This document shows positions 1 to 64,000 of a stretch of DNA of 64,000 bases, piece by piece. This DNA is from an uncultured Bacteroidota bacterium (GTDB taxonomy: Bacteria; Bacteroidota; Bacteroidia; Bacteroidales; WCHB1-69), in assembly GCA_902802755.1 (NCBI GenBank), contig CADCNH010000002.1, positions 72,008 through 136,007 on the forward strand, written 5' to 3'. The position numbers and the translations under genes are program-made. Each line of letters opens with the position of its first letter. Positions within the stretch are counted from its first letter, which is position 1. A model generated the notes under the pieces. That model worked only from the letters and a program-made list of their open reading frames with translations, was not told where the DNA came from and ran no database searches.

Positions 1-1
1 T

Positions 2-535
2 GGTAACCTCACGGAAGAGAAAGGTTTTCCCAACGTGCTGAAAGTCGCTGTTTGGATAGCCCGTTTCAATCCGAAGGTGTCGGTGACTTTGAATGTTTTT
101 TCTTCCGATACATGGTCACAGGAGTCTTCACTGCCAGATAATCTGAAGCTGAATATCTCTCCGTATCAGCCTTTTGAACAGTTTTGCAAGCTTGCTGCCG
201 GGAATGATGTTTTTTTCGATTTGCGTAGTACTGATGCGGAAAACCAAAAATGCCTGCCCATCAAGTTGTTCTATTTTATGGCCATGGGAAGACCTGTTGT
301 ATATTCCGATTTGAAAGCTATACGCAAAGGCTGTCCCGAAATTGAGAGCTTTGGTCATCTGGTAAGACCTAATGATGCAGAGGCCATTGTGGATATAGTG
401 AATGCCTATCTCAAAAATGGGGATTTATACCGGCAACATTGTGATATGGCACGGCAGCTGGCCGAACAAAAATACAATTGGAAGGCAATAGAAGCCGATT
501 TCGTCCGTTTTATCCTTCAAGATGAGCAGCATTAA
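2..535 (+). CDS. Glycosyltransferase, C-terminal part (5' end outside window)
   Basis: The frame is open from base 2, so the gene starts upstream and only its last 177 residues are seen. They look like the nucleotide-sugar-binding half of a GT-B (group 1/family 4 type) glycosyltransferase: a segment with 'LPIKLFYFMAMGRPVVYSD', then a 'LVRPNDAEAIVDIVNAYL' stretch and a 'YNWKAIEADF' tail, the usual order at the end of this family. The likely role is sugar transfer during surface polysaccharide synthesis. It overlaps the following flippase gene by 14 bp, which supports one operon for polysaccharide assembly. Donor and acceptor sugars cannot be told. Confidence 0.8.
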   Translation, partial: GNLTEEKGFPNVLKVAVWIARFNPKVSVTLNVFSSDTWSQESSLPDNLKLNISPYQPFEQFCKLAAGNDVFFDLRSTDAENQKCLPIKLFYFMAMGRPVVYSDLKAIRKGCPEIESFGHLVRPNDAEAIVDIVNAYLKNGDLYRQHCDMARQLAEQKYNWKAIEADFVRFILQDEQH

Positions 536-1736
536 TCTGAAAACAAGTATTGTGGCCACTATTTTGAGCAAATCTCTGATACTTTTGCTCAATTTCGCGG
601 TTATCGTGTTGACAACACAGTTGTGGGGTGCTGATGGACGAGGCTCGGTGGCTATCTTTGTGGCCGATTTGAGCTTGATTTCCATCTTCGCCAATGTCTT
701 CACGGGGGGCAGTGTGTCGTATTTCTTCTCCCGACTGGGAACTTCCAAGTTGTCAACCGCAGCCTATTTGTGGTCGTTCATTGTGGCAACAGTGGGAGCA
801 TGTGTGCTATTGGCAACAGGTCAGCTGACCATAGCTCCGTTTATCTTTGTGGCCGCCGCTCTGATGGGAATGATAGCCTTCCACAATTCTCTTTTTGTAG
901 GAGGGCAGAAAATCAGTTTCTACAATTGGGTTACCGTGCTGCAGCCGGCATTGTTGCTGCTATGCATGCTGCTGTGTTTTGTGTTCTGGCCTCAGTTGGG
1001 CTATTATTGCTATTTCTTCGGACAGTCTTTCTCACTCTTGTTGATGCTGTTGATATGTGGATATTTACGACGTAAGATGAATGTCCGATTGCATTGGGAT
1101 TTCGACCACTCGTGCAATCGTCAGTTGTTTTCTTTTGGCTGGAAGACGGAGTTGAGCAGCCTTCTGCAGTTTTTCAATTACCGTTTGACTTATTACATGT
1201 TGGATTTCTACATCGGAAGGGGCTCGGTGGGCGTGTTTTCCATTGGTGTCACTATTGCCGAGGCGATATGGATTGTCAGCCGTAGCGTGTCGATGGTGCA
1301 GTATTCCAACGTGTTGAAACAAGGCAATACCTGGCAGTCGCGTAAGGAAACGATGATGCTTGCTTTGGTGAGCCTTGCTATTTCAGTGGCCTGTGTGCTC
1401 GTGATTGTTTTGCTGCCTTCCTCGTTGTTTACTTTTATCTTTGGTCCAGAATTTGGACAGGTGAACAGGGTGGTGCTGTTGCTGGCTCCGGGAATCCTGG
1501 CCATCGCTTTTTCCAATGTGCTGGGCAATTATTTCTCGGCTATCAGACATTTGAATGTGCTGATTGTAAAATCGGCTGTGGGACTATTATTTACCTTTGT
1601 TTTGTCGTTGTGGCTGATACCACAGTTTAAGATTGATGGGGCATGTCTGGTAAATGCGGCCTCATACGTGGTGTCGTCAGCGGTGCTTTTAGCTTATTAT
1701 CTTTCTAAAAAATCAATTCAAGATACGCATGAATAA
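522..1736 (+). CDS. Polysaccharide flippase, Wzx/MATE-like oligosaccharide transporter
   Basis: This 404-residue protein is almost entirely hydrophobic, with roughly 12 predicted membrane segments and an N-terminal 'LNFAVIVLTTQLWGADGRGSVAIF' region typical of polysaccharide biosynthesis (Wzx-type) exporters. Such proteins flip undecaprenyl-linked oligosaccharides across the inner membrane. The ATG at 522 lies inside the end of the glycosyltransferase gene (14-bp overlap) and the stop overlaps mtaB by 8 bp, so translation is probably coupled across three genes. The family is clear from hydropathy and context; the cargo is unknown. Confidence 0.8.
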   Translation: MSSINLKTSIVATILSKSLILLLNFAVIVLTTQLWGADGRGSVAIFVADLSLISIFANVFTGGSVSYFFSRLGTSKLSTAAYLWSFIVATVGACVLLATGQLTIAPFIFVAAALMGMIAFHNSLFVGGQKISFYNWVTVLQPALLLLCMLLCFVFWPQLGYYCYFFGQSFSLLLMLLICGYLRRKMNVRLHWDFDHSCNRQLFSFGWKTELSSLLQFFNYRLTYYMLDFYIGRGSVGVFSIGVTIAEAIWIVSRSVSMVQYSNVLKQGNTWQSRKETMMLALVSLAISVACVLVIVLLPSSLFTFIFGPEFGQVNRVVLLLAPGILAIAFSNVLGNYFSAIRHLNVLIVKSAVGLLFTFVLSLWLIPQFKIDGACLVNAASYVVSSAVLLAYYLSKKSIQDTHE

Positions 1737-2946
1737 GACTTTTGCCGTTTATACTTTTGGTTGTAAGCTTAATTTCAGTGAGTCTTCGGACATGGCCCGT
1801 CGCTTGCGTGAGCTGGGCTGGCAGGAGTCGGATGAGCCCGAGGCTATTATCGTGAACAGCTGTGCGGTGACCCATGCGGCGGAGAAGAAAGTAAGAAACT
1901 ATGCGGCTCATCTGCATCGTGAATATCCCAATGCACGTATTGTGGTGGTGGGTTGCTACGCTTCATTGCAAGCGGAGGTAATCCGCCAGTGGGCTGGGGT
2001 AGAGGCGGTTTTCGGCAATCGCGACAAACTGCATGCGGTCAATCATATTTTAGGTCTGCCAATACCGGAAACACCGACATTTTTCTCCACCTATTCCTCG
2101 AACGACCGCACCCGTTCCTTCCTGAAAATCCAAGACGGTTGTGATTATTATTGCACTTATTGCACCGTGGCCGCTGCCCGTGGCGAAAGCCGCAGCGACA
2201 GTATCGAACATGTGTTGCAGAATATCGAGAAAATCCATGCGGAAGGACTGAAAGAGGTGAATATCACAGGCGTGAATTTAGGTACTTTCGGTAAGGGGAC
2301 GGATGAGAATTTCTATGACTTGCTGAAAGCTATTGATAAACAACATTTGGTGGAACGCGTGCGTATTTCTTCCATTGAGCCGAATCTGCTGACAGATGAA
2401 ATTATTGAGTTAGTAGCCCAATCGGATATACTGATGCCTCATTTCCATATTCCACTACAATCGGGCTGTGATAAGACTTTGTCCATGATGAAACGTAGGT
2501 ATAAGCGTGCATTGTTTCAGGAAAAAATATTGAAAATAAAGCAGTTGATGTCAGATGCCTGCATCGCTATCGATATTATTGCGGGTTTTCCTGGTGAAAC
2601 GGAAGAAGATTTCAGAGATAGCTTTGACTTTGTTAAAAGTTTGCCATTGAGTTATTTGCATGTGTTTACTTATTCCCGTCGTCCTGGCACTCCTGCCGCA
2701 GCCATGAAAGAACAGGTACCGGAACAGGTCAAGCATGACCGTACCAACCGACTTCTGGAATTATCGGAAACAAAGAAACGCTTCTTCTATCACGAGCATG
2801 TTGGCGAAACACGTCCCGTCTTGTGGGAGTCGGAAAATGTTGACGGCAAAATGTTCGGTTTCACTGACAACTACATCAAAGTCGCTGCTCCCTTCAATCC
2901 CGACTGGGTCAATGAAATACTACCATTCACCCTTAATTTAGAATAG
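1729..2946 (+). CDS. mtaB: tRNA (N6-threonylcarbamoyladenosine(37)-C2)-methylthiotransferase MtaB
   Basis: A radical-SAM methylthiotransferase of 405 residues. The UPF0004 domain carries the cluster cysteines C12, C45 and C76. The radical-SAM motif is C138-x3-C142-x2-C145 ('CDYYCTYC'), and a TRAM-like domain ends the protein. 'YTFGCKLNFSES' is typical of MtaB rather than MiaB or RimO. The enzyme converts t6A37 of ANN-decoding tRNAs to ms2t6A37. Its substrate is made by the TsaD pathway, and tsaD lies at 27.2 kb. It overlaps the flippase gene by 8 bp, an unusual partner that suggests loose operon membership. Confidence 0.92.
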   Translation: MNKTFAVYTFGCKLNFSESSDMARRLRELGWQESDEPEAIIVNSCAVTHAAEKKVRNYAAHLHREYPNARIVVVGCYASLQAEVIRQWAGVEAVFGNRDKLHAVNHILGLPIPETPTFFSTYSSNDRTRSFLKIQDGCDYYCTYCTVAAARGESRSDSIEHVLQNIEKIHAEGLKEVNITGVNLGTFGKGTDENFYDLLKAIDKQHLVERVRISSIEPNLLTDEIIELVAQSDILMPHFHIPLQSGCDKTLSMMKRRYKRALFQEKILKIKQLMSDACIAIDIIAGFPGETEEDFRDSFDFVKSLPLSYLHVFTYSRRPGTPAAAMKEQVPEQVKHDRTNRLLELSETKKRFFYHEHVGETRPVLWESENVDGKMFGFTDNYIKVAAPFNPDWVNEILPFTLNLE

Positions 2947-3052
2947 CTCAAGTCGGTTTGGGTTTATGTGTTGAAAAACAATATGGGATGTATTGCAAGC
3001 TAATTATCTGAGATTAAAAGCGTTTCTTTTTTGAAAAAATTTTTTTAAGAAT

Positions 3053-3084
3053 TTTGTTCTATATAAATTTTTTTTGTATTTTTG
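3053..3084 (+). promoter_or_regulatory. Bacteroidota-type promoter
   Basis: TATTTTTG (-7 box, 3077-3084) follows TTTG (-33 box, 3053-3056) with a 20-base gap. Transcription should start near 3090, which excludes the upstream ATG at 3054 for the next gene. Confidence 0.7.
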
Positions 3085-3107
3085 CCATCGAATTAATGAA
3101 AGGAACT

Positions 3108-3719
3108 ATGACTATATTTGAGATTGTAATATCTGTTATTTCAGCACTGGCAGCTGTCGGTATATTTTCTGGTTTATACAAGATTGGAAATAAAATTGGT
3201 GGTTTTGAGAAATTGATTAATAATATTGAAATCTCAATGAAAAAACTGCCTTGTGAACAACATGGGAAAAGTTTGCGGGATTTGCATGATGATGTTTTAG
3301 CAATAAAAACATTTTTAACTAGTAAGTATAAAAATGCAGAAGCTATTTGGGGAGTTAAGCATAGTCCGACAATGCTTAATGAAAATGGTATCACTCTTTT
3401 TAAGAATATTAAAGGAGATACTTTTTTATCAAAAAATAAAGATTTTCTAATTGAAAAGATCAAAAAGAAAAAGCCCAAGACTCCACTTGATGTGGAAATT
3501 GACGCTCATGAGGTTCTTATAGAAAATACTGATGGAGAAATGTTTAATGCCTTGAAAAATTGGGTATACGAAAGTCCTGCGCTACAAATATGGGAAGGAG
3601 ATACGGCTAAAAGCTATACGGTGAGTTTATATGACGTGTGTTATGTGCTGAGTATTCCTCTACGAGATATGTATCTTAAGCTATATCCAGATGTTTTGCC
3701 TGCAACGCAAGTGATATGA
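3108..3719 (+). CDS. Hypothetical membrane-anchored protein
   Basis: I do not recognise this protein (203 residues from the ATG at 3108, which follows a purine-rich AAAGGA; the ATG at 3096 is an alternative). One N-terminal membrane helix ('IFEIVISVISALAAVGIFSG') is followed by a coiled-coil-like stretch with 'CEQHGKSLRDLHDDVLAIKTFL' and a soluble C-terminal domain. It stands alone with its own promoter between mtaB and a convergent lipoprotein gene. Its base composition is clearly more A+T-rich than its neighbours, with many AAA, TTA and ATA codons, so recent acquisition is plausible. The layout resembles small signalling or defence accessory proteins, but nothing specific supports that. Confidence 0.6.
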   Translation: MTIFEIVISVISALAAVGIFSGLYKIGNKIGGFEKLINNIEISMKKLPCEQHGKSLRDLHDDVLAIKTFLTSKYKNAEAIWGVKHSPTMLNENGITLFKNIKGDTFLSKNKDFLIEKIKKKKPKTPLDVEIDAHEVLIENTDGEMFNALKNWVYESPALQIWEGDTAKSYTVSLYDVCYVLSIPLRDMYLKLYPDVLPATQVI

Positions 3720-3723
3720 GCTA

Positions 3724-3755
3724 AACTTTCAGTTTTCAGCTGTCAATTTTCAGTT
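3724..3755. repeat. Heptamer array covering a stop codon
   Basis: On the minus strand the units read CTGAAAA, TTGACAG, CTGAAAA, CTGAAAG. The TGA stop of the leftward Ig-like lipoprotein gene (3752-3750) lies inside the first unit. Confidence 0.8.
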
Positions 3756-5435
3756 TAGTACAAAGTCCTCCTCTATATCCCAATACCCCCGGATGTTAAT
3801 GGGTTTGTCGAAGAAGAAAATCTCCTCGGGCTGCAGTCTCTCGCGGTAGTTGCCTGTGTCCCAGCGACCATTGTTATTGCGGTCTTTGACCACCCGGATT
3901 TTGTAATTGCCAGGTTCTAAATGGGTGTAATTGATGGTACGCTCACTACTGATGACATCTTGTTGCAGTACACCACCTTTGTTGTTGAGCAGATATACCA
4001 AATACTGGCAGGAGCGATCCCCTATACTGTAGTTGATTTGCAAATTGCCATAGTCCTTTTCTGTCTTGGTAGTAAAACGCACGTTGATACTGTCGTTGGT
4101 GATGCCATTGTATCCGTAAAATACAGAATCCCGGATGAAAATGCTATACGGCAGTTTTTCCTCGAAAGGATAGTCTATGGGGAAACTGAGCAGGAATGTG
4201 TCTGGTAAAGTGTAGGTCTTTACGATGGTGTCGTTGCCGCTTCTCAGTAGTTTGCAAATTCTTATGTCAAAAGTGCATGGCTTGACGGGGTAGGAGAAAT
4301 GAAGGGTCAAAGGTTTGAAAATGTTCTCTTTGTCGGTCACATTCACTTTGAGCGATACTTTGTCATTTGTTTTTCTGCCACGGTTTGCTCCGCCTTGTTT
4401 GCTTTTTTTGAAAGGGGATATTTTAATGGTATCGATATGATGTTGGTCAACAGTGAATTCGTACAGGGCTGTGTCTGTAATAGGTTCTTTCAGATACCAA
4501 TAAACACTGTCGAGACTTTGGGATATCACTTGGAAATACTTCAATTCCTGGCCGCCTAAAAAACGGGCGGAGAAACTGCTGAAATCGGTTTTGTAAGGGA
4601 ATATATAGATGTTCTCCGTGGTGTTAATGTATTTTTGCAATACTTGATTGCTATCGCGTTCGGTAAATAATGCCAATCTGAGCGGGTTTGCGTCCTTTGT
4701 GCTACCTCTTCTGGAAACATTTTTGTCTTCGGTAGTGCTGTCTTGTATAGGTACGTAGGCTTCTACAAGGGTATCGGAGAATGCGATGCTTTCGTTGGGC
4801 AGGTCATAGATTAGATTGCTGTTGATATCGTTGAGGGCGAATAGTTTATATTTGCCGGGCTTAATGTTGTTAAAGACAAATTCGCCATTGTTTTTGCTCT
4901 TGGTGAGATAGGTGGGTCGAACGCTATAGGGCAAGGAGTCGATATCTCTTTCATACAGAAAAATATAGATGTCTTTGGCGTCATTTAGGGTCAAAGCTTC
5001 TTTTATTTTCCCCTTGATCATGATGGAGTCAATATGGTCGCCCGTGGAAAAGCTATAGGTGTAAATCGACAGAGGGTTGCCTTCCGTGTAGTCTTTGATG
5101 GTTTCGGCAAGTACGATGCTATAGGTGGTGTTGCTGCGAAGGGTGTCTGGCAATTTGATGACTACCGATTTACCTGCGATTTCCAGCTCGGGATTTTGGT
5201 TGAGGGGAGGAGAGACAATAACAGTTTTTGATGGGTTGTTAAGCACCACAAACTCGTTGAAGGTGATTTTGATGGATTTGCTCCTGAACTGCGTGGAGTT
5301 GTTGGCAGGTGCTTCCTTGACCACCTTGGGCGGCGTTGTATCCTTCGGTCCGCCAACAGGAGTGACAATCTTGGCACACCCGGCCAGCAGAAACATCATA
5401 ATCACAAACAAGCCAACATTCCGTTTCATTGCCAT
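3750..5435 (-). CDS. Ig-like domain lipoprotein (Big_5/SbsA-like)
   Basis: A 561-residue lipoprotein: signal peptide with lipobox LAGC at C20, then 'VTPVGGPKDTTPPKVVKEAPANNST' leading into an Ig-like Big_5-type domain ('SIKITFNEFVVLNNPSKTVIVSPPL'). This is a common Bacteroidota architecture. Later there is a carboxypeptidase-regulatory-like stretch ('FVFNNIKPGKYKLFALNDINSNLIYD') and another near the C-terminus. It probably sits on the periplasmic or outer face of the outer membrane, role unknown. ATGs at 5435 and 5429 are both possible; a TATCTTTG box just upstream suggests a very short leader. The stop codon lies in a heptamer repeat. Confidence 0.8.
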   Translation of the reverse strand: MAMKRNVGLFVIMMFLLAGCAKIVTPVGGPKDTTPPKVVKEAPANNSTQFRSKSIKITFNEFVVLNNPSKTVIVSPPLNQNPELEIAGKSVVIKLPDTLRSNTTYSIVLAETIKDYTEGNPLSIYTYSFSTGDHIDSIMIKGKIKEALTLNDAKDIYIFLYERDIDSLPYSVRPTYLTKSKNNGEFVFNNIKPGKYKLFALNDINSNLIYDLPNESIAFSDTLVEAYVPIQDSTTEDKNVSRRGSTKDANPLRLALFTERDSNQVLQKYINTTENIYIFPYKTDFSSFSARFLGGQELKYFQVISQSLDSVYWYLKEPITDTALYEFTVDQHHIDTIKISPFKKSKQGGANRGRKTNDKVSLKVNVTDKENIFKPLTLHFSYPVKPCTFDIRICKLLRSGNDTIVKTYTLPDTFLLSFPIDYPFEEKLPYSIFIRDSVFYGYNGITNDSINVRFTTKTEKDYGNLQINYSIGDRSCQYLVYLLNNKGGVLQQDVISSERTINYTHLEPGNYKIRVVKDRNNNGRWDTGNYRERLQPEEIFFFDKPINIRGYWDIEEDFVLN

Positions 5436-5449
5436 AAAGTAACAAAATG

Positions 5450-5457
5450 CAAAGATA
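5450..5457 (-). promoter_or_regulatory. -7 box for the Ig-like lipoprotein gene
   Basis: TATCTTTG on the minus strand, 15 bases before the ATG at 5435. Confidence 0.55.
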
Positions 5458-5469
5458 CAAAAAAATGTG

Positions 5470-5682
5470 CAAATTAGTTAATTGGCAAATTAGTTAATTA
5501 GAAAAATAGCGAATGTTTTTAACATGCTGATTTTCAATACGCATATTAAATTAGCAATTATTCCTATTTCCTAAAATAATTAGCACATTTGCACATTAAC
5601 TAATTTGCTAATTCAATTAGCACATTGGCACATTAGCACATTAGCACATTAGCACATTAACTAATTTGCTAATTTGCTAATT
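5470..5682. repeat. Octamer repeats in a divergent intergenic region
   Basis: The 280-bp gap between the lipoprotein and AMP nucleosidase genes is AT-rich. At 5616-5682 it holds about eight tandem 8-mers (ATTAGCAC, ATTGGCAC, three ATTAGCAC, ATTAACTA, two ATTTGCTA). Related copies (ATTAGTTA, ATTGGCAA) lie at 5474-5500. The same words recur near 21370 and 43620. Confidence 0.75.
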
Positions 5683-5696
5683 ATTTTGTATTTTTG
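5665..5696 (+). promoter_or_regulatory. Promoter of AMP nucleosidase
   Basis: TTTG at 5665-5668, a 20-base gap, then TATTTTTG at 5689-5696. The -33 box is supplied by the octamer repeat. The position supports the ATG at 5716 over the in-frame codon at 5674. Confidence 0.65.
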
Positions 5697-5715
5697 CCAG
5701 TTAAAAGAATTAACA

Positions 5716-6495
5716 ATGACAAAAGCTGAAATTGTAGCCAATTGGCTGCCTCGATATACGGGAATGCCCGTGGAAAAGTTCGGTAAATATATTATTCTGA
5801 CGAATTTCAAGAATTATATTGATAATTTTTCCGAACTGATGGACGTCCGTATCCATGGCGAAGACCGTCCCATGCAAAGCGCTACCAAGGACGATATTTC
5901 CATCATCAATTTCTCCATGGGAAGCCCTATGGCCGCCACCATTATGGACTTGCTGACAGCAGTTATGCCCAAAGCTGTACTTTTCTTAGGTAAATGCGGA
6001 GGATTGAAACCCTATATTGGATTGGGCGAGCTCCTGCTGCCTATCGCTGCTATCAGGGGCGAGGGTACCTCCAACGACTATTTTCCAGTAGAAGTCCCGT
6101 CACTGCCGGCATTTAACCTGGAAAAGGCTATCTCCTCCACCATCCGCGACTATGGTCGTGACTATTGGACAGGTACGGTTTATACCACCAACCGCCGTGT
6201 ATGGGAGCATGATGAGCGTTTTAAGGAATATCTGAAGAGAATCCGTGCCACTGCTGTGGATATGGAAACTGCCACACTTTTCTCTGTTGGCTTTTACAAT
6301 CGTATCCCGACGGGCGCCCTTCTGCTGGTCTCCGACCAGCCGACTATGCCCGACGGCATCAAAACGGAGAAGAGTGACAAACAGGTAACCGAAAATTTCT
6401 CTCAGCAGCATCTGCAAATCGGTATTGATTCCCTGAAACAGCTGATCAACAAGGGTACTACTGTGAAACATTTGAAATTTGACTATTACGAATAA
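5716..6495 (+). CDS. amn: AMP nucleosidase
   Basis: A 259-residue protein of the nucleoside phosphorylase fold. The central 'PKAVLFLGKCGGLKPYIGLGELLLPIAAIRGEGTSNDY' and late 'VDMETATLFSVGF' blocks are the nucleoside-binding and purine/ribose-binding motifs of this superfamily. The short form is the one annotated as AMP nucleosidase in Bacteroidota. It hydrolyses AMP to adenine and ribose 5-phosphate in purine salvage. The start at 5716 (MTKAEIV) was chosen because the promoter -7 box ends at 5696. holA follows 11 bp downstream, so the two are probably co-transcribed. Another phosphorylase specificity cannot be fully excluded. Confidence 0.85.
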   Translation: MTKAEIVANWLPRYTGMPVEKFGKYIILTNFKNYIDNFSELMDVRIHGEDRPMQSATKDDISIINFSMGSPMAATIMDLLTAVMPKAVLFLGKCGGLKPYIGLGELLLPIAAIRGEGTSNDYFPVEVPSLPAFNLEKAISSTIRDYGRDYWTGTVYTTNRRVWEHDERFKEYLKRIRATAVDMETATLFSVGFYNRIPTGALLLVSDQPTMPDGIKTEKSDKQVTENFSQQHLQIGIDSLKQLINKGTTVKHLKFDYYE

Positions 6496-6506
6496 AAATA
6501 AGCTCT

Positions 6507-7508
6507 ATGGCTGCTGCTAAGTTTGAAGATGTGATGAGCCAGCTGAAAAGCGGCCAGTTTGCCCCGGTGTATCTGCTGATGGGCGAAGAACCTTTTTATA
6601 TCGATCGCATTTCAGATTATATTGAAAATAATGCACTACCAGAGGAAGAACGTGATTTCAACCAGGTGGTGCTCTATGGCCGTGATACAACACCCGACGA
6701 GGTCGTGGCCAATGCTAAGGAGTTCGCCTTTGGAGCCGACCATCGTGTGGTCATCCTTAAGGAAGCCAAGGACTTGTCTAAAATAGATTTACTGACCTCT
6801 TACTTTGCTCATCCTCAGCCTTCTACCATTTTGGTAATATGCCACAAATATGGGAAACTGAAAGCTGCCCAGTACAAGGGTTGTGACAAGTCAACAGTTA
6901 TTTTCACATCTGATCCCATCAAAGACTATCAATTGCCGGCATGGGTGCAGAAACAGGCCAAAGAGCATAACTTCTCACTGAATCCACAGGCGGCAGGTAT
7001 TCTTGCGGAAAATATCGGCAATGACCTTACCCGTATCAACAACGAGTTCAAAAAACTGAAAATCATCCTCCCCGAAGGTACTGAGATTACACCGGATATC
7101 ATCGAAAAAAATATTGGTATCAGTAAAGAATACAATATTTTTGAATTGCAAAATGCTCTGGGAGAACGAAATGCGGATAAGGCTTTCAAAATCTGCCTGA
7201 ATTTCACGCATAATATGAAGGAAAATCCCAATACGAAGACTATTGCGGTGCTCTATACTTTTTATAGTAAGATGTTGGCATACATGCTTTTGCCCGATAA
7301 TTCACCTGAAAATCTGGAAAGAATATACGGGAAAGTGAACCCCTTCGTGATGGATATCAACCGTCGCTATGCCAGTCGCTACTCCTTGGCACAAGTGCGT
7401 AGAATCATTTCCGTGCTCCGTGAATATGATGTGAAATCAAAAGGTGTTGATAGTGATGCTCCTGGCGAAGAACTTTTGATGGAGATGATTTATAAGATTT
7501 TGCATTAA
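6507..7508 (+). CDS. holA: DNA polymerase III subunit delta
   Basis: This 333-residue protein has the HolA order of domains: an N-terminal 'FAPVYLLMGEEPFYIDRISDYI' nucleotide-fold start, a middle 'NIGNDLTRINNEFKKL' segment, and a helical C-terminal collar domain ending 'LLMEMIYKIL'. Delta is the clamp-loader subunit that opens the sliding clamp. The gene follows amn after 11 bp and probably shares its transcript. Length is usual for the family. Confidence 0.9.
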   Translation: MAAAKFEDVMSQLKSGQFAPVYLLMGEEPFYIDRISDYIENNALPEEERDFNQVVLYGRDTTPDEVVANAKEFAFGADHRVVILKEAKDLSKIDLLTSYFAHPQPSTILVICHKYGKLKAAQYKGCDKSTVIFTSDPIKDYQLPAWVQKQAKEHNFSLNPQAAGILAENIGNDLTRINNEFKKLKIILPEGTEITPDIIEKNIGISKEYNIFELQNALGERNADKAFKICLNFTHNMKENPNTKTIAVLYTFYSKMLAYMLLPDNSPENLERIYGKVNPFVMDINRRYASRYSLAQVRRIISVLREYDVKSKGVDSDAPGEELLMEMIYKILH

Positions 7509-7611
7509 TTTTTTAACTTGTATTAATATTTTTAAATGGCTGATTCAGAGTTGTTTGTGTTTTGAATCAATCATTTTATGTTGATGTATCATAATTATTC
7601 GTATTTTTGCA

Positions 7612-7619
7612 AACTTTTT
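7612..7619 (+). promoter_or_regulatory. -7 box for the TonB-dependent receptor gene
   Basis: TATTTTTG, 35 bases before the ATG at 7655. I see no clear -33 box. Confidence 0.55.
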
Positions 7620-7654
7620 TTTGTTCACATAAATATTGATATAAATATAGATAC

Positions 7655-10132
7655 ATGATAAGATTTAGACAATTTGTTATTTTAACATTATTTATGACTC
7701 TGTTGGCACCGTGGATTTCAGCTCAGAATGTGGTGTCAGGTGTTGTAAAAGACCAGGCAGAGGGTTTCCCGATACCGTATGTAAAAATTACTTGTAACTG
7801 TTTTAGTGATCCTGTAATGACTGATGCACAGGGCAAATACAGCATCAAATTGAGTAAGGATAATTGCGTGTTGACTTTTGAGGCGATGGGGTATGCCAAG
7901 GAAATTCGTGCGGTAGCTTTTGTACCCAAGAAGCGTAATGTTACGCTGGATGTCAAGTTGTATGCGGAAGCTCAAGTATTGGATGAAGCTGAGATTATTA
8001 CCACAAAATATGAAAAAGAACCCGAGAAATCTACAAGTTCAATAGTGGTGATTGATCCCAAAAAATCTGTAACCCGTAATGTGACCACTGCTGATCAGCT
8101 GGTAAACACCGCTGGTGGTATTGCTGTTGTTGACAACGAACCCCAAATCCGTGGTGGTAGCGGTTTCAGTTCTGGTATGGGCAGCCGTGTAATGATTATG
8201 TTGGATGACATGCCCTTGTTGCGTCCCGATGCTGGCCGACCCATGTGGAATTTTATTCCAATGGAAGATGTGGAGCAGGTGGACATTATGAAGGGTGCTG
8301 CATCCGTGGTGTTCGGCTCCTCTGCACTGACAGGTGCTATCAACGTGCTGACTGCATATCCTCGTTCTAAACCGAAAACAAAAGTGACCGCTTTCGCGGG
8401 TATCTATTCCAAACCAAAAGATGAAAGAGAAACCAGCTGGAATCACCGTAATCCAGTTAAGTACGGTTTGAGTTTCCTTCATTCACGTATTATCAAAAAG
8501 AACTTTGACTTGGTGGTCGGTGGCGAATTTTTCAACGATGAGGGCTATATCGGACCTGAACAGAAATTGTATGAAACCCGCGACAGCAACGGCAATACAA
8601 AGGGAAAATATGAAATCCGCGGCCGTTTGAATTTTGCTACCCGTTATCGTTTCGAGAAGGTGAAAGGTCTTACGTTGAGTGTGAATGGTAATTTTATGTA
8701 CACCCAAAATGCCCAGTCTTTCTTCTGGAATGATGGTTATGAAAACAAGTACAGGTCTTATAAGGGCTCTTTGTCTTATTTTAAGGACTTTACTTTCTAT
8801 ATTGACCCGACCTTGAGGTATATTGGGCCTCGTGGCTTTACTCATAGTTTCAAAAACAGAATTATATTCAGTGATAATGCGGAATTGTCAGGAGCACAAA
8901 GTGCCCGTTCATTGATGGTTTACGATGAATATCAGGTGAACAAGACCATCAAAAAAATCGGTATGAATATCGTGGCTGGTGTGATGAACATGTACACCAC
9001 CTCAAAAGGAGCCGTCTTCAATGGTGTCAAAGGTTCTGATGTTGCTCTGCGTGTGAATTCTGATAACTTGGCGTTGTATGCCCAGATAGAAGAAAAACTG
9101 CTGAAGGAAAAGAACCTGACCTTGCAGTTCGGCGCCCGTTGGGAATTCTATAAATTATGGAGTCATGATGGCATTCCCGTTCAAAACCCCTTTGAAAACA
9201 AACCTGTCTTTCGTGCGGGTATTAATTATCAGCTGAATAAATCAAAAACCGCTTTCCGTGCCTCTATTGGCCAGGGGTATCGTTATCCCAGCATCGGTGA
9301 GAAATACATTGCTATCGCAGTGGGTAAATATGGTTTTTATCCCAACCCTGAATTGAGATCTGAACATAGCTGGAATGCGGAAATCGGTATTATGCAACCG
9401 TTTATGGCGGGTAACTTCCGTGGTATGGTGGATATTGCCGGCTATAATCAGGAATTCAAGGATTTTATCGAATTCTGTGTGGGACAATGGGGTACCACTG
9501 GTGGTCTGATGGATAAGCTGGGCTTCATGTACCTGAATACAGGTCCTGCACGTATCAGCGGCTTGGATGTGGCTTTCATGGGCGAAGGTAAAATCGGCAA
9601 GAATGTGGCTTTCAACTTCTCGTTGAGCTATACTTACAGTCATCCTGTGACCAAAAACAGAGATAATGTATATTTTGTGCACCCTACAACGGGTTTGGAA
9701 TACACCTTTACGACAACATCTTCAGATACTACACGCAATGTGCTGAAATACCGTATCGAACACATGGCTAAGTTGGATTTGGAGTTCTCATTCTATAAGA
9801 CTTTTGCTATTGGCATAAGCGCCAATTACTTCAGCGCTATGAAGAATGTGGATAATTTCTTCTTTAACTATGATGCCGCTAATCCGGAAAACACCGAGGC
9901 GAAAAACAGAATGTTGAAGAGTTTGGATCTTCCGTTTTATGGCTTCTATGATTATTATCATGCACATAAAAAAGGAAGCTTCGTGTTGGATGCCCGTATA
10001 AGCTTTTTCGTAAAAGACTTTACCTTATCGTTTATCGTGAAGAATGTGCTGAACGAATGCTATTACTTGCGTCCTATGTACATGGAACCTACCAGAACCT
10101 TTACTTTCCAGTTAGTGTATGACTTGCACTAA
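7655..10132 (+). CDS. TonB-dependent receptor with carboxypeptidase-like regulatory domain
   Basis: An 825-residue outer-membrane receptor. It has a signal peptide (cleavage after 'PWISAQ'), a carboxypeptidase-D-regulatory-like domain at about 26-110 ('VSGVVKDQAEGFPIPYVKI'), a plug domain at about 135-240 ('QIRGGSGFSSGMGSRVMIMLDDMPLL' and 'IMKGAASVVFGSSALTGAINVLT'), and a 22-strand-type barrel ending in 'FTFQLVYDLH'. It imports an unknown ligand using TonB energy. No SusD partner is adjacent; the next gene encodes a small T9SS cargo protein, which may be its surface partner. It is monocistronic or co-transcribed with that gene. Confidence 0.9.
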   Translation: MIRFRQFVILTLFMTLLAPWISAQNVVSGVVKDQAEGFPIPYVKITCNCFSDPVMTDAQGKYSIKLSKDNCVLTFEAMGYAKEIRAVAFVPKKRNVTLDVKLYAEAQVLDEAEIITTKYEKEPEKSTSSIVVIDPKKSVTRNVTTADQLVNTAGGIAVVDNEPQIRGGSGFSSGMGSRVMIMLDDMPLLRPDAGRPMWNFIPMEDVEQVDIMKGAASVVFGSSALTGAINVLTAYPRSKPKTKVTAFAGIYSKPKDERETSWNHRNPVKYGLSFLHSRIIKKNFDLVVGGEFFNDEGYIGPEQKLYETRDSNGNTKGKYEIRGRLNFATRYRFEKVKGLTLSVNGNFMYTQNAQSFFWNDGYENKYRSYKGSLSYFKDFTFYIDPTLRYIGPRGFTHSFKNRIIFSDNAELSGAQSARSLMVYDEYQVNKTIKKIGMNIVAGVMNMYTTSKGAVFNGVKGSDVALRVNSDNLALYAQIEEKLLKEKNLTLQFGARWEFYKLWSHDGIPVQNPFENKPVFRAGINYQLNKSKTAFRASIGQGYRYPSIGEKYIAIAVGKYGFYPNPELRSEHSWNAEIGIMQPFMAGNFRGMVDIAGYNQEFKDFIEFCVGQWGTTGGLMDKLGFMYLNTGPARISGLDVAFMGEGKIGKNVAFNFSLSYTYSHPVTKNRDNVYFVHPTTGLEYTFTTTSSDTTRNVLKYRIEHMAKLDLEFSFYKTFAIGISANYFSAMKNVDNFFFNYDAANPENTEAKNRMLKSLDLPFYGFYDYYHAHKKGSFVLDARISFFVKDFTLSFIVKNVLNECYYLRPMYMEPTRTFTFQLVYDLH

Positions 10133-10135
10133 ATA

Positions 10136-10163
10136 AGTTTTAGTTTTCAGGTGTTAGGGAACA
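10136..10163. repeat. Weak heptamer tract after the receptor stop
   Basis: Approximate 7-base periodicity (GTTTTCA, GGTGTTA, GGGAACA) three bases after the stop codon; the reverse complement resembles the CTGAAAA family. Confidence 0.4.
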
Positions 10164-10241
10164 GAATAGTAAGGTAGAACCGTTGTATGGAATGTCTCTA
10201 TAGAAAAAAAGAAATTTAAATTATTCAAAAACAATAAAAAC

Positions 10242-11210
10242 ATGAAAAAAACTTTACTTACTTTATTGATGGCTGTCGTAATGACAGCAGGCGCTATGGC
10301 CCAAGATTTCCCCGATGGCAGTTTTGAAAACTGGACTTACACCGATGGTGGTTATTATGACTATGAAACAAACTTGCTGATGACCTTGAATGCTCTGGTT
10401 GAATTGAACGGTGTGGAAATGGAAACCAAACTTACCGCTTTCCGTGAGACACAAAATGTGCATGATGGAAATTATTGTATCCGCCTGACTTCCGCTTGGT
10501 TTGGTACCAATGCTATTTTTGTTCCAGGTGCTTTGGCTACTTTGAATGATCCCGTGGGGGATAATTATGTGGAGGATTATTTGAATGATGCGCTGGGTAA
10601 TGTGATTAATCTGAAGGAACCTTTTGCTTTCAAGCCTTGGAGACTGACGGGTTATTACAGATATGCACCAGTCAGCAATGATTCCGCTTCCATTGACATG
10701 AAGTTCTATTTCGGAAATACAGTGACTTCTACCTGCGAGAAATTTATCATTCATGCCACTCCAGACTGGACTTCCTTTGACATTGCCACAGGTTTGGCCA
10801 ATTCTTATTTGGATGTGGATAAAATCAGTATGGTATTCTCTGCAAGTGCCGCCTATGATTTTGACAACTTGGAGAACTGTCACGGACAAGAGGGCTCTTC
10901 CCTTTATCTGGATGGGCTTGCATTCCGTTATGACAATGAACCCCTTGGTTTGACAGAACCCCTGATTCCCGTAGTGAAAACAACGGTTTATCCTAACCCT
11001 TCTGCCGACATGGTGCATTTTGATTTCAACAAAGAGGTGAATGCCCGCTTGGTGATTTATAACATTAATGGTGCCCAGATTTTTGAGCAGAATGTGAATG
11101 ACAATCATGCAGAATACAATGCTTCTGCTTTAGCTAACGGTACTTATCTGTATCGTATCATTGAAGGCAACACCATCTTGTCAAGTGGTCGTTTTGCCGT
11201 TGCAAAATAA
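10242..11210 (+). CDS. Secreted protein with T9SS type A sorting domain
   Basis: A 322-residue secreted protein. It has a signal peptide ending 'AGAMAQ', a beta-sandwich-like central domain starting 'FPDGSFENWT' and containing 'GTNAIFVPGAL' (resembling the PCMD-type putative carbohydrate-binding domains), and a C-terminal sorting domain from about 250 ('TTVYPNPSADMVHFDF', 'LVIYNINGAQIFEQNV', 'NGTYLYRIIEGNTILSSGRFAV'). The tail directs type IX secretion and surface attachment. It lies 109 bp after the TonB receptor gene and 3 bp before cca. The PCMD assignment is tentative; the sorting domain is clear. Confidence 0.8.
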   Translation: MKKTLLTLLMAVVMTAGAMAQDFPDGSFENWTYTDGGYYDYETNLLMTLNALVELNGVEMETKLTAFRETQNVHDGNYCIRLTSAWFGTNAIFVPGALATLNDPVGDNYVEDYLNDALGNVINLKEPFAFKPWRLTGYYRYAPVSNDSASIDMKFYFGNTVTSTCEKFIIHATPDWTSFDIATGLANSYLDVDKISMVFSASAAYDFDNLENCHGQEGSSLYLDGLAFRYDNEPLGLTEPLIPVVKTTVYPNPSADMVHFDFNKEVNARLVIYNINGAQIFEQNVNDNHAEYNASALANGTYLYRIIEGNTILSSGRFAVAK

Positions 11211-11213
11211 AAT

Positions 11214-12617
11214 ATGAAACAACTGACACATCCTGTTTATGAAATAGCATCACAAGTTGCAGATGAACTCGGCATCAACGCATACGCGGTGGGCGGAGTA
11301 GTTAGAGATTTGTTTCTGAACAGGAAGTCAAAAGATATCGACATTGTTGTTGTCGGAAGCGGAATCGCCTTTGCCCAAGCTGTGGCCAAGGCGATTTCGC
11401 CACATATTGAGGTAAGCGTCTTCAAGAATTTCGGTACCGCCCGCTTCCGTTATGAAAATACAGAGGTGGAGTTCGTGGGTGCCCGCAAAGAGTCGTATAG
11501 AGCCGATTCACGTAAGCCGGCTGTTGAGGATGGCACCTTGCAAGACGATCTTAATCGTCGCGATTTTACCGTTAACGCTTTGGCTATTCCGTTGAATGGA
11601 CCGGAAAAGGGACAGGTTATTGACAGCTTTGGAGGTCTTCAGGATATGAATGATAAACTGATCCGAACACCACTGGATCCGGATATCACTTTCTCTGATG
11701 ATCCCCTGCGTATGATGCGTGCGGTACGTTTCGCCTCGCAACTGGGTTTCTCTATTGTGCCAGAGACCTTCGAAGCCATACGGCGCAATGCGGCACGCTT
11801 GGAGATTATTTCCAAAGAACGTATCGTGGATGAGTTTAACAAGATTTTGCTCTCACCACAGCCTTCCTGGGGTATAAATTTGCTGAGAGATGCTGGCCTA
11901 TTGCAGTATTTTTTGCCTGAATTGCTGAACTTGCAGGGCGTTGAGGTGGTTAACGGACGCGGACATAAGGATAACTATTTGCACACGCTGGAAGTGGTGG
12001 ACAAAATCGCCCGTGTGAGCAATAATCTTTGGCTGATATGGGCAGCTTTGCTGCACGATATCGCCAAGCCTGTAACCAAACGCTATGATGAGAAAATCGG
12101 CTGGACCTTTCATTCGCACGAGTTTGTCGGTTCCAAGATGGTGGGCAGGATTTTCAATGGCCTGAAGATGCCGGCCAATGAGAAACTGAAATATGTGCAG
12201 AAACTGGTTTTGCTGCATTTGCGTCCTATTGCATTGGTGGAAGATATTATCACTGATTCAGCAGTCAGACGCCTCCTGTTTGATGCAGGCGATGACATCG
12301 ACGACCTGATGATGCTTTGCGAAGCGGATGTTACTTCGAAAAACCCAGAAAAAGTCAAGCGTTTTATGGCAAATTTTGCCAAGGTGCGCAAGAAATTGGA
12401 GGATATAGAAGAAAAAGACCGTTTACGTAACTGGCAGCCGCCTATTGATGGGCTGGAAATTATGGATACCTTTGGCCTTGGCCCTTCAAGAGAGGTAGGA
12501 ATTATTAAAACTGCCATCCGTGAGGCTATCTTGGATGGCATTATCGGTAATAATCACGAGGAGGCTTATCAGCTGATGCTTACTGAGGCTGCAAAACTGG
12601 GTCTGCAACCCCGGTAA
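11214..12617 (+). CDS. cca: CCA tRNA nucleotidyltransferase / poly(A) polymerase family with HD domain
   Basis: A 467-residue class II nucleotidyltransferase. The head domain has 'GGVVRD' at 27-32 and the metal-binding DID at 41-43. A 'RRDFTVNALAIPL' motif and the RNA-binding 'DPLRMMRAVRFASQLGF' block follow. An HD domain lies near 280 ('LLHDIAKPVTKRY'). It adds or repairs the 3' CCA of tRNAs. The one tRNA in this window already encodes CCA, so repair may be the main task. The gene starts 3 bp after the T9SS cargo stop and ends overlapping the convergent DUF4296 gene by 38 bp. Confidence 0.9.
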   Translation: MKQLTHPVYEIASQVADELGINAYAVGGVVRDLFLNRKSKDIDIVVVGSGIAFAQAVAKAISPHIEVSVFKNFGTARFRYENTEVEFVGARKESYRADSRKPAVEDGTLQDDLNRRDFTVNALAIPLNGPEKGQVIDSFGGLQDMNDKLIRTPLDPDITFSDDPLRMMRAVRFASQLGFSIVPETFEAIRRNAARLEIISKERIVDEFNKILLSPQPSWGINLLRDAGLLQYFLPELLNLQGVEVVNGRGHKDNYLHTLEVVDKIARVSNNLWLIWAALLHDIAKPVTKRYDEKIGWTFHSHEFVGSKMVGRIFNGLKMPANEKLKYVQKLVLLHLRPIALVEDIITDSAVRRLLFDAGDDIDDLMMLCEADVTSKNPEKVKRFMANFAKVRKKLEDIEEKDRLRNWQPPIDGLEIMDTFGLGPSREVGIIKTAIREAILDGIIGNNHEEAYQLMLTEAAKLGLQPR

Positions 12618-12960
12618 GTTCTTCTTTCCGCTCTTCGAATCTTTGTGAACACTCTTGTACAAATTCTTGTGATGACTCGTCGTCACGCATGTAGTATTTT
12701 ATAGACTGTTCGAACTGCTCTTTGGTGATGTCGTGTTCTTCGAAAAAGTCCTTGTACATACTCACAGAAACAGGCTCTAAACGTTCATATTCTTTGATGG
12801 TGTTGTGGATGACACTTTCCATAAACCATGCATCTACCATGATGTCAATCATCTGTTCTCGTGGAATAACATCAGCGGGAACATGTTCTTCTGTTTTTTG
12901 TTCACATCCGACAAAAAGCAATAGGGCAAGTAAAATAAGAAATATTATCTGTTTTTTCAT
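12580..12960 (-). CDS. DUF4296 lipoprotein
   Basis: A 126-residue lipoprotein with lipobox FVGC (C19). The body 'PREQMIDIMVDAWFMESVIHN...MYKDFFEEHDITKEQFEQSIKYYM' matches the DUF4296 pattern found only in Bacteroidota; function unknown. Its 3' end overlaps cca tail to tail by 38 bp, so the last 12 codons are read on both strands. It has its own TATCTTTG promoter and lies downstream of a strong bidirectional terminator. Confidence 0.85.
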   Translation of the reverse strand: MKKQIIFLILLALLLFVGCEQKTEEHVPADVIPREQMIDIMVDAWFMESVIHNTIKEYERLEPVSVSMYKDFFEEHDITKEQFEQSIKYYMRDDESSQEFVQECSQRFEERKEELTGVADPVLQPQ

Positions 12961-12965
12961 GTATG

Positions 12966-12973
12966 CAAAGATA
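12966..12973 (-). promoter_or_regulatory. -7 box for the DUF4296 gene
   Basis: TATCTTTG on the minus strand, six bases before the ATG; the leader must be almost absent. Confidence 0.5.
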
Positions 12974-12992
12974 CGGAATTTTTTCTGAAATC

Positions 12993-13026
12993 AAAAAATC
13001 CCGCACTCAAATGCGGGATTTTTTTT
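12993..13026 (-). terminator. Bidirectional intrinsic terminator
   Basis: Stem AAAAAATCCCGCA (12993-13005) pairs with TGCGGGATTTTTT (13012-13024), six-base loop. It ends the leftward Tyr/Ser-rich lipoprotein transcript. Confidence 0.85.
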
Positions 13027-13047
13027 GATTATTAAATGCTGTTGAGT

Positions 13048-14991
13048 TTATCTTCTGCCAGAAGGGGCGCTGCCTCTTGAGCTTCCGCCGCCTGAGTATG
13101 AACCTCCTGATGAACGGCTTCCTGAGTAACTTCCTCCTGAATAGCTACTTCCGCTTGGTCTTGAGCTGCTTGGACTTGAGTAGCTTCTGCTGCTTGAGCT
13201 GCTGGAAGAGCTGTTGGAGGGTCTTGAATAGCTACTGCTGCTTGATGAACTGTTTGATGAAGGTCTTGAATATGAGCTGCTAGAAGAGTTGTTGTTAGAT
13301 GGTCTAGAGTAACTATTGCTTGAGTTGTTGGAAGAACTGTTGGAAGGTCTTGAATAGTTGCTTGAGTTGTTGGAAGGTGAACTATTGTTGGAGGGTCTTG
13401 AGTAACTGTTGTTTGAATTTGAGGAGTTGTTGGAATATCCAGAAGGTCTTGCATAGTTGCTACTGTTGGAGTTGGTGTTAGGTCTGGTAGTGCTGCTTCC
13501 AGAGGAGGTGCTGGTGGCAGGTCTTGTAGTGTTGTTGTTGCTGTTGTTGTATCTGTTGGTGTTGGTGGCGGGAGCCTTGCTGGAGTATGGATCACTATTT
13601 ACATTGGTGTTAGGTCTGTTAGAAGATGTTGAAGGAGTTCTGGTAGCCGCACCACTGTTGTTATTCGTGGCAGGAGTTCTTACAGTGCCATTGTTGTTGT
13701 TAGTCGGAGTCGAAGGAGTTCTGGTAGCCGCGCCACTGTTGTTGTTCGTGGCAGGAGTTCTTACAGTACCATTGTTGTTGTTAGTCGGAGTCGAGGGAGT
13801 TCTGGTAGCCGCACTACTGTTGTTATTCGTGGCAGGAGTTCTTACAGTACTGTTGTTGTTGTTAGTCGGAGTCGAGGGAGTTCTAGTAGCCGCACTACTG
13901 TTGCTGTTCGTAGCAGGAGTTCTTACAGTACTGTTGTCGTTGTTAGTCGGAGTCGAGGGAGTTCTTGTGGTAGCGCTACTGCCGGTATTGTTATTAGGAA
14001 CTTTGCTGACAGCGTTGCTGTTGTTTCCTGGAACTTTGGTTGTGCTGTTACCACTTGGAGTTTTGGTGGCAGCTACTATATTGTCATATCTTTCGCTAAA
14101 GGTGCTACTCGGAGTTGCCCCTCTGCCGTTGGCTCCTGCGTTTACTCCGCTACCATAGTAGTTGGCGTAAGGACTGTTGGTGTAGTTGCCACCACCCATG
14201 CCGCTGTTGCCACCTGCCATATCGGGACGGTTTCCTCTGCTGTAGTCACGGTCATTGGCTTTGCCGTTGTTGACACCGTTACGGTTGAAATGTCCGTAGG
14301 TGAAGGATCTGTTGTGATCGAAGTTGTTGTGATAGTAACCGGCGTGTAATCCGTCATAGTAACCATTCCAGTAACCGTTTCTGTAGCCATGTCTGTATCC
14401 ACCATAACCGTAGGCATAGTAGCCAGGATATCCATAGTGCCATCTGCTTCCGCAGTAGATGCTGCCCCAACCCCATGAGTAGCTGAAGCCATAGCTGCAG
14501 TATCCGTAGGTGTATGCGGGACGATAGTATCTCGGCCAGTACCAATCATAACCTAAGTAGATGCTTACGCCCCAGTTGCCAGGATAACGATCATACCAGT
14601 ACAAGTTGGTGTAGTATGGATCGTAATAGCTCCAGCTGTAGCAAACCGGGCTGTGGAAACGTCTGATGCGTGCAGTGTAGGCATAGTCATAGTAATCATC
14701 ACTGTCATAGTAATAATTGTTGGTGATGTACGTGGTGCCTCCGCCATCAGTATAGGTTTCTGAAGAAGAATAAGCAGGAGCGGCTGCGGCTTCCGTGTAT
14801 GTTTCTTCGTATGCGTAATTGTTATACGAAGAGTTGTCGTAAGTTTCAGCTGCTTTGTTGACGTGTACTGCTTCGTATTGCTTATCGCTCGAAGTAGTAT
14901 AGACGTCATCATAATAGACATTCGAGTCTAACCTGCATGCTGACATGATTAATGCCAGTGAAACGACCGATAGCAAAATTTTCTTTTTCAT
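13048..14991 (-). CDS. Low-complexity Tyr/Trp/Gly- and Ser/Asn/Thr-rich lipoprotein
   Basis: A 647-residue lipoprotein (lipobox MSAC, C19) with no recognised fold. Residues about 20-110 are acidic and Tyr-rich. About 110-245 are extremely rich in Tyr, Trp and Gly ('YGYPGYYAYGYGGYRHGYR'). About 340-470 hold four to five tandem copies of a 27-residue unit built from 'TRTPSTPTNNNN' and 'VRTPATNNNS'. The rest is Ser/Asn/Arg/Gly low complexity. All this looks disordered and surface-exposed. Several long overlapping ORFs are codon shadows of these repeats. Upstream is a TATTTTTG box at 15057-15064; downstream is a strong terminator. Possible roles are adhesion, envelope stress or matrix; none is demonstrated. 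Confidence 0.75.
   Translation of the reverse strand: MKKKILLSVVSLALIMSACRLDSNVYYDDVYTTSSDKQYEAVHVNKAAETYDNSSYNNYAYEETYTEAAAAPAYSSSETYTDGGGTTYITNNYYYDSDDYYDYAYTARIRRFHSPVCYSWSYYDPYYTNLYWYDRYPGNWGVSIYLGYDWYWPRYYRPAYTYGYCSYGFSYSWGWGSIYCGSRWHYGYPGYYAYGYGGYRHGYRNGYWNGYYDGLHAGYYHNNFDHNRSFTYGHFNRNGVNNGKANDRDYSRGNRPDMAGGNSGMGGGNYTNSPYANYYGSGVNAGANGRGATPSSTFSERYDNIVAATKTPSGNSTTKVPGNNSNAVSKVPNNNTGSSATTRTPSTPTNNDNSTVRTPATNSNSSAATRTPSTPTNNNNSTVRTPATNNNSSAATRTPSTPTNNNNGTVRTPATNNNSGAATRTPSTPTNNNNGTVRTPATNNNSGAATRTPSTSSNRPNTNVNSDPYSSKAPATNTNRYNNSNNNTTRPATSTSSGSSTTRPNTNSNSSNYARPSGYSNNSSNSNNSYSRPSNNSSPSNNSSNYSRPSNSSSNNSSNSYSRPSNNNSSSSSYSRPSSNSSSSSSSYSRPSNSSSSSSSSRSYSSPSSSRPSGSSYSGGSYSGSRSSGGSYSGGGSSRGSAPSGRR
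13634..13980. repeat. 81-bp coding tandem repeat
   Basis: Unit starts (GGAGTTCT...) recur at 13634, 13715, 13796, 13877 and 13958, exactly 81 bp apart, so 27 codons per unit and always in frame. Copies differ by a few bases. Copy number could vary by slippage without breaking the reading frame. Confidence 0.9.
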
Positions 14992-15027
14992 GACGAACCT
15001 CCTTTTAATTTAAGTCCATAATTTTTT

Positions 15028-15035
15028 TATCTTTG
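15028..15035 (+). promoter_or_regulatory. -7 box for proS
   Basis: TATCTTTG; predicted start near 15042, leader about 50 bases. It lies inside the leader of the opposing lipoprotein transcript. Confidence 0.6.
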
Positions 15036-15056
15036 CAAACTCAAATTTATTGACGA

Positions 15057-15064
15057 CAAAAATA
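15057..15064 (-). promoter_or_regulatory. -7 box for the Tyr/Ser-rich lipoprotein gene
   Basis: TATTTTTG on the minus strand, predicted start near 15050. The two promoters face each other, so the two 5' ends overlap by a few bases. Confidence 0.55.
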
Positions 15065-15092
15065 CTAAAAAGTTTAGCAAATATCCATAATT

Positions 15093-16568
15093 ATGGCAAA
15101 AGATTTTTCAACAAGAGCAGAAAATTATTCACAATGGTACAATGATGTAGTGAAAAAGGCTGATTTAGCGGAGAATTCGGCGGTCAGAGGTTGCATGGTA
15201 ATTAAGCCCTATGGCTATGCAATTTGGGAAAAAATGCACGATGCTTTGGACAAAATGTTCAAGGAAACAGGTCATACAAATGCATATTTTCCGCTTTTTA
15301 TTCCGAAATCTTTCTTCAGTCGCGAGGCTCATCATGTGGAAGGTTTCGCCAAAGAGTGTGCGGTAATCACCCATTATCGTCTGAAAAATGATCCCAATGG
15401 CGGTGGTGTGGTTGTTGATCCCGAAGCCAAATTGGAAGAAGAATTGATAGTCCGTCCAACTTCCGAAACCATCATTTGGGACACCTATAAAAATTGGATT
15501 CAGTCCTATCGCGATCTGCCTATCCTGTGTAATCAGTGGGCCAATGTAGTGAGATGGGAAATGCGTACCCGTCTTTTCCTCAGAACCGCCGAGTTCTTGT
15601 GGCAGGAAGGCCACACTGCTCACGCTACCCGTGAGGAGGCTATCGAGGAAACCCGAAAAATGCTGAATGTATATGCCGATTTCGCAGAGAAACACATGGC
15701 AATGTCAGTAGTAAGAGGTGTGAAATCTCCCAATGAGCGTTTCGCCGGTGCTGATGACACTTATTGTATTGAAGCTTTGATGCAGGATGGTAAGGCATTG
15801 CAGGCTGGTACTTCGCATTTCTTGGGACAGAATTTTGCCAAGGCTTTCGATGTGAAATTCCTGAACAAGGAAAACCAATTGGAATATGTATGGGCTACCT
15901 CATGGGGTGTTTCCACCCGTTTGATCGGTGCTCTGATCATGACACATTCCGATGACAATGGTCTGGTGCTGCCTCCGGCTTTAGCTCCGATTCAGGTGGT
16001 GATTATACCTATTTATAAGAGTGAGGAACAGTTGAATCAGATTACTGAAAAAGTACAGCCGTTGATTCAGAAACTGAAAGCCAAAGGTATCAGCGTGAAA
16101 TATGATGACGACGATTCCAAACGTTCGGGCTGGAAGTTCAATGAATACGAGGTAAAAGGTGTGCCAGTGCGTATCGCCATTGGTCCTCGTGACCTGGAGA
16201 ACAACCATGCGGAAGTCTGCCGCCGCGATACTTTGGAGAAGACCAATATTTCATTAGACACTATCGATGTGGAAGTCGAAAAATTGTTGGCGGAAATCCA
16301 GCAGAGTCTGTTCGACAGAACCGTGAAGTTCAGAGAAGACAATACCCGCAAGGCCGACACTTGGGACGAGTTTGTGGACATCCTCGACAACCAGGCCGGT
16401 TTTGTGTACGCCCACTGGGACGGCACACCCGAAACCGAAGAGCTGATCAAGGAAAAGGCCAAAGCCACTATCCGTTGCATCCCCTTCAACAATCCGCTGG
16501 AAGAGGGCAAGTGCATCCTCACAGGCAAACCTTCTAAACAGAGAGTGTTGTTTGCAAGGGCCTATTAA
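15093..16568 (+). CDS. proS: Prolyl-tRNA synthetase (archaeal/eukaryotic-type)
   Basis: A 491-residue class II synthetase of the short ProS type 3 form, without the bacterial editing insertion. Motif 1 region '[20 protein letters not shown]', motif 2 '[16 protein letters not shown]...[25 protein letters not shown]', motif 3 '[22 protein letters not shown]', then an anticodon-binding domain and the C-terminal domain ending 'RVLFARAY'. It charges tRNA-Pro. It is transcribed alone and ends at a long perfect terminator shared with prfB. Confidence 0.95.
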
Positions 16569-16600
16569 CAAAAAGAGCCGCATTTGCGGCTCTTTTTGTT
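16567..16600. terminator. Perfect bidirectional terminator spanning two stop codons
   Basis: AACAAAAAGAGCCGCA (16567-16582) and TGCGGCTCTTTTTGTT (16585-16600) are exact reverse complements with a 2-base spacer. The arms overlap the stop codons of proS (16566-16568) and prfB (16599-16601). Confidence 0.9.
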
Positions 16601-17682
16601 AGTGAAACTGCATCAGGTATGCCTTGATGAAGCCGTCGAGCTCGCCGTCCATGACGGCGGCGACGTTTGAGGTCTCGTATTGCGTGCGCAGGTCCTTCAC
16701 CATCTTGTAGGGATGCATTACATAACTGCGGATTTGCGAACCCCATTCGATTTTCTTCTTGCTGCTTTCAATCTCGGAGATTTTCTCGCGTTTTTTTTCC
16801 AACTCAATCTGATACAGCTGAGATTTCAGCATTTGCATGGCTTTCTCGCGGTTCATCAGCTGCGAACGGGTTTCCTGACAGGAAACCACAATTCCGGTAG
16901 GCTTATGGTGCAGGCGTACCGCTGTCTCAACCTTGTTGACATTCTGGCCGCCGGGGCCGCTGGAACGATAGGTGTCCCAGAAGATGTCTGCTGGGTTGAC
17001 ATCGATGGTAATGTCTTCATTGATAATGGGGTAGGCGAATACGGACGCGAAGGATGTGTGGCGCCGGTTGGCGGAGTCGAAAGGTGACAAGCGCACCAGC
17101 CGGTGAACGCCGATTTCGCTCTTCATATTGCCATAACCATAGCTGCCGTCCAACTCAATAGTGGCTTGCTTGATACCTGCCACATCGCCTTCCTGACGGT
17201 CTAATATTTTGATGGCGAATTTGTTGCGTTCTGCCCAGCGAATGTACATGCGGAGCAGCATCTCGGCCCAGTCGCAGCTTTCGGTGCCACCAGCACCCGA
17301 GTTGATGGTGAGTACTACGCTCAAGGGGTCTTCCTCCTCGCGCATCATGTTGCGGAACTCCAGTTTCTCCAAGGATTTCATGGAAACAGCATATTGCTTG
17401 TCTGTTTCCTCCTCGGTGGCTTCTTCCGCAGTGAAAAATTCAAATAATACTTTCAGGTCCTCGTAGTCGGCAACAGCTTTGTCGTAGTCTTCCACCCACG
17501 ATTTGATACCGCTGATTTCCTTTAGCAGTTTTTCGGCTTCTTTGGGGTCGTCCCAGAAGTTGTTCTGGTGGGTGATTTCTTCTTTTTCTTTGATTTCGGC
17601 TAATTTTCCGTCGATGTCAAAGACACCTCCTCAGCTCGACTAAGCGGGCGTTAATCTCTTTGAGTTGTTCGGCTTGTACCAT
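16599..17682 (-). CDS. prfB: Peptide chain release factor 2 (programmed +1 frameshift)
   Basis: The gene starts at ATG 17682 and reads 21 codons to an in-frame TGA at 17619-17617. A +1 shift at CTT-TGA joins the long frame to give 360 residues. RF2 features: SPF stop-recognition tripeptide ('[16 protein letters not shown]') and GGQ peptidyl hydrolysis motif ('[20 protein letters not shown]'). RF2 reads UAA and UGA. The internal UGA is the classical autoregulatory sensor of RF2 level. It lies last in a leftward run rng-recX-prfB and ends at the terminator shared with proS. Confidence 0.95.
17616..17631 (-). promoter_or_regulatory. RF2 +1 frameshift site
   Basis: Minus strand: AGGAGG (17631-17626), three bases, then CTTTGA (17622-17617) followed by C. 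This is the known prfB slip site with its internal anti-SD-pairing sequence. It implies the 16S anti-SD can still pair here although SD sites are rare in this phylum. Confidence 0.92.
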
Positions 17683-17717
17683 ATTTTAGGTTTTAGGTTA
17701 CAGGTGTCAGGTTTCAG
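17683..17717. repeat. Heptamer array between recX and prfB
   Basis: Minus-strand units CTGAAAC, CTGACAC, CTGTAAC, CTAAAAC, CTAAAAT end at the prfB start codon. Confidence 0.7.
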
Positions 17718-17739
17718 TAGGGACGTGCTGCGTGCGTCC
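17717..17739. repeat. Imperfect GTAGGGACG palindrome
   Basis: GTAGGGACG...CGTCC imperfect inverted repeat, related in sequence to the palindromes near 42.4, 52.5 and 61.2 kb. Confidence 0.5.
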
Positions 17740-17745
17740 GATGGG

Positions 17746-17772
17746 ATTTTCAGTTTTCAGTTTTCAGTTCCC
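17746..17772. repeat. Heptamer array forming the recX C-terminus and stop
   Basis: Three exact CTGAAAA units on the minus strand. They encode the last residues of RecX (LKTEN) and supply its TGA stop at 17752-17750. Confidence 0.85.
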
Positions 17773-18199
17773 CCTTTATTTCCTCGTAGGTATATCCCTT
17801 CGATATCAGGTGTCGGTAGAGTTTGGTGATGTTTTCTTGGGTGACAGGTCCGTGGCCCTGTGTCCATTTGCGGACAGAAGCTTGGAGGTTGTCAGTATAT
17901 TGTTGGGGTGTGATGTTTTCTAAATATTTGTCAATCAGTTCTTTTGGTATTCCTTTTTGCAATAAGCTCATGCGTATTTTCTGTTTGCCCCATTGTTTGA
18001 GTCCGACTTTGCCCCGGATATAACTCTGTGCATAGCGTTCATCATCAACAAAACCGTCGTTTTTCAGCAGTTGTAATACCTGTTGTGCTTCCTTTCCCTC
18101 AACCTGCAAGCTACGTAGTTTTGTGAGCACTTCTTGTGTGCAGCGGTCTTGGTAGGCACAGTAGCGTTCAAGTTTGGAGAGAATATCGGTGGCAGTCAT
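17750..18199 (-). CDS. recX: RecX family regulatory protein
   Basis: A 149-residue all-helical protein with the RecX three-helix repeat signatures 'LERYCAYQDRCTQEVLTKLRSL', 'DGFVDDERYAQSYIRGKV' and 'GPVTQENITKLYRHLISKGYTYEEI'. RecX modulates RecA filaments. The gene starts 3 bp after rng and is certainly co-transcribed with it. The last five codons and the stop fall in a heptamer repeat, so the natural C-terminus may have been trimmed or extended by that repeat. Confidence 0.88.
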   Translation of the reverse strand: MTATDILSKLERYCAYQDRCTQEVLTKLRSLQVEGKEAQQVLQLLKNDGFVDDERYAQSYIRGKVGLKQWGKQKIRMSLLQKGIPKELIDKYLENITPQQYTDNLQASVRKWTQGHGPVTQENITKLYRHLISKGYTYEEIKGELKTEN

Positions 18200-18202
18200 G
18201 GT

Positions 18203-19783
18203 TTAGTTTTCGGTAGGGGTGGACCAGAGCATGATTTCGTCCATGTTTTTATTGAAGAATTTCGTTTGGGTGAGGTAATAAGCTTGATTTGCCCGCAAGT
18301 GAATCCATTTATGATATTTGAATAACCATTTCAGGCGGATAGAAGGGAAGCCTTTGGTTAAATAAGCATGGATATAGGGGTGCATCTCAATGGTGATGCC
18401 GTTCTCACCTTGTTTGTCAAACAAAAATTCCAATGTATTTTCAATCTCTTCTTGCAGCAAGATAGAGGGTTTGATTTTGCCGGTGCCGTGGCAGGCGGGG
18501 CATTGTTCTGTTGTCTCAATAATGGTAGCTTCTTTTACTCTTTGGCGGGTGATTTCCAGCAAACCGAATTTATTGAGGGGCAGTATGGTGTGTTTTGCCT
18601 TGTCGTTAGCCATAAATTCCTGCATTTTCTTGAACAGCATGGATTTATGGGTAGGCGTGTGCATATCGATAAAGTCGCAGGTGATGATACCGCCCATATC
18701 TCTCAGACGGAGCTGGCGGGCGATTTCTTCGGCGGCCAACAAGTTGACGTCGAAGGCGTTGTCTTCAGGCGACTGGCTGGATTTGACACGGTTGCCGCTG
18801 TTGACATCGATGACATGCATAGCTTCAGTGTGTTCAATGATAAGATACACACCGTTTTTGATGGTGACTACCTTGCCGAAGGAGCCCTTGATTTGCTTGG
18901 CTACATTGAAATGCTCGAAGATGGGTTGTTTCTCATTGTAGAACTTGACAATGTTGCTTTTCTCGGAGGAGAAGCTGTTGAGGTAATCTACCACTTCGCG
19001 GTAAATGCTCTGTGAGTCGATGTATATGGCGTGGAAGGAGTCATTGACCATGTCGCGGACGAGAGCAGAGGTTTTGTCTAACTCGTCGGCGATTTTGGAG
19101 GGGGCGGTTGCCTTATAAAGTTTGTTGACCGCGGTGGCCCATCGTTGTTTCAATTGCTCCATGTCGGCGGTCAGGTCCTCGATATTCTTGTCTCTGGCGA
19201 CGGTACGGATGATAATGCCAAAGTTGCGGGGTTTGATGCCTTGGACAATTTTTTTCAGTCTTTTCCGTTCCTCGTTGCTTTTGATTTTCTGGCTTACGCT
19301 GACCTTTTCCATGAAGGGTACGAGGACCAGGTAACGTCCAGCGAACGATATTTCAGTAGTGACACGGGGGCCTTTGGTGGAAATAGCTTCTTTGGCCACC
19401 TGCACCAAAATTTTCTGTCCGGTAGTCAGCACATTGCCGATTTTTCCGTTCTTCTCTACTTCCTCGAGATTTTGGAACTTGGCGATGCTTTTTTTGTTGA
19501 AGTTGATGGCTTGGTTGACAAATTCATTGATGGTACGTGCATTGGAACCTAAATCGAGGTAATGCAGGAAAGCGTCTTTCTCGCTTCCCACGTCAACGAA
19601 GGCCGCATTTAGGCCAGGCATGATTTTTCGGACGGTGCCGAGGTAGATGTCGCCAACGGAATGGCAGTCGGATGAGGTCTCACGATGAATTTCGACGAGT
19701 TTCTTGTTTTCGAGCAAGGCGATCTGGACTTCGTTCGGATGAGAAGTGATGATTAATTCTTTAGTAAGCTCGTTGTTATCCAT
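18203..19783 (-). CDS. rng: Ribonuclease E/G family protein
   Basis: A 526-residue RNase G-type endonuclease. The N-terminal S1-like domain spans about 35-110 ('GDIYLGTVRKIMPGLNAAFVDVG'). The catalytic core carries the metal aspartates in 'MHVIDVNSGNR' and 'IITCDFIDMHTP', and the zinc-link cysteines in 'CPACHGTGKI'. It lacks the long RNase E scaffold. It cleaves single-stranded RNA in rRNA maturation and mRNA decay. It heads rng-recX-prfB. Between the upstream terminator-like hairpin and the ATG I find no -7 box, and that hairpin's loop can pair with the leader just before the ATG. Confidence 0.92.
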   Translation of the reverse strand: MDNNELTKELIITSHPNEVQIALLENKKLVEIHRETSSDCHSVGDIYLGTVRKIMPGLNAAFVDVGSEKDAFLHYLDLGSNARTINEFVNQAINFNKKSIAKFQNLEEVEKNGKIGNVLTTGQKILVQVAKEAISTKGPRVTTEISFAGRYLVLVPFMEKVSVSQKIKSNEERKRLKKIVQGIKPRNFGIIIRTVARDKNIEDLTADMEQLKQRWATAVNKLYKATAPSKIADELDKTSALVRDMVNDSFHAIYIDSQSIYREVVDYLNSFSSEKSNIVKFYNEKQPIFEHFNVAKQIKGSFGKVVTIKNGVYLIIEHTEAMHVIDVNSGNRVKSSQSPEDNAFDVNLLAAEEIARQLRLRDMGGIITCDFIDMHTPTHKSMLFKKMQEFMANDKAKHTILPLNKFGLLEITRQRVKEATIIETTEQCPACHGTGKIKPSILLQEEIENTLEFLFDKQGENGITIEMHPYIHAYLTKGFPSIRLKWLFKYHKWIHLRANQAYYLTQTKFFNKNMDEIMLWSTPTEN

Positions 19784-19802
19784 AAATTGTTTTTGATAAA
19801 AA

Positions 19803-19918
19803 GTGCCACTCTGTATGAGGGCTGGAAGTTTTCAGCTGTAAGTTATTCTCAAGCTGATTTCCGATATTAATAAAACGAAAAACTAAATGACATGTCAGTG
19901 GCACACCATTTAGTTTTT
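19803..19918 (-). promoter_or_regulatory. Terminator-like hairpin and complementary leader segment upstream of rng
   Basis: Minus strand: the stem AAAAACTAAATG (19918-19907) pairs with CATTTAGTTTTT (19889-19878), followed by CGTTTTATT. It can terminate the HU/mS38-like transcript. The loop contains GTGCCACT (19904-19897), the exact complement of AGTGGCAC at 19810-19803, 20 bases before the rng ATG. Confidence 0.65.
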
Positions 19919-19945
19919 CAGAGTTTTTAATCACCATAAGAGAGA

Positions 19946-20035
19946 TTATCTCTTTTTATGTCTGTTCTTTCTGAGACGTTTTTTTCTCTTATGGGTTGAC
20001 ATTTTATGTCTTTTTCTTTTTTTACCACTGGGCAT
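19946..20035 (-). CDS. mS38/AURKAIP1-COX24-like 29-residue basic protein
   Basis: A tiny ORF of 29 residues, MPSGKKRKRHKMSTHKRKKR and nine more basic residues, with at least 19 Lys, Arg or His. It matches the AURKAIP1/COX24-type short proteins annotated across Bacteroidota and the end of mitochondrial ribosomal protein mS38. It is probably a ribosome-associated peptide. It starts 22 bp after the HU gene on the same strand and is followed by a terminator-like hairpin, which makes a HU/mS38-like operon. The sequence match is strong; the ribosomal role is inferred. Confidence 0.85.
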   Translation of the reverse strand: MPSGKKRKRHKMSTHKRKKRLRKNRHKKR

Positions 20036-20057
20036 AGTGCTAAGATTTTAAGGTTAG

Positions 20058-20339
20058 TTATTTGATTTTCTTTACTACGTTCACGAAAGTCTTGCAAGGT
20101 TTGAATGCGGGGATTTTGTGAGCGGGGATAACGATAGTTTGTTTCTTAGAGATATTTCTAGCGGTTTTTTCAGCTCTTTCTTTTACAATAAAGCTACCGA
20201 AACCTCTCAAATAGACATTCTCATTCTTTGCCAAAGAGCCCTTAACACTGGTCATAAAGGCTTCTACCACGGTTTGAACTGCATTCTTGTCAAAACCTGT
20301 CTTGTTTGAAATTTCGTTTACGATTTCAGCTTTTGTCAT
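20058..20339 (-). CDS. HU-family DNA-binding protein
   Basis: A 93-residue HU/IHF protein. The dimerisation helix is 'TKAEIVNEISNKTGFDKNAVQTVVEAFMTSV'. The beta-arm has the usual 'LRGFGSFIVKERAEKTARNISKKQTIVIPAHKIPAFKP', including the conserved GFGSF and P. It bends DNA in the nucleoid. A clear TATTTTTG promoter precedes it, and the small mS38-like gene follows after 22 bp. Confidence 0.93.
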   Translation of the reverse strand: MTKAEIVNEISNKTGFDKNAVQTVVEAFMTSVKGSLAKNENVYLRGFGSFIVKERAEKTARNISKKQTIVIPAHKIPAFKPCKTFVNVVKKIK

Positions 20340-20383
20340 AATTGTTATTTTTAATGGTTAAATGGTTAAAAATTTTCGGACTG

Positions 20384-20410
20384 CAAAAATACACATTTAT
20401 TTCATTCAAA
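20384..20410 (-). promoter_or_regulatory. Promoter of the HU gene
   Basis: Minus strand TTTG (20410-20407), a 15-base gap, then TATTTTTG (20391-20384); leader of about 37 bases. Confidence 0.65.
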
Positions 20411-20439
20411 AGCAACATTTTACAAAAAAAATTTTCAGC

Positions 20440-21279
20440 TTAAATTTTTTCTATAATTTTCTTAGCCAAACGGCTTGCTCCGATTCTGAAATATTGTTTA
20501 TTCAGCCACTTTTCGCCCAATACATTTTCTAAGATCTTGACATATAGAATGGAAGTTTCCGCATCGGAGATGCCGCCAGCGGGCTTCATACCCACTATCT
20601 TACCTGTCTGTTTGTAGTAATCGTTAATAGCATCCAGCATAATCAAAAATGATTCAGGGGTGGCATTGACGGAAATTTTGCCTGTGGAGGTCTTGATAAA
20701 GTCCGCACCAGCTTCCATGGCCATCATGGAGGCCGCATAGATGTTGTCGGCAGTTTTCAATTCGCCAGTTTCCAAAATGACCTTCAGATGTGCTTCGCCA
20801 CAGGCTTTTTTGATGGCGACAATCTCGTCAAACACCTCTTGATAGTTGCCTTCCAAGAACTTACCGCGTGAAATGACCATGTCGATTTCGTCGGCACCGG
20901 CGTTGACCGCATATTTTACTTCAGCCACCTTGATTTCGATGGGGGACTGTCCGGCGGGGAATGCACCAGCGACAGAGGCTACATGAATGTCCGTACCCTT
21001 CAGTAGCTGCTTGGCTTGGGCTACAAAAGGCGGATACACGCATACTGCAGCGGTGCTGGGAATATGTCGCGCTTCATCCTTGAAACTGATGGCGGTTTGA
21101 CACAATTCGTTGATTTTTTGAGCGTTGTCGCTGCCTTCAAGCGTGGTGAGGTCAATGACACTTAAAACGAAACGATAGGCCTCTGCCTCGGTGAGACGTT
21201 GCAATGGCATCTCGCTGTATTGCTTGATACGCTGCGTGATGCTTTCTTCAGTTCTGGGGTACTTCTTATATGTTATCAT
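20440..21279 (-). CDS. deoC: Deoxyribose-phosphate aldolase
   Basis: A 279-residue DeoC-type TIM-barrel aldolase. The Schiff-base lysine lies in 'FIKTSTGKISVNATPE', preceded by 'GADEIDMVISRGKFLEG' and 'HLKVILETGELKT'. It cleaves 2-deoxyribose 5-phosphate to glyceraldehyde 3-phosphate and acetaldehyde in deoxynucleoside catabolism, which fits with the salvage genes amn and guaD in the window. The 140-bp gap upstream holds two heptamer arrays and no convincing -7 box. Confidence 0.93.
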   Translation of the reverse strand: MITYKKYPRTEESITQRIKQYSEMPLQRLTEAEAYRFVLSVIDLTTLEGSDNAQKINELCQTAISFKDEARHIPSTAAVCVYPPFVAQAKQLLKGTDIHVASVAGAFPAGQSPIEIKVAEVKYAVNAGADEIDMVISRGKFLEGNYQEVFDEIVAIKKACGEAHLKVILETGELKTADNIYAASMMAMEAGADFIKTSTGKISVNATPESFLIMLDAINDYYKQTGKIVGMKPAGGISDAETSILYVKILENVLGEKWLNKQYFRIGASRLAKKIIEKI

Positions 21280-21283
21280 ACAA

Positions 21284-21318
21284 TTAATGGTTAATAGTTG
21301 ATAATTAATAGTTTATGG
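21284..21318. repeat. Heptamer array upstream of deoC
   Basis: Plus-strand units TTAATGG, TTAATAG, TTGATAA, TTAATAG, TTTATGG, five exact 7-base steps. Confidence 0.75.
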
Positions 21319-21407
21319 TCTTGTATTGTGCATTTATATTTCCTGATTTCTTATACTTATTAACAATTGGCATATTAGCACATTGTTAATTGGCACATTA
21401 AATAAAA

Positions 21408-21437
21408 AACTTTCAGTTTTCAACTTTCAGCTTTCAG
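21408..21437. repeat. Heptamer array forming the AI-2E gene end
   Basis: Minus-strand units CTGAAAG, TTGAAAA, CTGAAAG and CTGAAAG. The transporter stop TGA (21422-21420) is inside the array and its last residues (LKAES) are encoded by it. Confidence 0.85.
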
Positions 21438-22538
21438 CTCTTCTGTCTGTTGTTCGTCACCATCGATGAAGTATTGTCCGAAGAGTTCTTTGAAGACGAT
21501 ACGCAGCAGAGTGTAAACAGGAACGGCGAAGATCATGCCCAATACACCACCGATTTGGGAGGCGGCCATGATGACAATAAAGATTTCAATGGGGTGTGCC
21601 TTCACACTTTTTCCGTAGATGACAGGTTGTAGCACAAAGTTGTCAATCAGCTGGGCTGAGAAGAAGATGGACACTACTTTTATAATATTGTACAACACAT
21701 CGATACCTGCAGGCGACAGTGGAATCATGCTGGTACAGGAGATGATGACATTCAAGCATAATGAAATCAAGGGTCCAAGATAGGGGATGACATTCAATAA
21801 GCCCGACAATACACCTATCAGAGCAGCGTCGGGAACTCCTAACAGTTTGCAGGCGATACCATTGATAAGGCCCACAATGCACATCTCAATGAGTACTCCA
21901 CCGAAATATCTTCCGACTTGTTTGCTTGTGGCTTCCACAATGTTGCTGAAGTTAGGACGCAGTTTGCTGGGGATGAATTTACGTATGGTCTTAAGGAAAA
22001 TACCATCATCTTTCAAGGAGAAAAAGGTGAGGAAAAGGATGGCAAAAACAGCCACAAACACGCTGGCGATAATGCCAACAAGGTTGCCAAGGATATTCCC
22101 GAAATCAAGTCTTTTGACAAGACCCTGAAGTTGTAGGACCAGTCCCTCAGAAATCTCCGTGGCGGTCACGTCTATGCCTTGGTTAGAAGCAAAATGCTCA
22201 AATTTGGAAAGAAAACGGTTATATCCTTCCACAACCACTTGCGGATCTATGGAGGTGAGATTCTTAACTTCCTGACTGATGAGAGGGGTCAGAATAGCAA
22301 AGAAACCATAGAAAAGTCCGAAAATAATACTCATGGCTATAATGGCTGCCAAGGGACGGGGAAAGGTGAATTTTTTGATTTTTATTTTGCAAAGCAGCTT
22401 GACAATGGGGCGTCCTGCAACGGTAAGGGCGAGAGCAACGAGCAGATATATGACGATGCTGGAGAAATACCAGCATAGGAAAGCCAGTAAAGCCAAAAAC
22501 AGCAGGATAACTAACATGTGGGGAAGGTCGGACTTCAT
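21420..22538 (-). CDS. AI-2E family transporter
   Basis: A 372-residue membrane protein of the AI-2E/PerM family (PF01594). It has paired N-terminal helices, a long extracytoplasmic loop, and the conserved C-terminal half with 'LLNVIPYLGPLISLCLNVII' and 'PVIYGKSVKAHPIEIFIVIMAASQIGGVLGMIFAVPVYTLLRIV'. About eight membrane segments. Members move varied substrates, and the AI-2 role is not general. It begins 5 bp after tamB and is co-transcribed with it. Its C-terminal LKAES and stop codon come from a heptamer repeat. Confidence 0.88.
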   Translation of the reverse strand: MKSDLPHMLVILLFLALLAFLCWYFSSIVIYLLVALALTVAGRPIVKLLCKIKIKKFTFPRPLAAIIAMSIIFGLFYGFFAILTPLISQEVKNLTSIDPQVVVEGYNRFLSKFEHFASNQGIDVTATEISEGLVLQLQGLVKRLDFGNILGNLVGIIASVFVAVFAILFLTFFSLKDDGIFLKTIRKFIPSKLRPNFSNIVEATSKQVGRYFGGVLIEMCIVGLINGIACKLLGVPDAALIGVLSGLLNVIPYLGPLISLCLNVIISCTSMIPLSPAGIDVLYNIIKVVSIFFSAQLIDNFVLQPVIYGKSVKAHPIEIFIVIMAASQIGGVLGMIFAVPVYTLLRIVFKELFGQYFIDGDEQQTEELKAES

Positions 22539-22543
22539 ATCGC

Positions 22544-25500
22544 TTAATTTTTCTTTTTGTTCTTCTGTTTTTCCTTCTTTTCCTTTTTCTTGATATCTAT
22601 TTTAGCATCTTTAAATGCTTCGGAAAAATCGTTTTTATTGTTGAATTCCTGTTTGTACATCAAGGCAAGTCCTACACCAGCAATTCGCTTGTATGATTCC
22701 AAAGCGTACTGGTCGTTGAAGTTGTATATTTTTACACGCCAATTGCCTTTTTTGGTGATCAGGTATTCCAAACTGAAGTCACCATAGAAGTTCTCGATGC
22801 TGGTTTTACCGCCACTCGCGGAACTGTTGTCGTAATAGCCGATGTTGGTTTCGAAAATCATACGGTCCTGTAAAAACTGCACATTGGCGTTCAGCCCGTA
22901 TTCGGCAGCAGTCTGCTGAGTTTTGTTTTTATAAACAATGCCCACACCAGCATGTTTCATTTGTCTGGATATGAAGTTGTTGACAAAATTCGTCAGAATG
23001 CCAATGCCACCACTCTCTACCGTGCTGGAAATATCCTCGTTGGAGGCATCGTCGGGCATGAATTGGTTGGTTAACAAGAAGATGAAGAACTGTTTGGAAC
23101 GGTTCTGGGGGTTGGTAGTATCTATGGCCATAAAAACAGCTCTATTCATCTCCTGATCCGCATTGGGCATCTCAAAAGAGAAATCTATAGAGGGGTATTT
23201 CATCAACTGTCCATTCATGTGAATGTATGCGTTGACAGGAGTACGTGTGGTGCTGGCGGTTTCCTCGCCGTATGACAGGATGTTCGACAGTGAGGCTCGT
23301 GCAGTGTAGTATGCACTGACATTGACATTGAAATCGGCTACGGGTCCATCGAAATATACCATGCCGCCAGGTACCAGTTTGAGCTTGGTGTTGACAATGT
23401 TTTCCAATGAAAGCAGAAAATCTCCGGAGTTGATTTCCAAATCACCATAGATGTTCACTCCGATAATATCGTTATACAGCAAGTGAAGTCGTCCAGTGGT
23501 ATTGGCTCTCATAGTGCCTCCGATAGCCATCACATCCACCTGTACATCAGCTTCGGGGGTGACATTGAAAATGAAGTCGAAATTCAGCTGCATTTTCTCT
23601 TCTGTAGCAGGCATTACCACTACAGAATCCTGTATCACAGTCTTGAAACGTATATTTGAATTCTCAGATACGGATTGAGAAGATGTGATAGGGAAGTAGA
23701 TGGAACTTCCTCTCAGGGTGGTGAGGTTATCGCTGCTGAAGGCAAGTTGCTTGTCGTCGCCCTTGATTTTAACGCCACCGGATACATAACCTTTGCCGTA
23801 AAAACTGCTGTTATTGTCACGGGGCAGGTTGAGTGCCAAGAGGCGAAGGGTATTGATATCCAGGTCTATCTTCATGTCTTTGAATAAATTATGATAGATA
23901 TGACCATTCATGGTGGCGGAATTTCTATCTTTATCTGTCAAGATAATATTATCGAAAATAATACCTTTGTTATTGAATAAAACATCCTGATTGTCAATGT
24001 AATATACAGTTCCCAAAGGGGTAATGCCCATGGTCATATTATTGACATGAGCCTTGCCGGAAATATAGGCGGAGTCGGCACTGGCTATAAAGCTGAGTTC
24101 ACCGGAAGCGCTACCTGTGACTTGATCGCTGAAAGAAGACAGGAACGGTTGCAAAAAGCCGAGGTCGAGGCTGCCAACATTGGCTTTGGCCACAAAACGC
24201 TTGATATGACTGAGGTAATAGCCGTTGATATTGGCTAATTTATTATTCTCAGTTTGATAGTTTTTAATGGTGTATTCACTAATGATGTTTGAAGATATGG
24301 GCTCTTCACGTTTGAAAATGCCGCCGGAGAAACCCAAAGAACCACCTTCGCCGATGCCGGCAGTTAAGAACACATTGCCAAATTGTGTATTGTTGAGTGT
24401 AAAATCGGAAGCCATGAGTTTCCCCATGACGACTCGGTTTTCATCGCGCATGGTAATGTCCGCATTGGCAGATAACATGCCGTCGAAACTGATGCCGCGC
24501 AGGAAGTTATTGACAATACCGATATCGAAATTATTGATGGCTATGGTCAACTTGTCGTTGGGCAATTTGGAATATACACCATTTGCCGAAATGCTGCTTT
24601 CATTGTCGCTGAGCACCAGATTGTCTATCAGAATGCGTTGCTTTTGAATGGTAATGGCATTGCGGTTGTTGAATTTGAAATTGTATTCGTTCAACAGGAT
24701 TTGCGAATCTGTAAAACGAGCAACCATATTGCTCTTGTCACTTGCATCAAAGGTTCCTTTGATGTGAGAGAGAGGTCTGTTTTCATCTGAAATGTCTTTC
24801 CATGACAGCTGATAATCGATATAAGACTGGAACATATCAGCTTGGAGTCCAATTTGATGTAAAGACAAAGTGGCACCTTTCTTATTGGCCAATGAAATAG
24901 AGTCGCTGGAGACATCAATAATCATGTGGTGGTTGGCAGCAGTATTGGATGCAAGATGTAAATTGTTGATATTGAAGCGGTCTTTGAAGGATGCTTTAGG
25001 AATTACTATGTTGATGTGGTCCTGTTCTGCGATGTCGTCCAAACGCAAATCAATGCTGCTGTGCTCCGCTATATATAGTTCGGGAAGGAAGATGTAGAGC
25101 AAAGGTTCCGTGTTAAACGTTTCGAAGGAAAAGTTGAAATGCTTGTCTTCCTGTTTTGTGTTGGCCATTGCTTTGTTCTTGCTTGCCTCTCTTTGAGGAA
25201 GGATATTAGGAATATAGCGATAGGCAAAATTAAATAGGGAATCCTGGATGTCTTTGTATGCGTAGTTGGTGTTGAGGGAGGCATTGACGATGTCGGAAGA
25301 CAAGATGTATTTGTGCAGTCCGGCAGGGGTATTGATGGCGGTAAAGCGGATTCTTTCACTATATAAAGGTTGTATTTCATTGAATATCTGAAGTCCATCA
25401 ATGCCGACAAAACCGTTCAGATTGTTCAAATTAGAACCTGTGGAATTAAAGATCAGCGTATCGAAAGAGATTTCCACATTGGGATGCTGTTGGGCGAAAA

Positions 25501-27187
25501 GAATCAGTTTGTCAATACCTTTGGCCGTGGCAGTGTCGATGGGTGCGTGGTAGGTGGCCACTTCGCTCAATTTAATGCTATGCAGCCCCAAGTTTGCTTG
25601 GATATTAGGTTCAAGCGAAGAAAAATCGGCAGAGCCATCGAGGTTAAGGTTGATTCTGGAGTCGTTAGAGCATAAGGTGGCCTTGCATGTCTTATTTTTA
25701 TATTGTCCATCGAGGTTGATGTCAGAAATTGGATATCCGAAGAGGTCGAAACGGGAAATCTTGCTATGCACATTGGCTGCAAGCGTGGAGAGGAATTCCG
25801 GCTTGTCCATGGGGTCGTCACTTGTGCCGTCAAGCTTGATGACAAAATGAGTCTGCCCGAAATACTTGCTGTTGTTGATGAGTCGTCCCAAATTGAAGTT
25901 GTTGGAGGCGAGATCGCCGCTAAAACTAACTTGTTCGCCTAAGTCCTTAGAGGACACATTGGCACGTATGGAGCCGATGCCAGTGGCGATGTCCATTTTT
26001 GTATTTATAGCAGGCACATATCCTTTTAAAGTTCCTTTCAATTTGGCATAGCCCAATCGTTTTGCGATGTCGGGCAGTGGTATTTTTTTGCCATTGGGAA
26101 GTTTGAATTCGGCCAATTCCTTCATGTTGAAGTAGGAATCATTGAAGTTCAAATTCCATACGGCATGTTTGAAATCGGTGATGTCTTTTAAGGCAAAATC
26201 TCCTTTGAAATAGGTGCTGCTGTTGTAGTGGCAGTCGAAATCTATCAGCTTCAGGTCGTTGACACAGCCGTTGACCAAACCTTGGAAATGCAGACAATTG
26301 TCCATGCCACGGATGGCAGCGGCATAACAGGCGGCGTCGGTCAGACAAAAGTCGGAGGGACGTACTGTGGCTGTGATATTTACGCTGTCGAGGAAGTCGC
26401 CAAGATTTCCCCAGATGTTGTAGTCGAAGCGCAAATCAAGGTCCAAGTTGCTGTTTTCCGTCTGAAGTTTGCAGTCGTCGAAACGCAACAGGTTGTTGGT
26501 GATTTCGAAATCTCCGGAGCCTTTTATGAGATGAAAGCCGAAATACTGGTCGTAGCTGATGTGCTTGATTTTGGCGGAAATATCATCGTTATAGACTTGG
26601 AACTTGTTGGCTTTGAAGTCTATGTGCCTCATTTCGAAGAAACCTGGATCCAGCTCTTGCCCCTCAATATAGGGCGTCTTCTGCTGCTTGTTTTGGTTGG
26701 CAATGGAGAAGCGGGAGTTGATGAGACGGATATTGTCAATTTGCAGGATGAAGTCTTTGGGATTCTTTTTGGGTTTGGAAATTTTCTTTGCCCATGCGGA
26801 AATATTGACGACGCTATCTCCTTCGTAGGTGACCAAGGTAACATCCGCCTCTGTCGCGGTAACGTTATGGAATGAAAGGGTCAAGGGTTTGGTTTTCAGT
26901 GTATTGAATCGACCTTTGACATGCTTGACATAAATCATGGGTTGGTTGTGCAAGTCTTTGATGACAAAGTCGTCGGCGGCAATGCGCAGGGTGGGGGTGA
27001 CGTAAATGCGACCTACCCCGATCTCCGCTCCCCATTTGTCGGAGATAAAACCGGTGACTTTGCCGATGACATAGTTCTGGACAGAGGGCACAAAAAACAG
27101 TCCAACTATCAATAAATCAAGGGCAATAAAAATACCGATGATCCATAGTAGCACCTTTCCGATTTTTTTTATAATTTTGCCCTTCAA
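22544..27187 (-). CDS. tamB: Translocation/assembly module TamB (DUF490)
   Basis: A 1547-residue protein with a single N-terminal membrane helix ('VLLWIIGIFIALDLLIVGLFFV'), a long predicted beta-helical groove of AsmA-like repeats, and a C-terminal DUF490 domain ('GDFLLSLENIVNTKLKLVPGGMVYFDGPVADFNVNVSAYYTARASL'). TamB-type proteins bridge the periplasm for lipid transport or outer-membrane protein assembly. The only start in frame is TTG at 27187; an in-frame TGA lies 21 bases upstream and no ATG exists near the N-terminus. GTG at codon 12 is an alternative but would clip the helix. AI-2E follows in an operon. Confidence 0.9.
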   Translation of the reverse strand: MKGKIIKKIGKVLLWIIGIFIALDLLIVGLFFVPSVQNYVIGKVTGFISDKWGAEIGVGRIYVTPTLRIAADDFVIKDLHNQPMIYVKHVKGRFNTLKTKPLTLSFHNVTATEADVTLVTYEGDSVVNISAWAKKISKPKKNPKDFILQIDNIRLINSRFSIANQNKQQKTPYIEGQELDPGFFEMRHIDFKANKFQVYNDDISAKIKHISYDQYFGFHLIKGSGDFEITNNLLRFDDCKLQTENSNLDLDLRFDYNIWGNLGDFLDSVNITATVRPSDFCLTDAACYAAAIRGMDNCLHFQGLVNGCVNDLKLIDFDCHYNSSTYFKGDFALKDITDFKHAVWNLNFNDSYFNMKELAEFKLPNGKKIPLPDIAKRLGYAKLKGTLKGYVPAINTKMDIATGIGSIRANVSSKDLGEQVSFSGDLASNNFNLGRLINNSKYFGQTHFVIKLDGTSDDPMDKPEFLSTLAANVHSKISRFDLFGYPISDINLDGQYKNKTCKATLCSNDSRINLNLDGSADFSSLEPNIQANLGLHSIKLSEVATYHAPIDTATAKGIDKLILFAQQHPNVEISFDTLIFNSTGSNLNNLNGFVGIDGLQIFNEIQPLYSERIRFTAINTPAGLHKYILSSDIVNASLNTNYAYKDIQDSLFNFAYRYIPNILPQREASKNKAMANTKQEDKHFNFSFETFNTEPLLYIFLPELYIAEHSSIDLRLDDIAEQDHINIVIPKASFKDRFNINNLHLASNTAANHHMIIDVSSDSISLANKKGATLSLHQIGLQADMFQSYIDYQLSWKDISDENRPLSHIKGTFDASDKSNMVARFTDSQILLNEYNFKFNNRNAITIQKQRILIDNLVLSDNESSISANGVYSKLPNDKLTIAINNFDIGIVNNFLRGISFDGMLSANADITMRDENRVVMGKLMASDFTLNNTQFGNVFLTAGIGEGGSLGFSGGIFKREEPISSNIISEYTIKNYQTENNKLANINGYYLSHIKRFVAKANVGSLDLGFLQPFLSSFSDQVTGSASGELSFIASADSAYISGKAHVNNMTMGITPLGTVYYIDNQDVLFNNKGIIFDNIILTDKDRNSATMNGHIYHNLFKDMKIDLDINTLRLLALNLPRDNNSSFYGKGYVSGGVKIKGDDKQLAFSSDNLTTLRGSSIYFPITSSQSVSENSNIRFKTVIQDSVVVMPATEEKMQLNFDFIFNVTPEADVQVDVMAIGGTMRANTTGRLHLLYNDIIGVNIYGDLEINSGDFLLSLENIVNTKLKLVPGGMVYFDGPVADFNVNVSAYYTARASLSNILSYGEETASTTRTPVNAYIHMNGQLMKYPSIDFSFEMPNADQEMNRAVFMAIDTTNPQNRSKQFFIFLLTNQFMPDDASNEDISSTVESGGIGILTNFVNNFISRQMKHAGVGIVYKNKTQQTAAEYGLNANVQFLQDRMIFETNIGYYDNSSASGGKTSIENFYGDFSLEYLITKKGNWRVKIYNFNDQYALESYKRIAGVGLALMYKQEFNNKNDFSEAFKDAKIDIKKKEKKEKQKNKKKN
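27172..27179 (+). promoter_or_regulatory. -7 box for tsaD inside the tamB start
   Basis: TAATTTTG on the plus strand, 20 bases before the tsaD ATG, lying within codons 3-6 of the oppositely oriented tamB. Confidence 0.55.
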
Positions 27188-27199
27188 AATATTGAGTTT

Positions 27200-28213
27200 A
27201 TGTCAGCCTATATTCTTGGTATCGAATCTTCCTGCGATGACACGTCTGCTGCCGTCATTGCCGATACTACCATTCTCTCCAATGTCATTGCCAGTCAGAA
27301 AGTTCACGCCGAATATGGGGGCGTTGTTCCCGAGCTGGCATCCCGTGCTCATCAGCAAAATATCATCCCCGTTGTGGACACCGCACTTCACCGTGCAAAG
27401 ATAAACAAAAATCAAATATCTGCGATAGGTTTTACAAATGGTCCCGGATTGCTCGGTTCTTTGCTGGTGGGAAGCTCTTTCGCCAAGGCTATGGCCTATA
27501 GTCTGGACGTGCCGTTGATAGAGGTAAATCACTTGCAGGCACACGTTTTGGCGAATTTTTTGAACAAGAGCGATGATGATTCCGCTAAGCCTCATTTTCC
27601 CTTTCTATGCTTGACGGTTTCGGGCGGTCATACCATGTTGCTGAAGGTGAATGACTACTTCGAAATGGAACGTTTGGGAGTAACTATCGACGATGCTGCA
27701 GGTGAAGCGTTTGACAAAGCAGCGAAAATTATGGGTTTGCCTTACCCCGGAGGTCCGGTGATTGACCGCCTGGCAGCAGAGGGAGACCCCAAGCGTTTTC
27801 AGTTTTCCATTGCCCATTTGCCAGGCTTGGATTACAGCTTTAGCGGTCTTAAAACCTCATTCCTCTATTTCGTCAGGGATGAGTTGAAAAAAGATCCTGA
27901 ATTCATTCAGAAGAATCAAAAAGATTTAGCCGCTTCGATGCAGTATGCCATTATCAAGTCATTGACCAATAAGGTGGTACAAGCATTGAAACAATACGAT
28001 TGCAAGGATTTGGTATTGGCGGGCGGGGTGTCGGCCAACAAGGGTTTGCGTACGGCTATGCAGCAGATTGCCGACCGTTACCATCGCAATCTGATACTGC
28101 CCACCATCGACCTGACCACCGACAATGCCGCCATGATTGCCGTGTGCGCCTATTTCAAATATCTGAAGAATGATTATACTTCGTTGGATGTCGTACCTTA
28201 TAGTTCTTGTTAA
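27200..28213 (+). CDS. tsaD: tRNA N6-adenosine threonylcarbamoyltransferase TsaD
   Basis: A 337-residue TsaD/Kae1 protein of the ASKHA fold. It has 'LGIESSCDDTSAAV' at the start, the metal-binding HxxxH in 'VNHLQAHVLANF', 'VSGGHTMLL', 'LPYPGGPVIDRLA', and 'TTDNAAMIA' near the end. With TsaB and TsaE it transfers threonylcarbamoyl to A37. Its product t6A is the substrate of MtaB at 1.7 kb. It diverges from tamB with only 12 bp between starts and is followed after 2 bp by glgB. Confidence 0.95.
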   Translation: MSAYILGIESSCDDTSAAVIADTTILSNVIASQKVHAEYGGVVPELASRAHQQNIIPVVDTALHRAKINKNQISAIGFTNGPGLLGSLLVGSSFAKAMAYSLDVPLIEVNHLQAHVLANFLNKSDDDSAKPHFPFLCLTVSGGHTMLLKVNDYFEMERLGVTIDDAAGEAFDKAAKIMGLPYPGGPVIDRLAAEGDPKRFQFSIAHLPGLDYSFSGLKTSFLYFVRDELKKDPEFIQKNQKDLAASMQYAIIKSLTNKVVQALKQYDCKDLVLAGGVSANKGLRTAMQQIADRYHRNLILPTIDLTTDNAAMIAVCAYFKYLKNDYTSLDVVPYSSC

Positions 28214-28215
28214 TT

Positions 28216-30201
28216 ATGGAAACTCCCGAATTGGTATTGATAGACCCTTGGCTGAAGCCGTATAAGCAAAGCCTGTTTCGTCGCCATCAGATGGCAGTGC
28301 TGCGTATGCTGGATTTTACCGATGGCAAGTGCTCGTTGAAAGACAAGGCTAACCATCATTTGTATTACGGTTTGCATAAAAGCGAAAAGAACACCTGGGT
28401 CTTTAGAGAGAAAGCGCCCAATGCCAAGCAGATTTTCTTGATGGGGGATTTCTCTTATTGGCAGGTGCAGCCACAATACGCCCTGCATCCTATCGGCAAT
28501 GGTGATTGGGAAATCGAACTACCGGAAAGTTTCCTGAAGCATGGCATGTTGTACAAGCTGTGGATGGTGTGGCAGGATGGCGCTGATGAACGTTTGCCCT
28601 CATGTGTGACCCGTGTGGTGCAAGATGATACCACTAAGATTTTCTCTGCTCAGGTGTGGGAACCTGAAAAACCGTATCAGTTCAAGCATCCTTCTCCGAA
28701 GAAACCTGAAAATCCGCTGATTTATGAGGCCCATGTGGGCATGTCGTCCGAAGAGGAGAAAGTTTCCACTTATTGGGAGTTCAAGGAATATGTGTTGCCC
28801 AGAATCAAAGAGTTGGGTTACAATACGATACAGATGATGGCCATCCAAGAACATCCGTATTATGGTTCTTTTGGCTATCAGGTGTCCAACTTGTTTGCCC
28901 CATCCTCCCGTTTCGGCACGCCAGAGGAACTGATGGAATTGATAGATACAGCACATGGTATGGGTATTTCTGTGATTTTGGATGTGGTGCATTCTCATGC
29001 TGTTACCAATGAGAAGGAAGGCCTAGGTCGCTTTGATGGCTCTGAAACCCTGTATTTCCATGGTGGAGAGCGGGGCAAGCATCCGGTTTGGGATTCCCGC
29101 TGTTTCGACTATGGCAAACAGGAAACCATCACTTTGTTGCTGTCGAATCTCAAGTATTGGTTAGAAAACTTTCATTTTGATGGTTTCCGTTTTGACGGAG
29201 TGACCAGCATGTGCTATTGGAACCATGGTATTGGGGTTGATTTTGTGGGTTATGATCAATATTTCGATGGTAATGTGGATGAGGATGCGATAACCTACCT
29301 GACTTTGGCCAATATCTTGATTAAAGAGGTGAATCCGGAGGCGTTGACGATTGCCGAGGATGTGAGCGGTATGCCCGGTATGGCGTTCCCGGTGGAGCGT
29401 GGCGGTATCGGTTTCGACTACCGCATGTCAATGGGTATCGCGGATTATTGGATGAAGATTGTGAAAGAGCGGAAAGACGAGGATTGGAGTGTGGGTGAGA
29501 TGTTTTTCAAGATGACTGACCACCGCAAGGAAGAACGGGTGGTGAGCTACGTGGAAAGCCATGATCAGGCAATGGTTGGTGACAAAACGCTGATTTTTAG
29601 ACTTGTAGATAAAGAGATGTACACTTCCATGTCGGTCTTTACACCCAATTTGGTGGTGGACAGGGGAGTGGCATTGCACAAAATGATACGTTTGCTGACG
29701 CTGAGTTTGTCGGGGGGCGGCTATCTGAATTTCATGGGCAATGAGTTCGGTCATCCCGAGTGGATAGATTTTCCGAGAGAAGGAAATAACTGGTCGTATC
29801 AGCATGCCCGCCGGCAGTGGTCATTGGCGGATAACAAAGATTTGAAATACCATGCCCTCAATGAGTTTGACAAGGCGATGGTGCATTTGATTACAGAGGA
29901 GCATTGTTTACAGTCGGACGTGAAGTTAATCTTGCAAAACGAAGGCGACCACGTGCTGGCCTTCAGCCGTGGCAATTGTCTGTTTGTCTTTAATTTCAGC
30001 CCTGATAAATCGTATGCTGATTATGAAATAGAATGTCCTTCAGGAGATTACAAAATCATTTTGGATACCGATGATCCGAATTTTGCCGGTTTCGGCAATG
30101 TGGATCACAGTATGACATACACATCCCGACTGCAAGACGGAAAAACTGCCGTGCGGTTGTACTTGCCGTCAAGGACAGCGGTGGTGCTGCGGAGGCAATA
30201 A
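28216..30201 (+). CDS. glgB: 1,4-alpha-glucan branching enzyme (eukaryotic-like, GH13)
   Basis: A 661-residue enzyme with an N-terminal CBM48 domain ('FREKAPNAKQIFLMGDFSYWQ'), a GH13 barrel and a C-terminal all-beta domain. Catalytic residues: nucleophile Asp in 'FRFDGVTSM', acid Glu in 'TIAEDVSGMP', and the transition-state Asp in 'YVESHDQAM'. The 'EHPYYGSFGYQVSNLFAPSSRFG' block is typical of plant/animal-type branching enzymes, as usual in Bacteroidota. It forms alpha-1,6 branches in glycogen. The ATG at 28216 is used rather than the in-frame TTG at 28207; it lies 2 bp after the tsaD stop, so the pair is one transcript. No other glycogen gene is near. Confidence 0.93.
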   Translation: METPELVLIDPWLKPYKQSLFRRHQMAVLRMLDFTDGKCSLKDKANHHLYYGLHKSEKNTWVFREKAPNAKQIFLMGDFSYWQVQPQYALHPIGNGDWEIELPESFLKHGMLYKLWMVWQDGADERLPSCVTRVVQDDTTKIFSAQVWEPEKPYQFKHPSPKKPENPLIYEAHVGMSSEEEKVSTYWEFKEYVLPRIKELGYNTIQMMAIQEHPYYGSFGYQVSNLFAPSSRFGTPEELMELIDTAHGMGISVILDVVHSHAVTNEKEGLGRFDGSETLYFHGGERGKHPVWDSRCFDYGKQETITLLLSNLKYWLENFHFDGFRFDGVTSMCYWNHGIGVDFVGYDQYFDGNVDEDAITYLTLANILIKEVNPEALTIAEDVSGMPGMAFPVERGGIGFDYRMSMGIADYWMKIVKERKDEDWSVGEMFFKMTDHRKEERVVSYVESHDQAMVGDKTLIFRLVDKEMYTSMSVFTPNLVVDRGVALHKMIRLLTLSLSGGGYLNFMGNEFGHPEWIDFPREGNNWSYQHARRQWSLADNKDLKYHALNEFDKAMVHLITEEHCLQSDVKLILQNEGDHVLAFSRGNCLFVFNFSPDKSYADYEIECPSGDYKIILDTDDPNFAGFGNVDHSMTYTSRLQDGKTAVRLYLPSRTAVVLRRQ

Positions 30202-30239
30202 GGGAAATGGCATGTCTTCAACACGCGATATGGCATAGC

Positions 30240-30416
30240 AGATTCTCCACCCCACACTTCGTGCGGGGTTAATAGGATGGTGTGTCTTTGGCACACAAGT
30301 CCATTGTTATTGAATCCTCTGCAAGGATATTAATTCTCCGTCAGGGGATAAATATTAATAGACATGCAGCATTATAACGCCTTGCAAATTTCCCATGAGG
30401 GGATTAATATTAATAG
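30240..30416. repeat. Hairpin-plus-tail repeat units between glgB and rubrerythrin
   Basis: The 208-bp convergent gap holds short hairpins followed by a shared tail: GGGGTTAATAG at 30265, GGGGATAAATATTAATAG at 30344 and GGGGATTAATATTAATAG at 30399, the last supplying the rubrerythrin stop codon. I see no conventional terminator here. Confidence 0.6.
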
Positions 30417-30964
30417 TTCTGCGCTTCCACTTGGAAGTAGGCTTGCGGATGGTCGCATACGGGACAGATTTTTGGGGCTTTCTTACCGATGACAATGTGG
30501 CCGCAGTTGGCGCACTGCCAGATGGCTTCTCCGTCTTTGGAGAACACCTTCTCGTCCTCAATGTTCTGCAGCAGTTTGCGATAGCGTTCTTCATGGTGTT
30601 TCTCAATAGCTGCCACCATCTCGAATTTTCTGGCGATTTCGGTGAAACCTTCCTCGCGGGCTTCTTTGGCCATGCGGGCGTACATGTCGGTCCATTCATA
30701 ATTTTCGCCTGCGGCGGCATCGGCCAGATTCTCGGCGGTTGAGCCTACTTCACCTCCGTGCAGGTATTTGTACCAGATTTTGGCATGTTCTCGCTCGTTG
30801 GCGGCGGTTTCTTCAAACAGGGCGGCAATCTGCACAAAACCTTCCTTCTTGGCCTTGGAGGCGAAGTAGGTGTATTTGTTGCGGGCCATTGACTCGCCTG
30901 CGAAAGCTTCTTCTAAGTTTTTCTCGGTCTTGGTGCCTTTCAGCGTTTTGGGTGCTTCACTCAT
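30410..30964 (-). CDS. rbr: Rubrerythrin
   Basis: A 184-residue rubrerythrin. The ferritin-like four-helix domain carries the diiron ligands (the Glu of '[14 protein letters not shown]', '[14 protein letters not shown]', '[14 protein letters not shown]'). The C-terminal rubredoxin domain has two CxxC pairs ('[20 protein letters not shown]'). It reduces hydrogen peroxide in anaerobes. The TATCTTTG promoter overlaps the 3' end of the upstream gene. The stop codon is embedded in a short repeat unit. Confidence 0.95.
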
Positions 30965-31004
30965 GATGTTTTGATTTTAAGGGTTGATAATATGGTTGTA
31001 AAAT

Positions 31005-31670
31005 TCAAATTTGATCATGCAAAGATAGTTGTTTTTCTGATTCACGAATTATCTTGAAATACCTTTGTCCTATGAAAAAGGCCGCAGCCGCACTCATGAG
31101 TATAGCCAGCCGGTTTAACGGCTTGTACAACTTACGGTCACGTTCAGCGCAGAATTCCTTCACAGACTTCAAACGAGAATAGTTTACCTCTGCTGGCTCA
31201 CATTGGCCAGTTCGCATATTGAGAGCGAATCCTTCATAGTAGCCTTGTGCATTATCAATGCACCGTCCATACAACATATTTCCATCCATGTACATAGCTA
31301 CAACTTCATACACCACGCAACAATTTTGTCTGTCCAGCACATCGCAATATTCCATCGACTGATAATGGCCATTCTCAACAAGAACCGTGTAACGATGTTT
31401 CAATGGAGCTTCATAATCACCCAGAGGGTCAACACCTATCATATAGCTGAACAGCATGCCCAGTATGGTGAAAAGAATAACGAAAGTGAAGATGGCAATA
31501 GTCGGCACCATCACAGCTGCAAAGTGTTTCCATCGGGTTCCCGGCTTTCCGAACGCTGATAGCAGGCGAGCCAGACCAAAAAGGAGACCCGCCACCCCGA
31601 ATAAAACCAGTGCCACTACCAGAATAAACATCATAATTCTTAACACCGGAATCGTCATATCTTTCCACAT
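31005..31670 (-). CDS. Hypothetical membrane protein
   Basis: I do not recognise this 221-residue protein. Two hydrophobic helices near the N-terminus ('MMFILVVALVLFGVAGLLFGLA' and 'VMVPTIAIFTFVILFTILGMLF') are followed by a soluble region with 'YDVLDRQNCC'-like cysteines and a third helix near the C-terminus. A longer frame begins at 31769, but the minus-strand -7 box TAAATTTG at 31687-31680 places transcription after it; ATG 31670 or 31658 is the likely start. It diverges from the lipoprotein gene at 31822. Confidence 0.6.
   Translation of the reverse strand: MWKDMTIPVLRIMMFILVVALVLFGVAGLLFGLARLLSAFGKPGTRWKHFAAVMVPTIAIFTFVILFTILGMLFSYMIGVDPLGDYEAPLKHRYTVLVENGHYQSMEYCDVLDRQNCCVVYEVVAMYMDGNMLYGRCIDNAQGYYEGFALNMRTGQCEPAEVNYSRLKSVKEFCAERDRKLYKPLNRLAILMSAAAAFFIGQRYFKIIRESEKQLSLHDQI
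31020..31027 (-). promoter_or_regulatory. -7 box for rubrerythrin
   Basis: TATCTTTG on the minus strand, inside the last codons of the upstream membrane protein gene; leader about 50 bases. Confidence 0.55.
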
Positions 31671-31679
31671 TTTGTGGTG

Positions 31680-31687
31680 CAAATTTA
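31680..31687 (-). promoter_or_regulatory. -7 box for the hypothetical membrane protein
   Basis: TAAATTTG on the minus strand, nine bases before ATG 31670; this implies a very short leader or use of ATG 31658. Confidence 0.5.
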
Positions 31688-31788
31688 CATAAAACTTTCG
31701 AATTACACACAGACAGATAAATATTTCTGTCAAAATATTCAGAGGAAAATACAATTTTTTTTGTGACATACGTTATTGTGATAAAAAG

Positions 31789-31796
31789 TATCTTTG
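31789..31796 (+). promoter_or_regulatory. -7 box for the lipoprotein gene at 31822
   Basis: TATCTTTG, 25 bases before the ATG. Confidence 0.55.
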
Positions 31797-31821
31797 CGAT
31801 CTGAATCATAAAAGAATTACC

Positions 31822-32874
31822 ATGAAAATTAAACTTTGTATTAGCTTATTGTTGGTTGTGCTAATAATCTCTTGCAGGCAGTCGAAACCCAAAGAAATTG
31901 AAGAGGAACAGATTTCAGAAGAGGAGTTGATGGCACAATATACAGAACCCGAGAATCTTTCGGATTATGCGAGGACATTAGTTGTGCCTACTATGGAACA
32001 CCTGATTCCTTCGGATTCTAATTCGCTTTATTGTGCTACGCTGCTGTTTGCCTGGGATGAGGTCCGGAAAATCGTTGGTTCGTCGTTGTCTATTCCTGAA
32101 AAATATCGGGATTTGAGGCTGCTTAATGCCTCTGCCTCTTTTCGGGACGTGCTGAAACCCAATGAATACAAGGCGAGTGGAGTAGTTCAGGGCGATTACA
32201 TTTTTGCCCGTGCCGAATTTGAAAAGTTGCTGCCTTTTGCTTGTCAACTTCAGTCATTTAAGAATAAACTTACTTTTGACAGACAGAAAGTCGCTGCGTT
32301 TGGAGTAAAAGGGGAAGATGGTGACGAAATGACCAATGTGGTGAGAATTCTTTACTATAAGAATGATAAGAATTTTATTATCAAACTAATACCTACAGAT
32401 AAGGAGCATGAAATCGTTCTATTCAAGACTGAAAAAACATATCAGACTATGGCTGAAATGAGTTCAGCTGTGGACAGTCTGATAAAACTTGGACAGAAAG
32501 AACAAACTGTTCAAAGCAAGAAATGGAAATATCAGTTCAGGGCTGACGATGAGGTGGTTGTTCCCGTTATATATTTCGATATCAATGTTACATTTGGCAA
32601 GATAATTGGCAGTGTTTTTAGCTCTAATTCTTTGGATTATAAAATTTTACAAGCATGGCAACGGACTGCTTTCAAACTGAATGAAAAGGGTGCGGAATTG
32701 GTGAGTCAGTCGGAGATTATCTGTTTTTTAGGTGTTGATATTGACGAAGATAAAACTGTTCCCAAAAAGATGATTTTCGACAAGCCGTTTTATGTGACGC
32801 TTAGTCGTACAGATGCTCAAGACCCATACTTCTGCCTGCATGTGGTCAATGCCGAGTTGCTGGTAAAGGAGTAG
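31822..32874 (+). CDS. Hypothetical lipoprotein
   Basis: A 350-residue lipoprotein with lipobox IISC (C18) followed by an acidic linker ('EIEEEQISEEELMAQY'). The rest is a mixed alpha/beta domain with no motif I know; 'VVPTMEHLIPSDSNSLYCATLLFAWDEVRKIVG' near the start faintly recalls serpin-like openings in Bacteroidota proteins, but no serpin reactive loop is visible. It has its own promoter and no downstream gene in operon; the next 800 bp is noncoding. Confidence 0.65.
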   Translation: MKIKLCISLLLVVLIISCRQSKPKEIEEEQISEEELMAQYTEPENLSDYARTLVVPTMEHLIPSDSNSLYCATLLFAWDEVRKIVGSSLSIPEKYRDLRLLNASASFRDVLKPNEYKASGVVQGDYIFARAEFEKLLPFACQLQSFKNKLTFDRQKVAAFGVKGEDGDEMTNVVRILYYKNDKNFIIKLIPTDKEHEIVLFKTEKTYQTMAEMSSAVDSLIKLGQKEQTVQSKKWKYQFRADDEVVVPVIYFDINVTFGKIIGSVFSSNSLDYKILQAWQRTAFKLNEKGAELVSQSEIICFLGVDIDEDKTVPKKMIFDKPFYVTLSRTDAQDPYFCLHVVNAELLVKE

Positions 32875-32939
32875 TGTTAAGAGTGGCTGTAAGAAGGATG
32901 AGATTCTAGCATCAGCTATAATGTCTCCATTTCGCAGCG

Positions 32940-33480
32940 GGCAAATGTTGTGCTTCGGCGCTAAAAACACCTGTGTTGCGACCAAACACACGGGGTGTTC
33001 TCATTCCCAGGGTAAGGTGCGAGGCACGAGCACCTTACCCCGGGCTACCAAGCCCAGCAGACCTAACGGCCTGCCCAAATAATATGTGGCGTCCCGTTTT
33101 GCCTTGCCATGTAGACCTACGGCCTGCCAAAATAAATGCATTCCGCCAAGAATGCGTGTTTTATAAATCCCCGGTGTCACCACCAATAAGAAGCACTCCG
33201 TCAGGAGTGCGGGTCTTGGTAGAATGTCATGTTAGCATAATTAATTCGCACGCCAGAGGTGTGCGGACTTTGAACAAACAAACAACTAAACGGCTGAAAG
33301 CTGTGTGAGAGCTTAGCAAAGGGTAAACCCCTGATGTGATGAATACTGCCCGATATTATTGCAGGCTGTAGGCCTGCAAGCAGCATAGCTCAGGGTAAGG
33401 TGCGAGGAACGTGCACCGCAAGCCTGGGTAAAGGTGGATCTGTGAATTGGCCTATGAACCTGCCCCGAAGCTCTGTACTG
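32940..33480. repeat. Cluster of unrelated-sequence hairpins (REP/BIME-like), noncoding
   Basis: The 814-bp gap 32875-33688 has no credible gene. It holds at least six perfect or near-perfect hairpins: GGGTAAGGTGC/GCACCTTACCC (33010-33040), GGGCT/AGCCC (33042-33055), GCATTC/GAATGC (33138-33155), GCACTCC/GGAGTGC (33193-33210), CGCACGCC/GGTGTGCG with one mismatch (33247-33265), and GCAGGC/GCCTGC (33361-33377). Phrases such as 'acggcctgcc' and 'gggtaaggtgcgagg' occur twice. Confidence 0.7.
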
Positions 33481-33571
33481 CTCACCTCGGAAGGAATTCA
33501 TTATAGTTGATGCAAAAAAAAACGCGCAGTAGCCATGAAAAACTCATTTCTAAAAAAAAGTGCAATAAACA

Positions 33572-33602
33572 CTTGAAAATTAAAAAATAATATGTAATTT
33601 TG
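33572..33602 (+). promoter_or_regulatory. Promoter of the FISUMP protein gene
   Basis: CTTG (33572-33575), a 19-base gap, then TAATTTTG (33595-33602); leader of about 80 bases. Confidence 0.6.
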
Positions 33603-33688
33603 CCCAGTTATAATTTCGGATTATTTGTGTAATGGACTTTGCAAGATCCGAAAGTATGACGTGAAATATTAAAAAAATAAAAATCCCC

Positions 33689-36016
33689 ATGATTACAAAA
33701 AAAATTGACATGTTACAAAAATTGACACAGCGTGAATGCTCCATTCACCGATGGAATTTAATGGTACTTCTGTTGACGTTGCTACTAATGTTGCCGACTG
33801 TCTCATCGAAGGTTTTTGCCCAGACTTCTTCGGACGGTTCTAGTGAACCCGAGATTCTCACAACTGCCAACTCGACGCTTATTTGTCCTGCCAACATCGA
33901 CGACACCATCCGTCATGGTGGCTGCAACCTGAAGCTGAGTATTGGCGTGCCGACCTTCAGCACAAATACCAGTTTGCCGATGAGCGAAATCACCATCAGC
34001 AACAACGCTCCTGCCGATAGTATTTATCCTGTCGGCGAGACCGTGGTAAGATGGGTTGCCAAGAACTTGTCTGGTGACAGTGTATTCTGTGACCAGATTG
34101 TCAAAGTCAGCTTCCAGCCCTGTCCCGATGCTGTTGACTATGAGGGCACAATTTACCAGGCTGTCCGTCTTGGCAACGGTTGTAAGTGCTGGACCACCAC
34201 GAACCTGAGGTCAACGAAGTACAGTGATGGTCGTCAGATTGAGGATGTGATGAGTTGCCACTCATACGAGTATCCTAACACTACGGAGAATGTGGACATC
34301 TTCGGCCATCTGTACAATTGGTATGCTGCTGTTGACACGGGAAGATACGGTTCTGTGGATTCAGTGGAGAGAGCTTACAACATGGGGCATCGCATCCAGG
34401 GTGTCTGTCCTGATGGCTGGTATTTGCCATCGGATGAGGAATATGACGAGTTGAATATCTATCCTTCCGAAGATCTGAGATCAACCAACTACTGGATTGA
34501 TGGTGCTAACAATACCAACGCAACAGGCTTCAACTCACTTCCTGGCGGTATTTACAACTGTGTCAACGGCAGATACGAGAACATCATGGGTAATGCTTAC
34601 TATTGGACCTGTCATCCGGTATATGACATGGCTACCGGTGCTATGATTGACTATGTCTGCGAGAAGATTGTTCTTTCATCAGATTCCCGTTGCAGCGGTT
34701 TCTCTGTCCGCTGCGTATATGACGAGGGTGGAAGCTCTACCGCCGCCACCCTGCCCACAGTGACCACAGCTGCAGTGACCAATGTTACAGCCATTACGGT
34801 AACCTTTGGCGGCAACGTTACAGCCGACGGCGGTGCTCCCGTAACCGCCCGCGGTGTGTGCTGGGCACTCCATCGAACCCCAGATATGAGCAACAACCAC
34901 ACCACTGATGGCAGCGGCACGGGTAGCTTCTTTAGCAGTCTCTCTAATTTGAGTGAAGGAACCACCTATTATGTGAGGGCATATGCCACCAACAGCGTGG
35001 GTACGGCTTACGGCGAGGAGGTGTGTTTCACCACTGAGATTAGCGGCTATCTCTGTCCTGTCCAAACCATCGTTACCGACGCTGATAACCAGAATTACAA
35101 CACGGTGTTGATTGGCAGCCAGTGCTGGATGAAGGAGAACCTCCGTACCACGAAATACGCGGATGGAACTGATATTCCCGTAGCGAATTATTTCAATTAC
35201 AATACTTCTGTCATTCCTCTGGATCAGCGGGGTCTTCTTTACAACTGGAAAGCGGTGATGAATGGTGCTTCTTTCGGCAACGCCACTCTCAGCGGCGTGC
35301 AGGGCGTCTGTCCCACGGGATGGCATGTGCCGAGCGATGTGGAATGGAGTATGTTGGAGAAATACGTGAGCGGTTCAGACTGGCAGACCAGTTATGAAAC
35401 TTATTATGGATATCGTGGTTCTCATGCATGCAAACTTGCAAGTAATGACTTCATTTGGGGTAATTCTGCGCTACCTAACACCCCAGGATATAATCAAGCT
35501 AATAACAAATCACGTTTTTCCGCTGTTCCAGCAGGCTACAATGTCAACAATTCCTATGACGGTGAGAACACTGATGCCCATTTCTGGTCCTCTACTCAGA
35601 GTGATAACGACAGTGCGTGGGTACGATCAATTGTTATGTCAGATGCTGGCGTGTCAAGGCAACACTTTCACAAGACTCAAGCAGCTCTCTCTGTCCGCTG
35701 CATACGCGATGAGGGTGCCGTCACCACCCCCACTGTGACCACATCCGCAGTGAGCAATGTTACGGCCACCACGGCAACCTGCGGCGGCAACGTTATAGGC
35801 CACGGTGGTGCCTTCGTGACTGCCTGCGGTGTGTGCTGGAGCACCACGCAGAACCCAACCATTGCTGACGCATACACCACCGACAACCAGGGCTGGGGTG
35901 TTTTCAGCAGTAGTATTACAGGACTAACCTCCGGCACCACTTACTATGTGCGGGCGTATGCCACCAACAGCGTGGGCACGGTCTACGGCGATGAGGTGAG
36001 CTTCACCACACCGTAG
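33689..36016 (+). CDS. Secreted HYR-FISUMP-FN3-FISUMP-FN3 protein
   Basis: A 775-residue secreted protein with an unusually long N-region before the signal helix ('LMVLLLTLLLMLPTVSSKVFAQ'). Domains: HYR-like at about 58-150 ('STLICPANIDDTI...YPVGETVVRWVA'), FISUMP (TIGR02145) at about 152-345, FN3-like at 350-450 ('TYYVRAYATNSVGTAYGEEVCFTT'), a second FISUMP at 454-675 ('GSQCWMKENLRTTKYADGT'), and a second FN3-like at 677-775. It ends directly after the last FN3 strand with TAG-TGA-TAG and carries no T9SS or other anchor. The FISUMP/FN3 pair looks duplicated. It is probably a cell-surface or released glycan- or protein-binding molecule; function unknown. Confidence 0.85.
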   Translation: MITKKIDMLQKLTQRECSIHRWNLMVLLLTLLLMLPTVSSKVFAQTSSDGSSEPEILTTANSTLICPANIDDTIRHGGCNLKLSIGVPTFSTNTSLPMSEITISNNAPADSIYPVGETVVRWVAKNLSGDSVFCDQIVKVSFQPCPDAVDYEGTIYQAVRLGNGCKCWTTTNLRSTKYSDGRQIEDVMSCHSYEYPNTTENVDIFGHLYNWYAAVDTGRYGSVDSVERAYNMGHRIQGVCPDGWYLPSDEEYDELNIYPSEDLRSTNYWIDGANNTNATGFNSLPGGIYNCVNGRYENIMGNAYYWTCHPVYDMATGAMIDYVCEKIVLSSDSRCSGFSVRCVYDEGGSSTAATLPTVTTAAVTNVTAITVTFGGNVTADGGAPVTARGVCWALHRTPDMSNNHTTDGSGTGSFFSSLSNLSEGTTYYVRAYATNSVGTAYGEEVCFTTEISGYLCPVQTIVTDADNQNYNTVLIGSQCWMKENLRTTKYADGTDIPVANYFNYNTSVIPLDQRGLLYNWKAVMNGASFGNATLSGVQGVCPTGWHVPSDVEWSMLEKYVSGSDWQTSYETYYGYRGSHACKLASNDFIWGNSALPNTPGYNQANNKSRFSAVPAGYNVNNSYDGENTDAHFWSSTQSDNDSAWVRSIVMSDAGVSRQHFHKTQAALSVRCIRDEGAVTTPTVTTSAVSNVTATTATCGGNVIGHGGAFVTACGVCWSTTQNPTIADAYTTDNQGWGVFSSSITGLTSGTTYYVRAYATNSVGTVYGDEVSFTTP

Positions 36017-36103
36017 TGATAGACGAGAAATTTTGTATCATACGGCACTATGGTGATTTTGCAGATGGCAGTAGGGTGGCATTGAGAGATTGCTTATACA
36101 TAG

Positions 36104-36240
36104 TTAGTACTTAATCTTAAAATACTTAAGCAATAACTTGTACTGATCTTGTGCGGTCAGGCAGGTGTCGCGCAGGTAGCCGTTGATATGGCCCCATTTT
36201 TGAAGACCACGGTAATAGAACAATCGCAATTTTGTCAGCA
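36104..36240 (-). pseudogene. Possible coding remnant
   Basis: The minus frame ending at TAA 36106-36104 encodes 'FYYRGLQKWGHINGYLRDT' and 23 more residues with GC-rich third positions, so it looks coding, but no ATG lies close upstream. It could be the 3' remnant of a lost gene or a small gene with a non-ATG start. I do not recognise the family. Confidence 0.3.
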
Positions 36241-36271
36241 AGTTTTTTGTGAAATCCGCCGCAAAGATGCT

Positions 36272-36296
36272 AAATTTTGCCGATTCGGCAAAATTT
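36272..36296. promoter_or_regulatory. 25-bp palindrome
   Basis: AAATTTTGCCGA (36272-36283), one T, then its exact reverse complement TCGGCAAAATTT (36285-36296). On the minus strand it is followed at once by GCATCTTTGC, a near -7 box. It could be an operator or a small terminator. Confidence 0.5.
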
Positions 36297-36339
36297 GTGG
36301 TGAAATTGTAATACCGTATGTTCAGGAAAGAGTGTCTTC

Positions 36340-38049
36340 TTACTCCTCCAACCACTCCAACGCTTTCTCTAAGATTTCGTCGCGGCCGTCGCGGATGCCT
36401 TGGACGGTGGGCCAGACATAGATGTCAGGGATGATGCCGACACGCTGCGTTTCGGTGCCGTCAGGGTAATATATGCCGATGCCGGAGAAATAGGAGTTGA
36501 CTCCACCGGGAAGTTGGATTTTCACCACATTGCCGTCAGCACCCGCAGTGGTGTTGCCGATGACGATGCTGTTGGGAAGCGTGCGGTACATCATGGTGCA
36601 GAACTCCGCATGACTCTGTGATTCTTCATCAATGAGGATGGCAATCTTGCCAGGATACGCCTGCTTTCCTTTTCCAGTATAAACCGGTTTTGAAAACGTG
36701 AACTGACCGGGATTGATCATGTTGGCTTCTGTGGCTTTGAAAAAAGGTCTTGATTTGTCAGACAAGATAGCGTAAAATTTGTAGTTGATGGTCTCATTCG
36801 GATACTCTCTCAAATCTAAAATCAGTCCTTTGGTGCTGTGCAAGGTGTCCGCAATGCGTTTTACCCAGGCTTCGGTAATGTCGTCCATGGAAACATATCC
36901 GATGCTGTCGCCCAATGCTTTGTAGCATACACTGTCGGTTAGGAAAGAGGGGGTCATTTCCTCATGGTTATATCGGGCAATGGTGGCTTCTTTGGAGACA
37001 CCATCCGACACGAAGGAGATGCTGACGCTGGGTTCGTTACCGCTGCATATATCCCACAACAATTGACGTAGCTTTACGGGATGGTTGGATGCCGCATAGT
37101 AGGGTGACAAACTGTCAATCCAAAACGAAACGGGTTTCCCGTCGATGTGGGTGATGATATCCCCGATGTGCGGTCCAGAGCTGTCGATTTTTTCTGCATC
37201 CCAATAAGCGGAGACCACCAAGGTGTCGTTGCTCAAAAACCTAAGCTTGAACGGAGGTCGGTAATAATCCAGCGATTTTGTCGGTTTGGAGGACCAGACC
37301 ACCCCATGGGTATCGTCGATTTGGGCGATCAGGCGTCTAACCGCTTGCCAATAGGCATTCTTGTCAGTGGCCGAGATAAATGATGGGATGTGTTGCTGCA
37401 TCACTATGTTCCAGTCAGTATCTGTAAGGTTTTTGTAGGGAAAGAAATAATGCACCATATTCCAGTAGCGGTACAGGGCCAGCAGACGGAACCCGGCATC
37501 AGGGCACTCCATCTCAGCATAGTTGTTTTCGTGCGTGAAGTTCGCCGCTTTTACCCACAGGGAGGAGAAACTAACGTAGTAAAGTCCGTTGTTGCGGTTC
37601 TGGTACACTTTCATCAGTAGATTATACAGCTTCGGCGACAGAGTCTCAGGGTTGATCCATGCCATATCGGGTTTCAGCACGGCGTTGGAGTCAACGGGTT
37701 TGACGTTTTTGTTGACAGGGATTTTTCCGAACCGAAGAATCCATTTAGTCAGATAGGCGTCACGCTGTTTGTTGTCAGAAACTTGCAGGTAACCGGGAAG
37801 CATTTTGAAAAGTTCCTCATCCCAGTTGTAAGCGCCTTTGGAAATGACAGGGTGATGGTATTTCAGGAAACCCCAAACACGCCCCAGTAGATCGAGATTG
37901 TCCACAAGTTGCGGGGTCATTTCGGGAAAAAACACTTCAGAACTATGGTTGTACGCTGTGTCTTGGACTGTGCTTTGAGCAAATGATAAGTTTACAATTG
38001 AAAATAATGTCAGAATTGCTATGATAATGAAAATTTTGTGCTGTTTCAT
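36340..38049 (-). CDS. S41 family (C-terminal processing-like) peptidase
   Basis: A 569-residue secreted protease; ATG 38049 gives a clean signal peptide ending 'LSFAQ'. A PDZ-like stretch ('GPHIGDIITHIDGKPVSFWIDSL') precedes the S41 domain ('KGLILDLREYPNE'). The catalytic serine is predicted in 'ILIDEESQSHAEFCTMMYR', followed by 'IGNTTAGADGNVVKIQLPGG'. The N-terminal half has an 'LGRVWGFLKYHHPVI' segment typical of Bacteroidota S41 proteins. It probably degrades peptides in the periplasm or at the surface; substrate unknown. Confidence 0.87.
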   Translation of the reverse strand: MKQHKIFIIIAILTLFSIVNLSFAQSTVQDTAYNHSSEVFFPEMTPQLVDNLDLLGRVWGFLKYHHPVISKGAYNWDEELFKMLPGYLQVSDNKQRDAYLTKWILRFGKIPVNKNVKPVDSNAVLKPDMAWINPETLSPKLYNLLMKVYQNRNNGLYYVSFSSLWVKAANFTHENNYAEMECPDAGFRLLALYRYWNMVHYFFPYKNLTDTDWNIVMQQHIPSFISATDKNAYWQAVRRLIAQIDDTHGVVWSSKPTKSLDYYRPPFKLRFLSNDTLVVSAYWDAEKIDSSGPHIGDIITHIDGKPVSFWIDSLSPYYAASNHPVKLRQLLWDICSGNEPSVSISFVSDGVSKEATIARYNHEEMTPSFLTDSVCYKALGDSIGYVSMDDITEAWVKRIADTLHSTKGLILDLREYPNETINYKFYAILSDKSRPFFKATEANMINPGQFTFSKPVYTGKGKQAYPGKIAILIDEESQSHAEFCTMMYRTLPNSIVIGNTTAGADGNVVKIQLPGGVNSYFSGIGIYYPDGTETQRVGIIPDIYVWPTVQGIRDGRDEILEKALEWLEE

Positions 38050-38085
38050 GGCTGTAATTTTGATATTCTTAAAATTATGCAAAGT

Positions 38086-38433
38086 TTATTTCCTTTTCTT
38101 TGTATATTTAGCTTTCACAATCTCGAAGGAATTTTGTGTCAGCTCTTTGAGCAGGGTAGTAGGCACGTGGTTCACCTGCACACCAATCCAGTACTTGGGA
38201 CTCATGTGGTCGGGGTCGCAGAAAGCATCGGAGGATTCGCGGAGCTCCAGGATGCGTTCGGGCTGGCATTTGAGGTTCACAGCACTGAAGTCGTTGAGGT
38301 CGCAGTAGCAGAAGGTGTGGCCACAGACGTAAAAAACTAGCACAGACTCGCCACCGGGCATCTTTGCGAAGGGTAATTTTTCCTCCACCTCACCTAACGA
38401 CAGGCAAAACTCACGGAATTCTTCGATGTTCAT
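38086..38433 (-). CDS. MmcQ/YjbR family protein
   Basis: A 115-residue protein of the MmcQ/YjbR (CyaY-like fold) family: 'MNIEEFREFCLSLGEVEEKLPF' at the start, 'NLKCQPERILELRESSDAF' and 'SPKYWIGVQVNHVPTTLLKELTQNSFEIV' later. ATG 38433 fits the family N-terminus; a longer frame to 38559 reads through unrelated sequence. Members are often called DNA-binding proteins, but the biological role is open. It lies 19 bp downstream of the DUF2442 gene. Confidence 0.85.
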   Translation of the reverse strand: MNIEEFREFCLSLGEVEEKLPFAKMPGGESVLVFYVCGHTFCYCDLNDFSAVNLKCQPERILELRESSDAFCDPDHMSPKYWIGVQVNHVPTTLLKELTQNSFEIVKAKYTKKRK

Positions 38434-38452
38434 ACTAGTCCGTTTTAGGATG

Positions 38453-38755
38453 CTATTTTTCAGAGTTGTACGGAATGTCGTTTTCCGCCACCATTCCTGT
38501 CGGTTTTTTGCCAATATCATAAACATCCATCCCTTTTTCAAAGAGGTATTCGGGGGCAAAATCAGCGCCGTTTTCCCATTCTATGGTGTTGAAATGTATG
38601 GTGAAATTCTTGAAGTATTCCTTATCAAGGAGCGGTTTAAAGATTTCTCCGCTCAAAGAGTCTGAAAGGTCCACATCCCTCACCATTCCATTGTTGAACC
38701 ACAATCGTATTTTGTATTCTTCTAAGTATTCTGCTTTGATAATTTCTAAAAACAT
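38453..38755 (-). CDS. DUF2442 domain protein
   Basis: A 100-residue protein beginning 'MFLEIIKAEYLEEYKIRLWFNNGMVRDVDLSD', the usual DUF2442 opening, with 'FNTIEWENGADFAPEYLF' later. DUF2442 proteins are commonly encoded next to DUF4160 proteins, as here (7-bp gap). The pair has the size and arrangement of a toxin-antitoxin module, but I know of no proof and treat it as a hypothesis. Confidence 0.85.
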   Translation of the reverse strand: MFLEIIKAEYLEEYKIRLWFNNGMVRDVDLSDSLSGEIFKPLLDKEYFKNFTIHFNTIEWENGADFAPEYLFEKGMDVYDIGKKPTGMVAENDIPYNSEK

Positions 38756-38762
38756 GATGTTG

Positions 38763-39020
38763 TTATTTTAAGGGTTCGATTGTATTTAGTTTGTCACCTT
38801 TCTTAGCTTTTTCCCAATTTATGAGCAGTTCTTCTTTGTGAAGGTCAAGCCATTCGAAAATAAATTTCAATTCTTTCCGTGGCATTTTTCCTTTTATAAC
38901 ACCGTTCATAATATCTACTGATACTTTGTAGTCCCCATACCAAGCATGAAAATGAGCTGGATTATGATCGTTAAAGTTCATGAAGATGTATATCCCATAG
39001 AAGTAACTAATTTGTGGCAT
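38763..39020 (-). CDS. DUF4160 domain protein
   Basis: An 85-residue protein with the DUF4160 signature: 'YFYGIYIFMNFNDHNPAHFHAWYGDYKVSVDI' and 'MPRKELKFIFEWLDLHKEELLINW'. It is the first gene of a small leftward operon with DUF2442 and probably the MmcQ/YjbR gene, driven by a clear TATCTTTG promoter at 39053-39060. Confidence 0.88.
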   Translation of the reverse strand: MPQISYFYGIYIFMNFNDHNPAHFHAWYGDYKVSVDIMNGVIKGKMPRKELKFIFEWLDLHKEELLINWEKAKKGDKLNTIEPLK

Positions 39021-39052
39021 AGTTGAATTTTCTGTTGTTTGTTTTTACGCCG

Positions 39053-39079
39053 CAAAGATACGAAAAAATTTTATTCAAA
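39053..39079 (-). promoter_or_regulatory. Promoter of the DUF4160-DUF2442 operon
   Basis: Minus strand TTTG (39079-39076), a 15-base gap, TATCTTTG (39060-39053). Confidence 0.65.
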
Positions 39080-39111
39080 TATATAAAATATTAACTTTTA
39101 TATATGTCTTT

Positions 39112-39987
39112 TTATTCTTTATCTTCGTTCGGGTACGTTGATTCAATGCGCCATAGTCCAGCATCTATTCCTCCATTTACATACTTCCAGTACTTCTTGG
39201 GCAAAGGGGCGTAGTCGGTATATTGTATGGGCTGGAACACTCCTTTTTTGAGTAAAACCCAGCGTTTGAATAATACCGCATTTTTGTCTATGATTTTTAC
39301 AGGCTCGCCCAAAAATCGTTCATAAAGGAAGAATTCCGGAGTGACCATGGGCATGTAGATGTCAAAAATATTGGAGGAGGAATTCTTCGCCACAATGTTA
39401 TTCTGTACAGAAAATCTTGGAATGTCGGCGTCTCTGGAGTTTGTGAAAACATTCACTCTGAAATAGCAGATGGATTTCGCAGGCTTTGGGATGATTAGGA
39501 GAGTGTCATCCGTATAAAATGCCCTGATATTGGTGTCGTTTGGAATATAGTTCAATTTTATGTACTCCCATTCTGCGGTATCAGGTTCTAAGTATAGTGT
39601 GACATTGAATATTAACCAATTTCTAAGTAATAAATTTTTATAGTTCGGTTTGGGGATGTGGAAACGGAAAATTAGATTGTCGCTGTCATCAGAGGATTCC
39701 TCGATTTTGCATTCTTTCTCGGGGTAAAGAGAAGTGTCAGAGAATAGATAATAAGCCTCCTTCTTGTAGGTGTAGTATTGGCCGAAACTTTGAAGATTGT
39801 TAGGGAGGAGGCGTGGACATATATCGCAAGGTTCCACAAAAAACTGGTAGGTGTTGTCGGGCAGAAGTTTGAGTGTTAACTCTCCGCGCTGATAGACAAT
39901 CGTATCGTTCGATTTCTGGGCTGCTACGCTTCCTGCTGTGAATATTAACAGGAGCAGATAAATAGAAATGTGATGAAGTGTGTTCAT
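39112..39987 (-). CDS. Hypothetical secreted protein
   Basis: A 291-residue protein with a signal peptide ('ISIYLLLLIFTAGSVAAQ') and no domain I recognise; it looks mostly beta-stranded, with a 'CDICPRLLPNNLQSFGQYYTY' region. Its ATG overlaps the stop of the EFR1 gene by 4 bp (ATGA), so translation is coupled. The frame is open 99 codons further upstream, but that part is the shadow of the EFR1 gene. Why a secreted protein is coupled to a cytosolic flavoprotein is unclear. Confidence 0.7.
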   Translation of the reverse strand: MNTLHHISIYLLLLIFTAGSVAAQKSNDTIVYQRGELTLKLLPDNTYQFFVEPCDICPRLLPNNLQSFGQYYTYKKEAYYLFSDTSLYPEKECKIEESSDDSDNLIFRFHIPKPNYKNLLLRNWLIFNVTLYLEPDTAEWEYIKLNYIPNDTNIRAFYTDDTLLIIPKPAKSICYFRVNVFTNSRDADIPRFSVQNNIVAKNSSSNIFDIYMPMVTPEFFLYERFLGEPVKIIDKNAVLFKRWVLLKKGVFQPIQYTDYAPLPKKYWKYVNGGIDAGLWRIESTYPNEDKE

Positions 39988-40742
39988 AGCTTTCCGAAGT
40001 AATACTGTTTTTTCCCGATGCTGGCTTTGCCATACTGGATGGCGTTTTTGGGGCAGTAGTGGAAGCAGGCGTCGCAGTTGGTGCAATTGCCGTGCCATTT
40101 CGGGCGACCGTCTTCCAAGCTGATGTTCTGCAGCGGGCATACGTTCACGCACTTGCCGCATGAGATGCAGGCGTCGGTGCTGCGGAAGGGTTCGTCGGAG
40201 ACCCACTTGTGGAACGATTTGCCGATGACATTGGTCTTGAAGCGCGGGAAGACGCCTCGCCGCATTTCCGTCACGGACTTGCAAGCTTTAATATTCTGGA
40301 TAACCTCCGGCAGATGCGTCTGGGCTCTTGCGATTTTGCGCTTTGCCTTTTCGGGTTTGTCGGTGCTCATGCCTGCCATGTTGACGTAAGTGTTGGGCAT
40401 TACGAAGCAGTAGTCGGCATGCAGCGTCAATCCGATTTCCGCTAATTGTTTGCCGAAAACCTTTTCCGCAACCCCGCCATTGTCGCCACAGGTGACGGCC
40501 ATCCATACATAGTTGGGTGCTTTCGTGAATTTCAGTTTCTGTACGAAATCCATCACGAGTTGTGGAGGACACCAGGAGTAGATGGGGAAGACGAAGCCCA
40601 ATCGTTCGCCCTCCGCAAGGGTATAGTCGAAATGCCCTTCTCGCTTGGCTTCCGGGATGAAAACAAGCTGTTCGTCAAGTGCTTGTGCGATGCTTTCTGC
40701 AATAAAGCGACTGTTGCCGCAACCTGAAAAGTAGAAGATCAT
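39984..40742 (-). CDS. EFR1 family flavodoxin-ferredoxin protein
   Basis: A 252-residue fusion. A flavodoxin-like domain ('MIFYFSGCGNSRFIAESIAQAL', 'GFVFPIYSWCPPQLVMDFVQKL') is followed by two 4Fe-4S ferredoxin motifs ('CISCGKCVNVCP' and 'CTNCDACFHYCP'). It is a cytosolic electron carrier. ATG 40742 fits the family start and follows a TATTTTTG box at 40771-40764. It is divergent from the antitoxin-like gene and translationally coupled to the secreted protein gene downstream. Confidence 0.9.
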   Translation of the reverse strand: MIFYFSGCGNSRFIAESIAQALDEQLVFIPEAKREGHFDYTLAEGERLGFVFPIYSWCPPQLVMDFVQKLKFTKAPNYVWMAVTCGDNGGVAEKVFGKQLAEIGLTLHADYCFVMPNTYVNMAGMSTDKPEKAKRKIARAQTHLPEVIQNIKACKSVTEMRRGVFPRFKTNVIGKSFHKWVSDEPFRSTDACISCGKCVNVCPLQNISLEDGRPKWHGNCTNCDACFHYCPKNAIQYGKASIGKKQYYFGKL

Positions 40743-40763
40743 AGTGCTAATTTTTTCAAACAA

Positions 40764-40771
40764 CAAAAATA
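40764..40771 (-). promoter_or_regulatory. -7 box for the EFR1 gene
   Basis: TATTTTTG on the minus strand, 21 bases before the ATG. Confidence 0.55.
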
Positions 40772-40813
40772 GAAATTTTTTGGATATCTGTCTTGTTATA
40801 ACTAATAAAAATG

Positions 40814-40821
40814 TATCTTTG
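40814..40821 (+). promoter_or_regulatory. -7 box for the antitoxin-like gene
   Basis: TATCTTTG, 21 bases before ATG 40843; CTTG lies 18 bases upstream of it. Confidence 0.6.
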
Positions 40822-40842
40822 CAAATCCAAAAAGTTTGCAAT

Positions 40843-41055
40843 ATGAAACCTAAAAAATATAAAATTTCAGAGCGTAATGATCAGGTGGTTGAAGAACCTT
40901 CAGCTGCATATAATGCTGGAAATCATGTAAATGTTACGTCAGTGGTGACTTCAGATTCTGTTATTCCAGCTGAAACTGATTCTATGACAGTGGATGAGTT
41001 CATTGGTAAAATCAAAAAAGCTCTTGACCGACGCTATGAAAACATACAATGTTAA
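40843..41055 (+). CDS. Putative antitoxin of a ParE/RelE-type pair
   Basis: A 70-residue protein with a polar N-terminal half and a helical C-terminal 'SMTVDEFIGKIKKALDRRYE', the general size and layout of small antitoxins. ATG 40843 follows a TATCTTTG box. Its last 20 bp overlap a ParE-like toxin reading frame (starting at 41036), the usual antitoxin-toxin coupling. The toxin carries an in-frame stop, so this is now an apparently orphan antitoxin. The call rests on position and toxin similarity more than on its own sequence. Confidence 0.6.
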   Translation: MKPKKYKISERNDQVVEEPSAAYNAGNHVNVTSVVTSDSVIPAETDSMTVDEFIGKIKKALDRRYENIQC

Positions 41056-41344
41056 AGTTAAAAGAACTGCCGAAAAAGATATTGATTCCATCGCTGACTT
41101 TCTGTTTGATAAGCTTTCTCCATAAGGAGCATATCGATATCTTGATATCGTTGGTCAGGAGATAAAGTCGCTTTCGATTTATGCGGACTGTTTTTCGTTA
41201 AGTCGTTCACATACAATTCAATCAATACATCCGAAAGCACGACGTATGGTGTCGCATAATCATAAATTTGTATATGTCTTTCATATTGAGGATGATACTG
41301 TGTTTTTGGATCGAGTTATGATGGGTAAAATGATTGTGGATTAA
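41036..41344 (+). pseudogene. ParE/RelE-like toxin with one in-frame stop
   Basis: ATG 41036 opens a frame of 102 codons interrupted once, by TAA at 41123-41125 (codon 30). Before it: 'MKTYNVKVKRTAEKDIDSIA'. After it: 'GAYRYLDIVGQEIKSL' and a typical ParE C-terminal half with 'KARRMVSHNHKFVYVFHIE' and 'TVFLDRVMMGKM'. No frameshift is needed: one substitution (for example CAA, GAA or AAA to TAA) explains it. The toxin is probably inactive; a base-call error is the alternative. Confidence 0.75.
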
Positions 41345-41369
41345 TCTGTGTTCTTTCGTTTAAAAAGCG

Positions 41370-41377
41370 TATTTTTG
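41370..41377 (+). promoter_or_regulatory. -7 box for lplA
   Basis: TATTTTTG, 32 bases before the ATG. Confidence 0.55.
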
Positions 41378-41409
41378 CCACCATATTTTTTGATAAATGA
41401 TATTGTCTT

Positions 41410-42384
41410 ATGCTTTGTATTTATAACCCCTCTACAGAACCTTATTTCAATTTGGCGGCGGAAGAGTATTTTCTGGATAGCTGCCAGGAAGATGTGTTTA
41501 TGCTGTGGCGCAACGAGCCGGCTATCATCGTGGGAAAATTCCAGAATTCTTTGGCGGAAATTAATTTGGACTATGTGCAGGAAAAACATATCAAGGTGGT
41601 GCGACGCCAGACGGGCGGGGGAGCGGTTTTCCATGATTTGGGTAATCTGAATTTTACCTTTATTGAGAGCAATAGCAATGGCAATTTCCGAACTTTCACG
41701 GAACCGATTTTGGAAGTGTTGAGGCAGTTGGGAGTGGATGCCCACTTTGAAGGACGCAATGATTTGACTATCAATGGGATGAAGTTTTCAGGCAATGCCC
41801 AATGTGTGCATCACAACCGCACCTTGCATCATGGCACGCTGTTGTTTGCCTCCGAGATGACCGATTTGTCACAGGCTCTGAAGGTGAACCCGTTGAAGTT
41901 TCAGGACAAGGCGGTGAAGTCCGTGCGGAAAAGGGTGACGAATATCAGCGAGCACCTGTCGGACAAGTGTTTTACCGTTATGGATCTGAAGGATGCCATT
42001 ATGCAATATGTGAAATCCACAAATGCCAATGCTGTAAATTACGAGCTGACAGACAACGACAAGACCAGTATCCAGCGTTTGGTGGAGGAGAAATACTCCA
42101 CATGGGAGTGGAATTTCGGCAGTTCGCCCCGCTATACCTTCCAAAAAGCCATCAAAACCAAAGGAGGGATGGTAGAACTGTATCTGTTGCTGGACAAGGG
42201 ATGTATCAAGGAAATCAAAATTTATGGAGATTTTTTTGCCCTGAAGGATATTCATGATTTAGAGCAGCGGCTGACAGGCGTGCAACACAATAAGGAGCAA
42301 CTGGCAGCCGTTATAGAAGAGATTGGACTTTCGGATTATATCCGCCAGGTGGAGAAAGAAGAATTTCTGCAATTGTTTTTCTGA
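41410..42384 (+). CDS. lplA: Lipoate--protein ligase
   Basis: A 324-residue LplA. The catalytic domain starts 'PYFNLAAEEYFLD', holds the lipoyl-AMP motif 'RRQTGGGAVFHDLGNLNFTF', and 'RNDLTINGMKFSGNAQ' with 'HHGTLLF'; the C-terminal accessory domain covers about 240-324. It activates free lipoate and attaches it to GcvH and 2-oxoacid dehydrogenase E2 proteins. gcvT of the glycine cleavage system lies 2.7 kb downstream. Confidence 0.93.
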   Translation: MLCIYNPSTEPYFNLAAEEYFLDSCQEDVFMLWRNEPAIIVGKFQNSLAEINLDYVQEKHIKVVRRQTGGGAVFHDLGNLNFTFIESNSNGNFRTFTEPILEVLRQLGVDAHFEGRNDLTINGMKFSGNAQCVHHNRTLHHGTLLFASEMTDLSQALKVNPLKFQDKAVKSVRKRVTNISEHLSDKCFTVMDLKDAIMQYVKSTNANAVNYELTDNDKTSIQRLVEEKYSTWEWNFGSSPRYTFQKAIKTKGGMVELYLLLDKGCIKEIKIYGDFFALKDIHDLEQRLTGVQHNKEQLAAVIEEIGLSDYIRQVEKEEFLQLFF

Positions 42385-42397
42385 TTAGGTTTTGTGC

Positions 42398-42466
42398 GGC
42401 TGCCACAATGTGACAGCCCTACAACAAAAAAGGTGGTCGATGTAGGGCTGTCATACCATGGCAGCC
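42398..42466. repeat. Two-arm inverted repeat
   Basis: GGCTGCCA (42398-42405) pairs with TGGCAGCC (42459-42466), and TGACAGCCCTACA (42411-42423) with TGTAGGGCTGTCA (42441-42453). The two stems are separated by unpaired 5-base segments. No T-run follows, so it is a poor terminator. Confidence 0.85.
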
Positions 42467-42515
42467 GGAGAAGATGGTACATAAAAAAGATGGTGTATAA
42501 TTCGGAGATTTTATG

Positions 42516-42523
42516 TAAATTTG
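42516..42523 (+). promoter_or_regulatory. -7 box for the MORN-type gene
   Basis: TAAATTTG, 19 bases before the ATG. Confidence 0.5.
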
Positions 42524-42542
42524 CATTTTTAAATACGAAAAG

Positions 42543-43583
42543 ATGAAAAATATACTGAAAAATCTGTTGCTGATGCTGATGTGCTGCTGCGTATTCGGTT
42601 TTTGCATGGCGCAAGACAACCTAAATCGTGTAGATAAAAACGGAAAAAAGCAGGGCCCTTGGAAGAAATACGAGAAAGGAGTGCTGGTATATGAGGGCCA
42701 GTTTGTGAATGATGTGCCCCAGGGTACTTTCAAGTATTATTATCCCAATGGAAAATTGAAAAGTGTGAGCGAGTTTGTGACGGGCGTGTCCAAGGTGAAT
42801 GTCACTACCTATCACGAAAATGGCAATGTGGCCTCCAAGGGTACTTTCATCAACCAGCAGAAGGATGGCAAATGGAAGTATTTCAATGATAAAAATGTAC
42901 TTCTTTCAGAGGAAAATTATAAATTAGGCAAGAAAAATGGCGCATTTGTGACTTATTCAGTGGAAGGGTATAAACTGAAAGAGGAAATGTATGCCAATGA
43001 CCAGCTGAATGGTGAGTGCAAATCCTATTATGAGAAAGAAGAGTTGTTTACAGTTTCCCATTACATTAATGGCAAGTTGAATGGCGAAATGGTAACTTAT
43101 TATCCAGGGAAAATACCATCACAGAAAGGTGTGTATTACAATGGTTTAAGAACGGGCGCATGGGAAGTTTATGACTCAAAGGGTCAGATACGTATCACTG
43201 AGGAATACGATAAAAATGGCCACTTGCTGAAGAAATATATTTATTTGTATGCCAATGAGCATCCACAGAAAATCAACCAAAATCTGATCGCTTATTTTCA
43301 GAAAAAAGGGGAGACGAAGACTGTGGCTATTTTGAAAAATGGCAACAAGATTGAAGCTACGGAGAGTTTGACGACAATAGTGCAGTGGCTGGATATGTTG
43401 GAATTTGTGAAAATCACGCCGAAGCTGTATGCCGAGATGAGCTGTGTGAGAGGGTACAAGAATATAGATGCACAAAGCATACGTGTGTTGTTGAAACCTG
43501 CTTTGGAGTATGATGTCATTGCCGAGGGCGAAGATGCCGCTTCGATACGCTCGCTGTTCGCCACAGGAGAACCGGTGGAGTAG
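42543..43583 (+). CDS. Secreted MORN-type repeat protein (YwqK-like)
   Basis: A 346-residue protein with a signal peptide ('LLLMLMCCCVFGFCMAQ') and at least six MORN_2/YwqK-type repeats such as 'GPWKKYEKGVLVYEGQFVN', 'GTFKYYYPNGKLKSVSEFV', 'GKWKYFNDKNVLLSEENYK' and 'GAWEVYDSKGQIRITEEYD'. Such repeats are common in secreted Bacteroidota proteins; databases often call them YwqK antitoxins, a name I would not use functionally here. A non-repeat C-terminal domain of about 100 residues ends the protein. A CTGAAAA heptamer array starts immediately after the stop. Confidence 0.8.
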   Translation: MKNILKNLLLMLMCCCVFGFCMAQDNLNRVDKNGKKQGPWKKYEKGVLVYEGQFVNDVPQGTFKYYYPNGKLKSVSEFVTGVSKVNVTTYHENGNVASKGTFINQQKDGKWKYFNDKNVLLSEENYKLGKKNGAFVTYSVEGYKLKEEMYANDQLNGECKSYYEKEELFTVSHYINGKLNGEMVTYYPGKIPSQKGVYYNGLRTGAWEVYDSKGQIRITEEYDKNGHLLKKYIYLYANEHPQKINQNLIAYFQKKGETKTVAILKNGNKIEATESLTTIVQWLDMLEFVKITPKLYAEMSCVRGYKNIDAQSIRVLLKPALEYDVIAEGEDAASIRSLFATGEPVE

Positions 43584-43602
43584 CTGAAAACTGAAAACTG
43601 GA
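43584..43602. repeat. Heptamer array directly after a stop codon
   Basis: CTGAAAA, CTGAAAA, CTGGAAG on the plus strand, starting at the first base after the MORN-type gene stop. Confidence 0.7.
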
Positions 43603-43670
43603 AGTTATCGATGCGCTAATTAAAATGTGCTAATGTGCCAATTAAATTAGCAAATGATATTGCATTGCGG

Positions 43671-43756
43671 AGTCATGTGCTTTGCGTGTTCGTGAAAACA
43701 TACACCGCGTTCATTCGTTAAGTCGGAATTTGGCTATACGCCTCCACGCCTCCACG
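43671..43756 (-). repeat. Second copy of the GGCGT/CTTAACGAATG element
   Basis: Read on the minus strand: two GGCGT words separated by GGAG, then CTTAACGAATG, TTCACGAAC and CAAAGCAC. The order matches the plus-strand element at 46196-46296. The surrounding 370-bp gap otherwise holds only AT-rich sequence and the sigma-factor promoter. Confidence 0.65.
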
Positions 43757-43824
43757 GAAAACATAAATAAAAAATATCTCACTGAATTCCAATTATTTAA
43801 GTTTTTTTTGAATTTAAAATGATA

Positions 43825-43851
43825 TTTGATTCAAAAAAAGTTATATCTTTG
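43825..43851 (+). promoter_or_regulatory. Promoter of the sigma-factor gene
   Basis: TTTG (43825-43828), a 15-base gap, TATCTTTG (43844-43851); leader of about 95 bases. Confidence 0.65.
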
Positions 43852-43883
43852 CAAAAAATTTGACGCATAACCTTTAAAATTAT

Positions 43884-43969
43884 AGGAGGAACATTATCGA
43901 TTAGACTTTTACTTGTTTTTTATTACTAACGATAAAAAAGAAAGGGAGGTCCCTATGAAATCGATAATG
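43884..43969 (+). promoter_or_regulatory. Structured leader of the sigma-factor gene
   Basis: AGGAGG at 43884-43889; CATTATCGATT at 43892-43902, exactly complementary to AATCGATAATG at 43959-43969, which is codons 2-5 of the gene; and GGGAGGT at 43944-43950, five bases before the ATG at 43955. Both SD-like sequences are unusual for this phylum. Confidence 0.65.
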
Positions 43970-44536
43970 CTAAGCGATAGCGAATTGATTAGTTTATATA
44001 TTGGTGGCGACGAGTCTGCGCTGAAGACTTTGATTTTGCGTCACGAAGAAAAGATTTATACTTATATTTTGTCTGCGGTAAAGTGCCGCGAGTTGGCGGA
44101 AGATATTTTCCAGGATACCTTTATCAAGGTGATTAACACGCTCCGTACGGGCGGCTACCAAGACGAAGGCAAGTTCCCGCAGTGGGTGATGCGTATCGCC
44201 AACAATCTGAAAATTGACCATTTCAGAAAGGCACAGCGCTTGCCTGCATACGAAAGTAATGGTGATTTTGACATTTTCGACACACTTGGTATTGAAGACC
44301 CATCGGTTGAACAGAAAATGATACAGGAGCAAGTCTATGCTGATATTCAGGGTCTGCTGCAATACCTGCCTGAAGAACAACGAGAGGTGTTAGAAATGCG
44401 TATCTATCACGATATCAGCTTCAAAGAAATAGCAGAACTGACGAATGTTAGCATCAACACGGCATTGGGTCGTATGCGCTATGCGTTAATTAATTTACGG
44501 AAGATGGTAGAGGAAAAGAAACTGGTTCTTTGCTAA
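43955..44536 (+). CDS. RNA polymerase sigma factor, ECF (sigma-70 family)
   Basis: A 193-residue ECF-type sigma factor. Region 2: 'LKTLILRHEEKIYTYILSAVKCRELAEDIFQDTFIKVINTL' and 'FPQWVMRIANNLKIDHFRK'. Region 4: 'LPEEQREVLEMRIYHDISFKEIAELTNVSINTALGRMRYALINLRK', a complete helix-turn-helix. ATG 43955 has a near-perfect SD (GGGAGG, 5-base spacing), so the frame upstream to 43913 is not used. No anti-sigma gene is visible; a 52-residue ORF lies downstream. The leader can fold onto the start region. Confidence 0.92.
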   Translation: MKSIMLSDSELISLYIGGDESALKTLILRHEEKIYTYILSAVKCRELAEDIFQDTFIKVINTLRTGGYQDEGKFPQWVMRIANNLKIDHFRKAQRLPAYESNGDFDIFDTLGIEDPSVEQKMIQEQVYADIQGLLQYLPEEQREVLEMRIYHDISFKEIAELTNVSINTALGRMRYALINLRKMVEEKKLVLC

Positions 44537-44584
44537 ATTTTCAAAGCGTTTTTTTCATAAGAGAAAATTTTTCTTGCTCAATAT

Positions 44585-44623
44585 CAATAGGTTGACTTCT
44601 TTTTGTGAGAAATCAACCTATTG
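44585..44623. terminator. Inverted repeat after the sigma-factor gene
   Basis: CAATAGGTTGA (44585-44595) pairs exactly with TCAACCTATTG (44613-44623). No strong T-run follows, so it may be an attenuator or mRNA-stabilising stem rather than a terminator. Confidence 0.5.
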
Positions 44624-44690
44624 TTGTAAAATAAAGTGAACATTTCCTCGTTAATAAAATGTGTGAATGCAAATTAAACTTTATTAGCCT

Positions 44691-44849
44691 ATGGAAAAAA
44701 GTTCGACCCTTTTACAAGAAGAGAAAAAAACGATGAAAGCTGAGCGTCCCCGCAGAAGTGTGATACAGAACATCTTGAATTATTCTAAGTCGTTGCAGGT
44801 AGTCTCTGCCACAAATTTGGGGATGTCGTTTTTACTTCTCAACAATTAA
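44691..44849 (+). CDS. Small protein downstream of the sigma factor
   Basis: A 52-residue ORF, too short for usual calling. The N-terminal third is charged and polar ('MEKSSTLLQEEKKTMKAERP'); then 'SVIQNILNYSKSLQV' and a hydrophobic end 'ATNLGMSFLLLNN'. The pattern 'hhxxILxYSKSLxV...LLLN' resembles short proteins I recall downstream of ECF sigma genes in Bacteroidales, so it is probably real. It could be a regulator of the sigma factor; that is inference. A heptamer repeat follows its stop, as after annotated genes here. Confidence 0.6.
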   Translation: MEKSSTLLQEEKKTMKAERPRRSVIQNILNYSKSLQVVSATNLGMSFLLLNN

Positions 44850-44879
44850 ATTTTAGAATTCAAAATTCAGAATTCAAAG
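44850..44879. repeat. Heptamer array after the small ORF
   Basis: Period-7 words AGAATTC, AAAATTC, AGAATTC; on the minus strand TTGAATT, CTGAATT, TTGAATT. It starts right after the stop of the 52-residue ORF. The remaining 215 bp up to gcvT hold no gene. Confidence 0.7.
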
Positions 44880-45045
44880 TGCATATTGCTATACCAGCTG
44901 TATGCATCTTGTTTTGAGATGTGATATTTTGTGTTTTTGAAGTAGATGGACATGGCAATATGTTCAATACTTGGTGTTGTTCACCGTGCATTTTGCGACG
45001 GTGTTTTTTTTTGTTTCAAATGACGCATATTCCGAAAAAAATGCG

Positions 45046-45053
45046 TAAGTTTG
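45046..45053 (+). promoter_or_regulatory. -7 box for gcvT
   Basis: TAAGTTTG, 43 bases before ATG 45097. No glycine-riboswitch-like structure is evident upstream. Confidence 0.55.
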
Positions 45054-45096
45054 CAGTTTGGAACATTTTAAATTTTTAACATTAATACATAACAAA

Positions 45097-46188
45097 ATGA
45101 AACAGACAGTATTCAAAGAAACTCATGAAAAATTAGGTGCCAAAATGGTTGAATTTGCAGGCTTTTACATGCCCATCCAGTACGAGGGCGTGTCCGCAGA
45201 ACACCTGCATGTGAGAAGCAAAGTCGGTGTGTTCGACGTTTCCCACATGGGCGAATTTACCGTGAAAGGTCCCAAAGCATTGGATCTGCTCCAATACATC
45301 ACTTCCAACGATGTGGCCGCACTTTTCCCCGGCAAGGTACAGTACTCCTGCTTCCCCAACGGTAATGGCGGTATTGTTGATGACCTTTTGGTGTACAACA
45401 TCGCTGAAAACGACTATCTGTTGGTGGTGAACGCCGCTAACATCGACAAAGACTGGGCATGGGTGAGCAAACAGAACGAGAAATTCGGTGCTGAAATCGC
45501 CAATATTTCCGACAATATCTCACAGTTGGCTGTTCAGGGTCCTCTGGCACTGAAAGCTATGCAGAAACTGACCGATGCCAATGTCATCGATATGGAATAT
45601 TATACCACTAAAACCATCACCTTTGCTGGTATTCCTAATGTCATTTTCTCTACCACAGGTTATACAGGTGCCGGTGGCTGCGAAATTTATTTCAAGAACG
45701 AGGACGCCCTCAAGGTTTGGGACGCTGTTTTTGAGGCAGGCAAGGAATTCGACATCAAACCTATTGGTTTAGGTGCCCGCGACACTTTGCGTTTGGAAAT
45801 GGGCTTCTGCCTCTATGGCCACGAAATCGACGACACCATCACTCCCGTTGAGGCCGGTTTGGGCTGGATTACCAAGTTTGTGGACCACAAGAACTTCATC
45901 GACAAAGATTTCATGTTGAATTTGAAGGCCAACGGTATGAGAAAGAAACTGGCTGGTTTCGAAATGATTGAACGTGGTATTCCTCGTTTGGAATATGAGG
46001 TTTGCGATGCTGAAGGCAACCATATTGGTATTGTCCGTTCAGGTACTTTCGGACCTTCTATCAACAAATCAGTGGGTACCGCATGGCTGAAACCCGAGTT
46101 CGCCAAATCAGGCACGGAAATCTACATCAAGATCCGTGAGAAACTGGTGAAAGCCGTTACCGTGAAAATGCCGTTCTATAAGGGATAA
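45097..46188 (+). CDS. gcvT: Glycine cleavage system aminomethyltransferase (T protein)
   Basis: A 363-residue GcvT. 'FKETHEKLGAKMVEFAGFYMPIQYEG' opens the folate-binding domain; 'GVFDVSHMGEFTVKG', 'TGYTGAGGCEIYF' and 'GLGARDTLRLEMGFCLYGHEID' are the core motifs; the C-terminal barrel has 'GIVRSGTFGPSINKSVGTAW'. It transfers the methylene group of the aminomethyl-lipoyl H protein to tetrahydrofolate. ATG 45097 fits the family start. gcvH and gcvP are not here; lplA, which lipoylates GcvH, is nearby. Confidence 0.95.
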   Translation: MKQTVFKETHEKLGAKMVEFAGFYMPIQYEGVSAEHLHVRSKVGVFDVSHMGEFTVKGPKALDLLQYITSNDVAALFPGKVQYSCFPNGNGGIVDDLLVYNIAENDYLLVVNAANIDKDWAWVSKQNEKFGAEIANISDNISQLAVQGPLALKAMQKLTDANVIDMEYYTTKTITFAGIPNVIFSTTGYTGAGGCEIYFKNEDALKVWDAVFEAGKEFDIKPIGLGARDTLRLEMGFCLYGHEIDDTITPVEAGLGWITKFVDHKNFIDKDFMLNLKANGMRKKLAGFEMIERGIPRLEYEVCDAEGNHIGIVRSGTFGPSINKSVGTAWLKPEFAKSGTEIYIKIREKLVKAVTVKMPFYKG

Positions 46189-46195
46189 TCGTATA

Positions 46196-46296
46196 GACGA
46201 GAAGGCGTTAAGGCGTGGAGACGGATATCGTCTTAACGAATGCACAAGTGCATGTCTTCACGAACGTACAAAGTACGTGTCTTAACGTCTTAACGT
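46196..46296 (+). repeat. Octamer/hairpin repeat element after gcvT
   Basis: The 124-bp gap after gcvT is filled by period-8 words (AGGCGTTA, AGGCGTGG, AGACGGAT), then two tandem units of 24 and 25 bases starting GTCTTAACGAA and GTCTTCACGAA, then two more TCTTAACG words. Each unit has a perfect hairpin with a different stem: ATGCAC-aa-GTGCAT and ACGTAC-aaa-GTACGT. Confidence 0.75.
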
Positions 46297-46312
46297 AATC
46301 GACAAAAGAAAT

Positions 46313-46783
46313 ATGTATCAAAAAAAATTCATGGAGGATGCCGTTGCCCTGTCCCGGAAATGTCTCGGGACAGGCAAGGGTGGTCCTTTTGGCGCCGTGG
46401 TGGTGAAAGACGGCCAGATTGTTGGCCGCGGTAGTAACAGTGTTACCTTGCTGAACGATCCCACCGCCCATGCCGAGGTGATGGCTATCAGGGATGCCTG
46501 CAAAAATCTGGACACATTCCAGCTGGATGGCTGCGAAATTTACACTAGCTGCGAGCCTTGCCCCATGTGCTTAGGCGCGATTTATTGGGCACGACCCGAC
46601 AGGATTTATTATGCCGCCGACCGTCAGGACGCATCGCAGGCGGGTTTCGACGATTCCTTTATCTATGAGGAATTGGATTTGCCTGCTATGGAGCGGAAAA
46701 TTGTAGCTGAACAGCACGACCGTGCTATCGCTCAGGAGGTGTTCCAGCAATGGATACACCTGGAAAACAAAATTGAATACTAA
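46313..46783 (+). CDS. guaD: Guanine deaminase (cytidine deaminase fold)
   Basis: A 156-residue zinc deaminase, the same length as Bacillus subtilis GuaD and very similar along the whole chain as I recall it: 'GGPFGAVVVKDG', 'NDPTAHAEVMAIRDAC' (zinc His and proton-shuttle Glu), 'YTSCEPCPMCLGAIYWARP' (zinc Cys pair) and 'DASQAGFDDSFIYEE'. It turns guanine into xanthine. It is closer to GuaD than to TadA, which would lack the 'GFDDSFIY' block. The porin gene follows after 3 bp. Confidence 0.9.
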   Translation: MYQKKFMEDAVALSRKCLGTGKGGPFGAVVVKDGQIVGRGSNSVTLLNDPTAHAEVMAIRDACKNLDTFQLDGCEIYTSCEPCPMCLGAIYWARPDRIYYAADRQDASQAGFDDSFIYEELDLPAMERKIVAEQHDRAIAQEVFQQWIHLENKIEY

Positions 46784-46786
46784 AAC

Positions 46787-48682
46787 ATGAAGGCCACTCG
46801 TCTGTTTATCCTGCTTTTGTTGTTGTGGACTCCCTTTCTGTTGAAAGCGCAGGAAGAGGAGACCCAGGATGACAGGCATTTTCATCAGCATGAAGTGGAT
46901 TCTGTGATGGCCTTTTCGCCGGATTTTATGCCGGTCTCTTATGATTATATTGAACCCCACTGGATTAAGCCATTGGTAATGAAACCCGTGGATACTTCAA
47001 TGGCTCAAGTTCATCAATATAACCCTTGGTTGAAAACCCAGAACATTTGTCAAGATTTGGGTATTCCCGACCAAGCCCATCAGTTTATGAACTTCGATTA
47101 CAATCGGGAGCCTGGTTTCTCTATGATTACCTTGCCCTATCCTTTGTTGTGGGTGACTCAGAAGGATGTTAAGTTTTATGATGTAAAGACTTCTTTCACG
47201 GATCTTTCTTTTACATACGGAATAGTTGATTTGTATGATTTCAACGCTACACATACGCAATATTTCAAAGGTTTGACTGCCGCTTTTGACATGCATGCCT
47301 ATTCTAATGCGGGGTATTTCTTGAATCAGCAGGTGAGGGATATCCGTATCAACGCATTCTTGAATTATGAGGAACCTGCTGGCATCTATGGCTTTACTGT
47401 GTCGTATATTTTCAACCGCTTGAAAGCACAGGAGAATGGCGGTTTGCAAGATACTTCTTTGTTTATGCACAAGGCTGCGGATGCGTTGAAAGGATATCCA
47501 GTGAAATCTGAAAATGGTCGTTCGGTCATCATGTCAAATGATTTGCTGTTCCAGCAACATGTGAATATCTTAGACAAAAAGAAGAGATATTATGGCACGA
47601 TTACCCATAGTTTCCAATTCAAACAGTTGAGGACGGATTATTTTGACACAAAATTTGATTCGACTTATTATCAGCATCATTTCTATTATTCAACTGATAC
47701 AACACGGGATACAATAGCATGCTATAGCCTGATTAATACGATCCAGTGGTCGAATTATAGGCCGTTGGACACGCTTTCGTCAAAAAAGTATTTTCTCAGG
47801 ATTGCAGGGGGCTTGATGCATGAGTATGTTAATGCCCGAATTCCGCATTATAAGGGGAATACGTTCACACTTTTCGCACGTGTTCATACCCGTTTGTTTG
47901 GGGTGATGGATTTGACAGGACGCATAGCGTACTCATTTGGCGGTTACAACAATAACGATGTGGTAGCTGCGGTGGGAGTCGAATGGTTGATACAGAAAAA
48001 ATGGAATCACCGCTTAGGAGGAAATGTCAGTTTCTATCGGAACTCGCCGGATTATATCTACGATATTTACTGCGGAAACCATAATTTATGGCACCATAAG
48101 GATTGGCCGAAGCAGAATACACTGAAGGTAAATGCTTTCTGGACCATGATGAATTACAAGCTGGAGTTCAATTATTTTATGCTGCAAAATCTGGTGCGTT
48201 TGGATTCCCATTATGATTTATATATACTGCCGAAAAGCGCCAATGTGATACAGTTCCATCTGTTTGCCCCTATCAGGGTGAAGGGCTTTGGACTGGATAT
48301 CAATGCTTATCTGCAATATTCGAGCAGTGTGGCTTTGAATCTTCCTTTGTTCGTTTTCAAAGCATCCCCTTATTATATTTTCAACGTGTTGCATGGCAAG
48401 CTGAAAATACAAATAGGCTGTGATTTGATGTACAATACTTTGTATTTCGCTGATGGGTACGATCCTGTTATGCATCAGTTCTATTTCCAAAGAACAATGA
48501 GAGTGGGTAATTATGTATATTGGGATGCCAATTTGACACTGAAAATCAAGCGTATCAGCTTCTTCTTCAGGGCTGGGCATATTTTGTCGAGCGTAGTAGG
48601 GCAGTTCTATTTTCTGACTCCTGATTACCCGGCACAAGGACGGAACTTTGAGTTGGGAATCAATTGGAAATTCTATGACTAA
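46787..48682 (+). CDS. Putative porin (Porin_10 family)
   Basis: A 631-residue outer-membrane protein with a signal peptide ('LFILLLLLWTPFLLKAQ'), an N-terminal segment carrying 'FDYNREPGFSMITLPYPLLWVTQKDVKFYDV', then a barrel of alternating aromatic strands ending 'GRNFELGINWKFYD'. This matches the Bacteroidota putative porin family (DUF4289/Porin_10). It lies 3 bp after guaD and is likely co-transcribed, although a functional link is not obvious. Confidence 0.85.
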   Translation: MKATRLFILLLLLWTPFLLKAQEEETQDDRHFHQHEVDSVMAFSPDFMPVSYDYIEPHWIKPLVMKPVDTSMAQVHQYNPWLKTQNICQDLGIPDQAHQFMNFDYNREPGFSMITLPYPLLWVTQKDVKFYDVKTSFTDLSFTYGIVDLYDFNATHTQYFKGLTAAFDMHAYSNAGYFLNQQVRDIRINAFLNYEEPAGIYGFTVSYIFNRLKAQENGGLQDTSLFMHKAADALKGYPVKSENGRSVIMSNDLLFQQHVNILDKKKRYYGTITHSFQFKQLRTDYFDTKFDSTYYQHHFYYSTDTTRDTIACYSLINTIQWSNYRPLDTLSSKKYFLRIAGGLMHEYVNARIPHYKGNTFTLFARVHTRLFGVMDLTGRIAYSFGGYNNNDVVAAVGVEWLIQKKWNHRLGGNVSFYRNSPDYIYDIYCGNHNLWHHKDWPKQNTLKVNAFWTMMNYKLEFNYFMLQNLVRLDSHYDLYILPKSANVIQFHLFAPIRVKGFGLDINAYLQYSSSVALNLPLFVFKASPYYIFNVLHGKLKIQIGCDLMYNTLYFADGYDPVMHQFYFQRTMRVGNYVYWDANLTLKIKRISFFFRAGHILSSVVGQFYFLTPDYPAQGRNFELGINWKFYD

Positions 48683-48692
48683 CGAAAAAGAG

Positions 48693-48752
48693 ATAATAGT
48701 TGATAGTTAATAATTAATAGTTGACGAATAATGACTAATAGATAAGGAATAG
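48693..48752. repeat. Heptamer array after the porin gene
   Basis: ATAATAG, TTGATAG, TTAATAA, TTAATAG, TTGACGA, ATAATGA, CTAATAG, ATAAGGA on the plus strand, starting 10 bases after the porin stop. Confidence 0.8.
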
Positions 48753-48808
48753 TATTTGATAAACAAGGGAATATTTTCCTATTAACTATTAACTGTAAAT
48801 TGCAAACA

Positions 48809-50182
48809 ATGATAGTATACAGAAAAGAAAAGGATACCATGGGTACGGTTGAGGTGCCGTCCGACAAGCTCTGGGGGGCACAGACCCAGCGCTCCTACAT
48901 GAATTTCAAGATTGGCGGACAGCAGATGCCTTTGGAAGTAGTTTATGCCTTGGCATACGTGAAAAAGGCTGCCGCATACGCCAATTGTGAGCTTGGGGTC
49001 CTTCCTACAGAGAAAAGGGATGCTATTGCTGCATGTTGCGACGAGATTGCAGCAGGCCGGCTGGATGAGCATTTCCCGCTGTGTGTGTGGCAGACGGGTT
49101 CGGGCACCCAAACCAATATGAATGTGAATGAGGTGATTGTGAATCGTGCTGAGCAGAAAAGTAAAGGTATGATTGATGTCTCTAATCGTTTGCTTTCGGC
49201 CAACGACGATGTGAACAAATCGCAATCTACCAACGATGTCTTCCCTACAGCTATAAGAATTGCCTCTGCAAAGCTGTTATTGGAAAAAACGATACCTGCA
49301 TTAGAGAGCTTGGTTAAGACATATCAGTCTATAATCAATGAGTTCGGAAGTGTAAAAAAAATAGGAAGAACTCATCTGATGGATGCCACACCCTTGACTT
49401 TGGGCGAGGAGTTGTCGGGGCATCAGTCGCAGGTTGAGCATGGAGTGGAGTGCCTGAAAAATGCCTTGAAACATTTGATGGAACTTCCCATTGGAGGCAC
49501 TGCGGTGGGCAATGGTTTGAATACGCCCGATGGATACGACCGTTTGGCATTGTCATACATTAACCGGTTCACAGGTATGCAGTTTGTGAATGCCCCCAAC
49601 AAGTTCGAGGCGATGGCCAGCCATGACAGCATGGTGGAAGTTTCGGGAGCGTTGAAGCGCTTGGCAGTGTCGCTGATGAAGATTGCCAACGATATTCGTC
49701 TGTTGTCGTCGGGACCGCGCTGTGGAATCGGGGAACTGACGATTCCTGCCAATGAGCCGGGTTCGTCCATTATGCCGGGAAAGGTGAATCCTACGCAGTG
49801 CGAAGCGATGACCATGGTGTGCTGTCAGGTGATTGGCAATGATACAGCTATGACATGCGGGGGCTTCCAGGGACATCTGGACCTGAATGTTTTTATGCCG
49901 CTGATGGCGCAGAATTTGCTGCATTCCGCACGCATTTTGGCAGATGCGGTGGATTCCTTTAATCAGCATTGCCTGATGGGTATGAAGCCTAATCTGGAAA
50001 AAATAAATTATTACCTGAAAAACTCGCTGATGCTGGTGACTAAACTGAGTCCGACCATAGGCTATTACAATGCGGCGAAAATTGCTCAGCATGCTTTTGA
50101 ACAGAATATGACCTTGAAGGAATCCGCTATGGATTTGCAACTCTTATCTGAAGAAGAATTTGACAAAATTATGAAATTATAA
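48809..50182 (+). CDS. fumC: Fumarate hydratase, class II
   Basis: A 457-residue FumC of the fumarase/aspartase superfamily. 'DKLWGAQTQRSYMNFKIGG', 'WQTGSGTQTNMNVNEVIVNRA', 'NDDVNKSQSTNDVFPTAIRI', 'KIGRTHLMDATPLTLGEE' and the signature 'GSSIMPGKVNPTQCEAMTM' are all present. It interconverts fumarate and malate. ATG 48809 was chosen over the in-frame TTG at 48800. The gene starts after a heptamer tract and is followed 12 bp later by the NfnAB-like gene. Confidence 0.95.
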   Translation: MIVYRKEKDTMGTVEVPSDKLWGAQTQRSYMNFKIGGQQMPLEVVYALAYVKKAAAYANCELGVLPTEKRDAIAACCDEIAAGRLDEHFPLCVWQTGSGTQTNMNVNEVIVNRAEQKSKGMIDVSNRLLSANDDVNKSQSTNDVFPTAIRIASAKLLLEKTIPALESLVKTYQSIINEFGSVKKIGRTHLMDATPLTLGEELSGHQSQVEHGVECLKNALKHLMELPIGGTAVGNGLNTPDGYDRLALSYINRFTGMQFVNAPNKFEAMASHDSMVEVSGALKRLAVSLMKIANDIRLLSSGPRCGIGELTIPANEPGSSIMPGKVNPTQCEAMTMVCCQVIGNDTAMTCGGFQGHLDLNVFMPLMAQNLLHSARILADAVDSFNQHCLMGMKPNLEKINYYLKNSLMLVTKLSPTIGYYNAAKIAQHAFEQNMTLKESAMDLQLLSEEEFDKIMKL

Positions 50183-50194
50183 AAACCATTCATT

Positions 50195-52468
50195 ATGTTT
50201 AAGATTTTAAGCAAAAAAGAATTACCAGGTGACTGCTGTCAAATGGACATCTTAGCCCCGAGAATCGCTGCTTCCGCACTGCCCGGCCAGTTTATTATCA
50301 TCAAAATGGAAAAGAATTCGGAACGTATTCCGTTGACCATCAGTGATCATGATGTTGAAAAGGGATATATCCGCATTGTTTTCAAGGCGATAGGCAAATC
50401 TACTCGCCAGATGATGACCTTCCAAGTGGGAGATGTGTTTGAAGACGTGGTGGGACCTTTAGGAAGACCTTCAGAATTCATACATCTATCACCAGAAGAA
50501 CTGAAAAGCAAGAAGTTCGTTTTTGTGGGTGGTGGTGTAGGTATTGCACCTATCTATCCGCAAGTCAAGTGGTTAGCCCAGCATGGCGTAAAACCCGATG
50601 TGATTATCGGCGCCAGAATGCAGTCGCTGATTATTTTTGAGGAAGAACTGCGCAGCGTGTCAGGCCATTTGTATGTGACTACCGATGACAATTCCAGCGG
50701 TATGCAGGGGGTGGTGACCGATGTGCTGAAAAAGCTGGTGAAGGAGGAAGGCAAGCATTATGATGAGGTGATTGCCATCGGCCCGATGATTATGATGAAG
50801 TTCACCACCTTGTTGGCCAAGGAATTGGGCATCAAGTGTACCGTCAGCTTGAATTCGCTGATGGTGGATGGAACGGGTATGTGTGGTGCCTGCCGTGTGT
50901 CGGTGGGTGGCAAAACCAAGTTCACTTGTGTGGATGGTCCAGAATTTGACGGTGCCTTAGTGGATTTCGACTTGGCGATGAAGCGTCAGGCTATGTACAA
51001 TTCCATCAAGGGACACAAACAGATGGAGCAGGAAGAAAAAGCGGAGGGACATGTTTGCCATGTGGGCGGTATCAGCGAGGAAACCCGCGACCGTTGGCAT
51101 CGTATTCCTATTCCCGAGCAGGACCCGAAGGTACGTGCCACCAATTTCGATGAGGTTTGCTTGGGTTACAGTGCCGAGGATGCCATTGCCGAGGCACAGC
51201 GTTGCTTGCAGTGCAAGAAACCGCAGTGTATGGAGGGTTGCCCGGTATCCATCAATATCCCCGCTTTTGTGCATTGCGTGGCAGAAGGTCGTTTTGAGGA
51301 TGCTGCCCGCATTATCAATCAGGATTCAGCTCTGCCCGCTGTATGCGGACGTGTATGCCCGCAGGAACGTCAGTGCGAAGGACGTTGTGTGTTGGGCAAT
51401 AAAGGAGATGCCTTGGCTATTGGCAAGCTGGAGCGTTTCGTAGGTGACTGGTCGCGCGAACATAAGTTGCAATTTGAACAGCCCGCTTCCAGAAATGGCA
51501 AGAAAGTGGCCGTTATCGGTAGTGGCCCTGCCGGTATCACCTGTGCCAAGGAGCTGATCATGAAAGGTTACGATGTGACGGTTTTCGAAGCATTGCATGA
51601 ATATGGCGGTGTGTTGGTATATGGTATTCCATCCTTCCGTCTGCCTAAGGAAACGGTGGTGCGCTACGAGGTGGAGAATGTGATGAAGTTAGGTGCCAAA
51701 TTTGAAAAGGATGTGATTATAGGCCGTACGGTAACCGTAGATGATTTGATGGACAAGGAAGGCTTCCAGGCTGTCTTTATCGCTTCTGGTGCTGGCTTGC
51801 CGATGTTTATGAATATCCCAGGTGAGAACCTCTGTGGTGTGGTTTCCGCTAATGAGTTCCTTACCAGAAATAACTTGCTGTTTGCCTATAAACAAGGCTA
51901 TGACACACCGAATTATGTAGGTAAGAAGGTCATTGTGGTAGGTGGTGGCAATGTGGCTATGGATGCCGCCCGTACCGCTTTGCGTTTGGGTGCTGAAGTA
52001 CATATCGTGTACCGTCGTTCCGAAGAGGAATTGCCTGCCCGTGTGGAGGAAGTTCACCATGCCAAGGAGGAAGGCGTACAATTCCAGTTGTTGACCAATC
52101 CATTGGAGATTATCGGGGATGAGAATGGCTGGGTGAAAGCTGCCAAATGTATCCGTATGGAGCTGGGTGAGCCTGATGCGTCTGGCCGTAGAAGCCCTAT
52201 CCCGGTTGAATGCTCTGAATTTATGATAGAGTCTGATATGGTGATTATGGCATTAGGTACTTCGCCCAATCCAATGATTTCCGATACTACTCCCGGTCTT
52301 GAGTTGACGAAACGTCGTTGTGTGGCAGTTGACGAAAAAGGTCAGACCTCCCGTAAGGGTGTGTTTGCCGGTGGTGATGCCGCCAGCGGAGCCGCCACTG
52401 TAATCTTGGCAATGGGAGCGGGTAAAAATGCCGCCAAGGCCATAGATGAATATCTTTCGAATTTATAA
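50195..52468 (+). CDS. Fused NfnAB-like NADH-dependent ferredoxin:NADP+ oxidoreductase (PyrK-GltD fusion)
   Basis: A 757-residue fusion. The first ~270 residues are PyrK/NfnA-like: FAD and NAD domains ('KKFVFVGGGVGIAPIYPQVKWL') and a 2Fe-2S site ('DGTGMCGACRVSVGGKTKFTC'). The rest is NfnB/GltD-like: a Fer4_20 domain ('CLQCKKPQCMEGCP', 'CGRVCPQERQCEGRC') and two dinucleotide sites ('AVIGSGPAGITCAKEL', 'VVGGGNVAMDAARTALRLG'). In Clostridia the two halves are separate subunits that bifurcate electrons between NADPH, NAD+ and ferredoxin. Databases name such fusions dihydroorotate dehydrogenase B/glutamate synthase; no large glutamate synthase subunit or pyrD is adjacent, so an Nfn role is more likely. 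Confidence 0.88.
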   Translation: MFKILSKKELPGDCCQMDILAPRIAASALPGQFIIIKMEKNSERIPLTISDHDVEKGYIRIVFKAIGKSTRQMMTFQVGDVFEDVVGPLGRPSEFIHLSPEELKSKKFVFVGGGVGIAPIYPQVKWLAQHGVKPDVIIGARMQSLIIFEEELRSVSGHLYVTTDDNSSGMQGVVTDVLKKLVKEEGKHYDEVIAIGPMIMMKFTTLLAKELGIKCTVSLNSLMVDGTGMCGACRVSVGGKTKFTCVDGPEFDGALVDFDLAMKRQAMYNSIKGHKQMEQEEKAEGHVCHVGGISEETRDRWHRIPIPEQDPKVRATNFDEVCLGYSAEDAIAEAQRCLQCKKPQCMEGCPVSINIPAFVHCVAEGRFEDAARIINQDSALPAVCGRVCPQERQCEGRCVLGNKGDALAIGKLERFVGDWSREHKLQFEQPASRNGKKVAVIGSGPAGITCAKELIMKGYDVTVFEALHEYGGVLVYGIPSFRLPKETVVRYEVENVMKLGAKFEKDVIIGRTVTVDDLMDKEGFQAVFIASGAGLPMFMNIPGENLCGVVSANEFLTRNNLLFAYKQGYDTPNYVGKKVIVVGGGNVAMDAARTALRLGAEVHIVYRRSEEELPARVEEVHHAKEEGVQFQLLTNPLEIIGDENGWVKAAKCIRMELGEPDASGRRSPIPVECSEFMIESDMVIMALGTSPNPMISDTTPGLELTKRRCVAVDEKGQTSRKGVFAGGDAASGAATVILAMGAGKNAAKAIDEYLSNL

Positions 52469-52480
52469 TGATGAAAAAAA

Positions 52481-52504
52481 AGAGACGTGCCATGGCACGT
52501 CTCT
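52481..52504. repeat. 24-bp perfect palindrome
   Basis: AGAGACGTGCCA followed by its exact reverse complement, then AC. It lies 12 bases after the NfnAB-like stop, just before a separate terminator. Confidence 0.85.
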
Positions 52505-52515
52505 ACAAGTAAAAT

Positions 52516-52550
52516 AAAAGGCTGCCTATAATTGCAGCCTTTTTGTTTTA
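52516..52550. terminator. Bidirectional intrinsic terminator
   Basis: AAAAGGCTGC (52516-52525), eight-base loop, GCAGCCTTTT (52534-52543) and TGTTTTA. It serves the rightward NfnAB-like gene and the leftward lipoprotein gene, whose stop it abuts. Confidence 0.85.
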
Positions 52551-52946
52551 TAAGGTGAAATGTCCGTCTTTATCGAATTGTACTTGGCGGAGAATTTTCT
52601 CGTCACCCTGTGTTGTTCTTTTCAGAGTATATACCATATAGTCGTTATCATGGAAGAAGGGTTTCCAAGAACTGGCTTTCAATGCAAGTGCGGCAACGGA
52701 TGCCTCGAATTTTGTATGGGCTTCCGCATCAGTGGTTTTGGTGTTGATGAGCGTGAGTTCGATTTCGCTTGTCCAAACAGAACTCCAGCTGTTAATAAGT
52801 GTTTCAACCGACTGTTGGTCGCTGGGATTAGTGAAATGATATTCAAAATAGGCTCTGTAAGTGTTGCTTACAAAATCTTCTTTTTTGCAGCCAGCACATA
52901 AAATAAGGCAGCAGGAAAGAATAGCGATAACGATGGATCTTTTCAT
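52548..52946 (-). CDS. Hypothetical lipoprotein
   Basis: A 132-residue lipoprotein (lipobox CAGC, C20). The remainder, 'YRAYFEYHFTNPSDQQSVETLINSWSSVWTSEIELTLIN...KFEASVAAL...DNDYMVYTLKR', is a small alpha/beta domain I do not recognise. It lies 26 bp after the barrel protein gene on the same strand and is the last member of the run TPR protein, barrel, lipoprotein, ending at the terminator. Confidence 0.7.
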   Translation of the reverse strand: MKRSIVIAILSCCLILCAGCKKEDFVSNTYRAYFEYHFTNPSDQQSVETLINSWSSVWTSEIELTLINTKTTDAEAHTKFEASVAALALKASSWKPFFHDNDYMVYTLKRTTQGDEKILRQVQFDKDGHFTL

Positions 52947-52972
52947 GTTGATAAATTTAATGTTATTGATAA

Positions 52973-54787
52973 TTATTTCTTTTTGTTCTTGATACTTTCT
53001 TTGCCAAACGAATAGGTTATGCCGATGAGGGCGTTGATGCCGAAGTTGTTGAAGTCGTAGTATTTAGCATAGTATTGGCAGCCTATATTGTTGATGGTGG
53101 CGAAGGCGGAGAAGTTCTTGTTGATAAGGTATTCGAAGCCGATGCCAAAGTCCAACACGGGTTTCATCTTGGTGGGTGCATAGCATACATTGCCGAGTTC
53201 ATCATAGCGGATGTTGCCTTTCTCATCACGCGGAGCCAAAGCCCAACGCATGAATTCTAACTTGAAATTCAGGTCGAAAATGTATTTGCCTTTCAAGGTG
53301 TATTTTCCGTCAAAGCCGAAATCCAAGGCGGGCTTGTACCATGCGTACTGGAGTTCGCTATCTTTTTTGAAATAATAGCCGTTATAATTGGCTTCGAAGT
53401 TCAGAGACAAGTGGTCAATGACTTCCCATGCCATATTCAAGCAGACATTCAGGTAATTCACATCATTATATACCACCATGAATTTGTTGAGCAGAGGGGC
53501 GTTCTGGTCCAATTGGAAGAAGGCCATGTCTTGCACAAATGCGTAACGGGCGGAGATGTGATAATTGAATTTCTTTACAAGATTTCCTTTGATGCCGCCA
53601 TAGATGTTGATGCGGGTGCGAGTGAAATCCAATTGGTCAAAACTGGGGTTGTAATATGGATTTTCATACAACAATTCTTTCATACCGTTATATTCTGCTT
53701 TGCCATCAACACCTGCGTAAATGCTTAAAATGCCAGGCACAATGCCTAACTGAACTTCAGCCACTGGATAAACTGGGCAACGGGTGACTTCATTCGAACG
53801 CAATACGGGTATGCCTACACCAACTTTAATGTGATATTCTTTAATGGTGAACTGCATATTGGGAACAATTTCGAATTTGAAGGCATCGGTGTAATGGAAC
53901 ACGTCGTTTTGAGCTGCGTTTTCCTGGTATTTCCAGTTGAAACGGTCATGGTAATAGTCGAAATTGAAGTCGATGCGGTAGTTTTGGCTACCTGAGATTT
54001 TTATAAAACGGCTGTCGTAGGCGAAGAAAGAGGTGATGCCCACATGGTTTTCCATATTCTTGTTGTGGTTGTACAAGAAATTGTAATTCAGGCGCACATC
54101 CTGTTTCAGTTTTTTGACACCTGGCAGATGGTTGGAGCGGATACCGACCTCGGCTTTCACATGATGGAAGTCGTTTCTGATTTCGTTATGGAAGTTTTTC
54201 TCATAATAAGCCTCGTCATATAAGCCGGAAGCGCGCATCACGTCTTTTCCATAGCCATAGAAATGTGCCAATTCATGGTTGTAGCCTACGGATGAATAAA
54301 GGGTTTGATCCTTGAAAAAACGGGTCAAAAACAGATGTACGCGGGTGTCGCTGGTAGGAGCGTATGCGTATTGCTGCTGTTTTTTGCCCACGGGACCTGC
54401 CCATGAGGAAAAATGGTGCAGGTTAATACCATACGAATATTTGGTATTATTGGCATTATGGGCGGCAAACTCCAACAGAGGAGTCAGTGGATAGCCGAAT
54501 CCCACCTTGATGAAATTGCGGGCGATGCTCTCAGTGACTTCCGGGGCCAACTTGCTGGCTTTGATGGGGGTAGGGGAGAAGGTCACATCCATCTGTGCCG
54601 GTGTGATGTAATAGTCGAATTTGACGTTCTCCTTTACCGTGTCATTGATGACCGCTTGTTGGTTGATTTTTTGCACATTGCTTAACTGCGGGTTGAAATT
54701 CAGACGGAAACGGGCGGTATCAATCGCCTGGCTGAAAGCCCAACTGGCAATGCAAATTATGGCTGCTGTTAAAAAGATGCGTTTCAT
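52973..54787 (-). CDS. Outer-membrane beta-barrel protein, TonB-receptor-like without plug
   Basis: A 604-residue protein with a signal peptide ('FLTAAIICIASWAFSQ') and a long series of amphipathic strands ('VRLNYNFLYNHNKN', 'FNFDYYHDRFNWKY', 'FNYHISARYAFVQDM') ending in 'INALIGITYSFGKESIKNKKK'. It looks like an outer-membrane barrel of the TonB-receptor type but has no plug domain. It lies between the 1009-residue TPR gene and a lipoprotein gene on the same strand, so the three may form one envelope machine. Confidence 0.75.
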   Translation of the reverse strand: MKRIFLTAAIICIASWAFSQAIDTARFRLNFNPQLSNVQKINQQAVINDTVKENVKFDYYITPAQMDVTFSPTPIKASKLAPEVTESIARNFIKVGFGYPLTPLLEFAAHNANNTKYSYGINLHHFSSWAGPVGKKQQQYAYAPTSDTRVHLFLTRFFKDQTLYSSVGYNHELAHFYGYGKDVMRASGLYDEAYYEKNFHNEIRNDFHHVKAEVGIRSNHLPGVKKLKQDVRLNYNFLYNHNKNMENHVGITSFFAYDSRFIKISGSQNYRIDFNFDYYHDRFNWKYQENAAQNDVFHYTDAFKFEIVPNMQFTIKEYHIKVGVGIPVLRSNEVTRCPVYPVAEVQLGIVPGILSIYAGVDGKAEYNGMKELLYENPYYNPSFDQLDFTRTRINIYGGIKGNLVKKFNYHISARYAFVQDMAFFQLDQNAPLLNKFMVVYNDVNYLNVCLNMAWEVIDHLSLNFEANYNGYYFKKDSELQYAWYKPALDFGFDGKYTLKGKYIFDLNFKLEFMRWALAPRDEKGNIRYDELGNVCYAPTKMKPVLDFGIGFEYLINKNFSAFATINNIGCQYYAKYYDFNNFGINALIGITYSFGKESIKNKKK

Positions 54788-54800
54788 TATCTCTATTATA

Positions 54801-54919
54801 TTAATTCAAAATCCAAAATTCAATGTTAAATGTTTAGTGTTTAGAGGTATAAGAGCTTAATTATCAATTATTAATTGTTAACTGTTAATTGTCAACTGTC
54901 AACTGTCAACTGTCAACTA
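54801..54919. repeat. Heptamer arrays after the TPR gene stop
   Basis: On the minus strand the TPR stop TAG (54919-54917) is followed by eight exact heptamers: TTGACAG three times, TTGACAA, TTAACAG, TTAACAA, TTAATAA, TTGATAA (54916-54861). Each has TGA or TAA in the same register. A second period-7 tract lies at 54801-54840. Confidence 0.9.
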
Positions 54920-57900
54920 TTCCTCACTATTCTCTGTCTGTTCCGCTCTGTCGAGGGCGGCGATTTTGTCTTCCGCCACTTTTTTCAGGTCATCGCCCTC
55001 ATAGTTGTCGATGATACTTTGGTAGGTGTAGCGGGCCTGGAAGGCGTTGCCCTTGGCCAAATACACGTCGCCATAGAGAATAAAGGTGGAAGCATACCAA
55101 TATTCGGAAGTATAGTCGGATGCCAGAATTTCTTTAATCTGTTTCTCGCAGAGATCCAGATTGTTATCGTTAAAATGGATGAGTGCCACTAAATAAGCGG
55201 CTTCGGCACACTGGTCGTTGTCGCCGTTCTTTGAGAGGCATGTCAGATATTTGAGTGCATTGGTGTTGTCACTCAAGGCAATGGCCGATTTGCCGGCAAT
55301 CATCAGAGCTTCGTTTTGCAGGTCATTGTCATTTTGTCCCGACAGCATAATGTTAGTAGCTGCATTGTATGCATCTCTGTATTGGCGCAGTTCGTATGCA
55401 CAGTGCATGCAACCGTTATTGCCATATATGATGTTGTTGTCGTTAGATGCGTATTCCACTAATTTCTTGAAATAAACCAAGGCTCGGTTGTATTCTTTTT
55501 TGCCATAAAGGATGCTGGCAGCCTTGCGGTATGCGGTTTCGTTGTATTCTGTGTTGTAATTGTTGACCAGTTTTTCGAAGGAAGCCAGGGCGTTGTCATA
55601 GTCGCCAGTGCCATATTCGCAATCGCCTTTGCAGTACAGTGCTTTGGCAGCGAACAGCCCATTGGGGAACTGGCGAAGATAATCATTGTAGGCTTTGATA
55701 GCTGCCTCGCAGTCGCCACGCATATACTTGTTATCGGCAGCCTTGAAGCTGATGGAATCCTGCTTGTCAGCGGAGATGTTAAGGTTGCGGGTTTTGATGT
55801 AAGCGAAGAAATCGCTGGTGTTGCCAGTCTCGCTGTAAATGTTTTCCAGGTTAGCCAAGGCGTCTTTGGCTTCTTGTGAACCGGGATAAGTTTCAAACAC
55901 ATATTTGAAGGTGGAAATAGCCATATCCACATCTTGTGTGTTCAGATACGACTGGGCCAATTTGTTGTGTGCCTGTCTGATATAGGGACTTTTGGGGTGT
56001 TTGAGAATGAAGTTTTTGTATGCCGCAATGGCAGCTCCATATTCATTTTGAGCGTGATAAGTGGAAGCCAGTTCATATTCCGCATCATCAATATAGCTTG
56101 ACTTTGGATAGCTGCTCATCAGTCGCTCCAAAGCATCGATTTTCTTGTTGTAGTCATTGAGATAACTGTAGCATTTGGCAGTTTGGAACATGGCGTAGTC
56201 GGCGTTTTTCCGCCCTAACTGTTGACATTGTTCGTAGTATTTGATGGCAGTTTTCAAGTCTTTCTGCATATAGTAGCAGTCGGCCAAACGTGCTGTCGCA
56301 TCCGCTTCAATATCAACGTCGTCGCTTTTTTGCAGGTATTTGCGGAAACCTTGGGCTGCTTCAGAATATTTGTTGAGTTTCAGAGCTGCATAACCGTATG
56401 AGTATTGGGCGTTGTTGTAATTGACATCAGCGGTGGCATTGGTGGCCTTCATATAATTCTGGAAGGAATAGTAACTGTCTCTGTATTTCTCGCTGCGGTA
56501 TTCACACTCGGCCTTCCAATGGAGGTTTTCTGTGTTGATGGTCTTGTCCATGGGGTAGGTGAGTGACTTGTTGAGCATTTTGAGAGCATCCTTATAGTTG
56601 CGGTTGTTGATCATTTCCAAAGCGCGGAAGTGTGTGCAACGTTGGTAAGCTCTTAACAAAGAGGGACTTTTGATGTCGATTTTTTCCAATGAATTGATGG
56701 CACTTTGGTAGTTTTTGGTGGACATATAGATGGAGGCTAAGTAGCTGTTGGCTTCCTGTGAACGCGAAGAGTAGGGATATTTGTTGATGTAGTCTTCCAA
56801 AGCCTTGATGGCGCTGTTGAAAGGACTGGAGGATGTCTCGTACTGTAATTTGGCATGATTATACAAGGCATCTTCTTGAATATCAGTATTAAAGTTGTAT
56901 TTTGATGCTTGCAGAAAACTTTGTGAAGCGGTCTGATAGTCCTTCTGCTGTAAGTAGCAGTCGGCAATCAGATAATAGCTGTTCTGCGTCATCTCATCGG
57001 CTGGTTTTTGGCTTGTGGTCTTGGACAGGTATTTGACGGCCTCGTCATACTTTTTGTTTTGATAGAAAGTATAACCGATGGCGAAATAGTCGTTGCGTTC
57101 AAGCTGCACTTTGTCATTGTTGAGGATAGGTCTGAAAGAAGCCTCGGCATTGTCGAAATCCTTGAGGTTGTAGAAAGATAATGCCAGCGTGCGGTACAAT
57201 TCGGGTTGGTTTTTCAGGTTGTTTTCCGTCATGACGGAGGGAGCCATAGCCACAACCTTGTCATACTGTTCCTGAAGAAAATAGATCTGCATCAGGTATT
57301 GTTGCACTTCATCCTTGTATTCGGGAACATTCTGTAATTTCTGGAAATCTTCAAGGGCAGCCTCGTACTGCTTGTCGGAATAGGCCATGTGAGCTAAATA
57401 ATACAGGGCTCTGTAGTGATAGGGGCCATTTTCCTCGCTGCTTTGTTTCAGCAGTGCTTTGGCTTCCGCATATTTGCCAGTGGCAAAATAGCTATAGCCT
57501 TTTTTGAAGCGGAACTCTGCTAAGTCGTCTTTGTTGACCACTCTTTCATCGATTTCATCGAATTGTTCCAGCACCTTCTTGTACTGTTTGGTGGAAAAAT
57601 AGTACATGCCCAAGTGATAATGAGCCTGGGGTACAAAGGCGTGGACAGGATATTGGCGGATAAAGTCGCTAAGCAGGAAAGCGGCATCCTGATTGCTTAG
57701 CTTGGCGGCGCACAAACCCAGATAAAAATAGGATTCAGCTTTCAAGTCCTGTTGTTTGTCCTCGCTGAATTCGTAAACTTGTTTGAAATATTGCTGTGCG
57801 GAACCGTATTTCTGTTTCTGGAAAAGTTCCTTGGCTAATTTGTATTCGTATCGCGGCGAGTCATAGGCAACAGGCTTCTGAGCCAACACTGATGCGGAAC

Positions 57901-57946
57901 ACAGGATGATGGCTGCGATGAGAATGTTTTGGAGGATTGATTTCAT
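54917..57946 (-). CDS. Large periplasmic tetratricopeptide-repeat protein
   Basis: A 1009-residue protein with a signal peptide ('IAAIILCSASVLAQ') and TPR-type helix pairs along nearly its whole length ('YFYLGLCAAKLSNQDAAFLL', 'ALYYLAHMAYSDKQYEAALEDFQKL', 'AKALYCKGDCEYGTGDYDNALASFEKLV'), about 25 repeats. Part resembles the YbgF/BamD-type repeats ('AISTFKYVFETYPGSQEAKDALANLE'). It probably scaffolds an envelope complex with the barrel protein downstream. A TATTTTTG box precedes it. Its stop codon is directly followed by heptamer repeats. Confidence 0.85.
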   Translation of the reverse strand: MKSILQNILIAAIILCSASVLAQKPVAYDSPRYEYKLAKELFQKQKYGSAQQYFKQVYEFSEDKQQDLKAESYFYLGLCAAKLSNQDAAFLLSDFIRQYPVHAFVPQAHYHLGMYYFSTKQYKKVLEQFDEIDERVVNKDDLAEFRFKKGYSYFATGKYAEAKALLKQSSEENGPYHYRALYYLAHMAYSDKQYEAALEDFQKLQNVPEYKDEVQQYLMQIYFLQEQYDKVVAMAPSVMTENNLKNQPELYRTLALSFYNLKDFDNAEASFRPILNNDKVQLERNDYFAIGYTFYQNKKYDEAVKYLSKTTSQKPADEMTQNSYYLIADCYLQQKDYQTASQSFLQASKYNFNTDIQEDALYNHAKLQYETSSSPFNSAIKALEDYINKYPYSSRSQEANSYLASIYMSTKNYQSAINSLEKIDIKSPSLLRAYQRCTHFRALEMINNRNYKDALKMLNKSLTYPMDKTINTENLHWKAECEYRSEKYRDSYYSFQNYMKATNATADVNYNNAQYSYGYAALKLNKYSEAAQGFRKYLQKSDDVDIEADATARLADCYYMQKDLKTAIKYYEQCQQLGRKNADYAMFQTAKCYSYLNDYNKKIDALERLMSSYPKSSYIDDAEYELASTYHAQNEYGAAIAAYKNFILKHPKSPYIRQAHNKLAQSYLNTQDVDMAISTFKYVFETYPGSQEAKDALANLENIYSETGNTSDFFAYIKTRNLNISADKQDSISFKAADNKYMRGDCEAAIKAYNDYLRQFPNGLFAAKALYCKGDCEYGTGDYDNALASFEKLVNNYNTEYNETAYRKAASILYGKKEYNRALVYFKKLVEYASNDNNIIYGNNGCMHCAYELRQYRDAYNAATNIMLSGQNDNDLQNEALMIAGKSAIALSDNTNALKYLTCLSKNGDNDQCAEAAYLVALIHFNDNNLDLCEKQIKEILASDYTSEYWYASTFILYGDVYLAKGNAFQARYTYQSIIDNYEGDDLKKVAEDKIAALDRAEQTENSEE

Positions 57947-57990
57947 TATGTTCGTTTTTTTATTAATCGATAATAATATTAATTAACGAA

Positions 57991-57998
57991 CAAAAATA
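57991..57998 (-). promoter_or_regulatory. -7 box for the TPR-barrel-lipoprotein run
   Basis: TATTTTTG on the minus strand; leader about 38 bases. An inverted GTTCGTT/AACGAAC pair (57950-57956 and 57985-57991) flanks the leader. Confidence 0.6.
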
Positions 57999-58093
57999 TG
58001 AAATTGGTATACAGCAATCTAATATTCTCTTATAAATTTGTGAACAGGAGATTTTTAATAAAAGGGGTTAGTAAATAGTGGTTAGTGATTAGA

Positions 58094-58236
58094 AGTTGAC
58101 AGTTGACAGTTGACAATTAAACATTAAACACTAAACACTAAACATTGAATTTTGAATTCTAAATTCTTAATTCTAAATTCTTAATTCTTAATTCTTAATT
58201 CTTAATTCTTAATTCTTATTCCCTATTCCCTATTCC

Positions 58237-58240
<4 letters not shown>
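58094..58240. repeat. 147-bp array of 21 heptamers after the ABC-F gene
   Basis: Exactly 21 consecutive 7-base units in phase: AGTTGAC x3, AATTAAA, CATTAAA, CACTAAA x2, CATTGAA, TTTTGAA, TTCTAAA, TTCTTAA and variants, TCCCTAT x2, TCCCTAA. The last unit contains the ABC-F stop codon (minus-strand TAG at 58239-58237). The words change but the period never slips. Confidence 0.92.
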
Positions 58241-60162
<1,922 letters not shown>

Positions 60163-60170
60163 AGCGGCTG

Positions 60171-60178
60171 CAAAAATA
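60171..60178 (-). promoter_or_regulatory. -7 box for the ABC-F gene
   Basis: TATTTTTG on the minus strand, eight bases before the ATG. Confidence 0.5.
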
Positions 60179-60264
60179 CGGAAAATTTCGGAGAAAAATG
60201 GAGAAATTCAAGCAAAATGTTTTCGGAAGGGGAGGGGGTGTCTGTTCAGGAAAGAGGTGTCGAG

Positions 60265-60304
60265 AAAAAGAAAAAAGCACTTGCGAGATTGTTTGCAAGT
60301 GCTT
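60265..60304 (-). terminator. Intrinsic terminator of tRNA-Arg
   Basis: Minus strand: AAGCACTTGC (60304-60295) pairs with GCAAGTGCTT (60284-60275), then a T-rich run interrupted by single C residues. It begins 10 bases after the tRNA 3' end. Confidence 0.85.
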
Positions 60305-60314
60305 GATTTTCAGC

Positions 60315-60391
60315 TGGTGACCCATGCAGGATTCAAACCTGCAACCTTTTGATCCGTAGTCAAATACTCTATTCAGTTGAGCTAATGGGCC
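60315..60391 (-). tRNA. tRNA-Arg (anticodon ACG)
   Basis: A complete 77-base cloverleaf with encoded CCA. Acceptor GGCCCAT/ATGGGTC (one G-T pair), D-stem GCTC/GAGT, anticodon stem TTTGA/TCAAA with loop CTACGGA (anticodon ACG), T-stem GCAGG/CCTGC, discriminator A. A34 should be edited to inosine by TadA to read CGU, CGC and CGA. It has its own promoter and terminator. Confidence 0.95.
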
Positions 60392-60408
60392 GTTTGAATT
60401 TGTGACTG

Positions 60409-60416
60409 CAAAAATA
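60409..60416 (-). promoter_or_regulatory. -7 box for tRNA-Arg
   Basis: TATTTTTG on the minus strand, 17 bases before the mature tRNA 5' end. Confidence 0.6.
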
Positions 60417-60488
60417 CATAAAAATTGAATACAATATCATACTTCGAGAAAAAAATGCGAAAAAAATTTTTTCTATTGAAAAATTGTG

Positions 60489-60496
60489 TATTTTTG
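60489..60496 (+). promoter_or_regulatory. -7 box for rpsP
   Basis: TATTTTTG, 37 bases before the ATG. Confidence 0.6.
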
Positions 60497-60533
60497 CACC
60501 CTCAAATTTTAACCGTATTAAATATTAAAAGTT

Positions 60534-61100
60534 ATGGCAACAAGAATCAGATTACAAAGACGTGGCAAGAAGAATCAACCTTTCTACCACATTGTAATTG
60601 CAGATGGTCGTGCACCACGTGACGGACGCTATATCGAAGAGATCGGCACCTACAACCCGCTGACCCATCCTGCAACAGTTAATTTAAATTTTGACAGAGC
60701 GTTGTATTGGGTTGAAGCAGGTGCTGCTCCATCAGATACCGCCCGTTCGATTCTTAAACATGAAGGTGTTTATTTGATGAAGCATCTGAGAGGTGGAATC
60801 GCCAAAGGCGCGTTGACCCAATTGGACGCTGATCGCAAATTCGATGCTTGGAAACAAGACAAGGAGTCAAAAATCAGCAACATTAAACGTGAGGACGCTG
60901 ACAAGAGCCGCAAGGAAATGAAGGCTCGTCTGGAAGCTGAAACCAAAGTGAGAGAAGCTATCTCTGCTAAGGTTGCTGCCAAGTATGCCGCTGCCGCTGA
61001 GGCAGAGGCTGCTGAAGCAGAAGCCAAGGCCGCTGAGGAAGCCGCTAATGAAGAGGCTGCCGAAGCTCCCGCAGAAGCTGCTGAAACTCCTGCAGAATAA
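60534..61100 (+). CDS. rpsP: 30S ribosomal protein S16 with long C-terminal tail
   Basis: The first ~90 residues are bS16 ('MATRIRLQRRGKKNQPFYHI', 'APRDGRYIEEIGTYNP', 'RALYWVEAGAAPSDTARSIL'). The protein runs to 188 residues with a charged segment and an Ala/Glu-rich, probably helical tail. Such extended bS16 is usual in Bacteroidota. It is followed by its own terminator and then rimM; trmD and rplS, the usual next genes in other phyla, are not here. Confidence 0.93.
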   Translation: MATRIRLQRRGKKNQPFYHIVIADGRAPRDGRYIEEIGTYNPLTHPATVNLNFDRALYWVEAGAAPSDTARSILKHEGVYLMKHLRGGIAKGALTQLDADRKFDAWKQDKESKISNIKREDADKSRKEMKARLEAETKVREAISAKVAAKYAAAAEAEAAEAEAKAAEEAANEEAAEAPAEAAETPAE

Positions 61101-61120
61101 GCCTCATGTCAATGAGTTAC

Positions 61121-61160
61121 AAAATAGACGCGACAAAAGGGTTGCGTCTATTTTGTTTTT
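61121..61160 (+). terminator. Intrinsic terminator after rpsP
   Basis: AAAATAGACGC (61121-61131) pairs exactly with GCGTCTATTTT (61144-61154), followed by GTTTTT. It may limit read-through from rpsP into rimM. Confidence 0.85.
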
Positions 61161-61168
61161 AAATTGGG

Positions 61169-61196
61169 GTAGAGTCGAGGCATGCCTCGACTCTAC
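61169..61196. repeat. 28-bp perfect palindrome
   Basis: GTAGAGTCGAGGCA followed directly by its exact reverse complement. It lies 25 bases before rimM, between the rpsP terminator and the rimM start. Confidence 0.9.
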
Positions 61197-61220
61197 AAAA
61201 TATAGGCAAGCAATCTTATT

Positions 61221-61739
61221 ATGAAAAACGAATATTTTTATTTGGGGCATATCACCAAGCCCTTTGGTATCAAGGGACAGCTGTGCTGTTACTTCGACAC
61301 AGACGAGCCGGAAAAGTATGTGAATCTGGATGCGGTGTTTTTGGATTTGGATGGTGAAAAACTGCCCTATCTGATAGAGGATATTCAGTATCGGGGTGCC
61401 AATACTTTTGTGATTAAGTTCCAAGATGTGGATGAAGAAGAGGCAAAAGGCATGGTCAAAGCGGAAATGTATCTCCCCTTGTCAGAGCTTCCACCCTTGA
61501 CCGGGAACAAGTTCTATTTTCACGAAGTTATTGGTTTTCATGTGATTGATGAAGAAAAAGGTGACATCGGAGTCTGTCAGGATTTCATCGATATAAGCCA
61601 TAATCCCATCATGCAAATCGACCATGACGGAAAGGAAATTCTGATTCCGGCAATCGACGAGGTCTTCAGGAATGTTGACCGCGAGAATCGTCAGATACAT
61701 ATTGCAGCTCCGGAGGGACTGATAGATGTTTATTTGTAA
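61221..61739 (+). CDS. rimM: Ribosome maturation factor RimM
   Basis: A 172-residue RimM. The N-terminal domain has 'YFYLGHITKPFGIKGQLCCYF' and 'VIKFQDVDEEEAKGMVKAEMYLPLSELP'; the PRC-barrel domain has 'FYFHEVIGFHVIDEEKGDIGVCQDFID' and ends 'EILIPAIDEVFRNVD...IHIAAPEGLIDVYL'. It assists 30S head assembly near S19. It lies downstream of rpsP as in most bacteria, here separated by a terminator and a palindrome. A CTGAAAA array follows its stop after one base. Confidence 0.92.
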   Translation: MKNEYFYLGHITKPFGIKGQLCCYFDTDEPEKYVNLDAVFLDLDGEKLPYLIEDIQYRGANTFVIKFQDVDEEEAKGMVKAEMYLPLSELPPLTGNKFYFHEVIGFHVIDEEKGDIGVCQDFIDISHNPIMQIDHDGKEILIPAIDEVFRNVDRENRQIHIAAPEGLIDVYL

Positions 61740-61740
61740 A

Positions 61741-61769
61741 GTTGAAAACTGAAAACTGAAAGTTGAAAG
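61741..61769. repeat. Heptamer array after rimM
   Basis: TTGAAAA, CTGAAAA, CTGAAAG, TTGAAAG on the plus strand, starting two bases after the stop. Confidence 0.85.
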
Positions 61770-61822
61770 TTTGGGATGAAAGTGGGGATGTGAGTTCTTA
61801 ACTTTTATTTGAAATTTTTATC

Positions 61823-61863
61823 AAAAAAGCATGCGAAAAAATGTGTTTCGTATGCTTTTTTTT
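61823..61863 (+). terminator. Intrinsic terminator after rimM
   Basis: AAAAAAGCATGCGAAA (61823-61838) pairs with TTTCGTATGCTTTTTT (61846-61861) with one G-T pair, followed by more T. Confidence 0.85.
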
Positions 61864-61952
61864 ATTATTTTTGTCCTTTGCTTAAAATTGCATATTATAA
61901 ATATTATTATACAAGAATAAAAAGAAAAAAGTATTAATATAACATTCTGAAA

Positions 61953-64000
61953 ATGAAAAAGTTATTATTCTCATTGCTCGTTCTCTTGATGCCTTTTGTG
62001 CTGTCAGCCCAGTTGATGGACACTGCTGTTGTTTTTTATGAAAACTTTGATGGCGATGTCGTCAAGATGACTTCAACGGTAAACCAGGCCCAAAATGTTC
62101 CGCATTGGACTGTCGTTTCAAATTTGTATGAAACGTCTCCATCTTCGTACCATGTGACTTTGTTGCCATCAACGGGTTTGTTGTCATGCTGGACCCGTGC
62201 CATTGCGGTGGATCGAACCTATCCGTATGTTTATCTGCAGTTTGATCATATCTGCAAGGTGAACAATAACGATAAATGTTTAATTTCTTACCAGGTGGAG
62301 GATAATGTTACTCCTCAAGGTGATATTAACTTTGGCCAATGGGTGCCATTGAACAATTTTACTGCAACAAGCCCTTATTATCACGGACATGCTGAATCTA
62401 TCACCGAGGGTAATGTATGTCAGAACTGGTACTCTGTTTGGGCTCCGAACAATAATACGGCTGTGCCGAACAACACTTGGTGGAAAACGGAGTTGTTCGA
62501 TATGACGCAATTTGTGGTAGGCCAGAGCAACCAGTATTTCCGTATCCGTTTTTATACCTCACATCAGTCTGGTACGGGTTCTGGTACTGAAGTTTGCGCA
62601 GGTTGGTATCTTGATAACCTGAAAGTGATTTACTCTAATGTGGAGTTGGTTCCGCCTGAAATCAACATTACGCAAACCCAATATGTTAACAATAATGGAC
62701 AGTCCCAAAACAGAATTTTCTCCGGAACGATTAACGACTTTACCGGTCCTTTCGTGGTGAATGCTACACTTACGGATAATGATGCCATTGACACATCAAC
62801 CGTACGTTTCTGGTACACAACAAGTAATGGTGATTCAGATACTCTTCCCAACAATATGCAATACTTCCAACTTGGCTATGGTCAGGTAGCATACAATTGG
62901 ACTATCCCCATGCAGTGCTATGGAACAACCATCACTTATCACATTTATGCCAAAGACGTTCATGGAAGCAGCTGCTATGAGACCAGAACCTTTAGCTTGA
63001 ACACAACTCAGTCTTTGATGGTGAATGACGCCAAGATGGAACCGGGATCATTCCAACTGCCAGTTTATCCCGACCGTATGACTACAGGTCAGACTTATCC
63101 CATTAAGGTCTCTTTCCGAAACAAGGGTCTTGCAACGGAAACCAATCCCAACCACATGACATCTGCTACTTTCGGTTGGAGCGTCAATGGTGTGGTGAAA
63201 CCCAATGCCTCATGGACCGGTGACTTGTGTCTGGACTATACCGATACCATCGTGGTGGGTTACCATACTGCCTTACGCGACTCCAACTATATTAAGGTTT
63301 GGCTGATATCGCGTAATGGAGTTACGAACTTGGACCGCCGTACGGATGATACTATCAAGTATGACGGTTATGGTTGCGACAGTGCTTTGTCGGGAACTTA
63401 CACCTTGGGTGGACCCGGCGCTGATTTCCCGACAGTGAAATATATGAAGGAGCGTTTCTATCGCTGCGGTTTCGATGGACCAGTGACTATCAATATAAAC
63501 GCTGGCACATACACTGGCTTCGATTTCGATGACCAGTATCCGGGGTTGGATAGTAACAATACCATTACTTTCCAGGCTGCACCTGGCGTGAGCAGAAGCG
63601 CTGTGATTATCACGAACGATGGTAATAATCCGCCAGTGAAATTTACAGAGATGGCATACGTCACCATCAGAAATGTCACCATTAGAAATACCAATGTGGG
63701 ACGTTGTGTTGATTTCACTGGCCGGTATTCACATGATATCACCATCGACAACTGTTATATCCAGGGTACGAACTCAACCGCTACCCCGTATTACAATTCG
63801 TCTGCTATCGGTAGAATCACTGCACCGCCAACTACCGCTGGTGGAATCGGTGATTACAATCTGACATTCACCAATAACACGATTAACAATACTAATTTTG
63901 GTGTTTATTTCACGGGTGCCACTTCCAACAATATCACACTAAAAGCAAATAATTTTGTGGTGAGTGGTAATACCATCAATGCCACTGTAACGGGTATCAA
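61953..64000 (+). CDS. Secreted right-handed beta-helix protein (3' end outside window)
   Basis: An ORF open from ATG 61953 to the window end (682 codons). A signal peptide ('LLFSLLVLLMPFVLSAQ') is followed by a beta-sandwich domain of the secreted Bacteroidota type ('VVFYENFDGDVV', 'WWKTELFDMTQF', 'AGWYLDNLKVIY'), a middle region, then from about 470 a parallel beta-helix: 'CDSALSGTYTLGGPGADFPT' opening and repeated 'ITFQAAPG', 'VTIRNVTIRNT', 'ITIDNCYIQGT', 'LTFTNNTINNTNFGVYF'. Such proteins often bind or cleave polysaccharides and carry a T9SS tail, which would lie beyond the edge. No catalytic residues can be assigned. Confidence 0.85.
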   Translation, partial: MKKLLFSLLVLLMPFVLSAQLMDTAVVFYENFDGDVVKMTSTVNQAQNVPHWTVVSNLYETSPSSYHVTLLPSTGLLSCWTRAIAVDRTYPYVYLQFDHICKVNNNDKCLISYQVEDNVTPQGDINFGQWVPLNNFTATSPYYHGHAESITEGNVCQNWYSVWAPNNNTAVPNNTWWKTELFDMTQFVVGQSNQYFRIRFYTSHQSGTGSGTEVCAGWYLDNLKVIYSNVELVPPEINITQTQYVNNNGQSQNRIFSGTINDFTGPFVVNATLTDNDAIDTSTVRFWYTTSNGDSDTLPNNMQYFQLGYGQVAYNWTIPMQCYGTTITYHIYAKDVHGSSCYETRTFSLNTTQSLMVNDAKMEPGSFQLPVYPDRMTTGQTYPIKVSFRNKGLATETNPNHMTSATFGWSVNGVVKPNASWTGDLCLDYTDTIVVGYHTALRDSNYIKVWLISRNGVTNLDRRTDDTIKYDGYGCDSALSGTYTLGGPGADFPTVKYMKERFYRCGFDGPVTININAGTYTGFDFDDQYPGLDSNNTITFQAAPGVSRSAVIITNDGNNPPVKFTEMAYVTIRNVTIRNTNVGRCVDFTGRYSHDITIDNCYIQGTNSTATPYYNSSAIGRITAPPTTAGGIGDYNLTFTNNTINNTNFGVYFTGATSNNITLKANNFVVSGNTINATVTGI

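Follow-up and report, generated by a model that had tools for sequence, protein, structure and literature searches.

The window, that is, the whole stretch of 64,000 nucleotides that was analysed, encodes an ECF sigma factor of 193 amino acids with an ATG start (43955..44536, + strand). The protein belongs to the ECF group as judged by TIGR02937 (sigma70-ECF; 90.2 bits, cut-off 42.9) and matches Pfam Sigma70_r2 and Sigma70_r4_2 above cut-off; its score with the NCBIfam equivalog PRK12513 (157.2 bits) is below the curated cut-off of 206. An alternative TTG start at 43913 is possible, and the ATG is the start that is kept in relatives. Such relatives were collected at 45-100% identity from 82 loci of the window's genus, family and order, and a scan of a named collection added a further 80 loci, including those of Leeuwenhoekiella, Gillisia, Aquimarina, Polaribacter, Winogradskyella and Tenacibaculum. 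The sigma gene was furthermore detected at E <= 1e-35 in 95 of 198 additional genomes of the phylum, including 48 listed as belonging to the same class, in a sample whose listing gives no kinship for the 83 genomes without a match.

The gene neighbourhood is partly conserved. A divergent upstream gene, which we take from its sequence to be uvrA-like, belongs to a cluster represented in 90 of 162 loci, and genes presumably resembling bcp and nth are common neighbours. On the 3' side, the window contains a small open reading frame for 52 amino acids (44691..44849, + strand; ...SVIQNILNYSKSLQ...) without a match in Pfam or NCBIfam; of the 158 loci with sufficient downstream sequence, 57 have a relative of it behind the sigma gene. 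The small proteins are about 45-65 amino acids long, contain ...ILNYSKALSV... and span the Bacteroidales to the Flavobacteriales.

The leader of the sigma gene (all features + strand) probably begins shortly after the -7 box TATCTTTG (43844..43851), which fits the housekeeping promoter consensus TAnnTTTG of Bacteroidota (PMC7366714), with a transcript start expected a few bases further 3'. This consensus occurs 5' of the last 45 nucleotides in 108 of 159 sigma leaders, compared with 14.1 in mononucleotide shuffles. The leader contains two Shine-Dalgarno (SD) sequences, SD1 (AGGAGG, 43884..43889), located 6 nucleotides 5' of an AUC at 43896, and SD2 (GGGAGGT, 43944..43950). It also contains CATTATCGATT (43892..43902), which is the perfect reverse complement of AATCGATAATG within codons 2-5 (43959..43969), so that 11 base pairs could join the leader to the coding sequence. 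The earlier note had placed both SD sequences, the ATG and both 11-mers correctly, base for base. By a rough estimate, a perfect match of 11 nucleotides between a leader of about 60 nucleotides and a coding start of 20 would arise by chance with a probability in the order of 1e-4.

The SD sequences are unusual in the window, because GGAG is present between positions -20 and -4 in just two of 38 long open reading frames, in line with the rarity of SD sequences in Bacteroidota from which the earlier note had started. The calculated duplex with the 16S rRNA tail amounts to -10.2 kcal/mol for SD1 and -12.7 kcal/mol for SD2, the latter ranking second among the 38 open reading frames in the -20..-4 frame. 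The only other strong SD among these frames (AAAAGGAGGT; -13.0 kcal/mol with the 16S tail) precedes a gene for a lipoprotein-like protein of 647 amino acids without a Pfam match (13048-14991, - strand).

Conservation of the leader and of its predicted pairing

The window leader is predicted to fold with -26.9 kcal/mol (z -1.94; z -2.84 in the frame -85..+36). In this fold the two 11-mers form helix A, the 5' arm of which includes the sequence TATCG (43895-43899), the core of the element described below. GACTTTT (43904..43910), in effect an anti-SD2, pairs with GGAGGTC (43945..43951) in helix B and thereby buries SD2. A conserved UAC is located at 43910-43912, and an A/U-rich apical hairpin (43913..43942) is seen in the predicted fold alone and varies in sequence among relatives. 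The AUG of the window gene is predicted to lie in an unpaired junction of 7 nucleotides, and in locus L001 it is predicted to be mostly unpaired (0.88). The idea that SD2 would sit in a loop, as had been suggested earlier, does not agree with this fold, in which it is paired.

The earlier note had made its proposal dependent on conservation and covariation of the repeat, and comparison with relatives revealed both. In a sequence-only alignment of 20 leaders from the window's family, picked for visible pairing with codons 2-5, 85.4% of the helix A cells are paired, a share that falls to 24-43% once either side is shifted by 1-3 columns against the other. Twenty-two leaders had been listed for this purpose; L021 and L029, which both pair better with codons 9-13, were dropped. 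Compensatory changes on both sides of helix A are directly observed in 21 cells versus 8.4 in shuffles, a value reached in 0 of 500 of them, with the reservation that cells are not independent and that the covariation in large part reflects common descent. The number of pairs changed on both sides (five) is unremarkable when taken alone, as it is reached in 73 of 500 shuffles. Columns 10:90, for example, read GC 11 times and AU eight times, and columns 11:89 read CG in 10 leaders, UA in eight and UG in two. Codons 2-5 are near-constant in the window's genus and vary between genera (MKSIM, MKKIA, MNAIA and others), with the leader varying along with them.

Helix B yields a smaller signal: the extended helix B pair scores 25.7 versus 17.2 for swaps (p 0.04), and helix B alone exceeds swaps at the 0.05 level in just 35 of 142 cases. 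Predicted structure with z < -2 was obtained for 18 of 44 leaders of the window's family (L025 had too little upstream sequence and was excluded from the leader tests; L002 was left out of the z-score set). In three members of this family (L046, L051 and L056), whose start codons are uncertain, complementarity between the leader and the first part of the coding sequence extends to some 20 nucleotides, the extreme form being that of L046 with 22 uninterrupted pairs.

Distribution and gene specificity of the element

Judged from the sequence comparisons, the 11-bp repeat of the window represents a local version of a more widespread element. The leader element which the earlier note had recognized exists as described; its scope is wider and extends through the class Bacteroidia, in much of which it occurs without any SD. 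The element itself is directly observed as a core motif, [CT]UAU[AC]G-N(4-10)-[UC]UAC, that precedes the sigma gene in leaders of this class. Its strict form was counted in the window's family (23 of 44 leaders), other Bacteroidales (28 of 36), the named-collection scan (40 of 79) and the class sample (12 of 45), against a chance expectation of 0.1-0.7 per group for patterns that were written after the leaders had been inspected. None of 19 leaders from other classes of the phylum contains the strict core. Beyond the window's family, leaders differ in which sequence pairs, over what length and in which register; what stays is the core.

In comparisons free of any one register, each element was matched, as its best near-contiguous helix, with its own initiation region and with regions swapped in from dissimilar loci. 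For the 114 core-bearing leaders, complementarity to the own initiation region is observed to exceed that to swapped ones in all four groups (Wilcoxon p 7.5e-9 for 27 leaders of the window's family, 3.5e-5 for 35 of other Bacteroidales, 1.6e-9 for 33 of the Flavobacteriales-rich scan and 1.0e-3 for 19 of the class sample); these p-values are too small because relatives are not independent, and the direction is alike in all groups. A cruder search for duplexes with long bulges, in which 14 of 81 loci fell under 0.05, was weak and gave way to the near-contiguous helix tests. Among other Bacteroidales, the leaders do not exceed ordinary genes in predicted structure (4 of 36 leaders with z < -2, compared with 6 of 38 genes of the window).

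In the Flavobacteriales, the core is followed by UUACUUU, the partner of which, AAAGUAA, stands directly before the AUG, so that the stem adjoins or takes in the start codon and in many species continues through it. From the Flavobacteriales-rich scan, 52 leaders (50 of them unique) were aligned by sequence alone, and the whole matrix of 5' and 3' columns was searched. Seven of the 10 best column pairs belong to the helix, with z from 4.6 down to 2.3; the best pair of all (z 4.9) adjoins it across gap columns. In subsets of 15 and 12 of the 52 leaders, which were selected by register, 86.1% and 89.4% of the cells are paired; A3 (32 of the 52) was aligned and left uncounted. Sliding the 15-leader subset by +1 gives an equally good covariation score (0.167 vs 0.152), with 62.4% of cells paired. 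RNAalifold returned no pair for the mixed-register alignment because registers differ by one. Taken singly, seven of eight scan leaders fold with z -2.8 to -5.8, the eighth being that of Aquimarina (L110, -1.0), and 29 of the 69 scan loci L094-162 have z < -2.

In the searches made, the element is restricted to the sigma gene, an observation that holds for two types of query. A covariance model produced 18 hits in 18 of 296 genomes, every one directly 5' of the sigma gene; as its structure was set by hand on 15 register-matched leaders, the model leans on the analyst's choice, and its misses say little because the first pass scored 15 candidates per genome. The pattern of the window's family, GGAGGRACNYTATCGANT, occurs once per genome in 13 of 17 relatives, only at the sigma gene and with its 5' end 56-70 bases before the ATG in all 13. 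A regulon sharing the motif was considered and rejected, given that this pattern matched the sigma gene alone. The shorter Flavobacteriales pattern was found in 15 places in 10 of 17 genomes, compared with seven for a reversed control. A search of the window with Rfam 15 yielded a tRNA (60318-60391) as the sole match and none over the leader, and no match was obtained in 12 loci carrying the sigma gene. Three genomes (L245, L246 and L247) contain tandem sigma genes; here the core precedes one copy per pair only, and the other copy therefore seems to have lost, or never had, leader control.

A candidate translational repressor and its alternatives

We consider it likely, on the strength of these comparisons, that the leader acts in cis as a dedicated repressor of sigma factor translation. 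After transcription, the segment that starts at the core and is antisense to its own initiation region would fold onto it. In the window, codons 2-5 would be tied to the leader by helix A and SD2 by helix B, with the AUG held in between; in the Flavobacteriales, a single long stem would cover the bases just 5' of the AUG and often the AUG as well. Ribosomes would be excluded until the 5' arm is taken away, and translation of the sigma factor would in this manner be both repressed and regulated. With regard to a metabolite riboswitch, the hallmark of which would be a conserved ligand-binding aptamer, what is conserved in these leaders is a short core. Being short and tolerant of A or C, this core looks like a docking site, and we infer that an activator may bind there, be it a protein, a small RNA or the ribosome itself. 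The earlier note had thought of a translational switch. The repeat is conserved and covaries, and the principle recurs where sequences and register differ; an RNA structure masking the start is therefore supported, whereas a trigger for switching was not found.

That the ribosome is the docking partner is one specific, rather unlikely version of events. According to it, SD1 in Bacteroidales captures a 30S subunit whose anti-SD is free; AU(A/C) then comes to lie in the P site, and the footprint of the subunit on the antisense 5' arm uncovers SD2 and the AUG. The sequence AU(A/C)-GNN-stop would then be a deliberately poor two-codon start-stop that holds the ribosome, and the sigma factor would sense the status of ribosomes, being made when these lack bS21 or are relaxed in fidelity. 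In the window, AUC-GAU-UAG (43896..43904) could speculatively be such a start-stop. Among leaders with the strict motif, 20 of 23 from the window's family and 16 of 28 from other Bacteroidales have GGAGG or AGGAG within 16 nucleotides 5' of it, and the spacing from GGAG to AUM is 7 in 31 of the 47 leaders having GGAG. Of 125 leaders kept for their core pattern, 114 are unique, and 55 of these have an in-frame stop at codon 3, compared with seven and six at offsets +5 and +7; UAA, UAG and UGA all occur. T at +6 co-occurs with the stop-completing pair beyond independence (Fisher p 1.6e-5), and among Bacteroidales-type leaders the stop is present in 26 of 42 with SD1 and 4 of 20 without (p 0.003), figures in which descent is ignored. 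The spacing of SD1 and the stop hint, and no more than hint, at a ribosome that waits at this place and thereby exposes the real start. Access to the anti-SD is controlled in Bacteroidia: bS21 normally hides it, and ribosomes lacking bS21 use SD sequences (PMC9976891). The same text gives SD-anti-SD pairing stronger than about -13 kcal/mol for genes controlled by bS21 and SD; our RNAduplex values are -12.7 to -13.2 kcal/mol for SD2 and -10.2 kcal/mol for SD1, with the proviso that the energy method of that paper may differ.

Several observations speak against ribosome docking, above all as a general mechanism. The Flavobacteriales keep core and stop without SD1. The stop is missing in 16 of the 42 leaders with SD1, and UAA in 13 rows can also be explained by pairing of CAU(AA) with the AUG, the removal of which leaves 43 of 101. 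A leader reading frame with an ordinary start codon was discarded: in the leaders read, none begins at the core except ATG-TAG in L079, and the absence of AUG from the core-pattern set is no finding, as the pattern used excludes it. If ribosome docking were true, transcription would be linked to the composition of ribosomes in a phylum whose anti-SD is as a rule concealed.

Opening by temperature is considerably less probable. An RNA thermometer, in which heat melts the hairpin and the sigma factor acts as a heat-shock regulator like rpoH of E. coli, would agree with the layout, in which the leader of a sigma gene pairs with its start and first codons, and with the U-rich anti-SD strand; SD2 is paired in the predicted fold, just as a thermometer at low temperature would have it. 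When 15 leaders were computed at 10-60 °C, however, the mean accessibility of positions -15..+12 changed little between 20 and 42 °C (0.37 throughout in L001; 0.15 to 0.21 in L160 from Polaribacter), and a sequence-conserved core is not expected in a plain thermometer. As the folds predicted from 20 to 42 °C are nearly alike and do not open, we set aside a plain thermometer, and heat alone is an unlikely opener.

There is even less to be said for the core as a DNA operator or second promoter with incidental pairing. Binding of a protein to DNA would likewise explain the sequence conservation of the core, but 108 of 159 leaders have their housekeeping -7 box upstream, and DNA binding does not require compensatory changes on two sides. 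Finally, the notion that the repeat arose by chance or as a by-product of a conserved protein start fits the near-constant codons 2-5 of the window's genus and is contradicted by the joint change of codons and leader between genera and by the excess of own over swapped complementarity across groups, such that we regard it as scarcely credible.

Comparison with known systems

Two sigma factors of E. coli provide the closest parallels for a repressor leader. In the rpoH thermosensor, base pairs that involve coding sequence mask the start region of the mRNA, and the window leader shares this layout; it differs in that it serves another sigma class, that its predicted fold stays shut in the physiological range and that a short core is conserved class-wide. 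In the rpoS leader, an upstream antisense strand represses translation until the small RNAs DsrA, RprA or ArcZ open the structure. Here, too, an upstream strand is antisense to the initiation region, and its removal would activate translation; in contrast to rpoS, the stem adjoins or covers the AUG, and the sigma class is again another.

Within the phylum, the autoregulation of rpsU (bS21) in Flavobacteriales relies on a single extended SD that is read by ribosomes lacking bS21, and no member of the Bacteroidales comes under the rpsU criteria in the accessible part of PMC9976891. Both that system and the sigma leader have a strong SD in an SD-poor phylum; as far as that part of the paper goes, rpsU has no repressor hairpin, unlike the sigma leader. 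For Flavobacterium psychrophilum, a member of the Flavobacteriaceae, 64 structured 5' regions have been reported, most of them without an established mechanism, and the conserved examples given in the accessible part of PMC9723704 (pheA, hisG, ftsY, acsA, alaS and rimP) include no sigma factor. The sigma leader might be among the 64 regions. A description of this leader was not found in the literature searched; Table S7 of PMC9723704 might list it.

Post-transcriptional control in Bacteroidota is little known, and the element would be a dedicated RNA leader running through the class Bacteroidia, from the window's order to the Flavobacteriales and the other orders sampled. In bacteria that seldom rely on SD sequences, these may here serve as signals. 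Sigma factor leaders that mask the start are a known kind, represented by rpoH and rpoS; the one described here, which has no match in Rfam, is spread through the class Bacteroidia.
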